A stretch of DNA of 64,000 nucleotides from Favolaschia claudopus (lineage: Eukaryota > Basidiomycota > Agaricomycetes > Agaricales > Mycenaceae), in assembly GCA_037176885.1 (NCBI GenBank), contig JAWWNJ010000161.1, positions 434,001 to 498,000 of the forward strand, read 5' to 3'. A program made the position numbers and the translations under genes. Each line of letters starts with the position of its first letter. Positions within the stretch are counted from its first letter, which is position 1. This document shows positions 1 through 64,000 of this stretch, one piece after another. The notes under the pieces were generated by a model. The model had not been told where the DNA came from and did no database searches. It saw only the letters and a list, made by a program, of their open reading frames with translations.

Positions 1-82
1 CATGAAAGTAGAAGCCAAGGAGGGTCGGCGTTTGCCGAGAACAATAGTATTCAGCGACCAAGACAACAGTCAGACCAACAAA

Positions 83-1518
<1,436 letters not shown>

Positions 1519-2352
1519 CCTTATCGGTGAGCGTTAAGAAGACGGAGAGAACCAGGAAACGGAGAACCGCTGATCCGGCAGAGGATAAGATGATGGGAGA
1601 TTTCCCGTATACCCAAAGCGTACGAGCTGTGGTATAAATTAGGAACAATTCGAGCTGAACGAAGCATGGATCATGAAATTTTCGACGATGACGACCAGGC
1701 AAGAAATAAAGAAAGAAAAAATGAGGAGACCATGTCACTAACCTGACTCACCTGATAACCTGCATCAGCCAGAGATGTCCTTCGTCCATTCCAGATTGTC
1801 TATTGATAGTTTGTACTCACAAACGTTCCCTGATCAAAGTTTGTCGCTCTTTGCAATTCACCTCTCTGAATCCGAGTCCCGAGGTCCTCGACGTTCAAGA
1901 TTCGGGCAGTCCTTCAAGTATTCCTGACTATCTCACAACCGGGCCGTCGTCGTCTTCGAACACGATGAGGAGGAGTACGGTACCGCCGCTGTGGTCGATG
2001 GTGGTCGAGAGCAAAAAAACACGTAAGTGACGGTCACAAGTCACACCGGCTCTAATTTGCCGAGTGGCCGATTTAGTGTTTGATCTCCAACCACCACCAT
2101 CGATTCTGGGTTAGAATGCTGGGTGATTACAAAAAGCTTGAAACAACGGATCGGCACCTCCCCAACACTTAACTTCCCACAAATGGTCAGGGTCTTTCGG
2201 ATTTCCGGCACAAGTTCCGGATTCAGCACCCAGAAAAAAAACCATCGTTCCGTCATGGAAGCGGAAGCGTGGCCGTCTGCCTCGTGTCCTGTGCGTTGTC
2301 GCTCCTCATCGCTCTTCTTCTCTCAACTCTAGTGCTTCCAGTATCGTTTATC
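1519..2352. other. intergenic, no supported gene
   Basis: Divergent intergenic region between the OYE gene (minus) and the first BTB gene (plus). Short open frames occur on both strands but none has recognisable similarity or a convincing exon chain. It presumably holds both promoters. No clear TATA box was seen. Confidence 0.5.
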
Positions 2353-3273
2353 ATGTCCACCGACCCCTCCTCCGGCGCAGACGCCGTGCCTTTCCCTGGA
2401 CCTCCGTTCGATTCTGCTGATGCGGATGTCATCTTCCGATCTTCAGACGTCATCGAATTTCGTCTGCACAAGGCCCTTCTGTCCCTTGTGTCCCCCGTTT
2501 TTCGCGACATGTTCACTCTGCCACAACCTGCCTCCGAGTCCTCGACGACTCTCCCCGTTGTGGAAGTCACCGAAACGTCCGTCCTGTTTGACAAGGCACT
2601 TCGGTTCTTCTACCCCGGCGCACGCCCCAAGGTCGACAACCCCAGCGAGCTAAGGGATGTGTTGACAGTCCTCATTCACAAATATGACATGCAGGGCGTC
2701 ATCCCCATCGCTCAGCAACACCTCGAGAGATATCTCACTTCCCACCCACTGGCCGCGTACGTCGTCGCGCACACCTTCCAGTGGAACCATCTCGCCTCCG
2801 AGGCGGCGAAAGCATCACTCAAGACTCCCATTCGCAGTGCGAATGCTGCTGCTCCCCGAAATCTTCAGCACTTCTCTGCTTTCGCGTACCACAACCTCCT
2901 TTTCTACCATCATAGCTGCGCCGAGGCTGCCAAAGCAGAGGTGACGTCGCTGCGCTGGATACCCTCTCCGAACGAGTACGTTTGGTTTGGCTGTTCGAAC
3001 TGCGCACGGGCGCCGACGTCTTACTGCCTCGCTGATACTTATTCATGGCGTCCGTGCGCTTGGTTCGACACATATCTCAACAACATCGGTTCTGCTTTGA
3101 TGCAGACGCCTGGCGTCGACCTTGCTGCCCACGCTTCCATCCGCAATGCTTACAAAGCCGCTTCGAAGTGCACCACTTGCCGAGACAAGATCTTCGAGCA
3201 GCTTCATCTGTGGATAAGAGATTCGCTGCAACCTCGTATCGATGCCGCGATAGACAAGGTGAGCAAAAAGTGA
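2353..3273 (+). CDS. BTB/POZ domain protein (paralogue of the 21.1-kb gene)
   Basis: Protein of about 306 aa with an N-terminal BTB/POZ fold: DADVIFRSSDVIEFRLHKALLSLVSPVF, then LPVVEVTE and ALRFFYPG. This is the fungal BTB type that mediates protein-protein contact, often in ubiquitin-ligase adaptors. The second half has paired cysteines (CSNCA, CTTC), possibly a metal site. The chosen ATG at 2353 starts MSTDPSS and matches the start of the paralogue on the other strand; the frame is open upstream, but that part looks like 5' leader. The end is ambiguous: the frame reads DKVSKK then stop at 3273, but GTGAGC at 3259 is a possible donor, with an acceptor CTGTAG near 3317 that would give a short alternative end VELIF. 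Substrate and partner unknown. Confidence 0.8.
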   Translation: MSTDPSSGADAVPFPGPPFDSADADVIFRSSDVIEFRLHKALLSLVSPVFRDMFTLPQPASESSTTLPVVEVTETSVLFDKALRFFYPGARPKVDNPSELRDVLTVLIHKYDMQGVIPIAQQHLERYLTSHPLAAYVVAHTFQWNHLASEAAKASLKTPIRSANAAAPRNLQHFSAFAYHNLLFYHHSCAEAAKAEVTSLRWIPSPNEYVWFGCSNCARAPTSYCLADTYSWRPCAWFDTYLNNIGSALMQTPGVDLAAHASIRNAYKAASKCTTCRDKIFEQLHLWIRDSLQPRIDAAIDKVSKK

Positions 3274-3515
3274 TAAAATCGAGACGGTGTTCTCATCTTC
3301 CATGTTCATTCTGTAGGTTGAACTTATCTTTTGAAACCGGCGAAGTTTCCGCGCATGTACCTAGAATTGTTTTCCATTCAGTCCATTCACCGTACAAGTC
3401 TTTGATCACCCAAGGAATTCCCGCCAGTAAAGTACAAGATAAGAAAACATAACAAACTAATTCTACAGAAATATTCACTCCGTCTTTTCTCTGCGCATCT
3501 TTCCTATACGGTGCC

Positions 3516-4358
3516 TCAGGCCCCGACCAGAAACACGCCCATCATTACGCTCGTCCCTATAAACAGAACATTCGCGGCACTAATGCGAGAGCCGGCATTC
3601 TTCTTATCGTCTGCGTCATCTTTAGTATCGGACGGGGTGGCATCTAGGCTCGAATTCGTGTCGGTAGTATTCGTGTTGGGAGTCGTATTGGTGCCGCCGC
3701 TCGAACCGCCGGAAGTATTCCCAGCCGACGTGGACCCTGAGTTTCCCGCACTCGGCGGTGCGGCGTCGACCACAGTTACTGGTGTGAGGCGGGTGATCAC
3801 ACCGGGAGCGGAGTTGCATGAGGCAATGAATTCTGAGGTGGTGATTGAATCAACATTCAATGACGACTCGAACGAACGAAGAATGATTGCAAGAAGAGAT
3901 TGAAGAACGAAAGTTAGGTGATAGAAACATACTATTCGCCTGGGTTTGTAAGGATTCGATAGTGAACACGCTGGCGTCGGCGAGACAGTTGTAACACGTC
4001 AATGCTTCGCTCAACACAAGCTGAGTGCAGAAAGTCCCCGTGAAAGTGAACGTCTAGAGCGCTAGATGTCAATGATGCGAAGGCGAGAAATTTCCTGAGA
4101 AACCTACGTTGAGCGCACTCTGTAATAGACTGCATGATCCAGCGCAACGAGGTGTGATACCGTTAGATATGGGTAGGCCGAGAATTTGCGCTTGTGGGAG
4201 AGTGGGTGCAGCGCGTTCAAAAGGGTTTGAGATTGGACTTGGTGCTGGGTGCCCGAAGGATACTGGGATTGCGGTGAGATGAGACGACAGGGTGAAGGTG
4301 ACTGCGACGTACCAGTGGCGAGTACGAATAAAGAGAGTAGAGGAGCGAAGCCGTACAT
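3516..4358 (-). CDS. secreted Ser/Thr-rich protein, probable GPI anchor
   Basis: Four exons, 4358-4313, 4244-4108, 4053-3933 and 3832-3516, give 206 aa. The N terminus MYGFAPLLSLFVLATA is a signal peptide. A central domain with six cysteines follows (CAGSCSLL, FTGTFCTQ, LTCYNCLAD, FIASCNS). Then comes a Ser/Thr/Gly/Asn-rich spacer of about 70 aa, likely O-glycosylated, and a hydrophobic C terminus (VLFIGTSVMMGVFLVGA) of the kind replaced by a GPI anchor. It is a typical fungal cell-surface protein of unknown function. All splice junctions keep frame; the last intron is 100 nt. Confidence 0.75.
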
Positions 4359-4507
4359 GATGATGAAGAGCGTTCAGGCAAAGAAAAGAGGATGGCGTAG
4401 AAATTCAAACGGCAGCCGGTGCCAACGGTCGAATGGAAGCAAGAGAGGGGAGAGAAGGGTGAATGGGCGGGACCAGCGATGGATGAGCCTGGAAAAAAGC
4501 ATTCGGT

Positions 4508-4514
4508 ATATATA
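4508..4514 (-). promoter_or_regulatory. possible TATA box of the GPI-anchored protein gene
   Basis: A TATATATA-type run on the minus strand, about 150 bp upstream of the ATG at 4358. Position fits a fungal core promoter if the 5' leader is about 120 nt. Inference from sequence only. Confidence 0.35.
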
Positions 4515-5409
4515 GACGCGCCAAGCATGTCTGAAGAGATCGGCATTCGACAGGGAAGAAGATCGGGAGTAACCGCCGTTCACCTTGGGCGTCAGAAAAT
4601 AGCTGGACGGATCAAAAGGATTCGCCCTAGGTACAGCATTTTTCTTCATAAAGGACCGAGAATGAGTAATTGTGCGGTGGGTCCCAGAACCGAAGCTCTT
4701 GGCTTATCGGTTGTCGAGTTGTGTCCGGGTAAAACCACTCCGGAGGTTTCCACGTCGAATAGTCGTACATGTCGCATAGAGTGACGATTTAGAGCATCCC
4801 AAGAGGGGGAAAAGGACGGCAAACAAGTCCGTGACGATCAGACTCTGGACTCTAGATTGGAAGGTAGTCGACAAGTCCCAGTATTCGTTCCACTGGCAGG
4901 AATTTGACATCTTTGGGTGGGTTCAGGGATCCAGAATTTAGAGCTGAAAAGCCAGAGAAAGTTGGGACAGACGTTGAAGTCCGAAATTTAAGCGATTTTC
5001 TGGGCGATAAGGTCGAATTCAACGCCGTCGGTGGGCGTCGCCCACAGCGTCAAGGACAAGCAGGACAAATCATCGAGATCGATCAGATGGCGGCATGTCT
5101 CCCGGCAAGTCAAATAAGACCAAAGAACCAGCTTCGGCCGAAATAAAAATCCATCCAAAATCCATCGAAGCGATTCGTTGAGAGACAAAAAGGCTGGAAA
5201 TAACTTTCGGAAACTCCAGCGAGGTTAGAATGATTCTCTTATGATGAAACGAATTTTCGTCTTCGAAGATTCGGTCAAAAATCTCCGACTCACTGAGTTG
5301 CACATAGAGCAAACATAGAGACATTTGAAGCGAGACAACAAGTTATCGTTAGATGCAAGCGTTATTTTAACAGGCCCGCAAGATGTCGGCTAAATGAATT
5401 GGCCCGATA
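4515..5409. other. gene-free stretch
   Basis: About 0.9 kb between two minus-strand genes. Short frames occur on both strands, none supported by homology, exon structure or codon pattern. It holds the upstream region of the GPI-anchored gene and the 3' flank of the next gene. Confidence 0.45.
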
Positions 5410-6693
5410 TTAGCGTCGGAATGGGCGAGACAGGCAAAGCCCAAACAAGAAGCAAAGAAGCAAGAAATTCAACCCCGGTACGCCGAGACTGCTTGCCCCG
5501 GAAGTTCTTTTGACCATCTCGACGGCGCGGGCCTCTGCATGCTTAGCCGGAGTGGTGAGCACAATCGCGTCGAGGTCTTCATGTTCGAAATACGACAGTG
5601 AGCACAGATTGAAAGAAGGATCGAGATCCGAAAGTCGACTCACCGAAATATGCTCCAAGTTCCCCAGGAATATTCGTGACCGTAACCGTGTGTTGTGTGT
5701 GGTCCAAGTTCGCTGCGAAATATGCGAGCGTGTTGTCCTTCTCGCACGCGTGCTCAAAAGCTCCGCCGCATCCCGACACGCCGTTGAATGTTTCGGGAGC
5801 GCGGTCGTCCAGAGTGACGGTGTAGAGCCCGTGGCGGTCGGTCTTGTCGCCCAAGATGAAGATCGCGGTGGCTGGAAGGAGAGTTACGAGTGAGATATAA
5901 GGACGATTGAGGGAACAGAACTTGCCCGTAAAATTGAGGGAGACTGAAGCACCATCACCGTTCGTGTACCGCGAATATCCACCAGAGAACAGGGGGTTGA
6001 ACACGTTCTCCTGCAACACAAATTCAACGAATTCCCGCACCTAGACATGGGAAGAGTACGCACCGTCCAGTCACCGGTGTAAACCAACCGTTCGTCAGTC
6101 TCTTCCAATGTGGTGTTCACCAATTTCACACTAATCGAGAATCAAACGGATATTTAGGGATAAAAAAGGTTGGAATAGTGAACATACCCAGCCGGCGCAA
6201 TATCAACCGTAGTCTTCACAGAATCTACTAGCAAATCTTTGCCTTCGCCACGACGCTTTGCTCCGAGGTTGATTACTTTGACGGTATGTTCCTTGTACAG
6301 GAGCTTGTTGGCGTGGAACAGAAGATGTTGCGAAACGTTTTGCGCTGAATGTGCGCTACGCGTCTCCTTCCACCCGTCTATATCCACTTCGTATGACCCG
6401 AAAGCGGGCCCCGCAGCGCCGAAGAGGAAGAACTCGGATCCTAAGCTAATATTCAGACCAACGAGATAGATTCTGTAGTCGTTCCACACACCTTTGAACC
6501 CGAACTCAAACGACGCCCCGCTCACATTCGTCCTATGGAAAGTATCGTCAAACCAGATATCCAAAGCCGGGTCGTGAGCGGCGGAGGGGTCGGGGGTGGT
6601 CCAGTGGCTCTGGTTTGGATAGGTGATGAGGGAATCGAAGTCGTCAATGGTGAGGTTGAACTTTTGAACGTGGTTGTGCTGGGGGCGCGGCAT
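5410..6693 (-). CDS. surface protein with two beta-sandwich-like repeats
   Basis: Six exons, 6693-6492, 6440-6188, 6130-6064, 6010-5926, 5871-5644 and 5576-5410, give 333 aa. Two halves share one layout: a first module (FNLTIDDFDSLITYP ... FEFGFKGSEFFLFGAAGP.FGSYEVDIDG) and a second (VNTTLEETDERLVYTGDW ... VSLNFTATAIFILGDKTDRHGLYTVTLDD). This arrangement is common in agaricomycete surface proteins and suggests galactose-binding-like beta-sandwiches, an inference. Several N-glycosylation sequons are present. The C terminus is hydrophobic (LNFLLLCFLFGLCL) and then basic, so it is membrane-anchored. No signal peptide is visible at the chosen ATG; an upstream exon or a leaderless form is possible. 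Intron 4 starts with GC (CGG|GCAAGT) instead of GT. Confidence 0.7.
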
Positions 6694-7115
6694 CGTTAGA
6701 CCAGGATTCAGCAGCGGTGCAGGTCAAGGCTGGAGACGAGATGAGCGGAGAGGACAACCCGCACAAGCCCCACGATGACGGCACGTCGTCGGGCTAACCG
6801 AGCATCGTGTGCACCTTGGGGCAGTTTATCTCGTGACCGCATCAACTGACCGCGGTTGCGTTGAAAAAACGTAAGTTCAAGCTTCGAATTTTGAATTGTG
6901 TTGTTGGGATAAAAATAGCACCAGTATTGAACATGAAAAGTGAAGATGTTCAAGGGCGCGAGCGGCCACTATAGCGTCACTGCGCTCCGGCAGCGCTAAT
7001 TTGGCTAGAAAATGCAAAGTGCTTTATCGGAACGTAACTATGACAACAAACTCTACGGCAAACTCTCAGAACTACTAGTACCTTTCTCTTCGAACTGACG
7101 CAGGCTGATCAGCGA
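6694..7115. other. intergenic
   Basis: About 0.4 kb upstream of the beta-sandwich protein gene and downstream of the lectin gene. No supported gene. A minus-strand frame near 6710-6800 encodes a short hydrophobic stretch that could be a missing signal-peptide exon, but no splice arrangement could be fixed. Confidence 0.4.
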
Positions 7116-7988
7116 TTAGTTGGACTTGGCAAGCTCGAACGACCAAAGCTGGTTCTCATTGGGGTCGAGCTGACCCCACCATCCTTGGATCTTGGTGCCG
7201 TTGGTCGAGGACCTGAGAATATTTTCATGCGTCAGCCACCAGCCAATCTGACAAGTAATGAAAGTTCAACGCGCCCACTGTCAAGGTCCAGGTAGTCTAT
7301 TCACACCGGTGTTATTATACAGACAGACAGACGACGTGTGGATCCACTCACTCCCGGAGCCTAGGTTGCGGACCCTACGAAAGATCATCCAGTCAAACTG
7401 AGGGACCCAATGAAACGCTCGGAGCACATACTTGTAGTAGTTGTCCTTGATCTTCACAAACTCCCACTCCTGATACTCGGGGGTGGGGTCGGAGGCTTTG
7501 CTGGAGGCCGTAACGGGGGTACCGTCAGTACCGTTGCCTGTTACAAGGCTGAGCTTGCCCCGCCCATACATAATCTTAGAAGTAAGACTGGCCTCCGCTG
7601 ATCTCGAGTAAAGTTCCACTGCCAATGTTGATGATATAGTAGGAGTCGACTCCCTCACGGGTGGTGGGCACGATGTTCCAGATCTGGTTCTTGTACTCGT
7701 CGTACTTGGAATCGAGAGGCTCCCAGCCTTGAACTCTAGCTCCTGAACTCGCAATGTGAATATTGGAGAGTGTCTATCGGCACGATGTCAAAATGCTCAC
7801 CGTCCTCCTTGTTAGTAAGAACTGCGCCAAGCATGAAAGCATGAAACGAAAAAATTATTTACCACCGTCGAGATCAACTCGGGTGTGGGACTGGAAGTTG
7901 GTGATGGTGTCTGAGAGTGCGTGAGCATACTGATCAATGTCGGTGAAGAGGGCCAGGACGACGTACAGTTGCCGTTGAAGATGGGCAT
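7116..7988 (-). CDS. ricin B-type lectin domain protein
   Basis: Single beta-trefoil lectin of 167 aa, cytoplasmic or leaderless (no signal peptide), as usual for mushroom R-type lectins. Eight exons: 7988-7967, 7910-7863, 7821-7801, 7742-7589, 7548-7432, 7374-7352, 7296-7275 and 7212-7116. The three QxW-type motifs of the family are seen: NQIWNI, YQEWEF and NQLWSF, one per trefoil lobe, with sugar-loop sequences such as YLDLDSGSSTNGTKIQGWW. No catalytic toxin A chain accompanies it. Two introns are very short (41 and 40 nt); the 40-nt one (7588-7549) is the weakest junction and could instead be a frameshift. The intron at 7274-7213 starts with GC. Likely role: carbohydrate binding in defence or development, by family. 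Confidence 0.85.
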
Positions 7989-8057
7989 GGTGAATTGAAG
8001 ATGCTTGGATTGTGCAGATGAGTATTGGACTGAGGCAAGAGGCAAAGATGCGTTGGC

Positions 8058-8064
8058 TTTTATA
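8058..8064 (-). promoter_or_regulatory. TATA box of the lectin gene
   Basis: TATAAAA on the minus strand, 70 bp upstream of the lectin ATG at 7988, in the context AGTATAAAAGCC. A good core-promoter match, suggesting a strongly or conditionally expressed gene. Confidence 0.6.
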
Positions 8065-8605
8065 CTGGAACTCTCGTGGGTCCGCGGGGACGAGGGTGGC
8101 ACCATTTCATGCTAATTTGACGATGTCGGTAGAGCTCGTCGACTCTTTCGAGGAAGATGAGCAAACGTTGGCTTCCGATGAGCGCCGGGCAGGTGTTAGG
8201 CAGGCCATCATGAGCTGGAGGTTATACCCGACGCTTCTTTTGGATGAAGCGTAGAGTTAGCTCGACGTCGAACGCGTGTGCCGAACAAAAATGGCCCCAT
8301 AGCGCCAAGCTTTGAATGAAATCAGGACGTTGAGCAGAGGCGGAACGACGCTGAATGAACTAAGAATCCCGCGGCTCACTCGAAAAATGAAGGACGTGCG
8401 CGATGCAATTGCTAAGACCGTCAGCTAGGGAAACCTCCTACTGTCAATGAACTGGCACCCCACAAAATCGAGGGGCCAAGGTAGAATTAGTGCGGCTGTC
8501 CAGCACAAAGGCTGAGTTGAAACTGTCGGCGTCAGATACTGTAAGAATTGCGTAAGAATGCAAGCGTTAAATTACACTCCACAACGCGCAAAGTAGACTC
8601 AACAC
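8065..8605. other. intergenic
   Basis: Promoter-side flank of the lectin gene and 3' flank of the DAHP synthase gene. No supported coding region. Confidence 0.45.
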
Positions 8606-11586
8606 TTAGGCTGGCCGGTTGACAACGGTATGCTCCTGCGTGAAGCTTGCGTGATGACCTCCTGAACCATCTTCCGCACAGCTAATCAATTCATTCGGTC
8701 GAAAACTAGATATAAACACGTCATAGATTGCTTCGAACTTACGCAGAGGCCTGACGACTCAGCTCCGCGTAAACAACATCCGCCTGTTTCCCGCCGCCCC
8801 GCCTTTCCTTTTTATAATGATTCGAGATCATGAATGCCACATCTTGATGAAAAAAGTTCACGCACGTCAGCAGCGAAAAAGACATGATCCAAATGACAAC
8901 TCACCAAGACTCTGCTCGAAATTCAACCGCGGGTCACAGAAAGACTGTGATACGTTCAATGAAATGAAGTCATGATAAGAGGGCCGCAGCACGCACCTGA
9001 TACCTCATCGGCAACTGCTCCTCCCCAAGCTCCATACTCCCCCCAACACACTCCGTCACGCTGAACCCCTCCTCATTCAGCTCGCCCGTGAACTCGAGAC
9101 TCACCCCGCCGAGACGCGAGTTGCATTCGACGTGGATGCGCAGGCAGGAGGTGAGCTCGCTGATGATGGTGCCGAAGTGGCGGGTTTTGAGGCCGGAGGT
9201 GGAGGTTTGTGTGCTGCGAGAAAGATAAATAAGTTATAGTAGGGGGAGAGGGAGAGGGAGGGATGCGGGACAGAGAGAAAACAGCGAGACGTACTTTCCG
9301 TGCATCGGATCACACACCCAAACGACGCCGTGCCCGGAGGCTTGGACTGCCTTGATATGCGCCGCCAGGTGGTTGTCGATCTACGAGATATCATCAGTGT
9401 GTATTGAGCCATTGCGAAGATACCACCCACCTTGCCCGCTCCGTATCTCGTTATAAGCGTAACCCTTCCCGGCTCCTTATCGGGATTGACGACTGTAAGT
9501 GCAGTATCAGTGAACAACTCATTCAGAAAGAATATTCGAATGATTTCAATGAAGAAGTGACGCAGCACGAAAACAGACAAACAGACAGATAAGCAGTCTC
9601 AAGAAAAACAGGGACCGAAAGCGAATGGAAAAAAAGAAACAAAAACCCACCATCCAACAACCTAACCAACTCCCCCCCCTCCATACTCGGCCCCACCTTC
9701 ACCCCAATCGGATTCCGTATGCCCCTAAAATACTCGACGTGCGCGCCCGTGAGCTGCCGCGTGCGGTCGCCGATCCAGAGGAAGTGCGCGGAGGTGTTGT
9801 AGAATGCTTTTGTCTTCGGCTTGGCGGCGTTCTTGTTTTGGTTTTGTGGTGCATGGGTTGGATCTGGCGTGATGCCGGCCCCGGGGAGGGGGAAGGCGCG
9901 CGTGAGCGCTTGTTCGTATTCGAGCATCAGGCCTTCGTGGCTATTCCATTCCAATTCATTTCATTTCGATGAGCTCGTTGATGATATAGGAAAAAAAAGG
10001 AAGAGCAGAGAACAAAAAGAAAGAGAACAAAAGAGAAGAGAAGACAAGACAAGGGGAGTTACGCACCTAGTATAAAAATCCACCTCCCCAACCGTATCCC
10101 GCCCCCCACCCCTCTCGAACGGCGAAGCCGCAGCGCCCGATTCCGCGCCGATGGTGCGGCTGAAGTCGAGTGCGTCCGAGAGGCCGTCGACGATGGTTTC
10201 GAATTCTTTGCTGCGGTGGGATGCGAGAGTTAGGATTTTTCGGGTGAGGTTTGGGGGTAAATAATTAAAGAAAAGGAGTGTGAAGAGAAGAGAAGGGAAG
10301 GGAAGGGAGGGAGGGAGGAGACGCACCGGAGGGAAGGCGAACGGACGTGCGAGAGGGACCAGTCGCTGGATGGATGAGTTTAGTTTAGCTTCCATGTAAA
10401 AAGGGAGGGTTAGGATGGCTGGCAGGGGGTCTCACCGCGGATGATGGAGGGAAGCGAACCCCGAAGTAAGGAGCCCGCGCACGTAGTTGATTGTGGTGGC
10501 GGAGTGGAAGTATGCGCTGAGAATTAGAGTTAGAGTTAGGTGGTGAGGTTGAATGCAACCTTGAGAGGCTCACCTGAGAAGACGCTCCGGATCGGGGGTA
10601 CGGTCGTTCACGTCGAGCCTATTATGCGTCGATAAATCGTGAGTTTGGATGGCAAAAATAAGCTGATCTGACTCACCCGTTCACGTTATCCCCTCTGTAT
10701 TTGCAAAGCACAATCAATATTCGCCAATGAACACCAATCGCAAGAGAAAACGAAAACTAAACGCACCTGAAGCTAAGCACCTCCCGCCCCCCGATCTTCT
10801 CAGTGGGACTGCTGCGCGGTTTCGCGTATTGGCCTGCGATGCGGCCGATTCGCACCTTTACAAGATAATTTAGTGACGTGGGATCGGGATGAAAGAAGAT
10901 CGGGGTGAAGGAAGATTGAGAGGAGAGGAGAGGAGAGGAGGAGACGGACGCACAACGGGGAGCCGGGCGCCCCAGATGAGGATGAGCGAGAAGGAGAGGA
11001 TGAGCCCGATTTTGGCGGAGATGTTTTCCTAAGGGTGGTGGGTGAGGAGGAATGAGGAATGAGAAAGAGGAAGATGGAGCGAGCATATGCTGGATTTGAC
11101 GTACGTGGGTGCAGGCGTCGAAGCTCTCTGCGCCTACAGAGAACGAGAGTCAGCCTTCGACGACAATGGTATGTAGCATAAGCAAGACTCACAATCGCCG
11201 GCGTGTAACAAGAAAGCCTCGTTTCGCTGGACCGCGCTCAGTTGGTATCGCAGGCGTTCGATCTGGATGGAAGTCGATCAGAATAGCTATAGGAAATCAT
11301 GCTTCGACGAGAAACTCACCTCAGACGGCGTGACCAGAGGCGGTAGCTTTTCGATCTTGGAGAGCACTCTGTGAGGAGATGGCAGATGGGTATTTGTCTC
11401 ATTCTACACGCAACGGAGACTCACCTGGAGAGGTGCGTCGAATCGGGATATCCCACATCCTGCGAAAAAAAAGAATTGGCATATATTACACGATGAATCC
11501 CAGGAGGGCACTCTGAGATTCATACGTACCTGAGCGATTGCCTTCGTTTTCCAGGAGGCAGGAGACCAGGCGTCGGAGGCAGACAT
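8606..11586 (-). CDS. 3-deoxy-D-arabino-heptulosonate 7-phosphate synthase, class II
   Basis: Condenses phosphoenolpyruvate and erythrose 4-phosphate, the first step of the shikimate pathway to aromatic amino acids. Assembled from 19 small exons; 533 aa with all phases consistent. Class II signatures seen: [14 protein letters not shown] (metal-binding Cys), [104 protein letters not shown]. The start [19 protein letters not shown] fits the family. Introns are mostly 50-126 nt; the longest is 158 nt. The end is ambiguous: reading through gives a stop at 8739-8741 (509 aa), but a perfect GTAAGT donor at 8742 and an acceptor at 8682 add 24 residues ending VVNRPA. Confidence 0.95.
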
Positions 11587-12782
11587 CTTGAGCGCACTTA
11601 AGGTCTTGAGAAAGGAAATGTCGACGTGGTGGCCGTATGAGTCACAGAGCCAAATCTGTTGTTTATTTGTGGTTTGATACGTCTCGCAGATTGCGACGAT
11701 GCACTCGGTGTCGAGTAGCAGCGCCTGAAGCGATCGAGCTGGTCAAAGCGAGTAAGTAATGTCGAACTCGTGCGGGTGAGAAGGAGGAAGGAAGCGGAGG
11801 AAGGGAGGTTAAGTCACACGTGATTCGGGGAAGTTATATGATGGCCGATGAATGAGGTAATACCGTCCTTACGGCTTACCGTGCAGATAGAAATTATCCG
11901 CTCGGTGTAGATGGCAGATGCCCGGTGCAGATACTCGCAATAGGTCAGATCTATCCCAATATCGCGTATTCTAATTTTCTGCCATACAGAGAAATATGAC
12001 GCGTACTCGAAAAAAACACGACCATACAAAGAGTACCCGGCTTTTTTGGGGTTAACCAAACAATGCAGTACAGACCACTCCTCGAAATAACCCTCCCCAC
12101 TGTACGGTAGAACCTTCGCACACACCCCAAAAGTGCGATCCCCGCTCGTTTCCCCCAACGAGTTCGTTAGACTTCGTTTCCGTTCTAACCCCCAATGCCG
12201 AGATACCGCCTCTGAATATATCGACCTGTCGTAAAATGTTCAAGCTTCTCCCGCATCTCGCATTCGACCCTTCAGCTTCAGGTGGTAGCTAGAAGAAACA
12301 CCTCAACGCTACAATATTAATGCCTGCCGAAGGGTGAGAAAGTCGCGATCGTGGGAATGCAGGGAAAGAACGGTTAGCCTGGATGAAGCGTCCGACGTCC
12401 GTGGATGACCGAAAATGGTGGGTGATGGTCGTAGAGAGATGGTTGAAATGTCGGTTTGAAGCCAGAACTAACAAAAGACGATGGAAGCTCGGATAGCGCT
12501 CGAGAGGGGCCTATCGGCCCTATCCAGGTCGCCTGAGCCAGCTGGATACAGTAGCCTTTGAGAATGGTTAGAACTAAGACCGGAAAGAGATCAGCACCAT
12601 TTCGCAATAGGAACACTTGAAGCGTGTCTCGAGTCGGTGAGCATGGTGGTTCACGGTCAAGGATGGTTGGCAACTCCCGTTTGATGATGATGGGAAGAAG
12701 CGACCGTAACGCCGGTCACACCTCTTGCTCTCCACTCCCATCGTCTCGATCCCTTTGTTTCGTGCCTGCTCCTCCATTCATC
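11587..12782. other. divergent intergenic, no recognised gene
   Basis: About 1.2 kb between DAHP synthase (minus) and the F-box gene (plus). A minus frame at 11814-12158 and another at 12052-12243 are open but unlike anything recognised. They are left unannotated. Confidence 0.4.
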
Positions 12783-14448
12783 ATGGTCTCAGCCGACAGC
12801 GTGAATCTCGACGTCTTAGAGCTTATATTCGGCTATCTCTCTGGCAACGACCTAACCTCCATCGCCCTGGTCAGCCGTTCGTTCTTTGCGGGAGTCATCC
12901 CGCGATTATATTCTACCCTCCTCTTTCGACTTTCCCATGTGAAGAAATATCCTTCCGTCATGTCTCCATTCGTCGCTGTCACCGCCCATCCTGAATTCGC
13001 GACGTTCGTCCGCCATATTGGTGAGTCTTGCTTACTTATTCTTCGCAGTCTTCAAAGCTATAATCCAGTCGCCCGTGACATAGATATCCGCTCCGTCCCC
13101 GTGGTGAAAACGCAATACAACTCCAACTTCCTCATAGAATGCAAGCGTGCATTGGATATCTGCCCCAACATCATGTCTTTCCGATGCAGCATCAACGCGC
13201 TGCCTCCCTTCATCAGCTCTCTGGCGCAGAAGGATCGTCTCCGCGATCTACGCATATACGCCCATCTCACGACGGAACAGTCCATCAAAATGGCGCGGAT
13301 CGCGACCATACGCAGTCTGACGCTCGATTTTCCATCCTGGAATATCCTGAATCTTCTCCCGCAATGGGCTGCGACGCTAAGAGGCGGGTTGACGAGTCTG
13401 ACTCTGTTCGTGAGTCAGTCTCAGCTACTGTACCGTTTGATGATATGCTTACACTACTTACTTGTGCGTCGCAGATGGCGAACGAGCTGAACGAAACCGT
13501 TCTCGGCGCAGCTCTCGCTGAACTCCCAGGTCTACTCGGCCTCCACGTAATCGGCTGCCCCAAAATCCACCACCCCACCCTGCTCCCCCTTCTCACACAT
13601 ACTCCGCATCTCGAAAGTCTCTCCCTTACCACCGGCGTACGTTCTTTCTCCCAAATTACCTACCTCCGAAACCCGATTTATTCATTATATATCTCCTCAG
13701 GACGGCGCTCGTCCCCTGGCACAACCCCCACCCTCCCTCGCCTCTCTCCGCCACCTCGCCATCGACACCTGTCTCTCACCCACCCCGCTGCACGCCCCAA
13801 GCTCCTCGACGCTAACATCTCTCCTGACCTACATCAACTCTTCCTCCCCGCATCTCTCTTCATTCATCCTCAGGTACCCCGGCCGCAGCGAAATCGTCCT
13901 CCCGCACGCCTTCATTCAGCAGCTCATCTCAGCACACGCGACCTCTCTGACACAGCTCTCGTTTCTGAATTGTGTGCTCGGAACCACGGACTCGCTCGCA
14001 GCCATCTGCAAAGCGTGTGTCAATCTCGAGCGGCTGGATATTTTCGTCACAGTGAGGGAGCTGGTGCGTCTCTTTACATTCATCGACCCCTCGCTCCGAT
14101 GCCTCTGATTTTTTTGACCCAGTCGGAGTTCACCTTCGCCCTCGCAAAATCACGCACGCTCCGCACACTCATCGACGCGAGCTCGACGAATAGACACGCT
14201 CTGCGTCCATCGTTGAACCAGGCCGGCATTCGCATGATGATGGTCAACGTGCCGTCTCTCCGGAACGTCGTGACGGAGGGGCGGGTGTGGAGGGTGCGTC
14301 GCCTTTTTTCTTTCGTGATTTCTTTGTTTGATTGACGAATACGTTCTTTTGGCGCGGGAAAGACGCACAGGGAGGACTTGGCATTGAGCTTGAACGCAGA
14401 CCGAACTTACATGCGGCGGCGAGGCATTGGTTTGTGCCCCGCGAATAA
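12783..14448 (+). CDS. F-box-like protein with leucine-rich C-terminal region
   Basis: Five exons, 12783-13409, 13475-13636, 13701-14063, 14123-14293 and 14371-14448, give 466 aa. The N terminus VNLDVLELIFGYLSGNDLTSIALVSRSFF is an F-box motif, which docks to Skp1 in SCF ubiquitin ligases. The rest has irregular leucine-rich segments (LRDLRIYAHLT, IRSLTLDFPSW, LPGLLGLHVIGCPKI, HLESLSLTT, LERLDIFVTV), as in fungal F-box/LRR proteins that select substrates. The end ELERRPNLHAAARHWFVPRE is typical of these expanded agaricomycete families. The last acceptor was chosen at 14370 because an earlier AG breaks the frame. Substrate unknown. Confidence 0.8.
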
Positions 14449-14549
14449 TTCGAGTTCACGCCGTCCAGGAGACTATGTACATGTTCCGCCAAGCTGGAAG
14501 AACGAACCGGTTTTCCGGAGGGAAGAAGTACGTACTGCACATTTTTAAT

Positions 14550-14845
14550 TCTCGTCCTCGGTGGCTCACTGAGCCCTGATCTGTCGCACCATAAGAACTC
14601 GCTTCGTTTCCTCGTTACGAGTAAGTTAGTTCTCGCATCTTTCGCTAATCCAGAGTCGATCCGCGTGAAACAAACACGCTTAACGCGGAACCTTCTCGCG
14701 CAAGCTATCTCACTAAGTATCTGTTTTGCTATGAATGATGCGGCTCGCTGCAGAGTCGGTTCGATGCACGCTCAACATCCTTTCTTAATAGCGCGAAAAG
14801 TCCCCATTTAAGGAGAGAATCTTTACAAGCATCAGCAACCCCACC
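14550..14845 (+). promoter_or_regulatory. duplicated promoter segment (copy 1)
   Basis: This upstream region is clearly similar to 37050-37347. Shared blocks include TTCTCGTCCTCGGTGGCTCA, GCATCTTTCGCT, GCGGCTCGCTGCAGAGTC and GCGCGAAAAGTCCCCATTTAA. The duplication therefore covered promoter plus gene. The CCCATTTAAGGA block about 35-45 bp before the ATG may act as the core promoter. Confidence 0.6.
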
Positions 14846-17800
14846 ATGGTGTCTCTCTCCAGTGTTCTTACACAGCTGCTGGTTCTCTGCTTCCTCCGTG
14901 TTCAGGTGTGTTGCCCTCCTTCTATCTTTCAATCCATTCTCTGAAACAATTCAAATCTGTAGGCGGAGCTTCCCGCCCGGAACGGACGGTTACTAAAGTT
15001 ACTTGTCAAAACTTACTTCACCTGCCAAAATGTACGTTGCGTTACTTTTGGCTGAGAAAGCGAGCTTTTCACGTAAAAGTACAAGTTTTTGATGCCATCT
15101 GATGGCAAAAGTAACTTTTGCTGATCTTACTTTGGCTGGCGGCGTCGACTAATCTTACTTTTATTTACTTTCCAGATACTTTCCTCTTCAAATCCACAGG
15201 AAATCATCAGGACACAGTCCTGGAGGCTATTTTAGGTAATATTCCTTTCTTCTGGTGAGTCTGCACACTCTACCAGCATACTAGAACGTTATGTGATAAA
15301 AACCGCTTATCGCGCCAGTAGTCATAGTAGTCATTCATCGGGATTCGACTGAAATTCACTCACTCATCTATCTATTGAGACTTTCAGCAAATCAGGCGCA
15401 CAGGGAGGTGGCAAGGTAAGCTATAAGCAAAAATATTGGTCACTCCGGCGCAACTCCGACACCAAACTTGACTTTATATTGATCTGGAACACATATTCTT
15501 GACTCAGAGAGCAACATGCGTCTTGTAATTATTGTCATAGATAACTGGAACAACGAAGTAAAGTAAACTGCCGTGAAGTGAAGTAAGAAATTCCGTCCCC
15601 GGTTGATCAGGTTGAACTTACCGCCAGGTTTATGATATCTAAACTAGATAAATTGAAGTATACTCCAGTATTATAGTGGAAGTAACAACGCAGGTAAATT
15701 AGATCATGAGGAAGTAACTAAAGTAACAAGAAGTGCAGTTTAGTACAGGGCGGGAACTAAGCTAACACAAATCATTGGAGCTCAACGGCTCCAACACTAT
15801 GTTCAACTTGCTTCCAAACATCGGCTCATGTCTCTGATTCTTCGCGGCCGGAGAGAAGTAACGGAAGTGCAGTCAAGTTGAATACAGCTAAGTAAAGTAA
15901 TATCCAAGTCAAGTCAAGTAATGCAGTAAATCAACCAAGGTAACTCACAGTAATCAGTTTATCGCTTTGAATCGTCGGTAGTTCAATCCGAACCGAGCAA
16001 TAGCCCAGTAAGTACATTGAAGTACAGTACAGTACAGTAAAGTAACTAATCTACAAGCCAAGCAAGGCGAAGTTTGCGAAGTCTATAAAGTCAATGACGG
16101 CGAAGTGAGACCCTCAAGTAAGAGTAAGTGCCAGAGTAGCGTTGGTGAGGCACTCCCGGAAGTAAAGTATGAGGGAAAGTCACGCAAATACATTCCCCAA
16201 GTAAAACCGAGCACCCGCAACTGCGACTCCCCGAGTGTTCATTGTTTTAGTGGGGGAATACAATACCTATCACCCGGTGAGGTGAAATGAAAGTCAATGA
16301 ATTTCTAGCAACCAAGCAGCTTGAGATAGTCGAAGTAAAGTTACGCACAGCTTACGAAGAATCGTTCAGCGTTGCGAATAACTGATAAGGACCTCTGAAT
16401 GGATGAAAAATAAAACACAGCTGAACTTCGAGCCGTATATTGAGCCTCGGAGGTAATGACCCGAAATTGAGTTGAATAGTCAGAGTTGACGGTTATTCCA
16501 ACCCAGTATACGTAGACTAGTAGTCTATCACTGTATACGAGACCAAGGAGGTTTCTATCTGAGTAGAGATGATCAAGGACTCAGCTGAATAGTTGACGCC
16601 AATTTCGCTCAGTAGGTGCATCCAACATTCAACATGCCGCCGGATCCTGAATGCCGCCGACTCCCGAAACTTCGGCATACGCAATATTGCCACTTGCCGA
16701 GGCACGGCACACCTCGGCGAAGCTGGCCGGACATAGTCCGATGCAAGTAACATTGAACAAGGAGTACGGTGAAGTATCGTCAAGTACAGTGAAGTAGCTT
16801 GAATTACGGCCAAGTAGCTTGAAGTACGGCCAAGTAGCTTCAAGCACTGGCAAGTAGCTTGAAGTACAGCAAAGTACGAGGGAAAGTAAAGTAAAGGGAA
16901 CCGAAATCAGAAGTAAAATAACAATGCGGGAAACTCAACTGTCCCCGAGTATGCAACGAGTCGGACGGCATAAGGTCAAGTGCATTTGAAGTAAATCAGC
17001 AAGTAGGAGCAAGCAAGTACAAGTAAAGTAACTCAAGTAACAGTAAACTAAAGTAAAGCGATCAGTAACATCTGACTGAGTAGGAAAGTAACTCAGTAAA
17101 TGCCGAATCTCTTACTTGGTTTGTGGTCAAAGCCTGTGGCACTCAGGGAATTGAACAAGCCACTCATCCGGACTACTAGAGGGGCCAAGACTCGCAGCTG
17201 TACCGCATTGAACAAAGTAATCAAGAACATTACAGCATAAGTAAAGTACAGTGCAAGTAACAGTAAAGTAAGGTGGCAGGAATCGAAGTAAAGTACAGCC
17301 GAGAAGTAAACTACAACAGTACAGAAGTAAGATTAACGAAGAAGGGACGGGAAGTAAAGTGAAGCAAACTCTGTACCGGTGGCTCACGAAGATTTCTCGC
17401 TGTGCCAAATTCATGCACGAGATAAAGGCCAGCTACTTGGATAGAATATCACCGGGAAGTGAGAACAATAGATCGTCCCTCGTTCAGTTTGAACCAAGCA
17501 AGCTTAAGAGCCAAGTAAATTGAACTAAAGTAAAGTCACCTAAAGTACAAGTAAGTTAAAGTAATCAAAGTAAAAGTAACTCAAGTAGAACCAAAGCAAC
17601 TAAAGCACGACGTAAATTACAGTGAAGTCGACTCTTTAATACTTACTGTAACTTGAACTGAACTCCGATTCCCGAACCTCTGCCAGAATATGGTTGCCGA
17701 TGCTCAGTGCATGTCCCCCGACACTACAACAGTGACAAGAATTCATTGCTCTAGTTGGAGTCAACTATATGAGACCCAAATTACCTGGTATGATTTGCAT

Positions 17801-18975
17801 TCTCGCCGCTGTGCAAGAGTGAGCTGAAGAAGTCTAGGAAAACATACAGGATTCCAGGAAGACAAAAAGTGTCAGTTTGGGCGGAAGCTAGGTTGATAAA
17901 GACTCAAAAAGGACTGAAATCACTCGAATTCGAGCTCTGGTACTACTCAAATGCTTCATAACGTCCAATTTAACGATTGTGGTTTAAGCCTGCAAGTCCA
18001 AGTAACTTTCGCCAAGCGTGGGAAAAGTACATCAAAGTAAAGTAAAGTAACGCAACGTACGCCCAGCGAAAATAAGCGGCCATCAAAGTAAAAGTAAGCA
18101 CCCTCAAGTTACTTTTTGCGGTCTCTGCCGGCTTCCTTCGTGGTAATCTCAGCAGCGAAGCAGGAGTGTCGGTCTCCACAGACCCGGCACCGGCCTTCAA
18201 TCGCAGCGAGTTCGAGTCGTACTTGGTACTTTGGCTTCTTTGTTCCCACACCTATAACTATTGTGGCTGATTTTTACAATGTATCACTTTCACAGTGGTA
18301 TGTCTATCAGGACCGGGACCCAGCGACTAATGCGGAGTTCTATCGCTTGTATTTCGCTCCGACATTGAACGAAACAGCCATATTCGGACATCTTGATTTG
18401 GATTCTGTGGGTCATGGAATACGTTCAACCCTCAATCGCGTTATTCTTGACTTTGGAATCTGGTTTAGGATCGGCCGCTGTTTGCCAAGTCTGTCCGCAG
18501 CGATAATAACCCTAGCACTCCTGAAACTGCGTTCACTTGGAACATCACTCTCACGGAATTCCACTCGTACCCGCCGTTTGGCTTCGCAGAAACCTATTAT
18601 CAGGTATCTGTCTGCGCTCTTTTATCAAGACTGAGCTTGCTGAACTGTCGTAATTTATGACCGTAGATCCGTAGCAGCACCAATAACACTATGCATATAT
18701 GGTACTCACGCTTCTGCCAGACGAATCGCGGGTGAGTGCCATCTCTCCTCTCCCTCGGATTCTGTCAAACGAGGCTCTTCACTGATCGTGAATTAACTCT
18801 CAAGGTTACTCTCGAGCCGCTCATCGAACCGTTTGTTAAGGAGCAGATGTGGGTTTGGCAGTTTCAGCCCTTTCCATGTGCGGACAACCCAGTACAAGCT
18901 GCCAGGGTTGCGAATCAGTACATACGATCCGGAGGTCGTCAGATCATACAGGATGAAGGAGAGGTCTCAACGTAG
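14846..18975 (+). pseudogene. secreted-protein gene copy 1, split by a 3.1-kb insertion
   Basis: Compared with the copy at 37348-38407, exon 1 (14846-14905, signal peptide MVSLSSVLTQLLVLCFLRVQ) and the start of exon 2 (14963 to about 14984) are present. Homology then stops and resumes near 18126, with the insert between. The 3' exons follow: WYVYQDRDPATNAEFYRLYFAPTLNETAIFG, then TFAWNITLTEFHSYPPFGF-like sequence, then the last exon ending about 18975 (LIEPFVKEQMWVWQFQPFPC ... DEGEVST). About 65 nt of exon 2 are also missing at the insertion point. A second lesion is an 8-nt repeat (ATGCATAT, about 18691-18698) that shifts the frame in the fifth exon. The family is unknown, with no recognised domain. 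Confidence 0.75.
14985..18125. mobile_element. AGTAA-rich non-autonomous element with inverted ends
   Basis: Insertion of about 3.14 kb inside exon 2 of the pseudogene. Its interior is dense in AAGTAAAGTAAC-like words, facing one way in the left end (GTTACTTT) and the other way in most of the rest. A perfect 17-bp inverted repeat lies near the ends: GTACGTTGCGTTACTTT at 15032-15048 and its complement at 18044-18060. The sequence outside it is loosely inverted too, so the terminal inverted repeat may be about 75 bp but imperfect. No transposase frame was seen. Dense subterminal repeats are typical transposase-binding arrays of DNA transposons; the superfamily is not assigned. No clear target-site duplication was found. 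Confidence 0.65.
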
Positions 18976-19531
18976 TTTTGGATTTACGGGATCTTCCTGC
19001 CGATGATCTCAATCCGATCGTGGGCTCGGACGTTTATTTGTCATTGCCTGCGTTGTTTCTTTTATATATCCGTAGGGCACTCTAATTTGTAGATTTCTGT
19101 GAAATCGGGTACATATAAACATTGCTGAATTATTGAAAAGTGCATGAACTTGAAGAATTTCATGTGACTACCCGTTCTCAACTGTTACGAGTAGGCTTGC
19201 GTGGCGCAAAAAAAGGACTGGAGCAGTGAAATTTCTCTCGGCGAAATCTGGAGCTCTCAACTGGTTCGCTGTTCAGTTTTATGTGGGCTACAATTGAACT
19301 TTAAATAAATTTCTTACTGGCAGTCGAGATTTATCCTGATTTTCCGAACACATACGATCAAGTCAATTTCAAGAAGATCTTAGATGAAGTTGTATGTACA
19401 GCAGCGACGACACAAGTATTTTTCGAGAACAATTCCACGTAAGTTCACGCACACTCCGAGTCGGTCATATATCAGAAGACTGAGTTTAACTAGGGGTCGG
19501 GGGTCGAAGAGTCAAGGACCTGACCCGATAT
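18976..19531. other. 3' flank, no gene seen
   Basis: The first part (to about 19110) is similar to 38408-38560, the flank of the paralogue, including TTGTAGATTTCTGTGAAATC. The rest has no supported gene. Confidence 0.5.
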
Positions 19532-21162
19532 TTACCTCCAGGGTCGGCCGCCGGCCGAGTTTCGGGGCCCGCCTCTGCCCCTCCGAGTCGTCGACCCGAC
19601 CGCAGGCTCAGCACAGACTTGGGCCGCTTGGCGGACGGTGCTGATGGGAACATCGTAGTGTCCTAACTAAACCAAATGAGAACGCTGTCACGATGTTACT
19701 GGTATGTACTCACCTTCTCGATCGCGACTTGGAGCGCTTGGCGGACGGTGCCGACCGTGGGAATGCCGACGGGAACATCGCTGTTTTCTATCTAAACCAT
19801 ATGAGAAAGCTGCCACGATGTCATTGGTATGTACTCACCTGCTCGATCTTTATGATAGTCTTTATCGTGACTCGGAGCGCTTGGCGGACGGTGCCGACGG
19901 GATCGTCGCTATCGAGGTACGAGCTTGGGTACGAGATCGATGGCAGTGTTGAAGTCTGGCTACTCGGAGAGACTAGATCATCGCTGTTTTCTATCTAAAC
20001 CATACTAATGAGAACGCTGTCACAATGTTATTGGTATGTACTCACCTGCTCGCTCGCGACTTGGACCGCTTGGCGGACGGTGCCGACGGGAACATCGCTG
20101 AATTCTATCTAAACCATATGAGAACGCTGTCACAATGTTATTGGTATGTACTCACCTGCTCGCTCGCGACTTGGACCGCTTGGCGGACGGTGCCGACGGG
20201 AACATCGCTGAATTCTATCTAAACCATATGAGAACGCTGTCACGATGGTATTGGTATGTACTCACCTCCTCGATCGCCGCGTCGATTTGAGGTTGCAGCG
20301 AATCAGTCACCCACTGGAGAAACTGGTCAAAAACCTGGGCGCCGCAAGTGTTGCACTTCGACGCCGCTTTGAGAGCATTAAATATGGACTTGTGGGCCCC
20401 AAGGTTGATGCAAGGGGTTTGCCGCAAAGCACCACCAATCTCAGAGAGATATACCTCGAACCAGTTGCTCACATTTTGCGCAGGACCATCGGAGAGATAC
20501 CACCGCGGCGCGATGTCGCAGCTTGTACAGTGAAACCAAACATAATCCGAGTCGTACTCCACCGACCTGGTCTCCGCTTCGGCAGCCACAGCGCAGCTAC
20601 GATGGTAGGCGAGGAGGTTGTAGTACGTGGAAGCGGGGATGTTAAGTTCCCGGGGAGCGGGCGTATCTAAGTCCGCGTCGCGCAGGGGAATCTTGAGTGT
20701 TTCTTTTGCCGCCTCGAGGGCAAGCTCTTCCCATTGGAAGGTGTGGGCGACGGCGTACACCGAGAATGGGTCAGAAGTGAGATATCTCTCGAGGTGTTGC
20801 TGAGCGGTTGGTATGACGGACTTCACGTCATATTTCGTGAGAAGGACCATTAAAATTTCCCATAGCTCGCTGGGAGTCTTGACGTCCGGGCGTCCCCCGG
20901 GGTAGAAGAAATGTAGCGCCTTCTCAAACGTGATGGCTGTCTCGGTGACTTGAATCACAGGCAGAGTGTCACCTCTGGATGAGGCAGGTGTGGAACGAGT
21001 GAGCATGTCGCGAAAGACCGGGGACAGGACGGAAAGAAACGCGGCGAGGAGACGAAATTCGACGCCGTCTGAAGATCGGAAGATGACATCCGCATCACGC
21101 GAATTGAATGGAGCTGCTGGGGAGTATATGCCGTCGCTAGAGAAGGAGGAGTCGGAGGACAT
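19532..21162 (-). CDS. BTB/POZ protein with tandemly duplicated 3' exons
   Basis: Exon 1 (21162-20266, 299 codons) encodes a BTB protein paralogous to the gene at 2353: DADVIFRSSDGVEFRLLAAFLSVLSPVF, ALHFFYPGGRPDV, QQHLERYLTSDPFSVYAVAHTFQW, cysteine pairs CTSCD and CNTCG, then QIDAAIEE. A GTGAGTACATACC donor follows. After it come exon-intron units, all phase 0 and open: 20218-20156, 20108-20046, 19994-19839, 19791-19714 and a terminal 19666-19532 ending in TAA. Each unit exon carries SDVPVGTVRQAxQVAxEQ-like residues. The introns are near-identical, 47 nt (one is 51). The full model gives 463 aa. If the first donor is not used, translation ends after VSTYQYHRDSVLIWFR at 20215. Exon 1 is secure; the spliced tail is inference. 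Confidence 0.7.
19667..20265 (-). repeat. tandem exon-intron repeat, about 110-bp unit
   Basis: Four unit exons sit between five introns that start GTGAGTACATACCA and end TGGTTTAG. The basic unit is a 63-nt exon plus a 47-nt intron. Two neighbouring units (20046-20108 and 20156-20218) have identical exons; two others carry in-frame insertions (156 and 78 nt exons). The intron start and the exon end copy the exon-1/intron-1 junction of the host gene, so the array probably arose from it. Confidence 0.75.
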
Positions 21163-23494
21163 GATAAACGATACTGGAAACACTAGATTCCTGGTTGAGA
21201 GGACAAGGGCAGAAGGAATTCGTGGGGAATGATATGGGGGGAAAGTGCAAGACCACGGCCATGCCTCCGCTTTATTAGTCACTTGGGCTTTTTTTTTTAG
21301 CTGACAGGCGTGTCCGAAAGATTGAGTTCGATAAGGTTCAACAAAAGCCTATATGAGGTAAAGCCGCAACACGCGCGTTCCCACACGCACGGAGAAGACT
21401 GACGATCCCTGACCCAACCCTGACCGGTCCGGAGCTTACTAAGGTCACCGATTATCTGAGTTTCAAGTGAGCGCGGCATCGTTCGGTGAGGTTGTTTTGC
21501 TTGCATTTGAGCATCCGGATGGCCTTCAAGTTGGCAATGCACCGCTGGGTATGGATGTGTTGAACAGGCTATTGTTGAACTAGAAATTTGGAGAATCTGT
21601 TCAATATCAATCACGTTTTTGTCAATATGCTCTTCAGGCAAAGTGCAGGTTACTAGCAGGGGGTCAACGGACTTTGGTTGGTATTTGGGTGAGCAGAATG
21701 CACTGGGATAGCGAAATTCATATCCACGACTGGAATTTGCCGACCGAGTGCATGCCCGATGTTTGAAAAACCAATCTGGGGCGGAACAAGGTTAGGGTTA
21801 TGGTATGACAAGGAGTTTTCGAGTCTCGACCCATTTCACCTTCTTTGTGCATCTAGAATGTCGATACATTAAAAGCGACAAGCCCACAGAATCTCAGGCG
21901 CTTCGAAAGGAGGGAAAATTAAGAAAATCTCGTAATGTGATCAAAACATGGAGATTCCATCTAAAAATGAGAAGAAAAATCAGAAAATGCTCCCGACGGC
22001 TTCGAAATGTAATCTGAGGCTCTATAAGTTCTTGAGTGGAGTGTAGTCTCTAGAACGGCGACTACAGTGCACAGAACAAAGCCGCCGAGGAATATTACAT
22101 AATGCCGAATAAGAGCGTCCTTCCCCTCACACGCGCAACATTAACAGGAACTCTGGCCGGGCATCTCCACTGCATCTCCTTGACGATTAATTGAGGAAAA
22201 TCTTTCGGATATTCGGCACTCAAAAATATCCTTATGTGAGATCAATGTGAGATGAGTTGGGAACGCTGGGGAAGCGGGTTTTCTATGGCACATATATACT
22301 GTGGAAAGATTACATTGAAGTGCTTACAATGATACAATACAATCCAATGGAAAACATTTTTGTTCGCGACTTCGGTGCAAGAAATTGCAACCTTTGAGGG
22401 CATGTGGGGCTGCTTGAGTCGCCGACACATTCTGAGGCAGGGTGGCACCACGAAATGGTCGTCTTACTTCTGACTCTGTTGACCACAAGTTCAACACAAG
22501 TTGACGAACTGTTATCTCCAATTGATCGCACACGCCCGGCATTGACGGCAGAACTCGGCAGCGGCACAATTCCAAGGGACCGCTGACGATCGACGCTCAA
22601 ACTATGCTTGAGACTTGAGAGAGCGACGAGAACTAAAGTCAGATAAATTTTGGATTATTCCATCTTGAGAGTGTTCATCATTGTACAGAGACAGGGCCTA
22701 AACGGCCTTTTCCCGGCAAGTTCCTGCGCAATGTAGATCGCCCACTTCTCCACTTCAGTCTGTATATTCTCGAATACCTGCGATTCCCCACACCATCAAA
22801 GTCGCGACAAAATTACTGTTGAACAAGCCGAGCCAATTTGGATCAAACTCAGATGGCCGATCGTTGTTTTGGCCGTTCGACGCCAAGCCTTCGGTCAAAT
22901 GCAACCCAAATGCAACCAACAGGATATAAAGTTGCTGCTCAAGATGATCGATGATCATTTACAGTAGGCTGAGGTGAAATTTTTGCACAGTATTAGTATA
23001 TACGCCCGTAGTTTGTCATTACGATAAAGCTGTCCGTTGAATTGACTTGTTTTCCCCAATCTTCATTGGTTCCCCTCGTTCATGGAGAATTATGGAGTTC
23101 CGAGCCTTCAGCTTTCGATTAAGCGTGTCAATTCGTGTAGTGGATAGCGCGTCGACTCGATACATTGTCCATGATCTTCGAACAAGATATTCGGAAGATT
23201 CATGCATAGCTATAGACGACATGACTCTGGTACAAGAAATTGATTTATACGACAAAGGCAATGAGCTACAACAAAAGATACAGGAAGGGAGGTACAAGAC
23301 AAGAGCCAAAACTTGACAAGAACTAGGTACAGATTATCGAGATGCGGTCAGTATGTGATACGAAAGAAGGGGGGAAAAACAGACATCAACGAAAGCAGGT
23401 ACGTATCATGCAAGCAGAAGTCAAAGAGACGGAGAGACGCAAGAAGAACTTCGACCAGAAACGAAAGTAAGAAACAACATACCACCCACCACCT
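21163..23494. other. gene-free 2.3-kb region
   Basis: Upstream of the second BTB gene, then AT-richer sequence. The 5' leader shares TAGTGTTTCCAGTATCGTTTATC with the first BTB gene just before its ATG, so the leader was duplicated with the gene. Scattered short frames elsewhere are not convincing. Confidence 0.4.
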
Positions 23495-26023
23495 CTACAC
23501 CAACCAATAACTCGGCAACACCATCATATGGTCGTCCAAATACCAATACCTCAACCCCCGCCTCTCCTTCTGCGCCTTCGTGAGTGGTTTCTTCTTCTTC
23601 GGCTTCTCGGCTTTCTTCTCTTTCGTCTGCCCGCTATCATAATCCTTCCCCCCGTCGCTCTCAACATTCGCATTCGCCTTCGCGTTCTCGTTCCCAGAAG
23701 GAATTCGGGAGGAAGAAGAACTCGAGGAAGAAGAACTCGAAGACACCCCCACATCCCCAACCCTAGCAATCTGCACCCACGTCCCGCCCACGCCCATCCC
23801 GACACACAGCTCCTTCGCCACGGCAGGATCGAGCAAGAGCGTGATATCGTCCGTGAGGAGGTTGTGCGGTTTGAGCCCGCCGGGGCCGGCAGCAGGTGGG
23901 GGTGCGGCAGCACTGATGGGAGTCGTCGTCGCGAGATTCGTAGCACTGGCAGCGGCGGTGGGGGCGGAGATGGAGGAGGAAGACGAGGGAAGGGTATTGA
24001 CGACCTCCCCAACCGAACTCCTCAATATCCTCGCCGGCTGCGTGCTGTCCTCACCCCCGTCCCACCCGATCCACGGCCCCATAACGACCCTCGCGAAGCG
24101 CGCCTCCAGCGCGCGTTCCACCGCCTCTGCGTCTGGGCCACCTGCGTCACCGTCTTCCTTCGCACCAAGTGCATTTGGAGTTGTATTCGCGACAATGGGA
24201 TTAGAAACGGCAGGCGCAGGAGTCGGCATCACAACCCCCTTCACCCGCCTCACGCTCCACTCCACCACCCCCGGCGTATGCGTCAAAGGCAAAGCCGTCG
24301 CACCGAGGAGCGCGAGGAGCGAGGGGCGCGTGGGGGCGGTCCAGTCTTCTGCTGCGTCCAAGTCAGCGTTGGGGTCGATTCCCCAGGCGGAGGAGGGATC
24401 GGTGGGAGGGACGACGAAGAGCTCGGGGTCAAGCGCGTCTGGGTCTGGGGCGGTGGGAGAGGTAGAAGGGGCGTCGGCGGTGGCGGAAGGAGAAGTAGCA
24501 TCGGCGTCAGCGTGAATGATAGCAGCCGCAGCAGGCGCGTCGTCGACCTCGTCCTGCGTCACACCCTCCACAGTCCCCTCATCCACCCCCGTCTCAAGCT
24601 CATCCCCACCCACCTCTCCCCCACCCCCACCCTCACCCACCTCAACCTTTACAACACAATCCCCCCTCGCCCCCCACCCCGCCCCACACGCCCCCCCAAA
24701 CGCATCCACCAGCCCCCTCGCCAGCAGCGCCGTCCGCGGCAGCTCCCTCCCCGCCGTCTCCACCACCTCTAACGCGGTCTTGAGGCTGCGCTCCATATTT
24801 TTGTCGGAGGGGAAGACGCGCGCGCGGAGGAGGTAGGTGAGGAAGAAGCGCAGGAGGTGCGGGGCGTTGGTGAGGTTTTTGTCGGCGCTGGGGAGGCGAG
24901 TTAGTCAAGAGTCAAAGAAAGAAAGAGAAATAACGAAAATGAGAACCAACGAACGAACGAATAAACGAGAAACAGAAGACAAAACTCACTAAACCAACCC
25001 CTGATAAATCATATAACTCGACAAGAAAACCCTCACCCCCCTCGCCGGATCATTCAAAAACTCCACCACCTTATCCTCCTTCGCCGCCCGCGCCTCTCTC
25101 AACAACTCCTGTATCTCGTCGTTGTTCTCGACGGGGGTGGGGGACTTGCCGTAGAGGTCGTAGGGGGCGCGTGGGCGGAGGCGTTTATGCTTGTTGTCAT
25201 TTGGAGAAAAGGACGATTGGGATTGGGATTGGTTGACGGAGGTTCGGTCAAGGTCGTCTTCGTCGTCGGAGATGTTGGCGTCGTCGGAGGCGGGTTTGTC
25301 GGAGGTTTTTTGCCAGACGGGGGTAGTGCTGAGGAGGCCGGCGAAGATGCGGAACTATTTGTGGTGATTATTTGAGAAGAAAGAAGAAAGAGACGAAGGA
25401 GGGAAGGGAAGACGGACCTGATCCCAGAGATATTGTACGTTCGTGCTAGCGGGAGGGAATTTTCGATATCTGAGCTCGTTGTGAGCGATAGTAAGCGCTA
25501 GACGAGAGGAGACGCGTACTTTTGGAAGTCAGAGGCAGCTTGATGGAATCGATCGACCTGCGCGACGTTCCTACGCATATCGTCAGCTGAAAATCCATAA
25601 CGAATCGAAATCACACGCAGAAACTGTAAAAAAGAGAAAAGAGAAGACAACATACGGATCGTACGGCCCATGCACCCTCAAATCCTCACCCTCCTCCCAA
25701 TCCTCCCACCACTCCTTCTTCCAAAACCCATTCCTCGGGGCAGTCTTCTTCATCCCTCCCACCGATTTGGTCGGATCCGTCTTAGACACATCCGTATCAT
25801 GCTTCGCCCTCAACGCAATCGTCGGGATCCCCAGCCCATCGCGCTCGATCTCGTCGTCGCCGAGGAAGGGCTGGATGCCGTGTTCTTTGAAGTCTTTGAA
25901 GGGGATGAGGGTGACGCCGGGGGGGACGGCGGGGAAGGGTGGGAAGGTGTATTTGTGGGTTTGAGGTGGAGGAGGATGGGGAGCGGTGTGGGTAGTGGTG
26001 GGCTTGGATACTAGGGTGGACAT
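23495..26023 (-). CDS. conserved-looking protein of unknown function, 742 aa
   Basis: Five exons, 26023-25656, 25570-25520, 25469-25418, 25354-24990 and 24887-23495, keep frame throughout. The N-terminal third looks folded: TFPPFPAVPPGVTLIPFKDFKEHGIQ, ERDGLGIPTIALRAKHDTD, NGFWKKEWWEDWEEGEDL, NVAQVDRFHQAASDFQKYRKFPP, TTPVWQKTSD. A middle helical part (EEL-rich, DPARGVRVFLSSYMIYQGLVYADKNLTNAPHLLRFFLTYLLRARVFPSDKNMERSLKTALEVVE) leads to a long low-complexity Ala/Pro/Ser/Asp region with a poly-Ser run. A basic Lys-rich segment follows, and the sharp C terminus RGLRYWYLDDHMMVLPSYWLV suggests a conserved contact. Another in-frame ATG lies 84 nt upstream at 26107. No domain recognised and no function inferred. 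Confidence 0.7.
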
Positions 26024-26107
26024 GGGCGTTTGAGAAGAAGAGCGGAAGCGAAGTTTGGCGCTGGTGATGGGAAACATGCCATCATAGTGGTAAATATTCG
26101 AATACAA

Positions 26108-28930
26108 AGCACGGAAGGTTCATTTTTGCTAGGGCTAGGCAACGGTGTTCGGCTCAGGTGAGTGCGTTCTGACGCGTCTACGCAATAGACGAGCTGACTG
26201 GCTGGAGCTGAGAATATTGTGGCGCGTTTCTCGGTTGCAATTCAAGTTGCGATTGGGTGCAACTTATTTTTGTTATCGATTTTGCGACGTACGTAAATAG
26301 TATGTTGAGGCTTCAGTCAAGGACAGATTTCGTTCATGAAGCATGGTACAGAGAACAAAAGAAATATAAGACGACCCTAACACTATAAGAGAAGGAGGAC
26401 TCGAAGAAAGAGAGTTACAGACACTTACAGTAGGAATATATACGAAGTGAGACCTTCGGTCCTTTTAGCACTCACTGTGGTTGGAAAACAACAATTCAAA
26501 TTTACCTAAATTACGAGCTCTGCAACCAGTGCCATTGTTTTGAACGAAAAAACAAAGTTTGCTCCCGAGAATGGGTGACTTCCCATGAATAAAATTAAAT
26601 ATTACAAGACGAACTTGAATTCGCTTCGCTCTGGTAAGCGAGGGCAACGACGCTTAGCTGTGGCAGTTTTTGCTGAAACATTGTTGAGAACCTGACTGGC
26701 TTCTATTGCGAGGATTCGCGCAACATAACAGCTCACTCCCAAAATGACTGGATTCGAAATTCGGAGGAAACGACGAGGAAACAAAAGCAATCAAAGGAAA
26801 TCAAAGAGATAAATGAACATATGGACTCACTGTACAATATGTGCTCTAGATCTGTGTCCGCCCACAATTTTTCGTCAGACAACTTATCGATTGCAGTTGA
26901 CGGATACCTGAACGGTAACGGGTGTTCCGCCCCGATGGATGCATTCCGCTACGATTTGTGTCGATTCCGGTGGGGCGGGAACTCCTAGAGGACCCCGTAC
27001 TCCCTATGTTGCTGCAGTCCTGAGCGCATCCTGAGACTTTGAGTTCTGCGCCTCAATTTTTTTTTGTGGCTTGATTTTTGCAACGCCTGGAACCTGATAT
27101 GTTTCTGTTCAACTACATCTAATTAAGGTAGATTTTCCCCCATTTGAGCAAGATTTGAGTCGATTTTCTTTGTTTGCAGAATCTGAATACTGCAACCGTG
27201 GGAATACTATCGGCCAACAACGGCAGAGCTTGTACGTGACTGTCACATCACAATCCCCTCCCTCTCTCGTCACCGTCATGTCGATTCAGATTCTCGGAGG
27301 CATGGTGAAGCGTCCGAACCGCTCGAGATATGAAGTGTCACGGTCCTCTTCTCTTTCTTCCCCCCCCATCTCCTCCCTGCAAGCCTATCCCTTCCCGATG
27401 CTGTAGCCCGCCGCCGCCTCTCGCTATCTTGCTCTGTTGCCTCTGCACCATTGCAACACTTAGGACCCAGGTATCAAGCTCTCTCTTCAAATCCTTCAAA
27501 CACATTCGCACACTGGCTCGCTCGGTTCCCCTCAAGCTCCCACCTCGCTGAAGTTAAGGATAGATACCTCATCAAGGACACCTAAACAAGTTGCCTCAAC
27601 TCCTTCAATGTCTTTCAAGGTCAAAGTTCCTCACATCATCCGATATTCAAGCACGAAAGCATAGTCAAGAATGCAGAATTGCAAGAACGAAGATGTGCTA
27701 GCGATCAACTCAAGGCACAATTCTTCCCGCCCCACAATACATTGGTCGGAGTGTTCACGAGCATCAACCGGGAGGGACGCGTGGTTTCGCGAGGCAGTTT
27801 GAGACTCAGAGGGGCTCAATGGTACGCTCAATTTATATCTTCCTATCAACTATATTGATTTTTCCAAAGAAATGTGGTACGACCACTGTTTTCTTGGTTT
27901 TCTCACACTGGCAGCTTGCTTGCCATCCCATTAGGTTCGTCGTTGTAGCCGTCTGTTCTTGATTTAACTAATCTACTTCATGCAGTTTCGATTCGAATCG
28001 GTCTCGAACCTCCTGAATGATAGCCTGAGGTTCGGTTCTCTTGCCAAGTCTCGTCGTCGAATCGCTCGAAACTTGAAGCTTAGGTATTCAATTCTTTGCT
28101 CGCCTACACCAGACAACTCTTCGGCTCTCGATGCCACATATATTTTGGAGAATTCTACACATCCTCGTCCTCATGGGGCTAAGTACTGTGAACCCGGAAT
28201 CAGAATATTTGGCTCTGTCCAACTTCTTGCCACGAGGAAGGCTCCCGGGCATGTTATCTCCCCTGGATATTGCTTGCTTTGCATCCAAAAACTGAACTAT
28301 CGCAGGCTCGCAGACTCGGATCAATGACGCAAGGAAGCGTCGCTGAACTGTAGGTGGTTTTATTTTAAATTCCAACTTACACATCATGACAGATCAGCGT
28401 TTCATCCAGCAGAGAAAGTGTCGGCCATGAGCTACAACATGTCGTCTACCCATTCATTTCGCCAGCGGTATGCATCTCCAAAAGTCGTTCTATCGCCCTC
28501 CGCCGGACTCTGACGTCGATGTTCAGCAAATATATCCGTTTTGGGGACTTCTAGGCCGCGCTCTTTCTCCGCCGCTGGCTTAGGAATTGTCTTGAACTCC
28601 TCAGCGACTCCTGAATGTATACCATTCGGCCAATTTCGATGCAGCGGTGGCTTCCTGAATTTCCCTCCCGCACAAAATTGTTCTCTTGCGTTGCTTTTAC
28701 TGCTCCCTGGCGACTCGTGTTGAACTGGCATGATAAATTGACAACGTCATAATTCCCCGAACCTCAAGTCGCTCCACAGATTTCAACATACCGCTGTCCA
28801 TCCGTCAGAACAGGTCAGAACAGAACAACAGCGCAATTGAATCGCGCCTAGCGGACGCGTCTCTCTTTTCTCCCTCTCACTCCACCGCTCCACAAAACGT
28901 ATGTCCGTCAGCATGAAGAACGCGGGAAAC
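26108..28930. other. gene-free 2.8-kb region
   Basis: No exon chain or recognised protein was found on either strand. A plus frame at 27980-28327 (about 115 aa) and a minus frame at 28432-28731 are open but look random. The right end is the hydrophobin promoter. Confidence 0.4.
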
Positions 28931-28940
28931 ATATAAAAAG
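28931..28940 (+). promoter_or_regulatory. TATA box of the hydrophobin gene
   Basis: ATATAAAAAG, 71-80 bp upstream of the ATG at 29011. A strong TATA element is usual for highly expressed hydrophobin genes. Confidence 0.65.
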
Positions 28941-29010
28941 GCGGGGGACTCCCCCCATACCCTCACTCGAACACATCCCCCTGTAGTTCAAGCTCTCTCT
29001 CAAAGCAAAT

Positions 29011-29515
29011 ATGTTCTCTAAGCTCTTCGTCGTTGTCACTACGGTGCTCATTGTATGCCTTCAATGCGCATCCATCCATCCGCAGAATATCATGCTGATT
29101 GACCTTTCTTTGGTAGACCCTTGCTGCCGCCATGCCCAACGGCACCCCTCCTCCCCCGGTCACTCCCCCGACCTCCCCCCAATGCTGCTCGAGCGTCCAG
29201 AATTCCAACAGCGATGCTGTCTCCGCCATCGCTACTCTCCTCGGTCTCGACCTCAGTGGGCTCAACGTCCCCGTTGGTCTTGGCTGCTCGCCGATCACCG
29301 TGATTGGGAACAACTGGTATGCAGACACGCATACTTATGCATTTCAAAGTTCTGGGTTAATTTTGGTTTTTCAGCGGAAGCACCACCGTCACCTGCGATG
29401 CACCTGAGAAAGCATGGGGTAAGCTATTATGATCGCTTCGTCGCCATTTTCTGGTTCTTATGATTTATTGTAAGGTTCCCTCATTGCCATCAACTGCCTC
29501 CCCATCACCCTCTGA
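29011..29515 (+). CDS. hydrophobin-like secreted protein with six cysteines
   Basis: Four exons, 29011-29052, 29117-29316, 29375-29418 and 29475-29515, give 108 aa. The signal peptide is MFSKLFVVVTTVLITLAAA. The class I hydrophobin core is clear: SPQCCSSVQ, the spacer SAIATLLGLDLSGLNVPVGLGCSPITVIG, NNCGSTTVTCDAP, and INCLPITL. Hydrophobins coat hyphae and fruiting bodies by self-assembly at interfaces. The canonical pattern is eight cysteines (C, CC, C, C, CC, C). Here the first Cys before QCC is absent and the CC before the last loop reads TC, so six remain. By alignment the missing ones are C1 and C6, which are disulfide partners in known hydrophobins. All junctions are in frame. Confidence 0.85.
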
Positions 29516-31199
29516 AGGACCGGTGGACGTTGGGCGATCGTAGTTTGATTTGATTTGTTGTTCGATTGGATATTTTCCCACCTACCGGCTCTGATTCGTG
29601 TTGAATGTCGCGAATGCAACCATTTTTTGTCCGTTTTCAGGTTCTTTGGAACACCAACCAATTTACTTCATACCTCAAAAGATTCATATCATGAGTGAGC
29701 TGAGTAGAAAATCAACTTTGACCAAGATCCTACGACGCAACAAAATATTCAACGACAGTAACCCAAGTTTTTCACCGCGGCATCTTTCGGCACGAGCTCT
29801 GGATGATGGATGCACTATCCTGCAAGCCGCCCGCGAAAACCGAGGCTCCGCATCAGTGAGCAAAGCCTAGATCAATTCAGATCGTCCCATTCCGAGTCGG
29901 CAACAGTAATTTTCGGGTGATTGGATTCGCGGAGCCTGAGCAAACGGACGGTCGGGATTATTCAGTAATATACGCGGAGGTGGCAACCGGCTGAGTTCCA
30001 CTGTTGATCGCCGGACTCCAACGCTGTCCGGCAACCCGGCATTGGACTCCAGTGGACCTTTCATTGGACTACACTGGAATCCGATGGATTACATTGGAGG
30101 CCGTTGGAGACCGCTGCCCACCAATTTCCAGTGTAATCCAGTGGAGTCCATCGAGTTTTCACAATGTTCCTGGCTCAAACAATTTAGCTAACGCGGCATA
30201 TTCGAATTATATCGGTGTCCGAGTCGAGGCACAACTTGTCGCGTGTATTTTGCCTTGAGTCCTTTTTCTGTACTAAAAACAAAGAAGGCAAATACAGCAG
30301 CTGATTTGTCTTCTCTAGCTCATGAAGCAAAGCAGAGGGAGGATTGATTCATTTTGACAATAGACAATAGAAGAGGACCAAGTATGAACAAGTTCAACCA
30401 AGAAAATATACCCCGAGCTCGCGTTAGTTTCCAACTCATTGAACCGTGAGTAACGAGGGTCAAAACCGTCCGGAACTTGAGCCAGACACACAAAATTGAA
30501 CTTCATTTATGCATTCCTCTGAGATGAGTCTAAAAGTTGCTATAAACTTAATATTTTCCGAATGAACCAGCACTCTCCGCTGACTCCCGACGATTTCCAC
30601 CAGAATCCAGTGCGGATATGTGTGTGGGTCAGTGGGAAACAGCGAGGATCAACGGACTTCGCTGCCGTCACTGGATCACATCGTCCAGCACTGTCCACCA
30701 ATGTCCACTGGTGGCCAGTGGTGGCCGCCAGCGAACAAGTTTCCACCGGCGGGCATATTACTCGGATTATTGGGCAGTGACTGATGCGTTCATCACTGCA
30801 AAAGCAGGAAGAATCTATCGCTGGGTCTTTTCTGCATCTCTGTCACATTTTCACATCGGAACCTTTGATACAGGCTCGATGTATTTTATTGGAGAGGAAG
30901 GTTGTTCGGTTTATATGATCTGGAGGTACTGTATTAGGACTCGATTTGTATCCGAGTTGCCTGCATAGATCTCTTTACCAATTTCATTCAACCGCTGGCA
31001 GTGCTCAGATTGTGCTCTGGTCACCTAAAAATTGCCGCCCACGCCGAGTCTACTAGATCTTAAGACTTGATTGATTCAAGACAAGTTTGGCTGGATCTAT
31101 TTGTACCGACGACAAACTGAAGATGAAAATCTTATGCCATCGTCGCCTGCGCTTTTCTCGTGCGTTCACCACATTACTTGATGCCCATGCTCATCGCAC
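29516..31199. other. gene-free; two short-repeat patches
   Basis: No supported gene. Two patches (about 30003-30160 and 30590-30745) contain repeated and inverted words built on TTGGACTCCAGTGGA and CCACTGG, suggesting small remnants of non-autonomous elements. Their ends could not be fixed. Confidence 0.35.
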
Positions 31200-31646
31200 C
31201 TAATTCAACAAACATTTCGCACTCTTCCAAAGCCACCCATCCTTACTCCTCGCCGGCTGACAACTGGGCAAATTCGCCCCAGTGCCAAAATACGAACCCG
31301 CGTTATTCCCATCACAGCTAAACCCATCCCAAAACGTGCAAAAACCCGACGCCCTGCCCGGCTCCGTCGACGTGCTAAATCCCCACAGCGCCGCCGTATT
31401 GATACTCTGCGAGTTTCCCGGCATGTTGAGCGTGAAGCACTGTGCCTTTGCGGCGCCGGCGGTGGAGCCTATGATACCGGGGTTGGGGAACGCGTTCCAG
31501 TAGGCGGCGACTTCGCCTGCGTAGGCGGAGCAGTGGGTGTCGGTGTAAAAGTTGATTTGGGCGGCTTTGCCGGAGGACCAGTTGGCCAGGGAGAAGGGGA
31601 TGAATGCCATGAGGATGGCGAGGGTGAGGGGGATGGGATTGTGCAT
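31200..31646 (-). CDS. small secreted six-cysteine protein
   Basis: Intron-less, 148 aa. The start MHNPIPLTLAILMAFIPFSLA at 31646 is a signal peptide with likely cleavage before NWSSGK; the frame is open further upstream, but a TATA element at 31726-31734 places the 5' leader there. The mature part is about 127 aa with six cysteines (HCSAY, QCFTL, FCTFW, SCDGN, SCQPA, KCLLN), enough for three disulfides. It has no catalytic motif that I recognise. Such proteins are common in agaricomycete secretomes. An effector-like or surface role is possible but unproven. Confidence 0.7.
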   Translation of the reverse strand: MHNPIPLTLAILMAFIPFSLANWSSGKAAQINFYTDTHCSAYAGEVAAYWNAFPNPGIIGSTAGAAKAQCFTLNMPGNSQSINTAALWGFSTSTEPGRASGFCTFWDGFSCDGNNAGSYFGTGANLPSCQPARSKDGWLWKSAKCLLN

Positions 31647-31725
31647 GATGTGAGTGTCTTTGGGCGATGGAATTTGCTGGGAAGCCTGGGCTGGATTATC
31701 TGCATCAACGTTGTAAACGGCGTAC

Positions 31726-31734
31726 AATTTATAG
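31726..31734 (-). promoter_or_regulatory. TATA box of the six-cysteine protein gene
   Basis: CTATAAATT on the minus strand, about 80 bp upstream of the chosen ATG. It supports the downstream start at 31646. Confidence 0.5.
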
Positions 31735-32163
31735 CTGCTTCTTTCGCGCGGCGCTCGGTCCTTGGCGAGGAACGTTTTGCCCGACTCGCCGCGATTGACC
31801 GCCAGACCGTTGTGATCAGGGCGATCCTAATACAGCAAGCAACCTTGTGAGTTGAGATGAAACACAGACCTAGAGTGCGTGTTTCTCTGAATATTCAGCT
31901 GAAACAAATAGTGACCGGGAAGCAGCGATGAAGGCTGTGGGCTTGTACCGGAAAATATCTCCCTAGTTTAGAATATGATATTGTGTGCCAATTCTGCGCG
32001 CGAACAGCTTTACATAGGAGGAAAGAATTGAAAGAAAAAGATTCACTCAACGTTGACCCAAAATCGAGGTGCCTCATTTATAGACGAGCTCAAATCGATT
32101 CCTGCCCGGTAACATATTCGGGGCGAAGTCACTGTCACTGTCCCTATCGAAGGAATAAATTGT

Positions 32164-32574
32164 GCGTCATCAGAACATTGTGTAGAATACCGTTAGAAAA
32201 AACACATGTAGATCGACCATGGGCTCTTGAGGATACCACGAATGCCTTGCAGCTCGAATACGCATAACTGGCCGTTTTCAAAGAGTATGATTCGCCATCT
32301 GATATTTGGCTCCACCCGAGAGATAAGGTGAGTTGGAAGGAAACAATTTCTGACACAGAACGAAGATGACTCGTACGTTGTAGCACTTCGCAACCAAACT
32401 TCCTCCCAGCTTGTAAGTTTTGATACAGTACTTGAGTATCTTTGCCCGGGCATCCGGCATCGGCTGAGTTGCGTGGGGCGGGAGAGCAGCAACGGGAGAG
32501 CAGGAGAGCAGAATGAGGCAGTAAGCAGGGAGGAAGAGGAGAAGAGGTCTGGAGGCCGGTGGCCCAGCGTCCAT
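32164..32574 (-). CDS. possible small secreted protein (low support)
   Basis: An ATG at 32574 opens a frame with a plausible signal peptide (ASRPLLLFLPAYCLILLSCSPVAAL) and then PDARAKILKYCIKTYKLGGSLVAKCYN. A GTACGA donor follows. An acceptor about 67 nt later would continue in frame with PNIRWRIILFENGQLCVFEL and stop near 32185. No homology is recognised. The leader and the in-frame splice are the only evidence; it may be spurious. Confidence 0.3.
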
Positions 32575-33057
32575 TCACCAGAGCGAGCAAAGCTCGTCGT
32601 GGTCGGGGAGCAAGAGAGACGCTGATGCCGTAACGAATCATCGATCCCATCATCGTTCGGCAAATCCCGACACTGCTTGTCCTCTTCCTCCACCTCGATT
32701 CCTGTCTGGCTTCTTTTCCTACGAGACGCACTCGCAAACCCTCTCAAACACGATTTGATCTCTCCTTGGCATCGGGGAAGTTCATATTCGCGATTCCTCG
32801 GTGGTCTCGAATATCGAAACTTGATCGAAACAATGAACATTGAGGTCCTAGAAAGTTTATCTTCAGGCTCCTACCAACTCATCTATATGTTCTGATCACT
32901 TCGCAGACACAATTCTAGCCTATACTATTTATATGGTAAAAAGGCTAGAATTACTTGCAATTTGCCACTCCGAATAGTACTCCGTCTGTGTCAGCTGCAC
33001 CGATGACTTCGATTCGAAGCGCCAGAATGGCCTCATGATCAACTTTTATTCTGGGAA

Positions 33058-33066
33058 CATATAAGA
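33058..33066 (+). promoter_or_regulatory. TATA element of the PAN-like protein gene
   Basis: CATATAAGA about 40 bp before the ATG at 33101. Confidence 0.45.
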
Positions 33067-33100
33067 ACGTCGCTATCTAACGGTCAGAACTCACCGTCTA

Positions 33101-33631
33101 ATGCTTCCTCTTTCACTTCCTCTCCTCACCGCGCTCCTCCTCTCCTCAGTTGCCTCGGCGCTGCAGCCCACCCCCGCTGCGGGCACTGTGTTCGCCGTCT
33201 ATCCCGGCTGGGACATGGACAACGGTTCGTTGCAGACAATATTCAACGGAACCGAGAAAGCTTGCTTGCAATCCTGCACCTCAAGTGAGTCAGCGTTGTT
33301 CATTTTGAGCAATAAAACATATCATTCATAAGGTGCTACTTGCGTCGCCTATGCATACCTACCCTACGGCCACGGCGGCACGGACGTCAATCCGATTTGC
33401 GTCTTGAAAAACTCGATTGACCCGAGTATGTTCAAGCAGCAGAGCTTTGATCTGAGCGTCGGCCTCGTTGGCGGCTGTGGGACGTGAGTTTTCTTTGCCT
33501 GGACTTCAGTTTGATCGCTCACCTTGCACTTAGATTCTCACCCGGTGAGTGCATACGCTTTGAGAGCGGTGGACTGGTCCTGAGTTCTGTCTGTAGCTGG
33601 CCCAACTATCTGCCGTACCGTCAGTGTCTGA
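33101..33631 (+). CDS. small secreted PAN/apple-like protein
   Basis: Four exons, 33101-33284, 33333-33483, 33534-33544 and 33597-33631, give 126 aa. The signal peptide is MLPLSLPLLTALLLSSVASA. The mature part has the spacing of a PAN-like module: TEKACLQSCTSSATCVAYAYLP, then PICVLKNSID and GLVGGCGTFSPAGPTICRTVSV. PAN folds bind proteins or sugars. The third exon is only 11 nt, chosen because its flanking sites (TTAG and G|GTGAGT) are good and the next exon ends promptly at TGA. Without that last intron a longer, less natural frame runs to about 33834. Confidence 0.65.
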
Positions 33632-33840
33632 ATTATTGGAATCTGAAGCAAGCGAGAATGAGGAGAACATCACTACGAATGCTGTCAGCACCAAATAGTA
33701 TTCCTCGACCCGACGACCCAAAGGGTCACAAAGATTCAAGGCATAGCGTTTCATGCGACATACAGCTCATGAATCAAAGGATACAAGTACAAGATACAGC
33801 ATTTCGAGAGGACGAATGTCGAGATATCAACTAGTAAACT

Positions 33841-35586
33841 TTACACGACGTTTTCCTTCGATGTTGATGAAACGAGCCTTCTCGAGTCAGTGTGCCCTAT
33901 ACTTCTTCCTTCGTAAAGTTTCGTGTCCGGATTCGTCGCATACTCGATGTCGGTTGCAGGGGGGTAGGAAGGGATTGTAATCATTGCATGGTCACCAGCG
34001 TAAAGTTGCTCTCGGACATGGTCGCGCGAGTTAAGCCTGGGACGGGTTAATGAGCGGAACACGAGAAAATGGAATTGGAGGAAGTCATACATTGACATGA
34101 AACTGAGAAAGTGGACTGAACATATTGATGAGTGGGTGCAACGAGAGGCCGCGAAAAGCCCTTACGTCGAATGAGGATAAAGAAAAACCTACAGTTTCGT
34201 TTCAGATTTTAGACTCGCTTTTAGTACAAAGCCAATACTCACGGGACATGGTCTAAGCTGGCGGGAGCAGCAGTCTCCTGAACCGGAAGTAAGCAATGAA
34301 TCACACCGCTGATAATTAGTTGAACTGAACCGCGATAACGTCGCCAATTGCGAAGACACAGGTGAGTGCGCCGGTGCTCAATGAGTAAGCCACCAGCATG
34401 TTGATCGCCTTGTTGGTTCTGAGAATGATATAGTATCAACGACCCGAAGTTGAATGGACAGAGATGATAATACTTCTGAAATCCCGTTTTGTTCTTGGAC
34501 AAGTAATATATCATCGTTCCCGCAATTAGGAGATCCGCTGCCGCCCCAAATCCAAGGCCGAGGGAGGACCAAATCTGCGTTTCAGCTACTTTGAGCGGAC
34601 TCGAAGGCAAGCCGCGAAATATATTTGACGTACAAAAAGACGCTCAGCCAGTGTAAAGAACTTGATCGCAAAGCTGGGTTGATCATAGACTATCAGGCCG
34701 GTCTCAATGAATGCTTTGGTAGAAGGCTCACCCTTTCTGAGTGTAGATCACTCCAAATACTGGGATTCGGTTCAGCAACCATCTCAGAGTGCATCGGAAC
34801 ACCCACTGAAGGCCGGGAATGAACAGATGCCCTCGCGGCCGATGTCAGCTTTCGGAGCAGTTATGGGGAAATGAAGTACTGACTATCACACCTGGAAGGA
34901 GCAGAAATTTATTCGAGATGATGTAGATTCTCCACGCATAGAAGAGGCGGACGTTTGCGCTCAAGAAGCCTGAGAGCGTATGCGTATCATATTCAGACCT
35001 GGCGACTGTTGCAAGGAGCAACTTGACACGCACTCCCAAAGACGGTCTGTAGCTATCAAATAATCAATTTCAATCGAAATCAAGGGAGCCATGTTCAGAG
35101 GATTCACCAGAAGACTCCTACAAAAAGGACGGAAATTTGAATGGGAATTCGTCGAATGAAATTTTCAAATCAGTGAGGTTCACCAAGGTATTATTCCCAG
35201 CTGAACGTAGTCCCCGAAATTTGTAACCACCACGGAATAGATTGAGTGGGAAACCAGAGAAAGATGAAAGGTATCCAATGTGAATAGACCAATGACCTAA
35301 ATAGTACCGTCAGGATATGCCTCTCGTCACAGTTTTCGATGGTTGGATTCTTACAAACGCCTTCAAAATCGTCCGATCGCGCGAACAAGATTTTGTGAAG
35401 TAAAGATACAGTTGAAGGCAAGTGATACCATACAGCCTGGATTTCTCGTCATTAGTACATTTGACAGTGCCAGTGGAGGTTTGATGTGCGAGAAACAACT
35501 GACACTGAAGAGAGAATGAGGCCAATGAGCCACGTCCCGAGGATGTTGTCGAGGGGGATGAGACTTCCCCGGGCGACAATCGGCAT
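33841..35586 (-). CDS. multi-pass membrane protein, DUF6534-like
   Basis: Exons found in order: start MPIVARGSLIPLDNILGTWLIGLILSSV at 35586, then LYGITCLQLYLYFTK, then LFTLDTFHLSLVSHSIYSVVVTNFGDYVQLGIIPW, LQTVFGSACFLSANVRLFYAWRIYIISNKFLLLP, ETQIWSSLGLGFGAAADLLIAGTMIYYLSKNKTGFQK, TNKAINMLVAYSLSTGALTCVFAIGDVIA, FFFILIR..FLSFMSM and the cytosolic tail LNSRDHVREQ, ending at 33841. About seven hydrophobic segments and this motif order match the expanded basidiomycete DUF6534 family, whose function is unknown. The last exon is 34036-33841. The region 34620-34880 could not be resolved into one clean exon, so that loop may be wrong or broken. Confidence 0.7.
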
Positions 35587-37049
35587 AGGCAGGGAAAATC
35601 CAAGACGGAGGAACATAACGCTGTTCAAAGAAGGGAGCACTATGGGACGAAGCCGGTATTTATAAGTATTTCGGTTGCTACTTCTTTTCGTCGAGGCTCA
35701 CCATCGTAACGGTGTCAATCAATATCATGATCCATTGGGTGCATCTATCTGTCTGTTGAGTTTCCGCTGTGGGATGCGGAATGGCGTGAGGAATCATGTC
35801 GGAGAAAACCTTCCATACCATCTCGAAAGTCATAGAAGGAAGTCCTAGTCTTCCGTTTCGAGTTTATCAAGGGACTCCGCGCTCGCGCTGAGTTCATTAC
35901 ACTGGTTCGAACCCTCGTATAATTCTTACCCAATGGACTGGCCAGATGGGTGTGCGTCCAACCACGCGAAGCAGATAAAAGCTCGCTGTAATTTGTCCAA
36001 TCAGACACACCGAATTGACATGCTGAGAGAGGATGATTCGGAGAAGTGATGTACATGATCACTGAACCTGGCGGCGTGCAGTGGCGCCGGCAGGCAGACC
36101 CTCGGTGGATTCGAGGAGGCACGATGGGGGCGCAACTGAGTGAAATTTGAGCGGCGGAAGCTAGAGCACATGTAAGAGAAGGGAAAAAAATATCAGAGGG
36201 AAGAATTCGACGTACATATGGCCATTGAAGTTGGACTGCGAGAAAGGAGCGAGTCATTATGCGTTAGAACGATGGGTTACAACCCTGCGCAGGGTTTGGC
36301 TGTTTGTGAGAGGCGAGCTTATTAGGTCCGAGACGGCGAGGAACGCCTCGACAGTGGTGGTGGCGGGGAGATCTGTCAGATCGAGCAGCGCCGAGGGAAC
36401 GACAACGTGAGGAATTCCAGTCCGACGCCAGTGTGTCTAATGTCAGGAAACGAAAGGTGAGAAGGAATCAAATCATAAAGTTGAAGGAGCCTAGTCGTGT
36501 AGTAATATCGTTCTATGAGTACTAGGCAGAGCGGAGACACGTCGAGTCCATGGATGAGCGAATCGAAGGCAGGGAGTGGTGCGAGTTGCCGGAGGGAACC
36601 AAGGAGATGGCTAAGGTAGCGAAATGGACGCAGAAAGAAGATGAATGCTCTCACCGCAATCTCACCGTGACCCTCTGCCGCGTGCGTTCCATCCTTTCTG
36701 CGTCGACCCTCGAGCCCTTCCATCTGGCCAAATGTTATTCACTTAACATTGCGTTGTGCTGTCCGACGTTATAGCGCTACAGTTGTGTGACCGTCGCCGT
36801 TGTCGTCGTTGGGGGAAAACAAGAGAGTTGATGCCGTAACCCATCGGCATTTCGGGCCCGGGAACTCCCGGTACTCCTTGTCTTCTTCCTCCACCATCGT
36901 ACATTGCTCTCCGCTCTTTTGCCCCAAACGAGGCCAAAAGATCACGTCGGTTCCAAACCATGAACATCGCTTCTACTCCCACCTTCATGTCCACCAAGTC
37001 GACGCCGGCAGCGCCGGTCTTTCGAGGAATGAAATACTACACATGTAGT
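35587..37049. other. unresolved region with orphan exon-like frames
   Basis: On the minus strand near 36400-36260 a frame reads VVVPSALLDLTDLPATTTVEAFLAVSDLISSPLTNSQTLRR, which looks coding but could not be joined to neighbours. On the plus strand an ATG at 36960 opens MNIASTPTFMSTKSTPAAPVFRG and stops soon after, just before the duplicated promoter segment. These may be remnants of genes cut by the duplication. Confidence 0.3.
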
Positions 37050-37347
37050 AAGTAGTTCTCGTCCTCGGTGGCTCACAGAGTAGGCTCATCTGCCGCACCA
37101 TAAAAATTCACTGAATTTCTTCATACGAGTTGGTCCCCGCATCTTTCGCTCCACAGTCGGTACTGTAGGCGTGAAACAGTCATGCTTAACGCGGGACATT
37201 TTCGCGGAAGCGGGAGAAATGTCACTATCTGATTCGCTTTGAATGACGCGGCTCGCTGCAGAGTCCGTTGCACGCTCACATCCTTTCTGAGCGCGAAAAG
37301 TCCCCATTTAAGGACAGAATAGGCTTTACAGCCATCGACAACCCACC
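37050..37347 (+). promoter_or_regulatory. duplicated promoter segment (copy 2)
   Basis: Counterpart of 14550-14845. It includes GCGCGAAAAGTCCCCATTTAA about 30-50 bp before the ATG at 37348. Confidence 0.6.
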
Positions 37348-38407
37348 ATGGTGTCTCTCTCTGCACTTCTTGCACATGTGCTCGTCCTCTGCGTCCTCGG
37401 GGCTCAGGTGGGCCTCCCTCACTCTTTCTTTCAGTCCATTCTCTGAAACAAATCATTAACAACTGTTGGTTAAATGTAGGCCCAGCTTCCCGCGCGGAAC
37501 GTTGTCCGGATCGTCAGCGCTGTAGGCCTAGCGACTACTGCAGCGGCAGAGCCGGACGTGCACGATTTTGCCGGATGCCTTCGTGGTGATCTGAGCAGTA
37601 ATGAAGGAGTATCGGTCTTCACAGACCCGACCCCTGTCTTCAATCTCGACCAGTACGAATCGTACTTGGTACCTTAGCTTCTTTGTTCCGATATCATTTG
37701 TCGCTGATTTTACGATGTATCACTTTCACAGTGGTATGTCTATCAGGACCGGGACCCAGCGACCGATGCCGAACTGTATCGTTTGTATTTCGCTCCGACA
37801 TTGAACGAAACCGCCTTATTCGGGCATTTTGATGATAATCCTGTGAGCCATGATTTTCAAGCATTGAGATCCACGCATCTCAATGCTTACTTCCACTATC
37901 TCACTACCATAGAAGTCGCCATTAGTATCCATCCCTGTTAATAGCAATCTGCCTACCATCTCTCCGACGACCTTCACATGGAACATCACTCTCACGGAGT
38001 TCCACTCCTATCCGCCTTTTGGCTTGCCGGGACGGTATTATCAGGTATTTGCGCTTCTTCCTGGTTTCCTTTCCAACAATCTGAGTTTTCTACACGGCCA
38101 TGTAGATCCGCAGCAGCATAAATAACAACATGGTGCTCACACTTCTTCAAAACGAATCCCGGGTACGTATTACAATGTCTCCTTCCGCGCTGTACTCTTT
38201 CGAACGAGGACTTTGCTGATGGTGAAATAACTCTGAAGGTTGCTCTTGCGCCGCTCGTCGAGCCGTTCACTAAAGCAGATGTGGATTTGGACTTTTGAGC
38301 CCTATCTATGCACGGAGAACCCAGCTGAAGCTGCCGGGGTTGCGCATGAATACGCCCTCTCTGAAAGGAAGAACATTATACGGGATGAAGGCGAGGTTAC
38401 AGCCTAG
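37348..38407 (+). CDS. secreted protein, copy 2; C terminus frameshifted
   Basis: Exons 37348-37407, 37480-37668, 37732-37842, 37913-38044, 38106-38162 and from 38239 are in frame. The signal peptide is MVSLSALLAHVLVLCVLGAQ. Then come VHDFAGCLRGDLSSNEGVSVFTDP, WYVYQDRDPATDAELYRLYFAPTLNETALFG, TFTWNITLTEFHSYPPFG and MVLTLLQNESR. In the last exon two bases are missing near 38272-38277 relative to copy 1, so translation stops at 38298 (202 aa). The other frame stays open to TAG at 38405-38407 and still encodes residues like those of copy 1 (MWIWTFEPYLCTENPAEAAGVA). Either a recent frameshift or an assembly error. The family is unknown; only these two copies were found here. Confidence 0.6.
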
Positions 38408-39367
38408 GTAGTTTCGGATTTGCGGAATTTTTTCTCTCGACGATCGCGGGCACTTCGTGTTCCTTTAGACGATTGTCTGACTTTTCCAATCAAGTACTGC
38501 TGCGTTGGTTTCTTTTTCATAGATACGTAGGAGACTCTGATTTGTAGATTTCTGTGAAATCGGACGGATTATCTATTATATTATACAGTGGGTTGAATGA
38601 GAAGGCCCGAAGCAGGCTACATCGTGCGGCGAAAAGAGTGAAGAAGAGCAGGAGGTCCTAGCAAGCGGCTAAATCAAGTAGCCTATAGGAAGTTGCGAGT
38701 CACTGCAACAAGTCAAAGTGGCCGGCAGGACCCAGTCCAAGAGAAGGTGCAGCGATGAGTGGATAGAAAATCAGGGAGTAGACTGATGTGCAAGAAAACA
38801 GAACACTTAAGATCTTTCCTACCGCCTCCATTCTCTCCTCGTTCTCTAACATCTGCTGCCTTTGGACATGGTCGTCGAAACTGTTGCGAGGGCTACGAGT
38901 CAGCTCCGCAAGTGATCTCACGCTGAGTAGATTCAACCAAGACGATGACAGAAGGAGGGACAAACGAAGTACTGCAAGGCAATCAGTGCTCGGGGAAGAT
39001 TTCGTCTCAGGCTTAGTTGCCTATTTTAGACTCCTGGGCGAATGTCAAGGGCGAGGAAACAACCGGGAGAGCGAGCGAAGAATGGAGGAGAGGTAACGAG
39101 CCACAGAATCACAATGGAATTGATCAAGAACACGACATGAAGAATGTATAGATAATTGCGGGGTATCGAATATGTAATAGTGCATGCAGTAGATACAGTA
39201 GTGATAAGAAGAGACCAACCCGCAAAGGGCGATACGTAGAAATATATACACGAATGCGTATGTCGAGAGATCTGAGGCAAAAAGGAGAGAGATGGAAGAA
39301 AGAAACGAGAGAGAGGTAACCGAGAGAATATCGAAATATACGAAAATAGACGCACGAGGACGTACAT
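38408..39367. other. intergenic with one orphan exon-like frame
   Basis: The start is the duplicated 3' flank of the secreted gene. On the minus strand about 38927-38830 an exon-like frame bounded by CAG and GTAGGA reads RSLAELTRSPRNSFDDHVQRQQMLENEERMEA. It looks coding but could not be extended. It may be the last piece of a lost gene. Confidence 0.3.
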
Positions 39368-42300
39368 TCAGTCCTCGGTGAGGATACCACGGACCCCACC
39401 GCTTTGCGTCCTTCCACCGTCTCGCGCCCGCGCAGTATGCATCCGCTGCCCACCCGCTCCCGCTCCCGTCGCCGCAGCCCCCGTCGCCCTGGGCGAAACC
39501 GTAATCATCCTCTCCCGCTCCCGCTCCCTCTCCCTAGGCGACGGCGGCCCCGACGCCTCCCCAGACGACACCGGAAACGGATAATGCACGCTCGGCACGG
39601 GCACAGGCTGCGTCTTCTTGCTCGAGCCGCTCCCACTGCTCTTGTTCTTGCTTTTACTCTTCGTCTTCGTCCTATCCTTATCTTTCTCCCTCTCCCGATC
39701 CTTATCCTTCGAAGACTTCTTCACAGCAGGCGCAGGCACAGGCGAAGGGACCACGGGATCGATCCAATCATCCTCGATATCGACCTCCCCACCAGCATCG
39801 ACAAACTCGTCGTCCCCAGCTTCCTCGTCTTCGAGCTCCGCGTACACCTCGCCCACAGTCTTCCCCTTCTCCCGCGCAGGCGCACCATCCCCCAAATCAA
39901 AGCGCGCGTTAGGGAGCGGCGTGATAGGCGCCACGGGGTCCTCCTCCGTGTCCACCTCCTCGCTGCGGCTGCTACTCGTCGACGCGGAGTGGATTGTCGA
40001 CTTCGAGTCGTGGTGCGAGTGTGTATGCGAGAACGTCGATGATGGAGGGCTGGATACGCTGGAAGACGGGGCATGCGACGTGGTCGAGATATCCCCATCG
40101 TCCTCGCCCTCGACCTCCTCCGGATCGGAGATGCTTTCCAGCCCCATATCATCGTCATCCTCCACCCCAGGCCACGTCGGCGGCTCGTCCTGAATCGCAA
40201 ATATCGTCCGCGGCAGCTGCAAAGACATTTCATCAGCACGACGGTCGCAAAGAACGGAAGAAGTCAAAACACGCTTACCTCCTTAACCCTCCTCCTCAAA
40301 TCCACCCACTCCGCCTCATCCCTCACCACAAACCCCAGCAACATACTCGGATCGAGCCCACTCAACGGCATCTTCCTCACTTTCTCGCAATGGAACGTCT
40401 GCAGCTCCGCCGCCGAATACGCTCGCACCCAATACGCCTCCTCCGCGTCGCTCATCCGCCCGCCCGCCGGCGCCCTCCCTGCGCAAGCACCTTCCTTATC
40501 CTCGTGCTCGTCGTGCTCAGCAGGCGACCGCACAATCACAAGCTCATCCTCCGTCATCGGCGTCTGCCCCCGTCCACTCCCACTCCCGCTCGTCCCAAAA
40601 TCAGGGCTAAGCGACCCCCCGCGCGCGCTCGCGAAGCTCCCGTACGCAGAGTCCGGGCTCATCGACCCACCGCGGGCGAAGCTGTGCCCGTGTCCGTGCT
40701 GCGACGAGTCGGGACTCGTCGACCCGCCGCGAGCGTAGGCAGCAGCTTCGGGGCTCAACGAGCGCCGTCCGTGGTCGTGGTGTGCATGCCCGTGTTGGAG
40801 CGGTGGCTCCCCGACGAACGGCTTCAGCGGAACCGACGGTCTTGAGTGGTGCGGGTCGAGGTAGAATAGACCGTCGCCCTGCACGCCAATGAAGTAGTAC
40901 GACGACGAGGGTCGTCCGCCTGCGATGCCCACGGATTGGGGGAAGGTGTATAAACGCTGCGGTAGGGTACCGTCAGCCTCTGTGTCTATGCTTCAATGAC
41001 AAGTAAAATCGAAGCCCACCTTGATCGTCTCATAATACACAGGATTCACACCATCCAAACCCAGCCTCATCCCCAGCAGCAGCAACACAGGTCGGTCCCC
41101 CCACCGTCGCTCCTTCTGCTTCGTCGTCAACCCATGTCCATGTCCAGACGACGAGCTCCGCGACGACGAAATCGACCCCGACGCAGACGAGGGCACCGAA
41201 GACGGGTGCAGCGGCAGCGGCGAATGCGAAGCTGCAAACACATCCGTCTGATACATCGTCCCATCGATCCCGACCGAGACGCCGAGACCGCATGCGGGGA
41301 AGCCGTCCACCAGCATCCTAAAGTACGAGAAAAGCATTAGCTATATATAGCGAAGATAGATAGCGACGGGCAACGCACCGAACAGCACTCGCCGCCGCCG
41401 CAGGCCCAAACCACATCCCGACATCCTTGCCGGCAGCTTTCCCCGCCAACGCCATGCGATGGACCCCGAACGGCGCGGCAGGCGCGTCGAGGAACCACGA
41501 GACGAGGCGCGCGTGGTGGGCGTGCGCAGTGCGGTTGGGGGGTGGGAATGGGGGTGGTGTCGTGGGTTGGAGGGGAGGTTCTGGAGAGAAATGAATGAGT
41601 ACGAGTGTACGAGCCAAGTGGAAACGGAGGAAGAACGAAACGAAAGAGGTATCTAGGGAACGCGGGGGAGGCAATAATAGAAGAGTAGGGTAGAAAGAAA
41701 GTCCCTTTGAAGAGTTATACGAAAAAAACACGCGATGGGTCGAGAGGACCACCTCCACGTCCTCCGCACAGTCGCTTCCACCAGAACACCACCCTCGATC
41801 TCATGACCGCCTCCCGCACCCGCAGCGCCCATCGCGAACCACCCACACGCGCTCCCAAAAAATCCCAAAGAGGATACAGCGTGGCTGTGCGACCCTCGAG
41901 GAGGAAGGAAAAGGAAAACGCAGGATGTAGACAGAGAACGCGTTTGGGGGAGCCAGATGAGAACCGTAGGGTGTGAAGTGCAAGTAGAATGAAAATGAAA
42001 AGGTGGAGGTAAAGCAAACGAGACGAAACGGAGGGGAAAACGTCATCCGCTCGAATCATTCCCCTTCAAGAGAAAATCCCAAACCGCAGAAAAAGGGACA
42101 AATCCACTCACCTCCAACCCTCCCCAACGCCACCGCCAACAAACTCTGGCTCGTCCGCAACATACACCCCCACCCCGTATCCGACGTCCATCCTTTCGTG
42201 CCCCCGAGCGGCCACCATTTCTTTTTCGTGGAGGAGGAGGTGGTCGAAGTGTTTATTGAGGTGGTGGAAACGTCTGGTTAGGTTTATGTTAGTAACGGGG

Positions 42301-44970
42301 GAAGGGAGGAGAAAGAAGAAAAAAGAAGGAAAGAGGAAAGAGGAAGGCTGAACGATGAACGATGAAGAAGCAAGAGAGAATCGACGAAACGAGCGAGAAA
42401 ACGAGGGACGAGACGTCGAGAGAAACAAAAAGAAGAGAGAAGAAGAGTGTGGCGGGCGAAAAATAAGGGTGAACGGGAGAGTATCGACGAAACGAGTGAC
42501 GAGACGGCGAAAGCAAGAAACAAAGAAAGAAGAAAGAAGCAAATAAAAAAAGCGAGGAAATCGCACTCACCACTAACACTCGCACCCCGTCCCCTCCCCC
42601 CTTGTCCTCCACCTCCTTGTCGTGACGACGACCCCCCGCTACTACTCCAATCACTCACACTCCCCGCCCCGCTCGTCCCACTTATACTCGCCCGCATCCC
42701 CGACGCACCCAAAATCGTACTCGGCGCTGCACTCCCACTCGCACTTCCCCCGCCGCTCATACTCGTACTCGCATCTAACCCATACGGAGACGAATACCCC
42801 ACACCCAAGAGAGGAGGCCCCAGCGCACCAACCCCTTCGAGATCGCGAATCGGCTCAAACCCCGCACGATACGTGCACCACACGTGTGCGTAGAAGAGGG
42901 CGAAGAAGGCGGCGGGCCAGGGGCCTGGGTCGGGGGTTGTGAAGTCGAGGAGGTATGAAGACGTTGACGGGGATGTAGAAAAGGTGGAGGGGGACATAGC
43001 AGAAAAGGAGGGGGCGTCCACGTCGTGCACCCGCGAGACCGCAGATGAAGGGGGGTGCGAGGTAACAAACGCAGACGCAGATGCAGGCGGCATCGGTGAC
43101 GACGAAGCCAACGCAGACGACGCCGAGCCACCACCCGCAGTCGAAGGCCTCCCCGAGGCGCTCCTCTTCTTCTTCTCCGTCGTCGTCCCCGCGTCCGCCT
43201 TCGCTCCATGCCCGTGGTGTCCGAGATGGAGGTGATGGTGTTTCTTCTCTTTCTCCTTGTCTTTCTCTTTCGTGTCCCTCTTCTCGCCCTTCTCCCCCCG
43301 CTTATCCTTCTCCTTCTCCCCACCCACACCCGCAGCATGCCTCTCTGTCTCCGTACCCGCGTTCTTGTCATTCGCATGCCCACCGCTCGCATGACCCCCA
43401 CTCGCACCCCCCGCAACCCTCTCCTCATCCCCAACCCCCCACCCCTCCACCCGGACCCCACACACCCAAATCTCCTCCGCGCTCCGATCCGGCACCGCGT
43501 CCCCATCCAACAAATACCTCACCGCTTTATCCAGCAGGCCCCCTCCCCCGCCCACCTTCGTTTTTGGGGAGCCGACTTTTTCATCCTTCTTCCCACCACC
43601 TCCAGAATGGGGGTGTGACGAGGACGAAGACGAATGAGGGTGAGAGGAAGACGAAGAAGAAGGCTGACTCGACCGACTCCGCCCAAGCACCCCCGCCGCC
43701 CCGCCCACGTTCGCCAAGCTCCCGCTAATCGTCGCAGCAATGCTGAGATCGGACGTACTCCCCCCTGCGAGATGCGCGAACCACCCGCTTAGACGCGTAG
43801 TGAGTGCGCCGTCGCCTGCGAGGCGGCTGGGGGAGCGCGGGGCGAGGAGCTGCATATTGTGAGTGTTGGATGAGGAGGAGGAAGAGGGGATGGGGACAGG
43901 CGTGCTGTGCGCTGTGGCGTCATGCGAAGAAGACGAATTGGTGGACGAAGAGAAGTGTCGTTCTGAGCGAGTGCGCGGGCGGGGGCGGGCGGTGCCGTAG
44001 GGGTAGGACGTCGGCGGTGGCGGGTGCGGCTGGTGGGAGGCCGAGAATTCCGACGATGTAGGCGAGGCGACGTCTCCTCCGTCTCCGTCCTCGCCGTCTC
44101 TCTCCCCGCCTATCTCGTCCTCCTCCTCCATAGCGAGCAAAAGCTCCTCCGCGCTCGGCTCGCGACGTTCTGCTTCTCTTATACGCTGACGTTCACGCTC
44201 TTTCTCTCTATCTTTATCCCGACCCAAACCCAAGAAACGCGTGGCGCTGCGTCTCCCTGACGTCGAATGCGTGGAGGACGACAGGGCACCGTGGGCGACG
44301 GAGGACGACGACGAGGAGGCGGCGCTGCCCGGGCGGTCGATGGAGAGGGATTTGGAGCGGTCGCGGTTGATGGTGATGGGGGATTGGAGGAAGCGGGGGA
44401 GTTTGGAGGAGGAGGTCGACGAGGAGGTAGACAGGGTCGGCGACGTCGGTGGGGGAGACGACGAGGAGAGTGCGGAAGGTGTGGGGGTCGGGGTGGGTGA
44501 GGCTTTGACTGTGCCTGCAGCGGATGTCGACGCGGAGGAGGAAGACTGACGACTCGAAGCGACGATACGAGATTTAGTGGTGCCAGTACCGCCATTGCTA
44601 GACGTATTCCCAGTAGACGGAGGCATAGCAGTCCTAGTCGTAGTCTCCCCAGTCAAAGCAATATACTCCTCCAAGTCGATGTCGTCGTGCAATCCGATAC
44701 GGCGATGTCGATGCGGATGTCGATAAAGATTCCGCGCGATACGAAGCCGACGCCACCACCGACGGACAGCGTTGACTAGACTGGTAAACAACGCCGTTGT
44801 GAGTACACTAATGAATGAAAGAAAGAGGAGGACTGACGGCCTGCGCGAGACGTGCTTGCGCTGCTGCTAGATCACCGGAGTGGGTAAAGGCGTGGCTTGT
44901 TGCTTGTCCTTGTTAGTCTGCGTCCTCCTCTCGGCTATCGGGCCGACGACTCTTTCTTGCTTACCGCCAT
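39368..44970 (-). CDS. ATG4: cysteine protease ATG4 (autophagy), unusually long
   Basis: ATG4 trims Atg8 for lipidation and later releases it from membranes. Catalytic parts seen: [20 protein letters not shown] (nucleophile Cys), [75 protein letters not shown] (Asp and His), [26 protein letters not shown] and the C-terminal [12 protein letters not shown]. Firm exons: from about 44778 to 42571, 42273-42112, 41580-41379, 41317-41020, 40956-40279 and 40216-39368. The N-terminal about 700 residues and the tail are Ser/Pro/Asp-rich and disordered; long ATG4 forms are known in basidiomycetes. Uncertain: the first exons (an ATG followed by GTAAGC at 44970 is the likeliest start) and whether an exon lies within 41581-42111. 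Confidence 0.85.
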
Positions 44971-45818
44971 CGTCGATACTCGCTTCAAGCTGCGTCTGTC
45001 TGGCTAGCGAACGGTGAAAGACGAAACGAGCTTGAAACAGAAGGGAGATGTGATCGATCGAAGACTGTGCGCAAGAAAAGACCTCGAAACGTGCTTTTCA
45101 TGAACAGCAGTGACTCGGACCTTTTTTCTGAGCTCTTCACGCGTGTCACACTTTGAAAGGCATCTACTACGGCGACTCCCTGCTCTGCCGCGTCTTCTCG
45201 CTGCAGGGTTCTGTTCTGATTCGATTTTACTGCTGATTCTGGCGCCGATCTTTGCCTGTTCTTGAATCTTGGCTAAACTCGGGATCCTAAGTATTCTCAA
45301 ACATGACACGTTGTCCGCACACTCCCGTCGTTACCGCGCTCTTCATGAACCTCGCATCTCGTCTCCCCGGAAACGTTCAATCTCCGTCCTCGACCTTTTG
45401 TCTTTCAAGTTCTGTTGAAACGCTGAATCGATTCAATCTGCTTATACCTCACACTCGGTACCGATTCGACGGCGATTTCCGTGCGCCTACCCATGTCACC
45501 TCTAGCCGCGATTCTGTGATACTTCCTGCGTCCGTCTGCTGACATATCAACGTAAATTCTTACTAGTACTGTCCTCTTCTCGCTGTCGGTCTCGTGTCTG
45601 TCATCCGCAATATCTCGACTCCAAGCGCGATGTCTCTTTCTTACATCCCAATCATTCATACCAATTCCTCGTCATTGTCTTTTGTCATCGACATCGAATA
45701 CTCGATTCGTTTCAACGCCCCTACTCTCCCTCTGACGCCCTGAAACCCGAGCCTCCATGCCAACAACAATTAACTATAATCCCGTTCCTCCTTTCCAATT
45801 GCAAATTAAACTCACCTC
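44971..45818. other. divergent intergenic region
   Basis: Upstream of ATG4. A plus-strand frame at 45303-45542 (79 aa) is open but unrecognised. The rest is probably promoter and leader sequence. Confidence 0.35.
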
Positions 45819-46142
45819 ATGTTTCCCGCGTTCCCTCGTGTCCTTCTTCCCAGGTCTTCTCTTCGACATTACCGCCGGCTCTCCACATTCTGCGATTCTG
45901 CCCATCAGGTTAGCAGCGGTATCCCGAAAGCAGTAACGGCTCCGGCGTCTAAGGTGATTCACTTTGCCGTCGAGTATACTCTATATGTGTTTCCCGTTCA
46001 ACTGCTGATATTGCTTCCTCCTAGGTACATATCGGCGCGTCGATCGACATGGAAAAACCACATGTAAGTAAACAAGCCAGATGTCGTTCGTATTGCTCCT
46101 TCACAGGTATCCGCGCGTCGATCGACATCGAAACAACACATG
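45819..46142 (+). CDS. possible small spliced gene with presequence-like N terminus
   Basis: An ATG at 45819 opens MFPAFPRVLLPRSSLRHYRRL, which is Arg-rich and lacks acidic residues, like a mitochondrial presequence. The frame continues to PAVTAPASK-like residues and a GTGATT donor at 45954. Next are two similar short exon-like blocks, each flanked by AG and GTAAG: about 46025-46063 and about 46108-46142. They share CGCGTCGATCGACAT. Joining them in frame is possible only for the first. No homology is recognised, so this is weak. Confidence 0.3.
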
Positions 46143-46699
46143 TAAGAACATAAATCAAATGTCTTCAATTTGAATTCAGAGTCCGCTGTTATTTAATCAA
46201 TTCAGACACAGCTCAAACTATCTATTCGCCGAACGGCTTTGGGTGAGTAAGTTTCCGGCCAGGAACTCGATACCTCTCCTCTGATTTTTCCGAACGCTCT
46301 GATTCTCCAAAGGGAACATAACCGACAAAGCAAGATCAAGCGTCTCCAATGCAACTCCGCAAGCAACACTCGTCCGATTCAAATCACGTTCACTCACCAG
46401 GAGGAAATACACAAAATTCCAACAACAGATTCAAACTCTACATTCCACAAGCACCAACAACCCCAACATGTACACAAGAAATTCAATTGCGCCGTCGTCG
46501 CTCTTCTGCTCGGTCTTCGCTTACAACATACATACCGACAAAACGTTACATCTAGGGCTTTCAAAACTCAGATCCAAGTTGCTTAAACATATATACAACG
46601 GGGGTTTCGAAGGCATAACGAGCAAGTCAGATGTTGTGAGTTCTCAAAGCCTTGCCGGCGGAAAACAAAGATATCTGAAAACGTAGTAGCAAAAAAATC

Positions 46700-47500
46700 A
46701 TACTATCAATTCATGCTATGCACCACAGAGGGATTGAACCTCTCGCTCCCGCGATTCCGATGAAGATTGAGAGCTCAGTTTAATGGCAGAGTGAAAGAGT
46801 TATACACCGAGACGCGTCGGAAACAGATGGTCCTCGACTTGATTAAGTAGGTTGGATTTCTAGACAACGACGAGAACGAGTAAATGAGTCAGATCTTGGG
46901 CGAATAGTTAGAACGTTGCCGCGGAAAAGGGGATTTCGGGCCAAGCAAAAGAAAAAACCATGAATCAATTCCTCTTATGCAGCTGAGAGGAATCGAACCT
47001 CTCAGTCTCTCGATTACTCTTAGGCGCTCAGTTCAATGAGCGAGCGAATCAGTCGGAAACGGTACACCGAGGCGCATCGGGAACAGGTGCTCTTCAGCTT
47101 GGTTGAGTAGCTTGCATTTCCTGATAACAATAAGAAATGTGTAACTGAGTCGGATGTTGACCGAATACTTCGGACGTTACCGCGAAAAATAAAGATAAGT
47201 ACCCTGAGAACGGACTGAGAAAAAAATGGTTGAGGCAATCCATGCTATGCAGCCCAGAGGAATCGAACCCCTCGTTCTCTCTATTACAATGAAGAGCTCA
47301 GCTTAATGACGGGCTGAATAAATGACATTCGTACACCGAAGCGCATACAGAACAGGTTGTCTTTGAGTCGATTAAGTTTGTAGATTGAATTTTCAGATAA
47401 CGCCGAGAAAGGACAGTCGAGACCTCGAATTGTTTCAAGCTCACAGAGCGCGATGAACCCGCAAATCGATATTAGCAATCAACAGGTCAATCGTGAAAAC
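46700..47500 (-). repeat. diverged tandem repeat, about 265-bp unit, with tRNA-like T-arms
   Basis: Three units starting near 46711, 46976 and 47240. Each contains, on the minus strand, a T-arm-like hairpin with a B-box-like core (GAGAGGTTCGATTCCTCTC and variants) ending in GCTGCAT or GGTGCAT. Upstream is a D-arm-like hairpin (GCTCATTGAACTGAGC in the second unit). Further shared words follow on the plus strand (TACACCGARRCGCATC). No matching 5' acceptor strand is found, so these are not complete tRNA genes. Confidence 0.6.
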
Positions 47501-48084
47501 GCACCAAGACTCTGGAAGAGGGAATTGCGGCACAAAGTATTGAAGCTCCTGCGCAGTGAGGTTTAGTCGTTGCAAAACGGAGAGAAGAGACTGATAGGGC
47601 CCACTGAGGGACATACGGAGAGAGTTCTCGCCTTGAATTCTTCACAAATTCAATGAGGGATCGAAATTTGAATTCGTCATCTATACGAGACGATCAAAGC
47701 TGGCAAAAAACTCGCCCAGCTTGGCTAGTCAAACCCTGCCTTGGGCGTATATCCCAAGTGTCGCAGAGCAGAGTTATCTAGGTTTTCGCCGGGTGCCTAA
47801 GGAATCCGGCGATTTCCAGCCAAAGCAGTCGATTATTGACTGCGCGAAAATCAGTACTGCGAGCAAAGAGAAATAAAGAAATTCAGAAAGTCTTACCTGG
47901 TCAGTGGAAATGAGGAGTAGATTCATATGATTGATTGTCCGCCGGGTGGCAAGTTTGGCCTCATACGAGTTCTTCTGCCAACAAGAACGGATTCAAAGTG
48001 TCTGATACATCATGTTAGATCCACACGCAACCAGCTGCGGAGTTGTGGATTTAAATAAAAAGCTAGGAATTTTGAGAACTATCC

Positions 48085-48160
48085 GCGGGGCTTGGGGAAT
48101 CGAACCCCATCTGATAACACTAGTGCGGTGAGGACATATATCACGTCGGCCTATACCCCG
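48085..48160 (-). ncRNA. tRNA-like sequence, probably a pseudogene
   Basis: The minus strand reads CGGGGT ... GGGGTTCGATTCCCC AAGCCCCG over about 75 nt: an acceptor-like stem, a perfect T-arm and a possible arm GACGT..ATGTC. The A-box region and a clear anticodon arm are missing. Not a convincing functional tRNA. Confidence 0.3.
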
Positions 48161-48627
48161 TTCGTCTGACGACAGTGGTGGACCTGAGTGAGCTGCTGAA
48201 GGCCGTTGACAACTTGGCAAGAATTCAAACGAACGGATGTTGAACAAGATGAAGCGCGGCGATAAGAAGATAGCGCAGCCGGCAGCGAAGATCCAAATTT
48301 CCAGTGACGTGAAAGCTTCACTCTCGTCTCGGAGCAGTCTGGCAGCTGAGTGAAAGCGCCCGCTCAGCAACTGAACATGAGTCGCAGACTCGCGGTGATG
48401 TTTGGGACTAGCAAAGCAGTTCAAGAACTAGACTCCAAGTAAGATAAGATACAAAGAGAAGGAATGTCAACCGTATGGCTGAATAGGCATGCTAGGATCA
48501 GGAAAGCAGGGACCGTCCGAATTGAAAGCTCGATGGTCGTGGTACGAAGGCAAGAGCATCCGGCAATCATCGGCAACTCAGGCGGCGGCGTAACGAGTGA
48601 CTGTCACTCTCCTTGCTTCTTGTGTCC

Positions 48628-48834
48628 ATGTCCACGACGACGGACTCCGCCAAAACTCCGCCGTACCCTCCCCGTCTTCAACAACCTTTTGACTCTGTGT
48701 CTGCCAGCTCACGGGTCAGAGCCAACTCAGAAGCTCACTTCAATCCCACCCAAATCCCACCAATCTCTGGGGTGGAAATGGATGTCAGCGACTCGGAACT
48801 TGACGGTGTGATGCAAATTCTTCTATGGCGCTGA
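48628..48834 (+). CDS. small hypothetical ORF
   Basis: An ATG at 48628 gives 68 aa, MSTTTDSAKTPPYPPRLQ ... EMDVSDSELDGVMQILLWR, with an acidic C-terminal part. No homology, intron or promoter evidence. It lies in an otherwise gene-free stretch (47500-49173). Confidence 0.2.
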   Translation: MSTTTDSAKTPPYPPRLQQPFDSVSASSRVRANSEAHFNPTQIPPISGVEMDVSDSELDGVMQILLWR

Positions 48835-49173
48835 TCATCGTTTTCAATTTTATACACTCTCTAGACTCAAATAGTTCTCGGAGGCCAGAGTTAAATTGAG
48901 TAGTTACTACTCAATTTATCGATCCTCATACGCTTCTCGCCAACAGCGTCAAAGTTTTCTCTCTCTTTTCACGTTCGACGAGGGGTGAAGTTGCGAGGAA
49001 ACCCTGTGCGATGGGCCCTCATCGATTGTTGCCCGACATTCTCGCGTTGTAACTCAAACTTCGCCATCGGCTAAGCTACGTTAAGCTATCTTGGGCGGTG
49101 AGATCCACCACACAACATTAATATCTGTGAGCATAAATACAGGTGCGAGTTTCACATATCACTCTCATCTCCA

Positions 49174-50258
49174 ATGCCGATGTCGCAGAGTCAAGACGTC
49201 TTCCATGCTTTGTTCATGCACAAGGTTCCCGATTCGATGTCGACGGACGACTTTGAGCGCAAACTTGAAGCTCTCATTGACGAGATGGTCATCCTGCCAG
49301 TCGTCCAAGAGAACCTCTTCAAACTGGAAATGGTGATTTCCTTATTGGCTATCATCGCACAACGTTCACCTCATTTGGTTGATACCTTCACAGATTTTGC
49401 AGAACGACAAGGTGGACGATGGTTGTGCAGCGTTTGGTCTCCCGCCTCGGGAACAGGCAGTTTTCGTTATTGCTCAGAGCAAAGTAAGCCTCATATCGCT
49501 CGCTTCCCTGGCTTGACACTCTTTCCTTCAGAGTATCGATCAACTCCGTGCGGTGCGTCAAGCCATCTTGAGAGATCTACATATGCCCCATTAACACGCA
49601 TCCCTGCACAGGTCTTAGCGGCTCCTGAAGTTCGCAAGGTGTACGACAAAGGCAAGGAATTCGGATTGCACAGTTCTACTTTCGGTTCTGCAGCCAGCCT
49701 GTCGATCTACATCGACTCCCCGATGCCCAAGAATGCGATGCACTTATTTTGTGTCTACAACGTCCCCTTCGAACTATCTGTCAGCGAGGCACATGGCCGG
49801 TCTTGGGATGTGTTAATTGACAACTTTGTGGGACTTCCCGTTGTGCAGGAGAACTTTTCGAAGTTCGAGATCGTGCGTTTCGATCGCTAACACTGAAACT
49901 GGCGTTAAGTGGATTACAGTGGCACCATAATGACAAGTTGGACGATAGTGTTCGTGATTTTGGATACACACAAGGTCGTATGATTCTCTGTCACGATGTA
50001 TACGAGGTACGGGAATTTTTGCGTCTCCCTACAGTACTGAGGCCTTGGCGCGATGTAGACTGAGGAGCGCATGGCAAAGGTAATCACAATTATTCCTTTA
50101 TTCCAGCACATTTTTGAGACGTTCTACAGCTTATGACCGACCCAGTGGCCCAAGAGTTGATCCTGAATAGTGGTGACGGTGGTAAGCAATTAGATTTGAA
50201 GACGCACTGTTATGTGTTTTCCGGGAAAGTCGTAACGAAGGTAGACAAAAGTGTCTGA
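49174..50258 (+). CDS. two-domain protein, probable dimeric alpha/beta-barrel repeats
   Basis: Seven exons, 49174-49332, 49403-49483, 49532-49552, 49612-49872, 49920-50006, 50059-50079 and 50130-50258, give 252 aa. It contains two homologous halves. Half 1: VFHALFMHKVPDSMSTDDFERKLEALIDEMVILPVVQENLFKLEM, then NDKVDDGCAAFGL, a 7-codon exon, then LAAPEVRKVYDKGKEFGL. Half 2: MHLFCVYNVPFELSV ... LIDNFVGLPVVQENFSKFEI, then WHHNDKLDDSVRDFGY, a 7-codon exon, then MTDPVAQELILNSG. The pattern suggests ferredoxin-like (ABM/EthD-type) domains, an inference from motif shape. All introns are phase 0 and sit at equivalent places in both halves, so the gene arose by internal tandem duplication. No catalytic residue can be assigned. 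Confidence 0.75.
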
Positions 50259-50845
50259 GCGTTCCTGGAGTATACAAATACCAGTGCGAATGTGCCTGTT
50301 AAGCTTGAATCCATTTTTGCAATCTGCTACGTCCTCAGATTGTTGGTTAGACTTTGCCCGGTGACCTGCGTGTCAGTTCTTGCGGAGCGGGATCAAGACT
50401 CTCAAACGGGGTTCCCAATCTCTTCACAGCTCAACTCGATCATTCAATGACATGGTTTTTCTCGACCCATGGGCTCGATTCGGGGCAACGCGACCCGGCT
50501 CGACTCGCTGCTGCTACGAGTACCTAGAATTCCGCAGACTCGTCCACCTCCACCATCGAAGTCTCGGGCTTAATGACTTTTCGTCCTCTTGTTTTTGCCG
50601 CCGAAGCCATCCAAGATACTCAAGGTTCAGTATGATCCGGAGCTCCCTGTGCAGAGTCTGGCCCATACGAGATGCGCGTCCCACACGCTCTGCGCTGCAA
50701 ACTTGATTCCTCAACCTTGTCAATATTCTCGAGGTGGCGCGCCTGTTTCGTTCGATTTCAGGTAACAAAACCGTTTATTCGTGAGACGATCCTTAACAGC
50801 CACATATTCATGGATCAATTTTATCCTCTCCGCTGGAAACTATAT
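50259..50845. other. gene-free flank before the repeat region
   Basis: No supported gene. Marks the change from gene space to repeats. Confidence 0.4.
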
Positions 50846-51433
50846 CTAGCTACGGTAACGGGGAATTCGGCGCCGAATTCCTTGCCAAAAGGTCCCCAAA
50901 CGAGTGGAATTCGGGGCGACAACGACAGCGTGAGAGGGAATTCGGGGCGTCGCATACAAAAACACCTCGAAAATCCAAGGAATTCATGGAATCCGGGGCG
51001 TCACTTGATTCTTGGGACCACGTAGAGGGGAATTCGGAGCGTCAACTGGAATCCGGGGCGACATGAATTTTCCCAGAATTTTCGCAAACACACAATACTT
51101 ATAACAACTCGCCACTGACTATAAGAAACGAAGGAACCCAACTCAACTCTTATAGCCCAAAGCAAGGCCTTATAATAAATGCAACCCAAAGGAACCCCTC
51201 TCAGCCGACCCAATTGCCCAAACGAATTATTATAACGGCTCACCAGCCCTTATAATAAATGCCAGCTAAAATCATTATTATAGACACCGATTGGACAGTG
51301 CGGAAAATATTGCTGGAACCAAATATGTCCCAAATGGCCCGCAAACCATGGTAGGGTCACCGCGAATGGCCTGACAGGTCTCGTTGACTTGCTATATGGC
51401 CTCGAACGGAAACCGTAGGCCGAAAACGAAACT
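50846..51433 (-). mobile_element. Helitron-like terminus, copy 1
   Basis: Read on the minus strand the sequence ends hairpin, 12-nt spacer, CTAG, as Helitron 3' ends do (hairpin about 10-12 nt before CTRR). The hairpin is the perfect palindrome GGAATTCGGCGCCGAATTCC. Inside lie repeated motifs GGAATTCGGGGCG and GGAATCCGGGGCG (about 50907-51064, five to six copies). TTATAA-containing motifs and a block around TGGCCTGACAGGTCTCGTTGAC follow. No RepHel protein is encoded, so non-autonomous. Confidence 0.6.
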
Positions 51434-52105
51434 CTAGCTACGGTAATGGGGAATTACGATCGTAATTCCGTGAAAAGCGTCCCCAAACTGGTGGAATTAT
51501 GGTTGCAATTGACATCGTGGGAAGGAATTATGGTTGACGTGCTTAACAACAGGTCTAAAATGACTCAAATCGCAGGAATTATGGTTGATGACTGGAATTA
51601 TGGTTGCACCCAGAATCTTCGGACTAGAAACAAACGCACAATAAATATAGTCGAACACAGCACCCTATAAGAAATCAAAAAGGACAACAGAATCTTATAG
51701 TCACCAGCCAGGCCTTATAAGAATTGCGACTCACTGCCCAAAAAAATTATAAGCCAGAGCCAAGGCTTATAAGAAACGCAATTAAAATAGCCGACTCTGA
51801 GGCCTTGTAAGAAACCAGGAAAAATAGTGGAGACCAAAAGGGTGCCAAATAGCCTACAAATCAGCCTAGTGTCACCGCAAACACCTGAACAGGTCTCGTT
51901 GACGTGCTATATTGACTTGGATGGAAACCGTACAGCTGGGACCGAAACCTGACTACGACAATCAATTGAGCACCAATTGCCTTGGCTATAGGGCTGAATG
52001 GAAGCGTTTGACGAGGACTATAAGATTATGTCATCAGCGATTGAGTCGCAGGTCACCTGACATATACGATGTAACGCTGACACTTGAATATATCAACTGA
52101 AGTGC
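51434..52105 (-). mobile_element. Helitron-like terminus, copy 2, nested in a copy-1-like body
   Basis: Same architecture as copy 1, but the hairpin is GGAATTACGATCGTAATTCC and the internal motif is GGAATTATGGTTG (four copies, 51493-51607). It sits after GAAACT, where the body of copy 3 (about 60640) continues uninterrupted as GAAACTCTGATAGC, so copy 2 inserted into an older copy. The right-hand end is not resolved. Confidence 0.6.
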
Positions 52106-52208
52106 TAAATATAGCGCAGCAGAGAATCTACCACCAAAATATATATATAACACAATCAACCAACACACACAACACTACAACACAAATATCTCAACAAGAT
52201 ACACTCAA

Positions 52209-52403
52209 ATGTCTCTCGAAGAGTTCGTGGGGTTCGATCCGAAATCCAGATGTCACAGTGACGAGGATATAAGTCGACTTGCAAGTAAGAACCTTGCACA
52301 AAACACGCTCTCACACACCGTAGATGGAAGTGATTCCGTCCGCGGACCTTTCCTAAAAATAGGAACTATAAACGGTAGGATACAAGATACCCAACGAAGT
52401 TGA
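52209..52403 (+). CDS. hypothetical ORF upstream of the repeat array
   Basis: An ATG at 52209 gives 64 aa, MSLEEFVGFDPKSRCHSDED ... GPFLKIGTINGRIQ, with reasonable codon use. A TATA-rich run (ATATATATAA) lies about 60-70 bp upstream, and a GTAGGA donor near the end suggests more exons. No homology. It may be the surviving 5' end of a gene or element whose body was amplified in the array that follows. Confidence 0.3.
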   Translation: MSLEEFVGFDPKSRCHSDEDISRLASKNLAQNTLSHTVDGSDSVRGPFLKIGTINGRIQDTQRS

Positions 52404-52616
52404 ATATCAGGGCGAGATTGAAACAATGGCCACAGACAGTTTCCGCGGCAGAATGCACAATTCTTATAGCGCCAGTTACGCTATAGACCTGAACCTCCAA
52501 ATTCCAGGAACCTTTGACACTCCTTTATATAGCACAAGCCTATGTATCTCATCCTGGAAAATAGCGCTATATTCCGATTTGTTCAACAAGGGCGAATTGA
52601 GGGCTGCTGAACGGAA

Positions 52617-52735
52617 TACAGCGGCAAGGGGGAAAACAGCGGCGGAATATAGCGGTGAGTGGGAAAACAGCGGCGGAATATAGCGGTAGGGGGGAAAACA
52701 GCGGCGGAATATAGCGGTAGGGGGGGAACCAGCGA
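52617..52735 (+). repeat. 31-bp minisatellite inside each array unit
   Basis: Core AACAGCGGCGGAATATAGCG followed by GTGAGTGGGAA or GTAGGGGGGAA. Three copies in the first two array units and two in the others, so copy number varies between units. Listed here for the first unit only. Confidence 0.85.
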
Positions 52736-52949
52736 AACCGGGAGATCGCCGGCAAGGCGGAGGGGACTGCCTTGGGTGCAGAGGCAAATCAAAGGGTACG
52801 AGCAGGGGTACTGCCCTGGGGTGCCACCGGAGCCGTCCACTGTCTGGCGGGAAGTCGGGAATATTTTTCACGTCATTTAACGCAGAGGCCTGCACGTCCT
52901 GGAACCTGGTTCAACAAGGCCTGGGAGCTGTTGTTGAGGCTCTGCTGAG

Positions 52950-53205
52950 AAATCGGCTTGTCACACTTCAAGCAGAACAACGGTTGACCACTATTGCATT
53001 GATGATTCTGACACGGACACGGACAATTCAGACGCAGGAACTGCTTCCTCTGACACGGACGACTAGGAGTCGGAACCCGAATTTGATCCAAAAAATCAAT
53101 CTATGTCGATATACTTACCAAAGGCAGCGGTGGACACTCAGCTACGACTGGGTTATCCGGTGCTGTTGGATATCGTATTCAACGTCGGTCCTTTGAAGAG
53201 AGCTT
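52950..53205 (+). pseudogene. decayed acidic ORF repeated in the array
   Basis: One frame reads DDSDTDTDNSDAGTASSDTDD, a stop, then ESEPEFDPKNQSMSIYLPKA, AVDTQLRLGYPVLLDIVFNV, GPLKRAS and a stop. The acidic Ser/Asp start followed by a hydrophobic domain looks like real coding sequence with one internal stop. The same stop occurs in the six copies (52950, 54214, 55436, 56993, 58561 and 59320 regions), so it predates amplification. Protein family not recognised. Confidence 0.45.
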
Positions 53206-53567
53206 CATAGAATCAAAGGGTACGAGCAGGGGTACTGCCCTGGGGTGCCACCGGAGCCAAGGGATGGCTGGCGGGAAGTCGGGAATATTTTTAGCGTCAT
53301 TGAATGCAAAGGCCTGCACGTCTTGGAACCTGGTTCAACAAGGCCTGGGAGCTGTTGTTGAACAAAGCCACTGTTCGTGTTCATAAACGTTGCGGATCCG
53401 CCATGTGAGTGCGTTTGACCTCTGCGGCTTCGGGGATGAGAACCCAGGGACACGGACCAGGCCTTTGAGCTGAAGGGTTAGGCCGGGAGACCACAAGAGA
53501 GTGCGGAGCGACCAAACTGAAGGGGTCCGCTGGTTCGAGAGGGCAATGGGGCCGACAAATAAATAAA

Positions 53568-53828
53568 ATGGAGCCCGGGTATACGGCAGGAATCAGTGGC
53601 TCTAAAGCTGGTGCCTATTCAATTGTTCTTTCTACTCCGGTTGACGCTCTTTTTATCCGTTTTGATTATCTACCAGACTCTACCCGAGGAGAAACACGTA
53701 TATGCGGCCATGACTCACTGGTTCCGAGCCACAGTATAAAGGGAGATTTTCCGACCCTGGCACTCCCGCAGCTGCTTGGAAACTGGTGGTGTTTTGGGGG
53801 AGGCTATGTATCTCATCCTGGAAAATAG
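53568..53828 (+). CDS. 86-aa ORF conserved in five array units
   Basis: MEPGYTAGISGSKAGAYSIV ... DYLPDSTRGETRICGHDSLV ... LLGNWWCFGGGYVSHPGK. Identical in the units at 53568, 54832, 56054 and 57611; the fifth copy (59938) is cut by the insertion at 60127 and reads into it. Conservation may only reflect recent amplification. No recognised domain. Confidence 0.3.
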   Translation: MEPGYTAGISGSKAGAYSIVLSTPVDALFIRFDYLPDSTRGETRICGHDSLVPSHSIKGDFPTLALPQLLGNWWCFGGGYVSHPGK

Positions 53829-56800
53829 CGCTATATTCCGATTTGTTCAACAAGGGCGAATTGAGGGCTGCTGAACGGAATACAGCGGCAAGGGGGAAAA
53901 CAGCGGCGGAATATAGCGGTGAGTGGGAAAACAGCGGCGGAATATAGCGGTAGGGGGGAAAACAGCGGCGGAATATAGCGGTAGGGGGGGAACCAGCGAA
54001 ACCGGGAGATCGCCGGCAAGGCGGAGGGGACTGCCTTGGGTGCAGAGGCAAATCAAAGGGTACGAGCAGGGGTACTGCCCTGGGGTGCCACCGGAGCCGT
54101 CCACTGTCTGGCGGGAAGTCGGGAATATTTTTCACGTCATTTAACGCAGAGGCCTGCACGTCCTGGAACCTGGTTCAACAAGGCCTGGGAGCTGTTGTTG
54201 AGGCTCTGCTGAGAAATCGGCTTGTCACACTTCAAGCAGAACAACGGTTGACCACTATTGCATTGATGATTCTGACACGGACACGGACAATTCAGACGCA
54301 GGAACTGCTTCCTCTGACACGGACGACTAGGAGTCGGAACCCGAATTTGATCCAAAAAATCAATCTATGTCGATATACTTACCAAAGGCAGCGGTGGACA
54401 CTCAGCTACGACTGGGTTATCCGGTGCTGTTGGATATCGTATTCAACGTCGGTCCTTTGAAGAGAGCTTCATAGAATCAAAGGGTACGAGCAGGGGTACT
54501 GCCCTGGGGTGCCACCGGAGCCAAGGGATGGCTGGCGGGAAGTCGGGAATATTTTTAGCGTCATTGAATGCAAAGGCCTGCACGTCTTGGAACCTGGTTC
54601 AACAAGGCCTGGGAGCTGTTGTTGAACAAAGCCACTGTTCGTGTTCATAAACGTTGCGGATCCGCCATGTGAGTGCGTTTGACCTCTGCGGCTTCGGGGA
54701 TGAGAACCCAGGGACACGGACCAGGCCTTTGAGCTGAAGGGTTAGGCCGGGAGACCACAAGAGAGTGCGGAGCGACCAAACTGAAGGGGTCCGCTGGTTC
54801 GAGAGGGCAATGGGGCCGACAAATAAATAAAATGGAGCCCGGGTATACGGCAGGAATCAGTGGCTCTAAAGCTGGTGCCTATTCAATTGTTCTTTCTACT
54901 CCGGTTGACGCTCTTTTTATCCGTTTTGATTATCTACCAGACTCTACCCGAGGAGAAACACGTATATGCGGCCATGACTCACTGGTTCCGAGCCACAGTA
55001 TAAAGGGAGATTTTCCGACCCTGGCACTCCCGCAGCTGCTTGGAAACTGGTGGTGTTTTGGGGGAGGCTATGTATCTCATCCTGGAAAATAGCGCTATAT
55101 TCCGATTTGTTCAACAAGGGCGAATTGAGGGCTGCTGAACGGAATACAGCGGCAAGGGGGAAAACAGCGGCGGAATATAGCGGTAGGGGGGAAAACAGCG
55201 GCGGAATATAGCGGTAGGGGGGGAACCAGCGAAACCGGGAGATCGCCGGCAAGGCGGAGGGGACTGCCTTGGGTGCAGAGGCAAATCAAAGGGTACGTGC
55301 CCTGGGGTGCCACCGGAGCCGTCCACTGTCTGGCGGGAAGTCGGGAATATTTTTCACGTCATTTAACGCAGAGGCCTGCACGTCCTGGAACCTGGTTCAA
55401 CAAGGCCTGGGAGCTGTTGTTGAGGCTCTGCTGAGAAATCGGCTTGTCACACTTCAAGCAGAACAACGGTTGACCACTATTGCATTGATGATTCTGACAC
55501 GGACACGGACAATTCAGACGCAGGAACTGCTTCCTCTGACACGGACGACTAGGAGTCGGAACCCGAATTTGATCCAAAAAATCAATCTATGTCGATATAC
55601 TTACCAAAGGCAGCGGTGGACACTCAGCTACGACTGGGTTATCCGGTGCTGTTGGATATCGTATTCAACGTCGGTCCTTTGAAGAGAGCTTCATAGAATC
55701 AAAGGGTACGAGCAGGGGTACTGCCCTGGGGTGCCACCGGAGCCAAGGGATGGCTGGCGGGAAGTCGGGAATATTTTTAGCGTCATTGAATGCAAAGGCC
55801 TGCACGTCTTGGAACCTGGTTCAACAAGGCCTGGGAGCTGTTGTTGAACAAAGCCACTGTTCGTGTTCATAAACGTTGCGGATCCGCCATGTGAGTGCGT
55901 TTGACCTCTGCGGCTTCGGGGATGAGAACCCAGGGACACGGACCAGGCCTTTGAGCTGAAGGGTTAGGCCGGGAGACCACAAGAGAGTGCGGAGCGACCA
56001 AACTGAAGGGGTCCGCTGGTTCGAGAGGGCAATGGGGCCGACAAATAAATAAAATGGAGCCCGGGTATACGGCAGGAATCAGTGGCTCTAAAGCTGGTGC
56101 CTATTCAATTGTTCTTTCTACTCCGGTTGACGCTCTTTTTATCCGTTTTGATTATCTACCAGACTCTACCCGAGGAGAAACACGTATATGCGGCCATGAC
56201 TCACTGGTTCCGAGCCACAGTATAAAGGGAGATTTTCCGACCCTGGCACTCCCGCAGCTGCTTGGAAACTGGTGGTGTTTTGGGGGAGGCTATGTATCTC
56301 ATCCTGGAAAATAGCGCTATATTCCGATTTGTTCAACAAGGGCGAATTGAGGGCTGCTGAACGGAATACAGCGGCAAGGGGGAAAACAGCGGCGGAATAT
56401 AGCGGTGAGTGGGAAAACAGCGGCGGAATATAGCGGTAGGGGGGGAACCAGCGAAACCGGGAGATCGCCGGCAAGGCGGAGGGGACTGCCTTGGGTGCAG
56501 AGGCAAATCAAAGGGTACGAGCAGGGGTACTGCCCTGGGGTGCCACCGGAGCCAAGGGATGGCTGGCGGGAAGTCGGGAATATTTTTAGCGTCATTGAAT
56601 GCAAAGGCCTGCACGTCTTGGAACCTATGTATCTCATCCTGGAAAATAGCGCTATATTCCGATTTGTTCGACAAGGGCGAATTGAGGGCTGCTGAACGGA
56701 ATACAGCGGCAAGGGGGAAAACAGCGGCGGAATATAGCGGTGAGTGGGAAAACAGCGGCGGAATATAGCGGTAGGGGGGGAACCAGCGAAACCGGGAGAT

Positions 56801-59800
56801 CGCCGGCAAGGCGGAGGGGACTGCCTTGGGTGCAGAGGCAAATCAAAGGGTACGTGCCCTGGGGTGCCACCGGAGCCGTCCACTGTCTGGCGGGAAGTCG
56901 GGAATATTTTTCACGTCATTTAACGCAGAGGCCTGCACGTCCTGGAACCTGGTTCAACAAGGCCTGGGAGCTGTTGTTGAGGCTCTGCTGAGAAATCGGC
57001 TTGTCACACTTCAAGCAGAACAACGGTTGACCACTATTGCATTGATGATTCTGACACGGACACGGACAATTCAGACGCAGGAACTGCTTCCTCTGACACG
57101 GACGACTAGGAGTCGGAACCCGAATTTGATCCAAAAAATCAATCTATGTCGATATACTTACCAAAGGCAGCGGTGGACACTCAGCTACGACTGGGTTATC
57201 CGGTGCTGTTGGATATCGTATTCAACGTCGGTCCTTTGAAGAGAGCTTCATAGAATCAAAGGGTACGAGCAGGGGTACTGCCCTGGGGTGCCACCGGAGC
57301 CAAGGGATGGCTGGCGGGAAGTCGGGAATATTTTTAGCGTCATTGAATGCAAAGGCCTGCACGTCTTGGAACCTGGTTCAACAAGGCCTGGGAGCTGTTG
57401 TTGAACAAAGCCACTGTTCGTGTTCATAAACGTTGCGGATCCGCCATGTGAGTGCGTTTGACCTCTGCGGCTTCGGGGATGAGAACCCAGGGACACGGAC
57501 CAGGCCTTTGAGCTGAAGGGTTAGGCCGGGAGACCACAAGAGAGTGCGGAGCGACCAAACTGAAGGGGTCCGCTGGTTCGAGAGGGCAATGGGGCCGACA
57601 AATAAATAAAATGGAGCCCGGGTATACGGCAGGAATCAGTGGCTCTAAAGCTGGTGCCTATTCAATTGTTCTTTCTACTCCGGTTGACGCTCTTTTTATC
57701 CGTTTTGATTATCTACCAGACTCTACCCGAGGAGAAACACGTATATGCGGCCATGACTCACTGGTTCCGAGCCACAGTATAAAGGGAGATTTTCCGACCC
57801 TGGCACTCCCGCAGCTGCTTGGAAACTGGTGGTGTTTTGGGGGAGGCTATGTATCTCATCCTGGAAAATAGCGCTATATTCCGATTTGTTCAACAAGGGC
57901 GAATTGAGGGCTGCTGAACGGAATACAGCGGCAAGGGGGAAAACAGCGGCGGAATATAGCGGTGAGTGGGAAAACAGCGGCGGAATATAGCGGTAGGGGG
58001 GGAACCAGCGAAACCGGGAGATCGCCGGCAAGGCGGAGGGGACTGCCTTGGGTGCAGAGGCAAATCAAAGGGTACGAGCAGGGGTACTGCCCTGGGGTGC
58101 CACCGGAGCCAAGGGATGGCTGGCGGGAAGTCGGGAATATTTTTAGCGTCATTGAATGCAAAGGCCTGCACGTCTTGGAACCTATGTATCTCATCCTGGA
58201 AAATAGCGCTATATTCCGATTTGTTCGACAAGGGCGAATTGAGGGCTGCTGAACGGAATACAGCGGCAAGGGGGAAAACAGCGGCGGAATATAGCGGTGA
58301 GTGGGAAAACAGCGGCGGAATATAGCGGTAGGGGGGGAACCAGCGAAACCGGGAGATCGCCGGCAAGGCGGAGGGGACTGCCTTGGGTGCAGAGGCAAAT
58401 CAAAGGGTACGAGCAGGGGTACTGCCCTGGGGTGCCACCGGAGCCGTCCACTGTCTGGCGGGAAGTCGGGAATATTTTTCACGTCATTTAACGCAGAGGC
58501 CTGCACGTCCTGGAACCTGGTTCAACAAGGCCTGGGAGCTGTTGTTGAGGCTCTGCTGAGAAATCGGCTTGTCACACTTCAAGCAGAACAACGGTTGACC
58601 ACTATTGCATTGATGATTCTGACACGGACACGGACAATTCAGACGCAGGAACTGCTTCCTCTGACACGGACGACTAGGAGTCGGAACCCGAATTTGATCC
58701 AAAAAATCAATCTATGTCGATATACTTACCAAAGGCAGCGGTGGACACTCAGCTACGACTGGGTTATCCGGTGCTGTTGGATATCGTATTCAACGTCGGT
58801 CCTTTGAAGAGAGCTTCATAGAATCAAAGGGTACGAGCAGGGGTACTGCCCTGGGGTGCCACCGGAGCCAAGGGATGGCTGGCGGGAAGTCGGGAATATT
58901 TTTAGCGTCATTGAATGCAAAGGCCTGCACGTCTTGGAACCTATGTATCTCATCCTGGAAAATAGCGCTATATTCCGATTTGTTCAACAAGGGCGAATTG
59001 AGGGCTGCTGAACGGAATACAGCGGCAAGGGGGAAAACAGCGGCGGAATATAGCGGTGAGTGGGAAAACAGCGGCGGAATATAGCGGTAGGGGGGGAACC
59101 AGCGAAACCGGGAGATCGCCGGCAAGGCGGAGGGGACTGCCTTGGGTGCAGAGGCAAATCAAAGGGTACGAGCAGGGGTACTGCCCTGGGGTGCCACCGG
59201 AGCCGTCCACTGTCTGGCGGGAAGTCGGGAATATTTTTCACGTCATTTAACGCAGAGGCCTGCACGTCCTGGAACCTGGTTCAACAAGGCCTGGGAGCTG
59301 TTGTTGAGGCTCTGCTGAGAAATCGGCTTGTCACACTTCAAGCAGAACAACGGTTGACCACTATTGCATTGATGATTCTGACACGGACACGGACAATTCA
59401 GACGCAGGAACTGCTTCCTCTGACACGGACGACTAGGAGTCGGAACCCGAATTTGATCCAAAAAATCAATCTATGTCGATATACTTACCAAAGGCAGCGG
59501 TGGACACTCAGCTACGACTGGGTTATCCGGTGCTGTTGGATATCGTATTCAACGTCGGTCCTTTGAAGAGAGCTTCATAGAATCAAAGGGTACGAGCAGG
59601 GGTACTGCCCTGGGGTGCCACCGGAGCCAAGGGATGGCTGGCGGGAAGTCGGGAATATTTTTAGCGTCATTGAATGCAAAGGCCTGCACGTCTTGGAACC
59701 TGGTTCAACAAGGCCTGGGAGCTGTTGTTGAACAAAGCCACTGTTCGTGTTCATAAACGTTGCGGATCCGCCATGTGAGTGCGTTTGACCTCTGCGGCTT

Positions 59801-60126
59801 CGGGGATGAGAACCCAGGGACACGGACCAGGCCTTTGAGCTGAAGGGTTAGGCCGGGAGACCACAAGAGAGTGCGGAGCGACCAAACTGAAGGGGTCCGC
59901 TGGTTCGAGAGGGCAATGGGGCCGACAAATAAATAAAATGGAGCCCGGGTATACGGCAGGAATCAGTGGCTCTAAAGCTGGTGCCTATTCAATTGTTCTT
60001 TCTACTCCGGTTGACGCTCTTTTTATCCGTTTTGATTATCTACCAGACTCTACCCGAGGAGAAACACGTATATGCGGCCATGACTCACTGGTTCCGAGCC
60101 ACAGTATAAAGGGAGATTTTCCGACC

Positions 60127-61486
60127 CTAGCTACGGTAACGGGGAATGCAGGGCGGCATTCCGTGAAAAGGTCTCTGAATCTACTGGAATCCACGGCGTC
60201 GTTGAGATTGTGGGAAGGAATCCATGGCGCATCAACGCAACAAGGTGTAAATTGGACCTCAAATCACCGGAATCCATGGCGTCGCCAGGAATCCACGGCG
60301 TCGTCTGCCAACCCTCTGCCAACAGGAAAATAAAAAGAACACTGTCAAACAATCTCAGCACTGACTCGAGAGTGCACAAGAAATCTTATAGATGAGCCCA
60401 AGTCCTTATATTAAATGCGAAAAAATTATAACCAAGTGCGAGCCCTTATAATTAAATTCATTATTATAGTCGACCGTACAGCACTATATTAACGCTGCCA
60501 AAAAATATTGTGGGAACCAAAGATGTCCCAAATGGGCTACAAACCATGGTAGTGTCACCACAAATGGCCTGACAGGTCTCATTGACCTGCTATATGGCTT
60601 CGAACGGAAACCGTAGGGCGAAAACCGAAACTCTGATAGCACAGTCAATTGTGCACCGATTGCCTTGGGTATAGGCTCGAATTGAAGCGTTTGAATAGAG
60701 CTACAAGGGTCTGCCATGATCGGCCTTATCGAACCGCATGAAGGGACTCAAGTACTGGGACGCGTTAAATATATACGGTCATTTGCGTGCAGAGACAAGT
60801 GCATTGCATCAATTGAATACATCTCACTGATAGGCCTTCAAAACCACGGATCACAGGTCTCTGGTGTCCTGGCAAGGTTTAGGGATATCAACTTGAACGG
60901 GTAGAGACACTGCGTAAACCCAAACACGCCTATCGAAGCTATACGGAATCCAGCAAGGCACCACCAGAGCAGAGACGTTAAGGTTGGCGACAACCCAACA
61001 GCACGGACGTTAAGGTTAGCGACCCCACTCCCCCGACGGAATTCACCAGAATATAAAATTTTTTCGGCAGCTTCGGAAAGGAAATCGAAGAGCACACAAT
61101 CCAGCAAGGCAGTGCACGGGTTAACAATGCAATGCAGCAAGACATTGGCGAGCTAGCCACTCATAGCTCCCCGCTATCGTAAAGGAAACCAAGGTCATCG
61201 GAGTGAGGGGAGAGACCTATTCAGCTAGAGAGCAACGACTATACGGCCAGAGACCACAGAGTACAACACTTCAAACAGTACAGACATTCAGTGAAGGTCA
61301 AGCATTATTATAAGGCCAGAATAGCACTCAATAAGAGCATCACCCTATAGTGTTCAAGTGAGTCAATGCATTGAACCAGCCCAGTGAACACCATTGAGCC
61401 CATGTATCAAGAGCCAGAGTCAGCACCTTATAATGGAACAAAGCCTTGGTGGTATAGCTTGGAATGTGGAGGGAGATCCACAAAGA
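60127..61486 (-). mobile_element. Helitron-like terminus and body, copy 3
   Basis: CTAG, 12-nt spacer, then hairpin GGAATGC..GCATTCC. Internal motif GGAATCCAYGGCG (four copies, 60186-60301). Then TTATAA motifs, the GACAGGTCTCATTGACCTGC block, a 62-aa ORF at 60716-60904, and a pair of ACGTTAAGGTT motifs (60977-61020) before CCGACGGAATTCACCAGAA. It interrupts the array after CCGACC; intact units continue there as CCGACCCTGGCACTC, so the left boundary is certain to within two bases. Confidence 0.65.
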
Positions 61487-61684
61487 CTAGCTACGCTAAC
61501 GGAGAATGCGGTGCCGCATTCCTTGCAAAGGGTCCCCAAAAGTGCTGGGATTCGGGTGGGCACTGGCAGCGTGGGAGGGAATCCGGAGGGGCACCAATTC
61601 AAACACCTCCCGATCTGGCTGACTTGGTGGAATTCGGAGGGGCAAGCGGAATCGGGAGGGGCAAGCCATCTGACCCCTCCAAGT
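61487..61684 (-). mobile_element. Helitron-like terminus, copy 4 (short)
   Basis: CTAGCTACGCTAAC, then hairpin GAATGCGGTGCCGCATTC. Motifs GGAATCCGGAGGGGC, GGAATTCGGAGGGGC and GGAATCGGGAGGGGC follow (61579-61670). It ends where copy 5 begins. Confidence 0.55.
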
Positions 61685-62967
61685 CTAGCTACGGTAATGG
61701 GGAATTACAATTGCAATTCCGTGAAAGGGGTCCCCAAACCGGTGGAATTACACTTGCAGTCGAGATCGTGAGAAGGAATTACAGTTGACGTGCTAACAAA
61801 CAGGTCTTAAATGACTCAGATTTCAGGAATTACAGTTGCAGTTGTGATTCAGCCACTGAAGCCACAGGAATTCAAAGAGAGCAACCAACTCTTATAGTGA
61901 CCAGCCAGGCCTTATAAGAATTGCGACTCACTGCCCAAAAAAATTATAAGCCAGAGCCAAGGCTTATAAGAAATGCAATTAAAATAGCCGACTCTGAGGC
62001 CTTATAAGAAAGCAGGAAAAATAGTGGAGACCAAAAGGGTGCCAAATAGCCTACAAATCAGCCTAGTGTCAGCGAAAACACCCGAACAGGTCTCGTTGAC
62101 TTGGTATATTGACTTGAATGGAAATCGTACAGCTTGGACCGAAAGCTAGGTACGACAGTCAATCAAGCACCGATTGCCTTGGTTGTAGGCTCGAATGGAA
62201 GCGTTTGACGAGGACTATAAGATTATGTCATCAGCGATCGAGTCGCAGGTCCCCTGACATTCACGACTGGGTGAAACACTGCGTTCGAGGCCATGCGCAA
62301 TGCACAAGGCAACACCGAAGCACGGATGTTAAGGTTTGGGACAACACCACAACACGGACGTTAAGGTTAGTGGTCCCACTCCCCCGACGGAATTCACCAG
62401 AATATAAAATTTTTTCGGCAGCTTCGGAAAGGAAACCGCGGACCAAGCAATCCAGCAAGGCAATGCACAGGTTAACAAAGGAATCCCGCAAGACATTGGC
62501 GAACTAGCCACTCAGACCTCCCCGCTATCGTAAAGGAAATCGCGGATGACCGAGTCAAAGGAAGGACGTTCTCAGGTGTACAACACGAAGGCCAACAGTA
62601 CATCACCAAGTACAATAGCAGGCGATCAACCCTAGTGAGTATCATCCCTTGCAACAACAGCAATGGGCACAGTCAGAGTGCTCTACCCACCAGTCCACTC
62701 AGAGCCGGACTAGCAGGAGTCCGAGTCATACAACACAACCCCGTTCATCGACTCATCATCAGGGGGACTTGTGGCAGTATACAGAGCATTATAGTGGGCA
62801 ATATATCATTGAACACGAGTCAACTGAACACGCCCTACCCACAGAACACGGCATCTGGCACCCACTCCAATAATCACTTGCGACGCTAGCAGGAGACTAT
62901 AACGACAGGGAATTGGGTGCCAAACGAAGACACAAACTGCTGGAATCAGGAGCCGGATCCAGAGAGA
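61685..62967 (-). mobile_element. Helitron-like terminus and body, copy 5
   Basis: Hairpin GGAATTACAATTGCAATTCC; motifs GGAATTACACTTGCAG and GGAATTACAGTTG (three copies, 61743-61840). The body (about 61880-62260) matches copy 2 (51690-52070). The part near 62325-62430 carries the paired ACGTTAAGGTT motifs also seen in copies 3 and 6. Confidence 0.55.
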
Positions 62968-64000
62968 CTAGCTACGGTAACGGGGAATGCAGGGCGGCAT
63001 TCCGTGAAAAGGTCTCTGAATCTACTGGAATCCACGGCGTCGTTGAGATTGTGGGAAGGAATCCATGGCGCATCAACGCAACAAGGTGTAAATTGGACCT
63101 CAAATCACCGGAATCCATGGCGTCGCCAGGAATCCACGGCGTCGTCTGCCAACCCTCTGCCAACAGGAAAATAAAAAGAACACTGTCAAACAATCTCAGC
63201 ACTGACTCGAGAGTGCACAAGAAATCTTATAGATGAGCCCAAGTCCTTATATTAAATGCGAAAAAATTATAACCAAGTGCGAGCCCTTATAATTAAATTC
63301 ATTATTATAGTCGACCGTACAGCACTATATTAACGCTGCCAAAAAATATTGTGGGAACCAAAGATGTCCCAAATGGGCTACAAACCATGGTAGTGTCACC
63401 ACAAATGGCCTGACAGGTCTCATTGACCTGCTATATGGCTTCGAACGGAAACCGTAGGGCGAAAACCGAAACTCTGATAGCACAGTCAATTGTGCACCGA
63501 TTGCCTTGGGTATAGGCTCGAATTGAAGCGTTTGAATAGAGCTACAAGGGTCTGCCATGATCGGCCTTATCGAACCGCATGAAGGGACTCAAGTACTGGG
63601 ACGCGTTAAATATATACGGTCATTTGCGTGCAGAGACAAGTGCATTGCATCAATTGAATACATCTCACTGATAGGCCTTCAAAACCACGGATCACAGGTC
63701 TCTGGTGTCCTGGCAAGGTTTAGGGATATCAACTTGAACGGGTAGAGACACTGCGTAAACCCAAACACGCCTATCGAAGCTATACGGAATCCAGCAAGGC
63801 ACCACCAGAGCAGAGACGTTAAGGTTGGCGACAACCCAACAGCACGGACGTTAAGGTTAGCGACCCCACTCCCCCGACGGAATTCACCAGAATATAAAAT
63901 TTTTTCGGCAGCTTCGGAAAGGAAATCGAAGAGCACACAATCCAGCAAGGCAGTGCACGGGTTAACAATGCAATGCAGCAAGACATTGGCGAGCTAGCCA
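62968..64000 (-). mobile_element. Helitron-like terminus and body, copy 6, runs off the window
   Basis: Nearly identical to copy 3 (60127-61159), offset 2841 bp, including hairpin, motifs and the 62-aa ORF (63557-63745). It shows a direct duplication of about 2.84 kb that continues past the edge. Confidence 0.65.

Follow-up and report, generated by a model that had tools for sequence, protein, structure and literature searches.

Favolaschia claudopus termini that resemble Helitron ends are probably left ends of chromosome-end elements with matched iteron and zinc-finger modules

Six Helitron-like termini in a 64-kb window of the Favolaschia claudopus genome (the whole stretch of DNA analysed, C161:434001-498000; genome of 264.6 Mb in 460 contigs) are probably left ends of chromosome-end elements, not Helitrons. 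We think it fairly likely that they belong to an element family whose gene-carrying copies encode a protein with a zinc-finger region, a recombinase-like domain and a RecQ-type helicase, whose left ends are joined to targets at CT, and whose iterons and zinc fingers are matched modules. The original prediction, of linked variation between hairpins and iterated motifs in fungal Helitrons, began from an observation that is real and larger than first described.

The six termini start at window positions 50846, 51434, 60127, 61487, 61685 and 62968, and all window features below lie on the forward strand. The shared CTAG, spacer and hairpin first described were confirmed: CTAG plus CTACGGTAAYGG is exact in five termini, with CTACGCTAACGG instead at 61487, and a 20-nt palindrome follows each (8 to 10 of 10 pairs; type GGAAT-N10-ATTCC, one starting AGAAT). 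Searched alone in the window with 2 mismatches allowed, the spacer gave 8 matches against 5.26 expected, not beyond chance. The terminus at 62968 repeats that at 60127, identical across the 1033 bases remaining in the window, and the reported differences between hairpin cores are therefore borne out as five palindrome classes. Iterated short motifs are likewise present behind the termini (GGAAT/GGGAT-N8, 3 to 5 per terminus within ~190 bp).

Left end 1 (50846..50881) consists of CTAG, the spacer CTACGGTAACGG and the palindrome GGAATTCGGCGCCGAATTCC (50862-50881), with iterons of GGAATTCGGGGCG type at 50906..51060. Left end 2 (51434..51469; palindrome GGAATTACGATCGTAATTCC; iterons GGAATTATGGTTG x4, 51493..51606) is joined at GAAACT^CT within the body of element 1, a junction whose counterpart was found at 3 mismatches. 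Its body piece (51713..52069) has 92% identity to 7726-8084 of the element on contig C17, a stretch distal of the C17 helicase gene; element 2 lacks this gene. A tandem array at 52539..60126 (unit of ~1264 bp, 8 starts) is the target of left end 3 (60127..60162; palindrome GGAATGCAGGGCGGCATTCC; iterons GGAATCCAYGGCG x4, 60186..60300), joined at CCGACC^CT. Four uninterrupted counterparts of this join within the 1264-bp array read TTTTCCGACC^CTGGCACTCC, and the distal half of the target was not found further out on C161. Some array units are shortened, and each holds 3 to 4 copies of an inner 31-bp repeat. A right end (61461..61486, ending GAGATCCACAAAGA) directly adjoins left end 4 (61487..61522; spacer CTACGCTAACGG; palindrome AGAATGCGGTGCCGCATTCC; iterons of GGAATYCGGAGGG type, 61547..61660). 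Left end 5 (61685..61720; palindrome GGAATTACAATTGCAATTCC; iterons of GGAATTACAGTTG type, 61744..61838) has a body (61910..62663) with 87% identity to 7726-8495 of the C17 element, also distal of the helicase gene. Another right end (62942..62967, ending CGGATCCAGAGAGA) directly adjoins left end 6 (62968..63003; iterons at 63027..63141), which is of the class of left end 3 and starts the array's next 2841-bp repeat. The window copies are gene-less derivatives; their left ends resemble the C17 or C161 element over 65 to 307 bp (72 to 82% identity), and their bodies match the gene-distal part of the C17 element at 87 to 92% in the two longest stretches.

A genome-wide search for the terminus pattern returned 646 exact copies of CTAGCTACGGTAAYGG, against 0 for the reversed-pattern control. 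CTAG is directed away from the nearest contig end in all 100 copies among the matches listed, and 96 of these 100 lie within 100 kb of that end; the exceptions are C3:194313, which has no palindrome, and three copies on C21. The loci examined contained 92 distinct termini in 50 clusters, found with a search that demanded at least 8 of 10 palindrome pairs, so that palindromicity is a criterion and not a result. Two spacers, CTACGGTAAYGG and CTATCTTMCCCG, occur, both with 9 of the 21 palindromes. TTAGGG runs were present at 5 of the 50 scanned loci, and in each the element body runs straight into the run, terminally in contigs C161, C5 and C7 and internally in C27 and C21; the examined contig ends of C8 and C10 had no such run. 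On C21, two copies show TTAGGG repeats followed by other sequence and resemble an internalised old chromosome end; at C21:2050899, which is 222 kb away from the contig end, interstitial TTAGGG stands directly behind an element body, likewise a likely internalised chromosome end. One interior left-end copy (C27:1741280-1741451, minus strand) has the orientation opposite to the rule. A tandem array on C8 (3170224-3243053), with a composite unit of ~2736 bp and more than 20 left ends, suggests multimer formation or unequal exchange.

After collapsing, 82 left flanks remained, 13 of them right ends and 69 of other kinds. Uninterrupted counterparts could be identified for 46 of the latter, and none for the remaining 23. 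At 36 of the 46 testable junctions the target continues with CT (background 0.051, p 1e-37), and at 10 it does not. The third base after CT is A in only 3 of the 36, so the match is to CT and not to more of CTAG. The base before the junction is seldom G (3/69; background before CT 0.227, p 3e-5), and A stands before CTAG in 16 of the 69 flanks; this last count and the CT target do not fit A|T insertion as in Helitrons. A left end is often joined to an older element, at differing depths. On C83 a left end cuts the helicase gene, and the match of this contig to the Favolaschia claudopus (Mycenaceae) protein P0001 spans the junction (100% over residues 155-546, 99% over 1-156).

Right-end-like contexts (motif ~GGATCCAGAAAGA, a consensus derived from tandem junctions) numbered 15. 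All 15 continue with CTAGCTA, that is, with another left end, and none rejoins a target; the distal DNA thus looks lost, as in terminal addition. Eight of the 13 right-end flanks terminate in GA, which reads TC on the minus strand, and the others in GC, GG or GT. Left junctions lacking a right junction form the pattern expected as the trace of repeated terminal addition. Fixed orientation and distal truncation are seen directly, and from this pattern we infer addition at chromosome ends. One-by-one terminal addition leaves the right-left tandem joins unexplained, and a process such as multimer formation or site-specific recombination is needed for them; the arrays also seem to spread between chromosome ends by ordinary recombination.

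The protein of the gene-carrying copies combines an OrsD-type zinc-finger region, a tyrosine-recombinase-like middle domain and a RecQ-type helicase. In the element at C17:2436313, the left end is followed by a leader of ~1.3 kb and then by the gene, which reads toward the telomere; this copy has DEAD and Helicase_C domains and lies 15 kb from the contig end. The C161 copy ends ~0.4 kb inside the telomere and is cut before the helicase part. The outermost element on C161 has its helicase gene interrupted (C161:527161-528348 and beyond) by another left end, which has the second spacer type (CTAGCTATCTTCCCCG) and runs into the telomere after ~0.3 kb. A Pfam-type scan of two exons each from the C161 and C17 copies gave OrsD (weak), DEAD and Helicase_C only. 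The middle domain is an unannotated, putative tyrosine recombinase. Catalytic R, K, R, H and Y occur in order, each in 87 to 89 of 90 aligned sequences, and were read from the translation of the C17 copy; where the second box usually has His, the residue varies (N 45, A 15, S 12 and H 3 of 90). AlphaFold models of the homologues P0013 and P0116, which are not the host protein, gave no significant match with Foldseek alone (best E 0.36). A VIA structure comparison, a second look at the Foldseek list in which similar Z values can arise between mostly helical models from common arrangement, gave the tyrosine-recombinase fold for the top 22 and top 21 rows of the two models. No DUF3435 or GCR1_C Pfam match was present in the exons and homologues scanned.

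Comparing the DNA-binding regions between classes, as had been proposed, showed that the zinc-finger module switches with the iteron block. With the C161 (type A) and C17 (type B) copies as typing probes, iteron-block type agrees with zinc-finger type at 12/12 gene-carrying loci (4 A, 4 B, 4 neither), of which at most 11 are independent, as C83:1163603 and C452 look identical in the searches. Full 4/4/4 agreement arises by chance in 1 of 34650 arrangements, a figure that ignores descent and takes thresholds set after the gap had been seen. Zinc-finger identity to type B is 100, 93, 89 and 87% at the four type-B loci and no more than 72% at the remaining eight; to type A it is 100, 96, 82 and 80% at the type-A loci and 69 to 74% at the other eight. 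The type-B leader aligns through the left block from base 1 at C17 (three copies) and C226, and from base 31 at C115 and C83:1125095, where the iterons are included and the first half of the palindrome (which spans bases 17-36) is left out, so that the match starts inside the palindrome at 2 of 4 type-B loci; at the other loci the main alignment begins at 330-386, accompanied at most by a separate 77 to 78% piece over the first 100 bases. For the type-A leader, the alignment begins at base 1 in C161, C69 (two copies), C256 and C189, at 203 in C153 and at 326-374 in the others, with small weak left pieces.

Between the C161 and C17 copies, the recombinase exon is 98% identical, and the zinc-finger exon is 60 to 85% identical per 20-residue block in its first 200 residues and 90 to 100% beyond. 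Their left 350 bp share 38 to 74% identity; the leader between the two modules shares 68 to 97%, with at least 80% in 8 of 10 windows. Zinc-finger codons 1-200 give a dS of 0.90, the recombinase exon one of 0.09. Recombinase identity to C161 (99% in C189; 98% in C69 and C17; 95% in C256 and C226; 84 to 87% in the rest) does not follow iteron or zinc-finger type; it is high in C17 and C226 and low in C115 and C83, which puts type-B loci in both recombinase groups.

Iterons and palindromes also covary. In 44 of 51 termini clusters, representing 21 palindrome classes (one locus with two overlapping left ends, whose motifs belong to the second, was left out), iterons match their own palindrome at 4.20 of 8 positions and others at 2.97, and 0 of 20000 shuffles were as good; merging near-identical palindromes into 18 classes gave 4.32 and 2.93 (0/20000 shuffles). 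In 14 of the 21 classes the own palindrome was among the three best, and in 8 of these it was the best. The claim that motif and hairpin match within a copy thus stands on average, with a poor own-palindrome fit in 7 of 21 classes, namely CCGTCGACGG, CCGTTGACGG, CTGGATCCAG, TGGGCACCCA (rank 9), TGAGAGCTCA, GCGGTGCCGC and GCATGCATGC. Among these, TGGGCACCCA is the class of the type-A gene copy on C161; the palindromes TACGATCGTA and CCGTCGACGG each occur with two iteron types. Taken together, the comparisons strongly support the specificity switch first proposed as far as the iterons are concerned, with an OrsD zinc-finger protein in place of RepHel; its extension to the palindrome is weaker, given the base-31 starts and the poor type-A fit.

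The original prediction took the termini for ends of RepHel Helitrons, and on the minus strand they do show a Helitron-like 3' end (20-nt palindrome, 12-nt spacer, CTAG-3'), with TC at most right ends. They could accordingly be non-autonomous Helitrons moved in trans by RepHel proteins of the genome, with a captured telomere-linked helicase gene and with hairpin and iterons serving a rolling-circle Rep. RepHel Helitron genes are numerous (e.g., C120:430603 and C52:969557), many matches lying in long open frames, and the genome holds at least 167 PF14214 matches (150 scored of 587 candidates). We nevertheless consider this origin rather unlikely. The target is CT and not the A|T of Helitrons, as far as their features are given in the part of the source available to us (PMC4289320); the copies are polar and at chromosome ends; and the scanned exons (two of the C161 copy, two of the C17 copy) contain no Rep domain. 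RepHel genes, looked for near the termini as had been proposed, were not close by: among the matches listed, the PF14214 match nearest to any of the 100 listed termini is ~24 kb away (C8), and none is closer than 20 kb to a gene-carrying locus (12 loci). The agreement of zinc-finger type with end type at every gene-carrying locus would also be unexpected for a passenger gene. The resemblance of the ends may reflect convergence or a Helitron end that was taken over.

Another reading has no element acting now, only old subtelomeric repeats shuffled by break-induced replication and unequal exchange, with CT arising from microhomology to CTAG. Composite units in tandem multimers and identical junctions that recur on several contigs would fit it, but microhomology predicts graded matches to CTAG, whereas A rarely follows CT at the junctions. 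Moreover, 69 different non-tandem flanks are followed by the same exact left end from CTAG on, although ends were located by their CTAGCTA start and shortened ones would escape. We regard such shuffling as quite improbable. Unlikely, too, is a reading in which left-block and zinc-finger types agree through the shared ancestry of entire elements and not through functional matching. Zinc-finger and leader identities do fall together in type A (C69, 96/97; C256, 82/89; C189, 80/84), but type B occurs in both recombinase groups (98 and 95% identity to C161 in C17 and C226; 86 and 84% in C115 and C83), the leader between the modules is 82 to 91% alike in loci of other type (90 to 91% over the whole leader in type B), and dS between the C161 and C17 copies is far higher in the zinc-finger codons than in the recombinase exon.

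Returning to the chromosome-end element, we infer from these sequences both that the zinc fingers bind iterons and which enzyme joins the ends. Each class of zinc fingers would bind its own iterons and perhaps its own palindrome; the recombinase domain, aided by the helicase, would cut at CT and join the CTAG end to an eroded or broken chromosome end; and a gene-carrying copy would mobilise the gene-less copies of its class. More tentatively, and with somewhat more doubt than belief, this could constitute a third route, after telomerase and telomeric retroelements, by which chromosome ends are built, in which a recombinase-helicase joins CTAG ends to eroded ends at CT and the element has split into self-recognising classes by paired exchange of zinc fingers and iterons (perhaps also palindromes), discriminating gene-less copies and competitors.

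The ends of fungal chromosomes have long been known to carry telomere-linked helicases, whose role is not clear. The elements described here resemble them in having a RecQ-type helicase gene next to telomeric repeats and an OrsD region. Multiple copies of RecQ-type helicase genes adjoin telomeres in Ustilago maydis (UTAS) and Agaricus bisporus var. burnettii, and OrsD domains occur in the U. maydis set; the available part of the A. bisporus paper gives no domain beyond the helicase core (PMC7473861, PMC10532341). Relative to telomere-linked helicases as described in the available parts of these papers, the recombinase-like domain, the element ends, the target rule and the matched modules are differences. 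In the open-access literature, we found no account that gives telomere-linked helicases a recombinase domain, describes their ends, or reports CT-directed addition or a match between site and finger modules. With a recombinase-like domain, ends that can be defined, a rule for the target and a binding module that matches its site, these genes become a testable mobile-element system.

Pleurotus Helitrons (HELPO1/2), as far as the available part of the source describes them, have a CTRR-like end, ~12 nt, a hairpin of 16 to 20 nt and TC at the other end (PMC4289320). The present elements are like them in their CTAG end, 12 nt, 20-nt hairpin and mostly TC opposite, and unlike them in the absence of RepHel from the scanned exons, the CT target, the chromosome-end polarity and the loss of the distal side. 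Cryptons and Starship captains are fungal tyrosine-recombinase elements with the recombinase gene beside one end, reading inward, an arrangement shared here; differences are that the scanned exons have no DUF3435 or GCR1_C, that a helicase is fused and that no second junction was seen. HeT-A/TART of Drosophila and the terminons of rotifers are reverse-transcriptase elements that form head-to-tail, distally truncated chromosome-end arrays in fixed orientation. Ours form such arrays too, but carry a recombinase-helicase and coexist with TTAGGG repeats. Matched variation of module and site around a shared catalytic part is known from the exchange of HsdS target-recognition domains and from the Rep-iteron pairs of rolling-circle replicons. 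Here, too, a DNA-binding module varies with its site while the catalytic part is common, but in a eukaryotic chromosome-end element and with site and domain ~1 kb apart, a natural set of zinc-finger/site pairs for studying how DNA recognition diverges.
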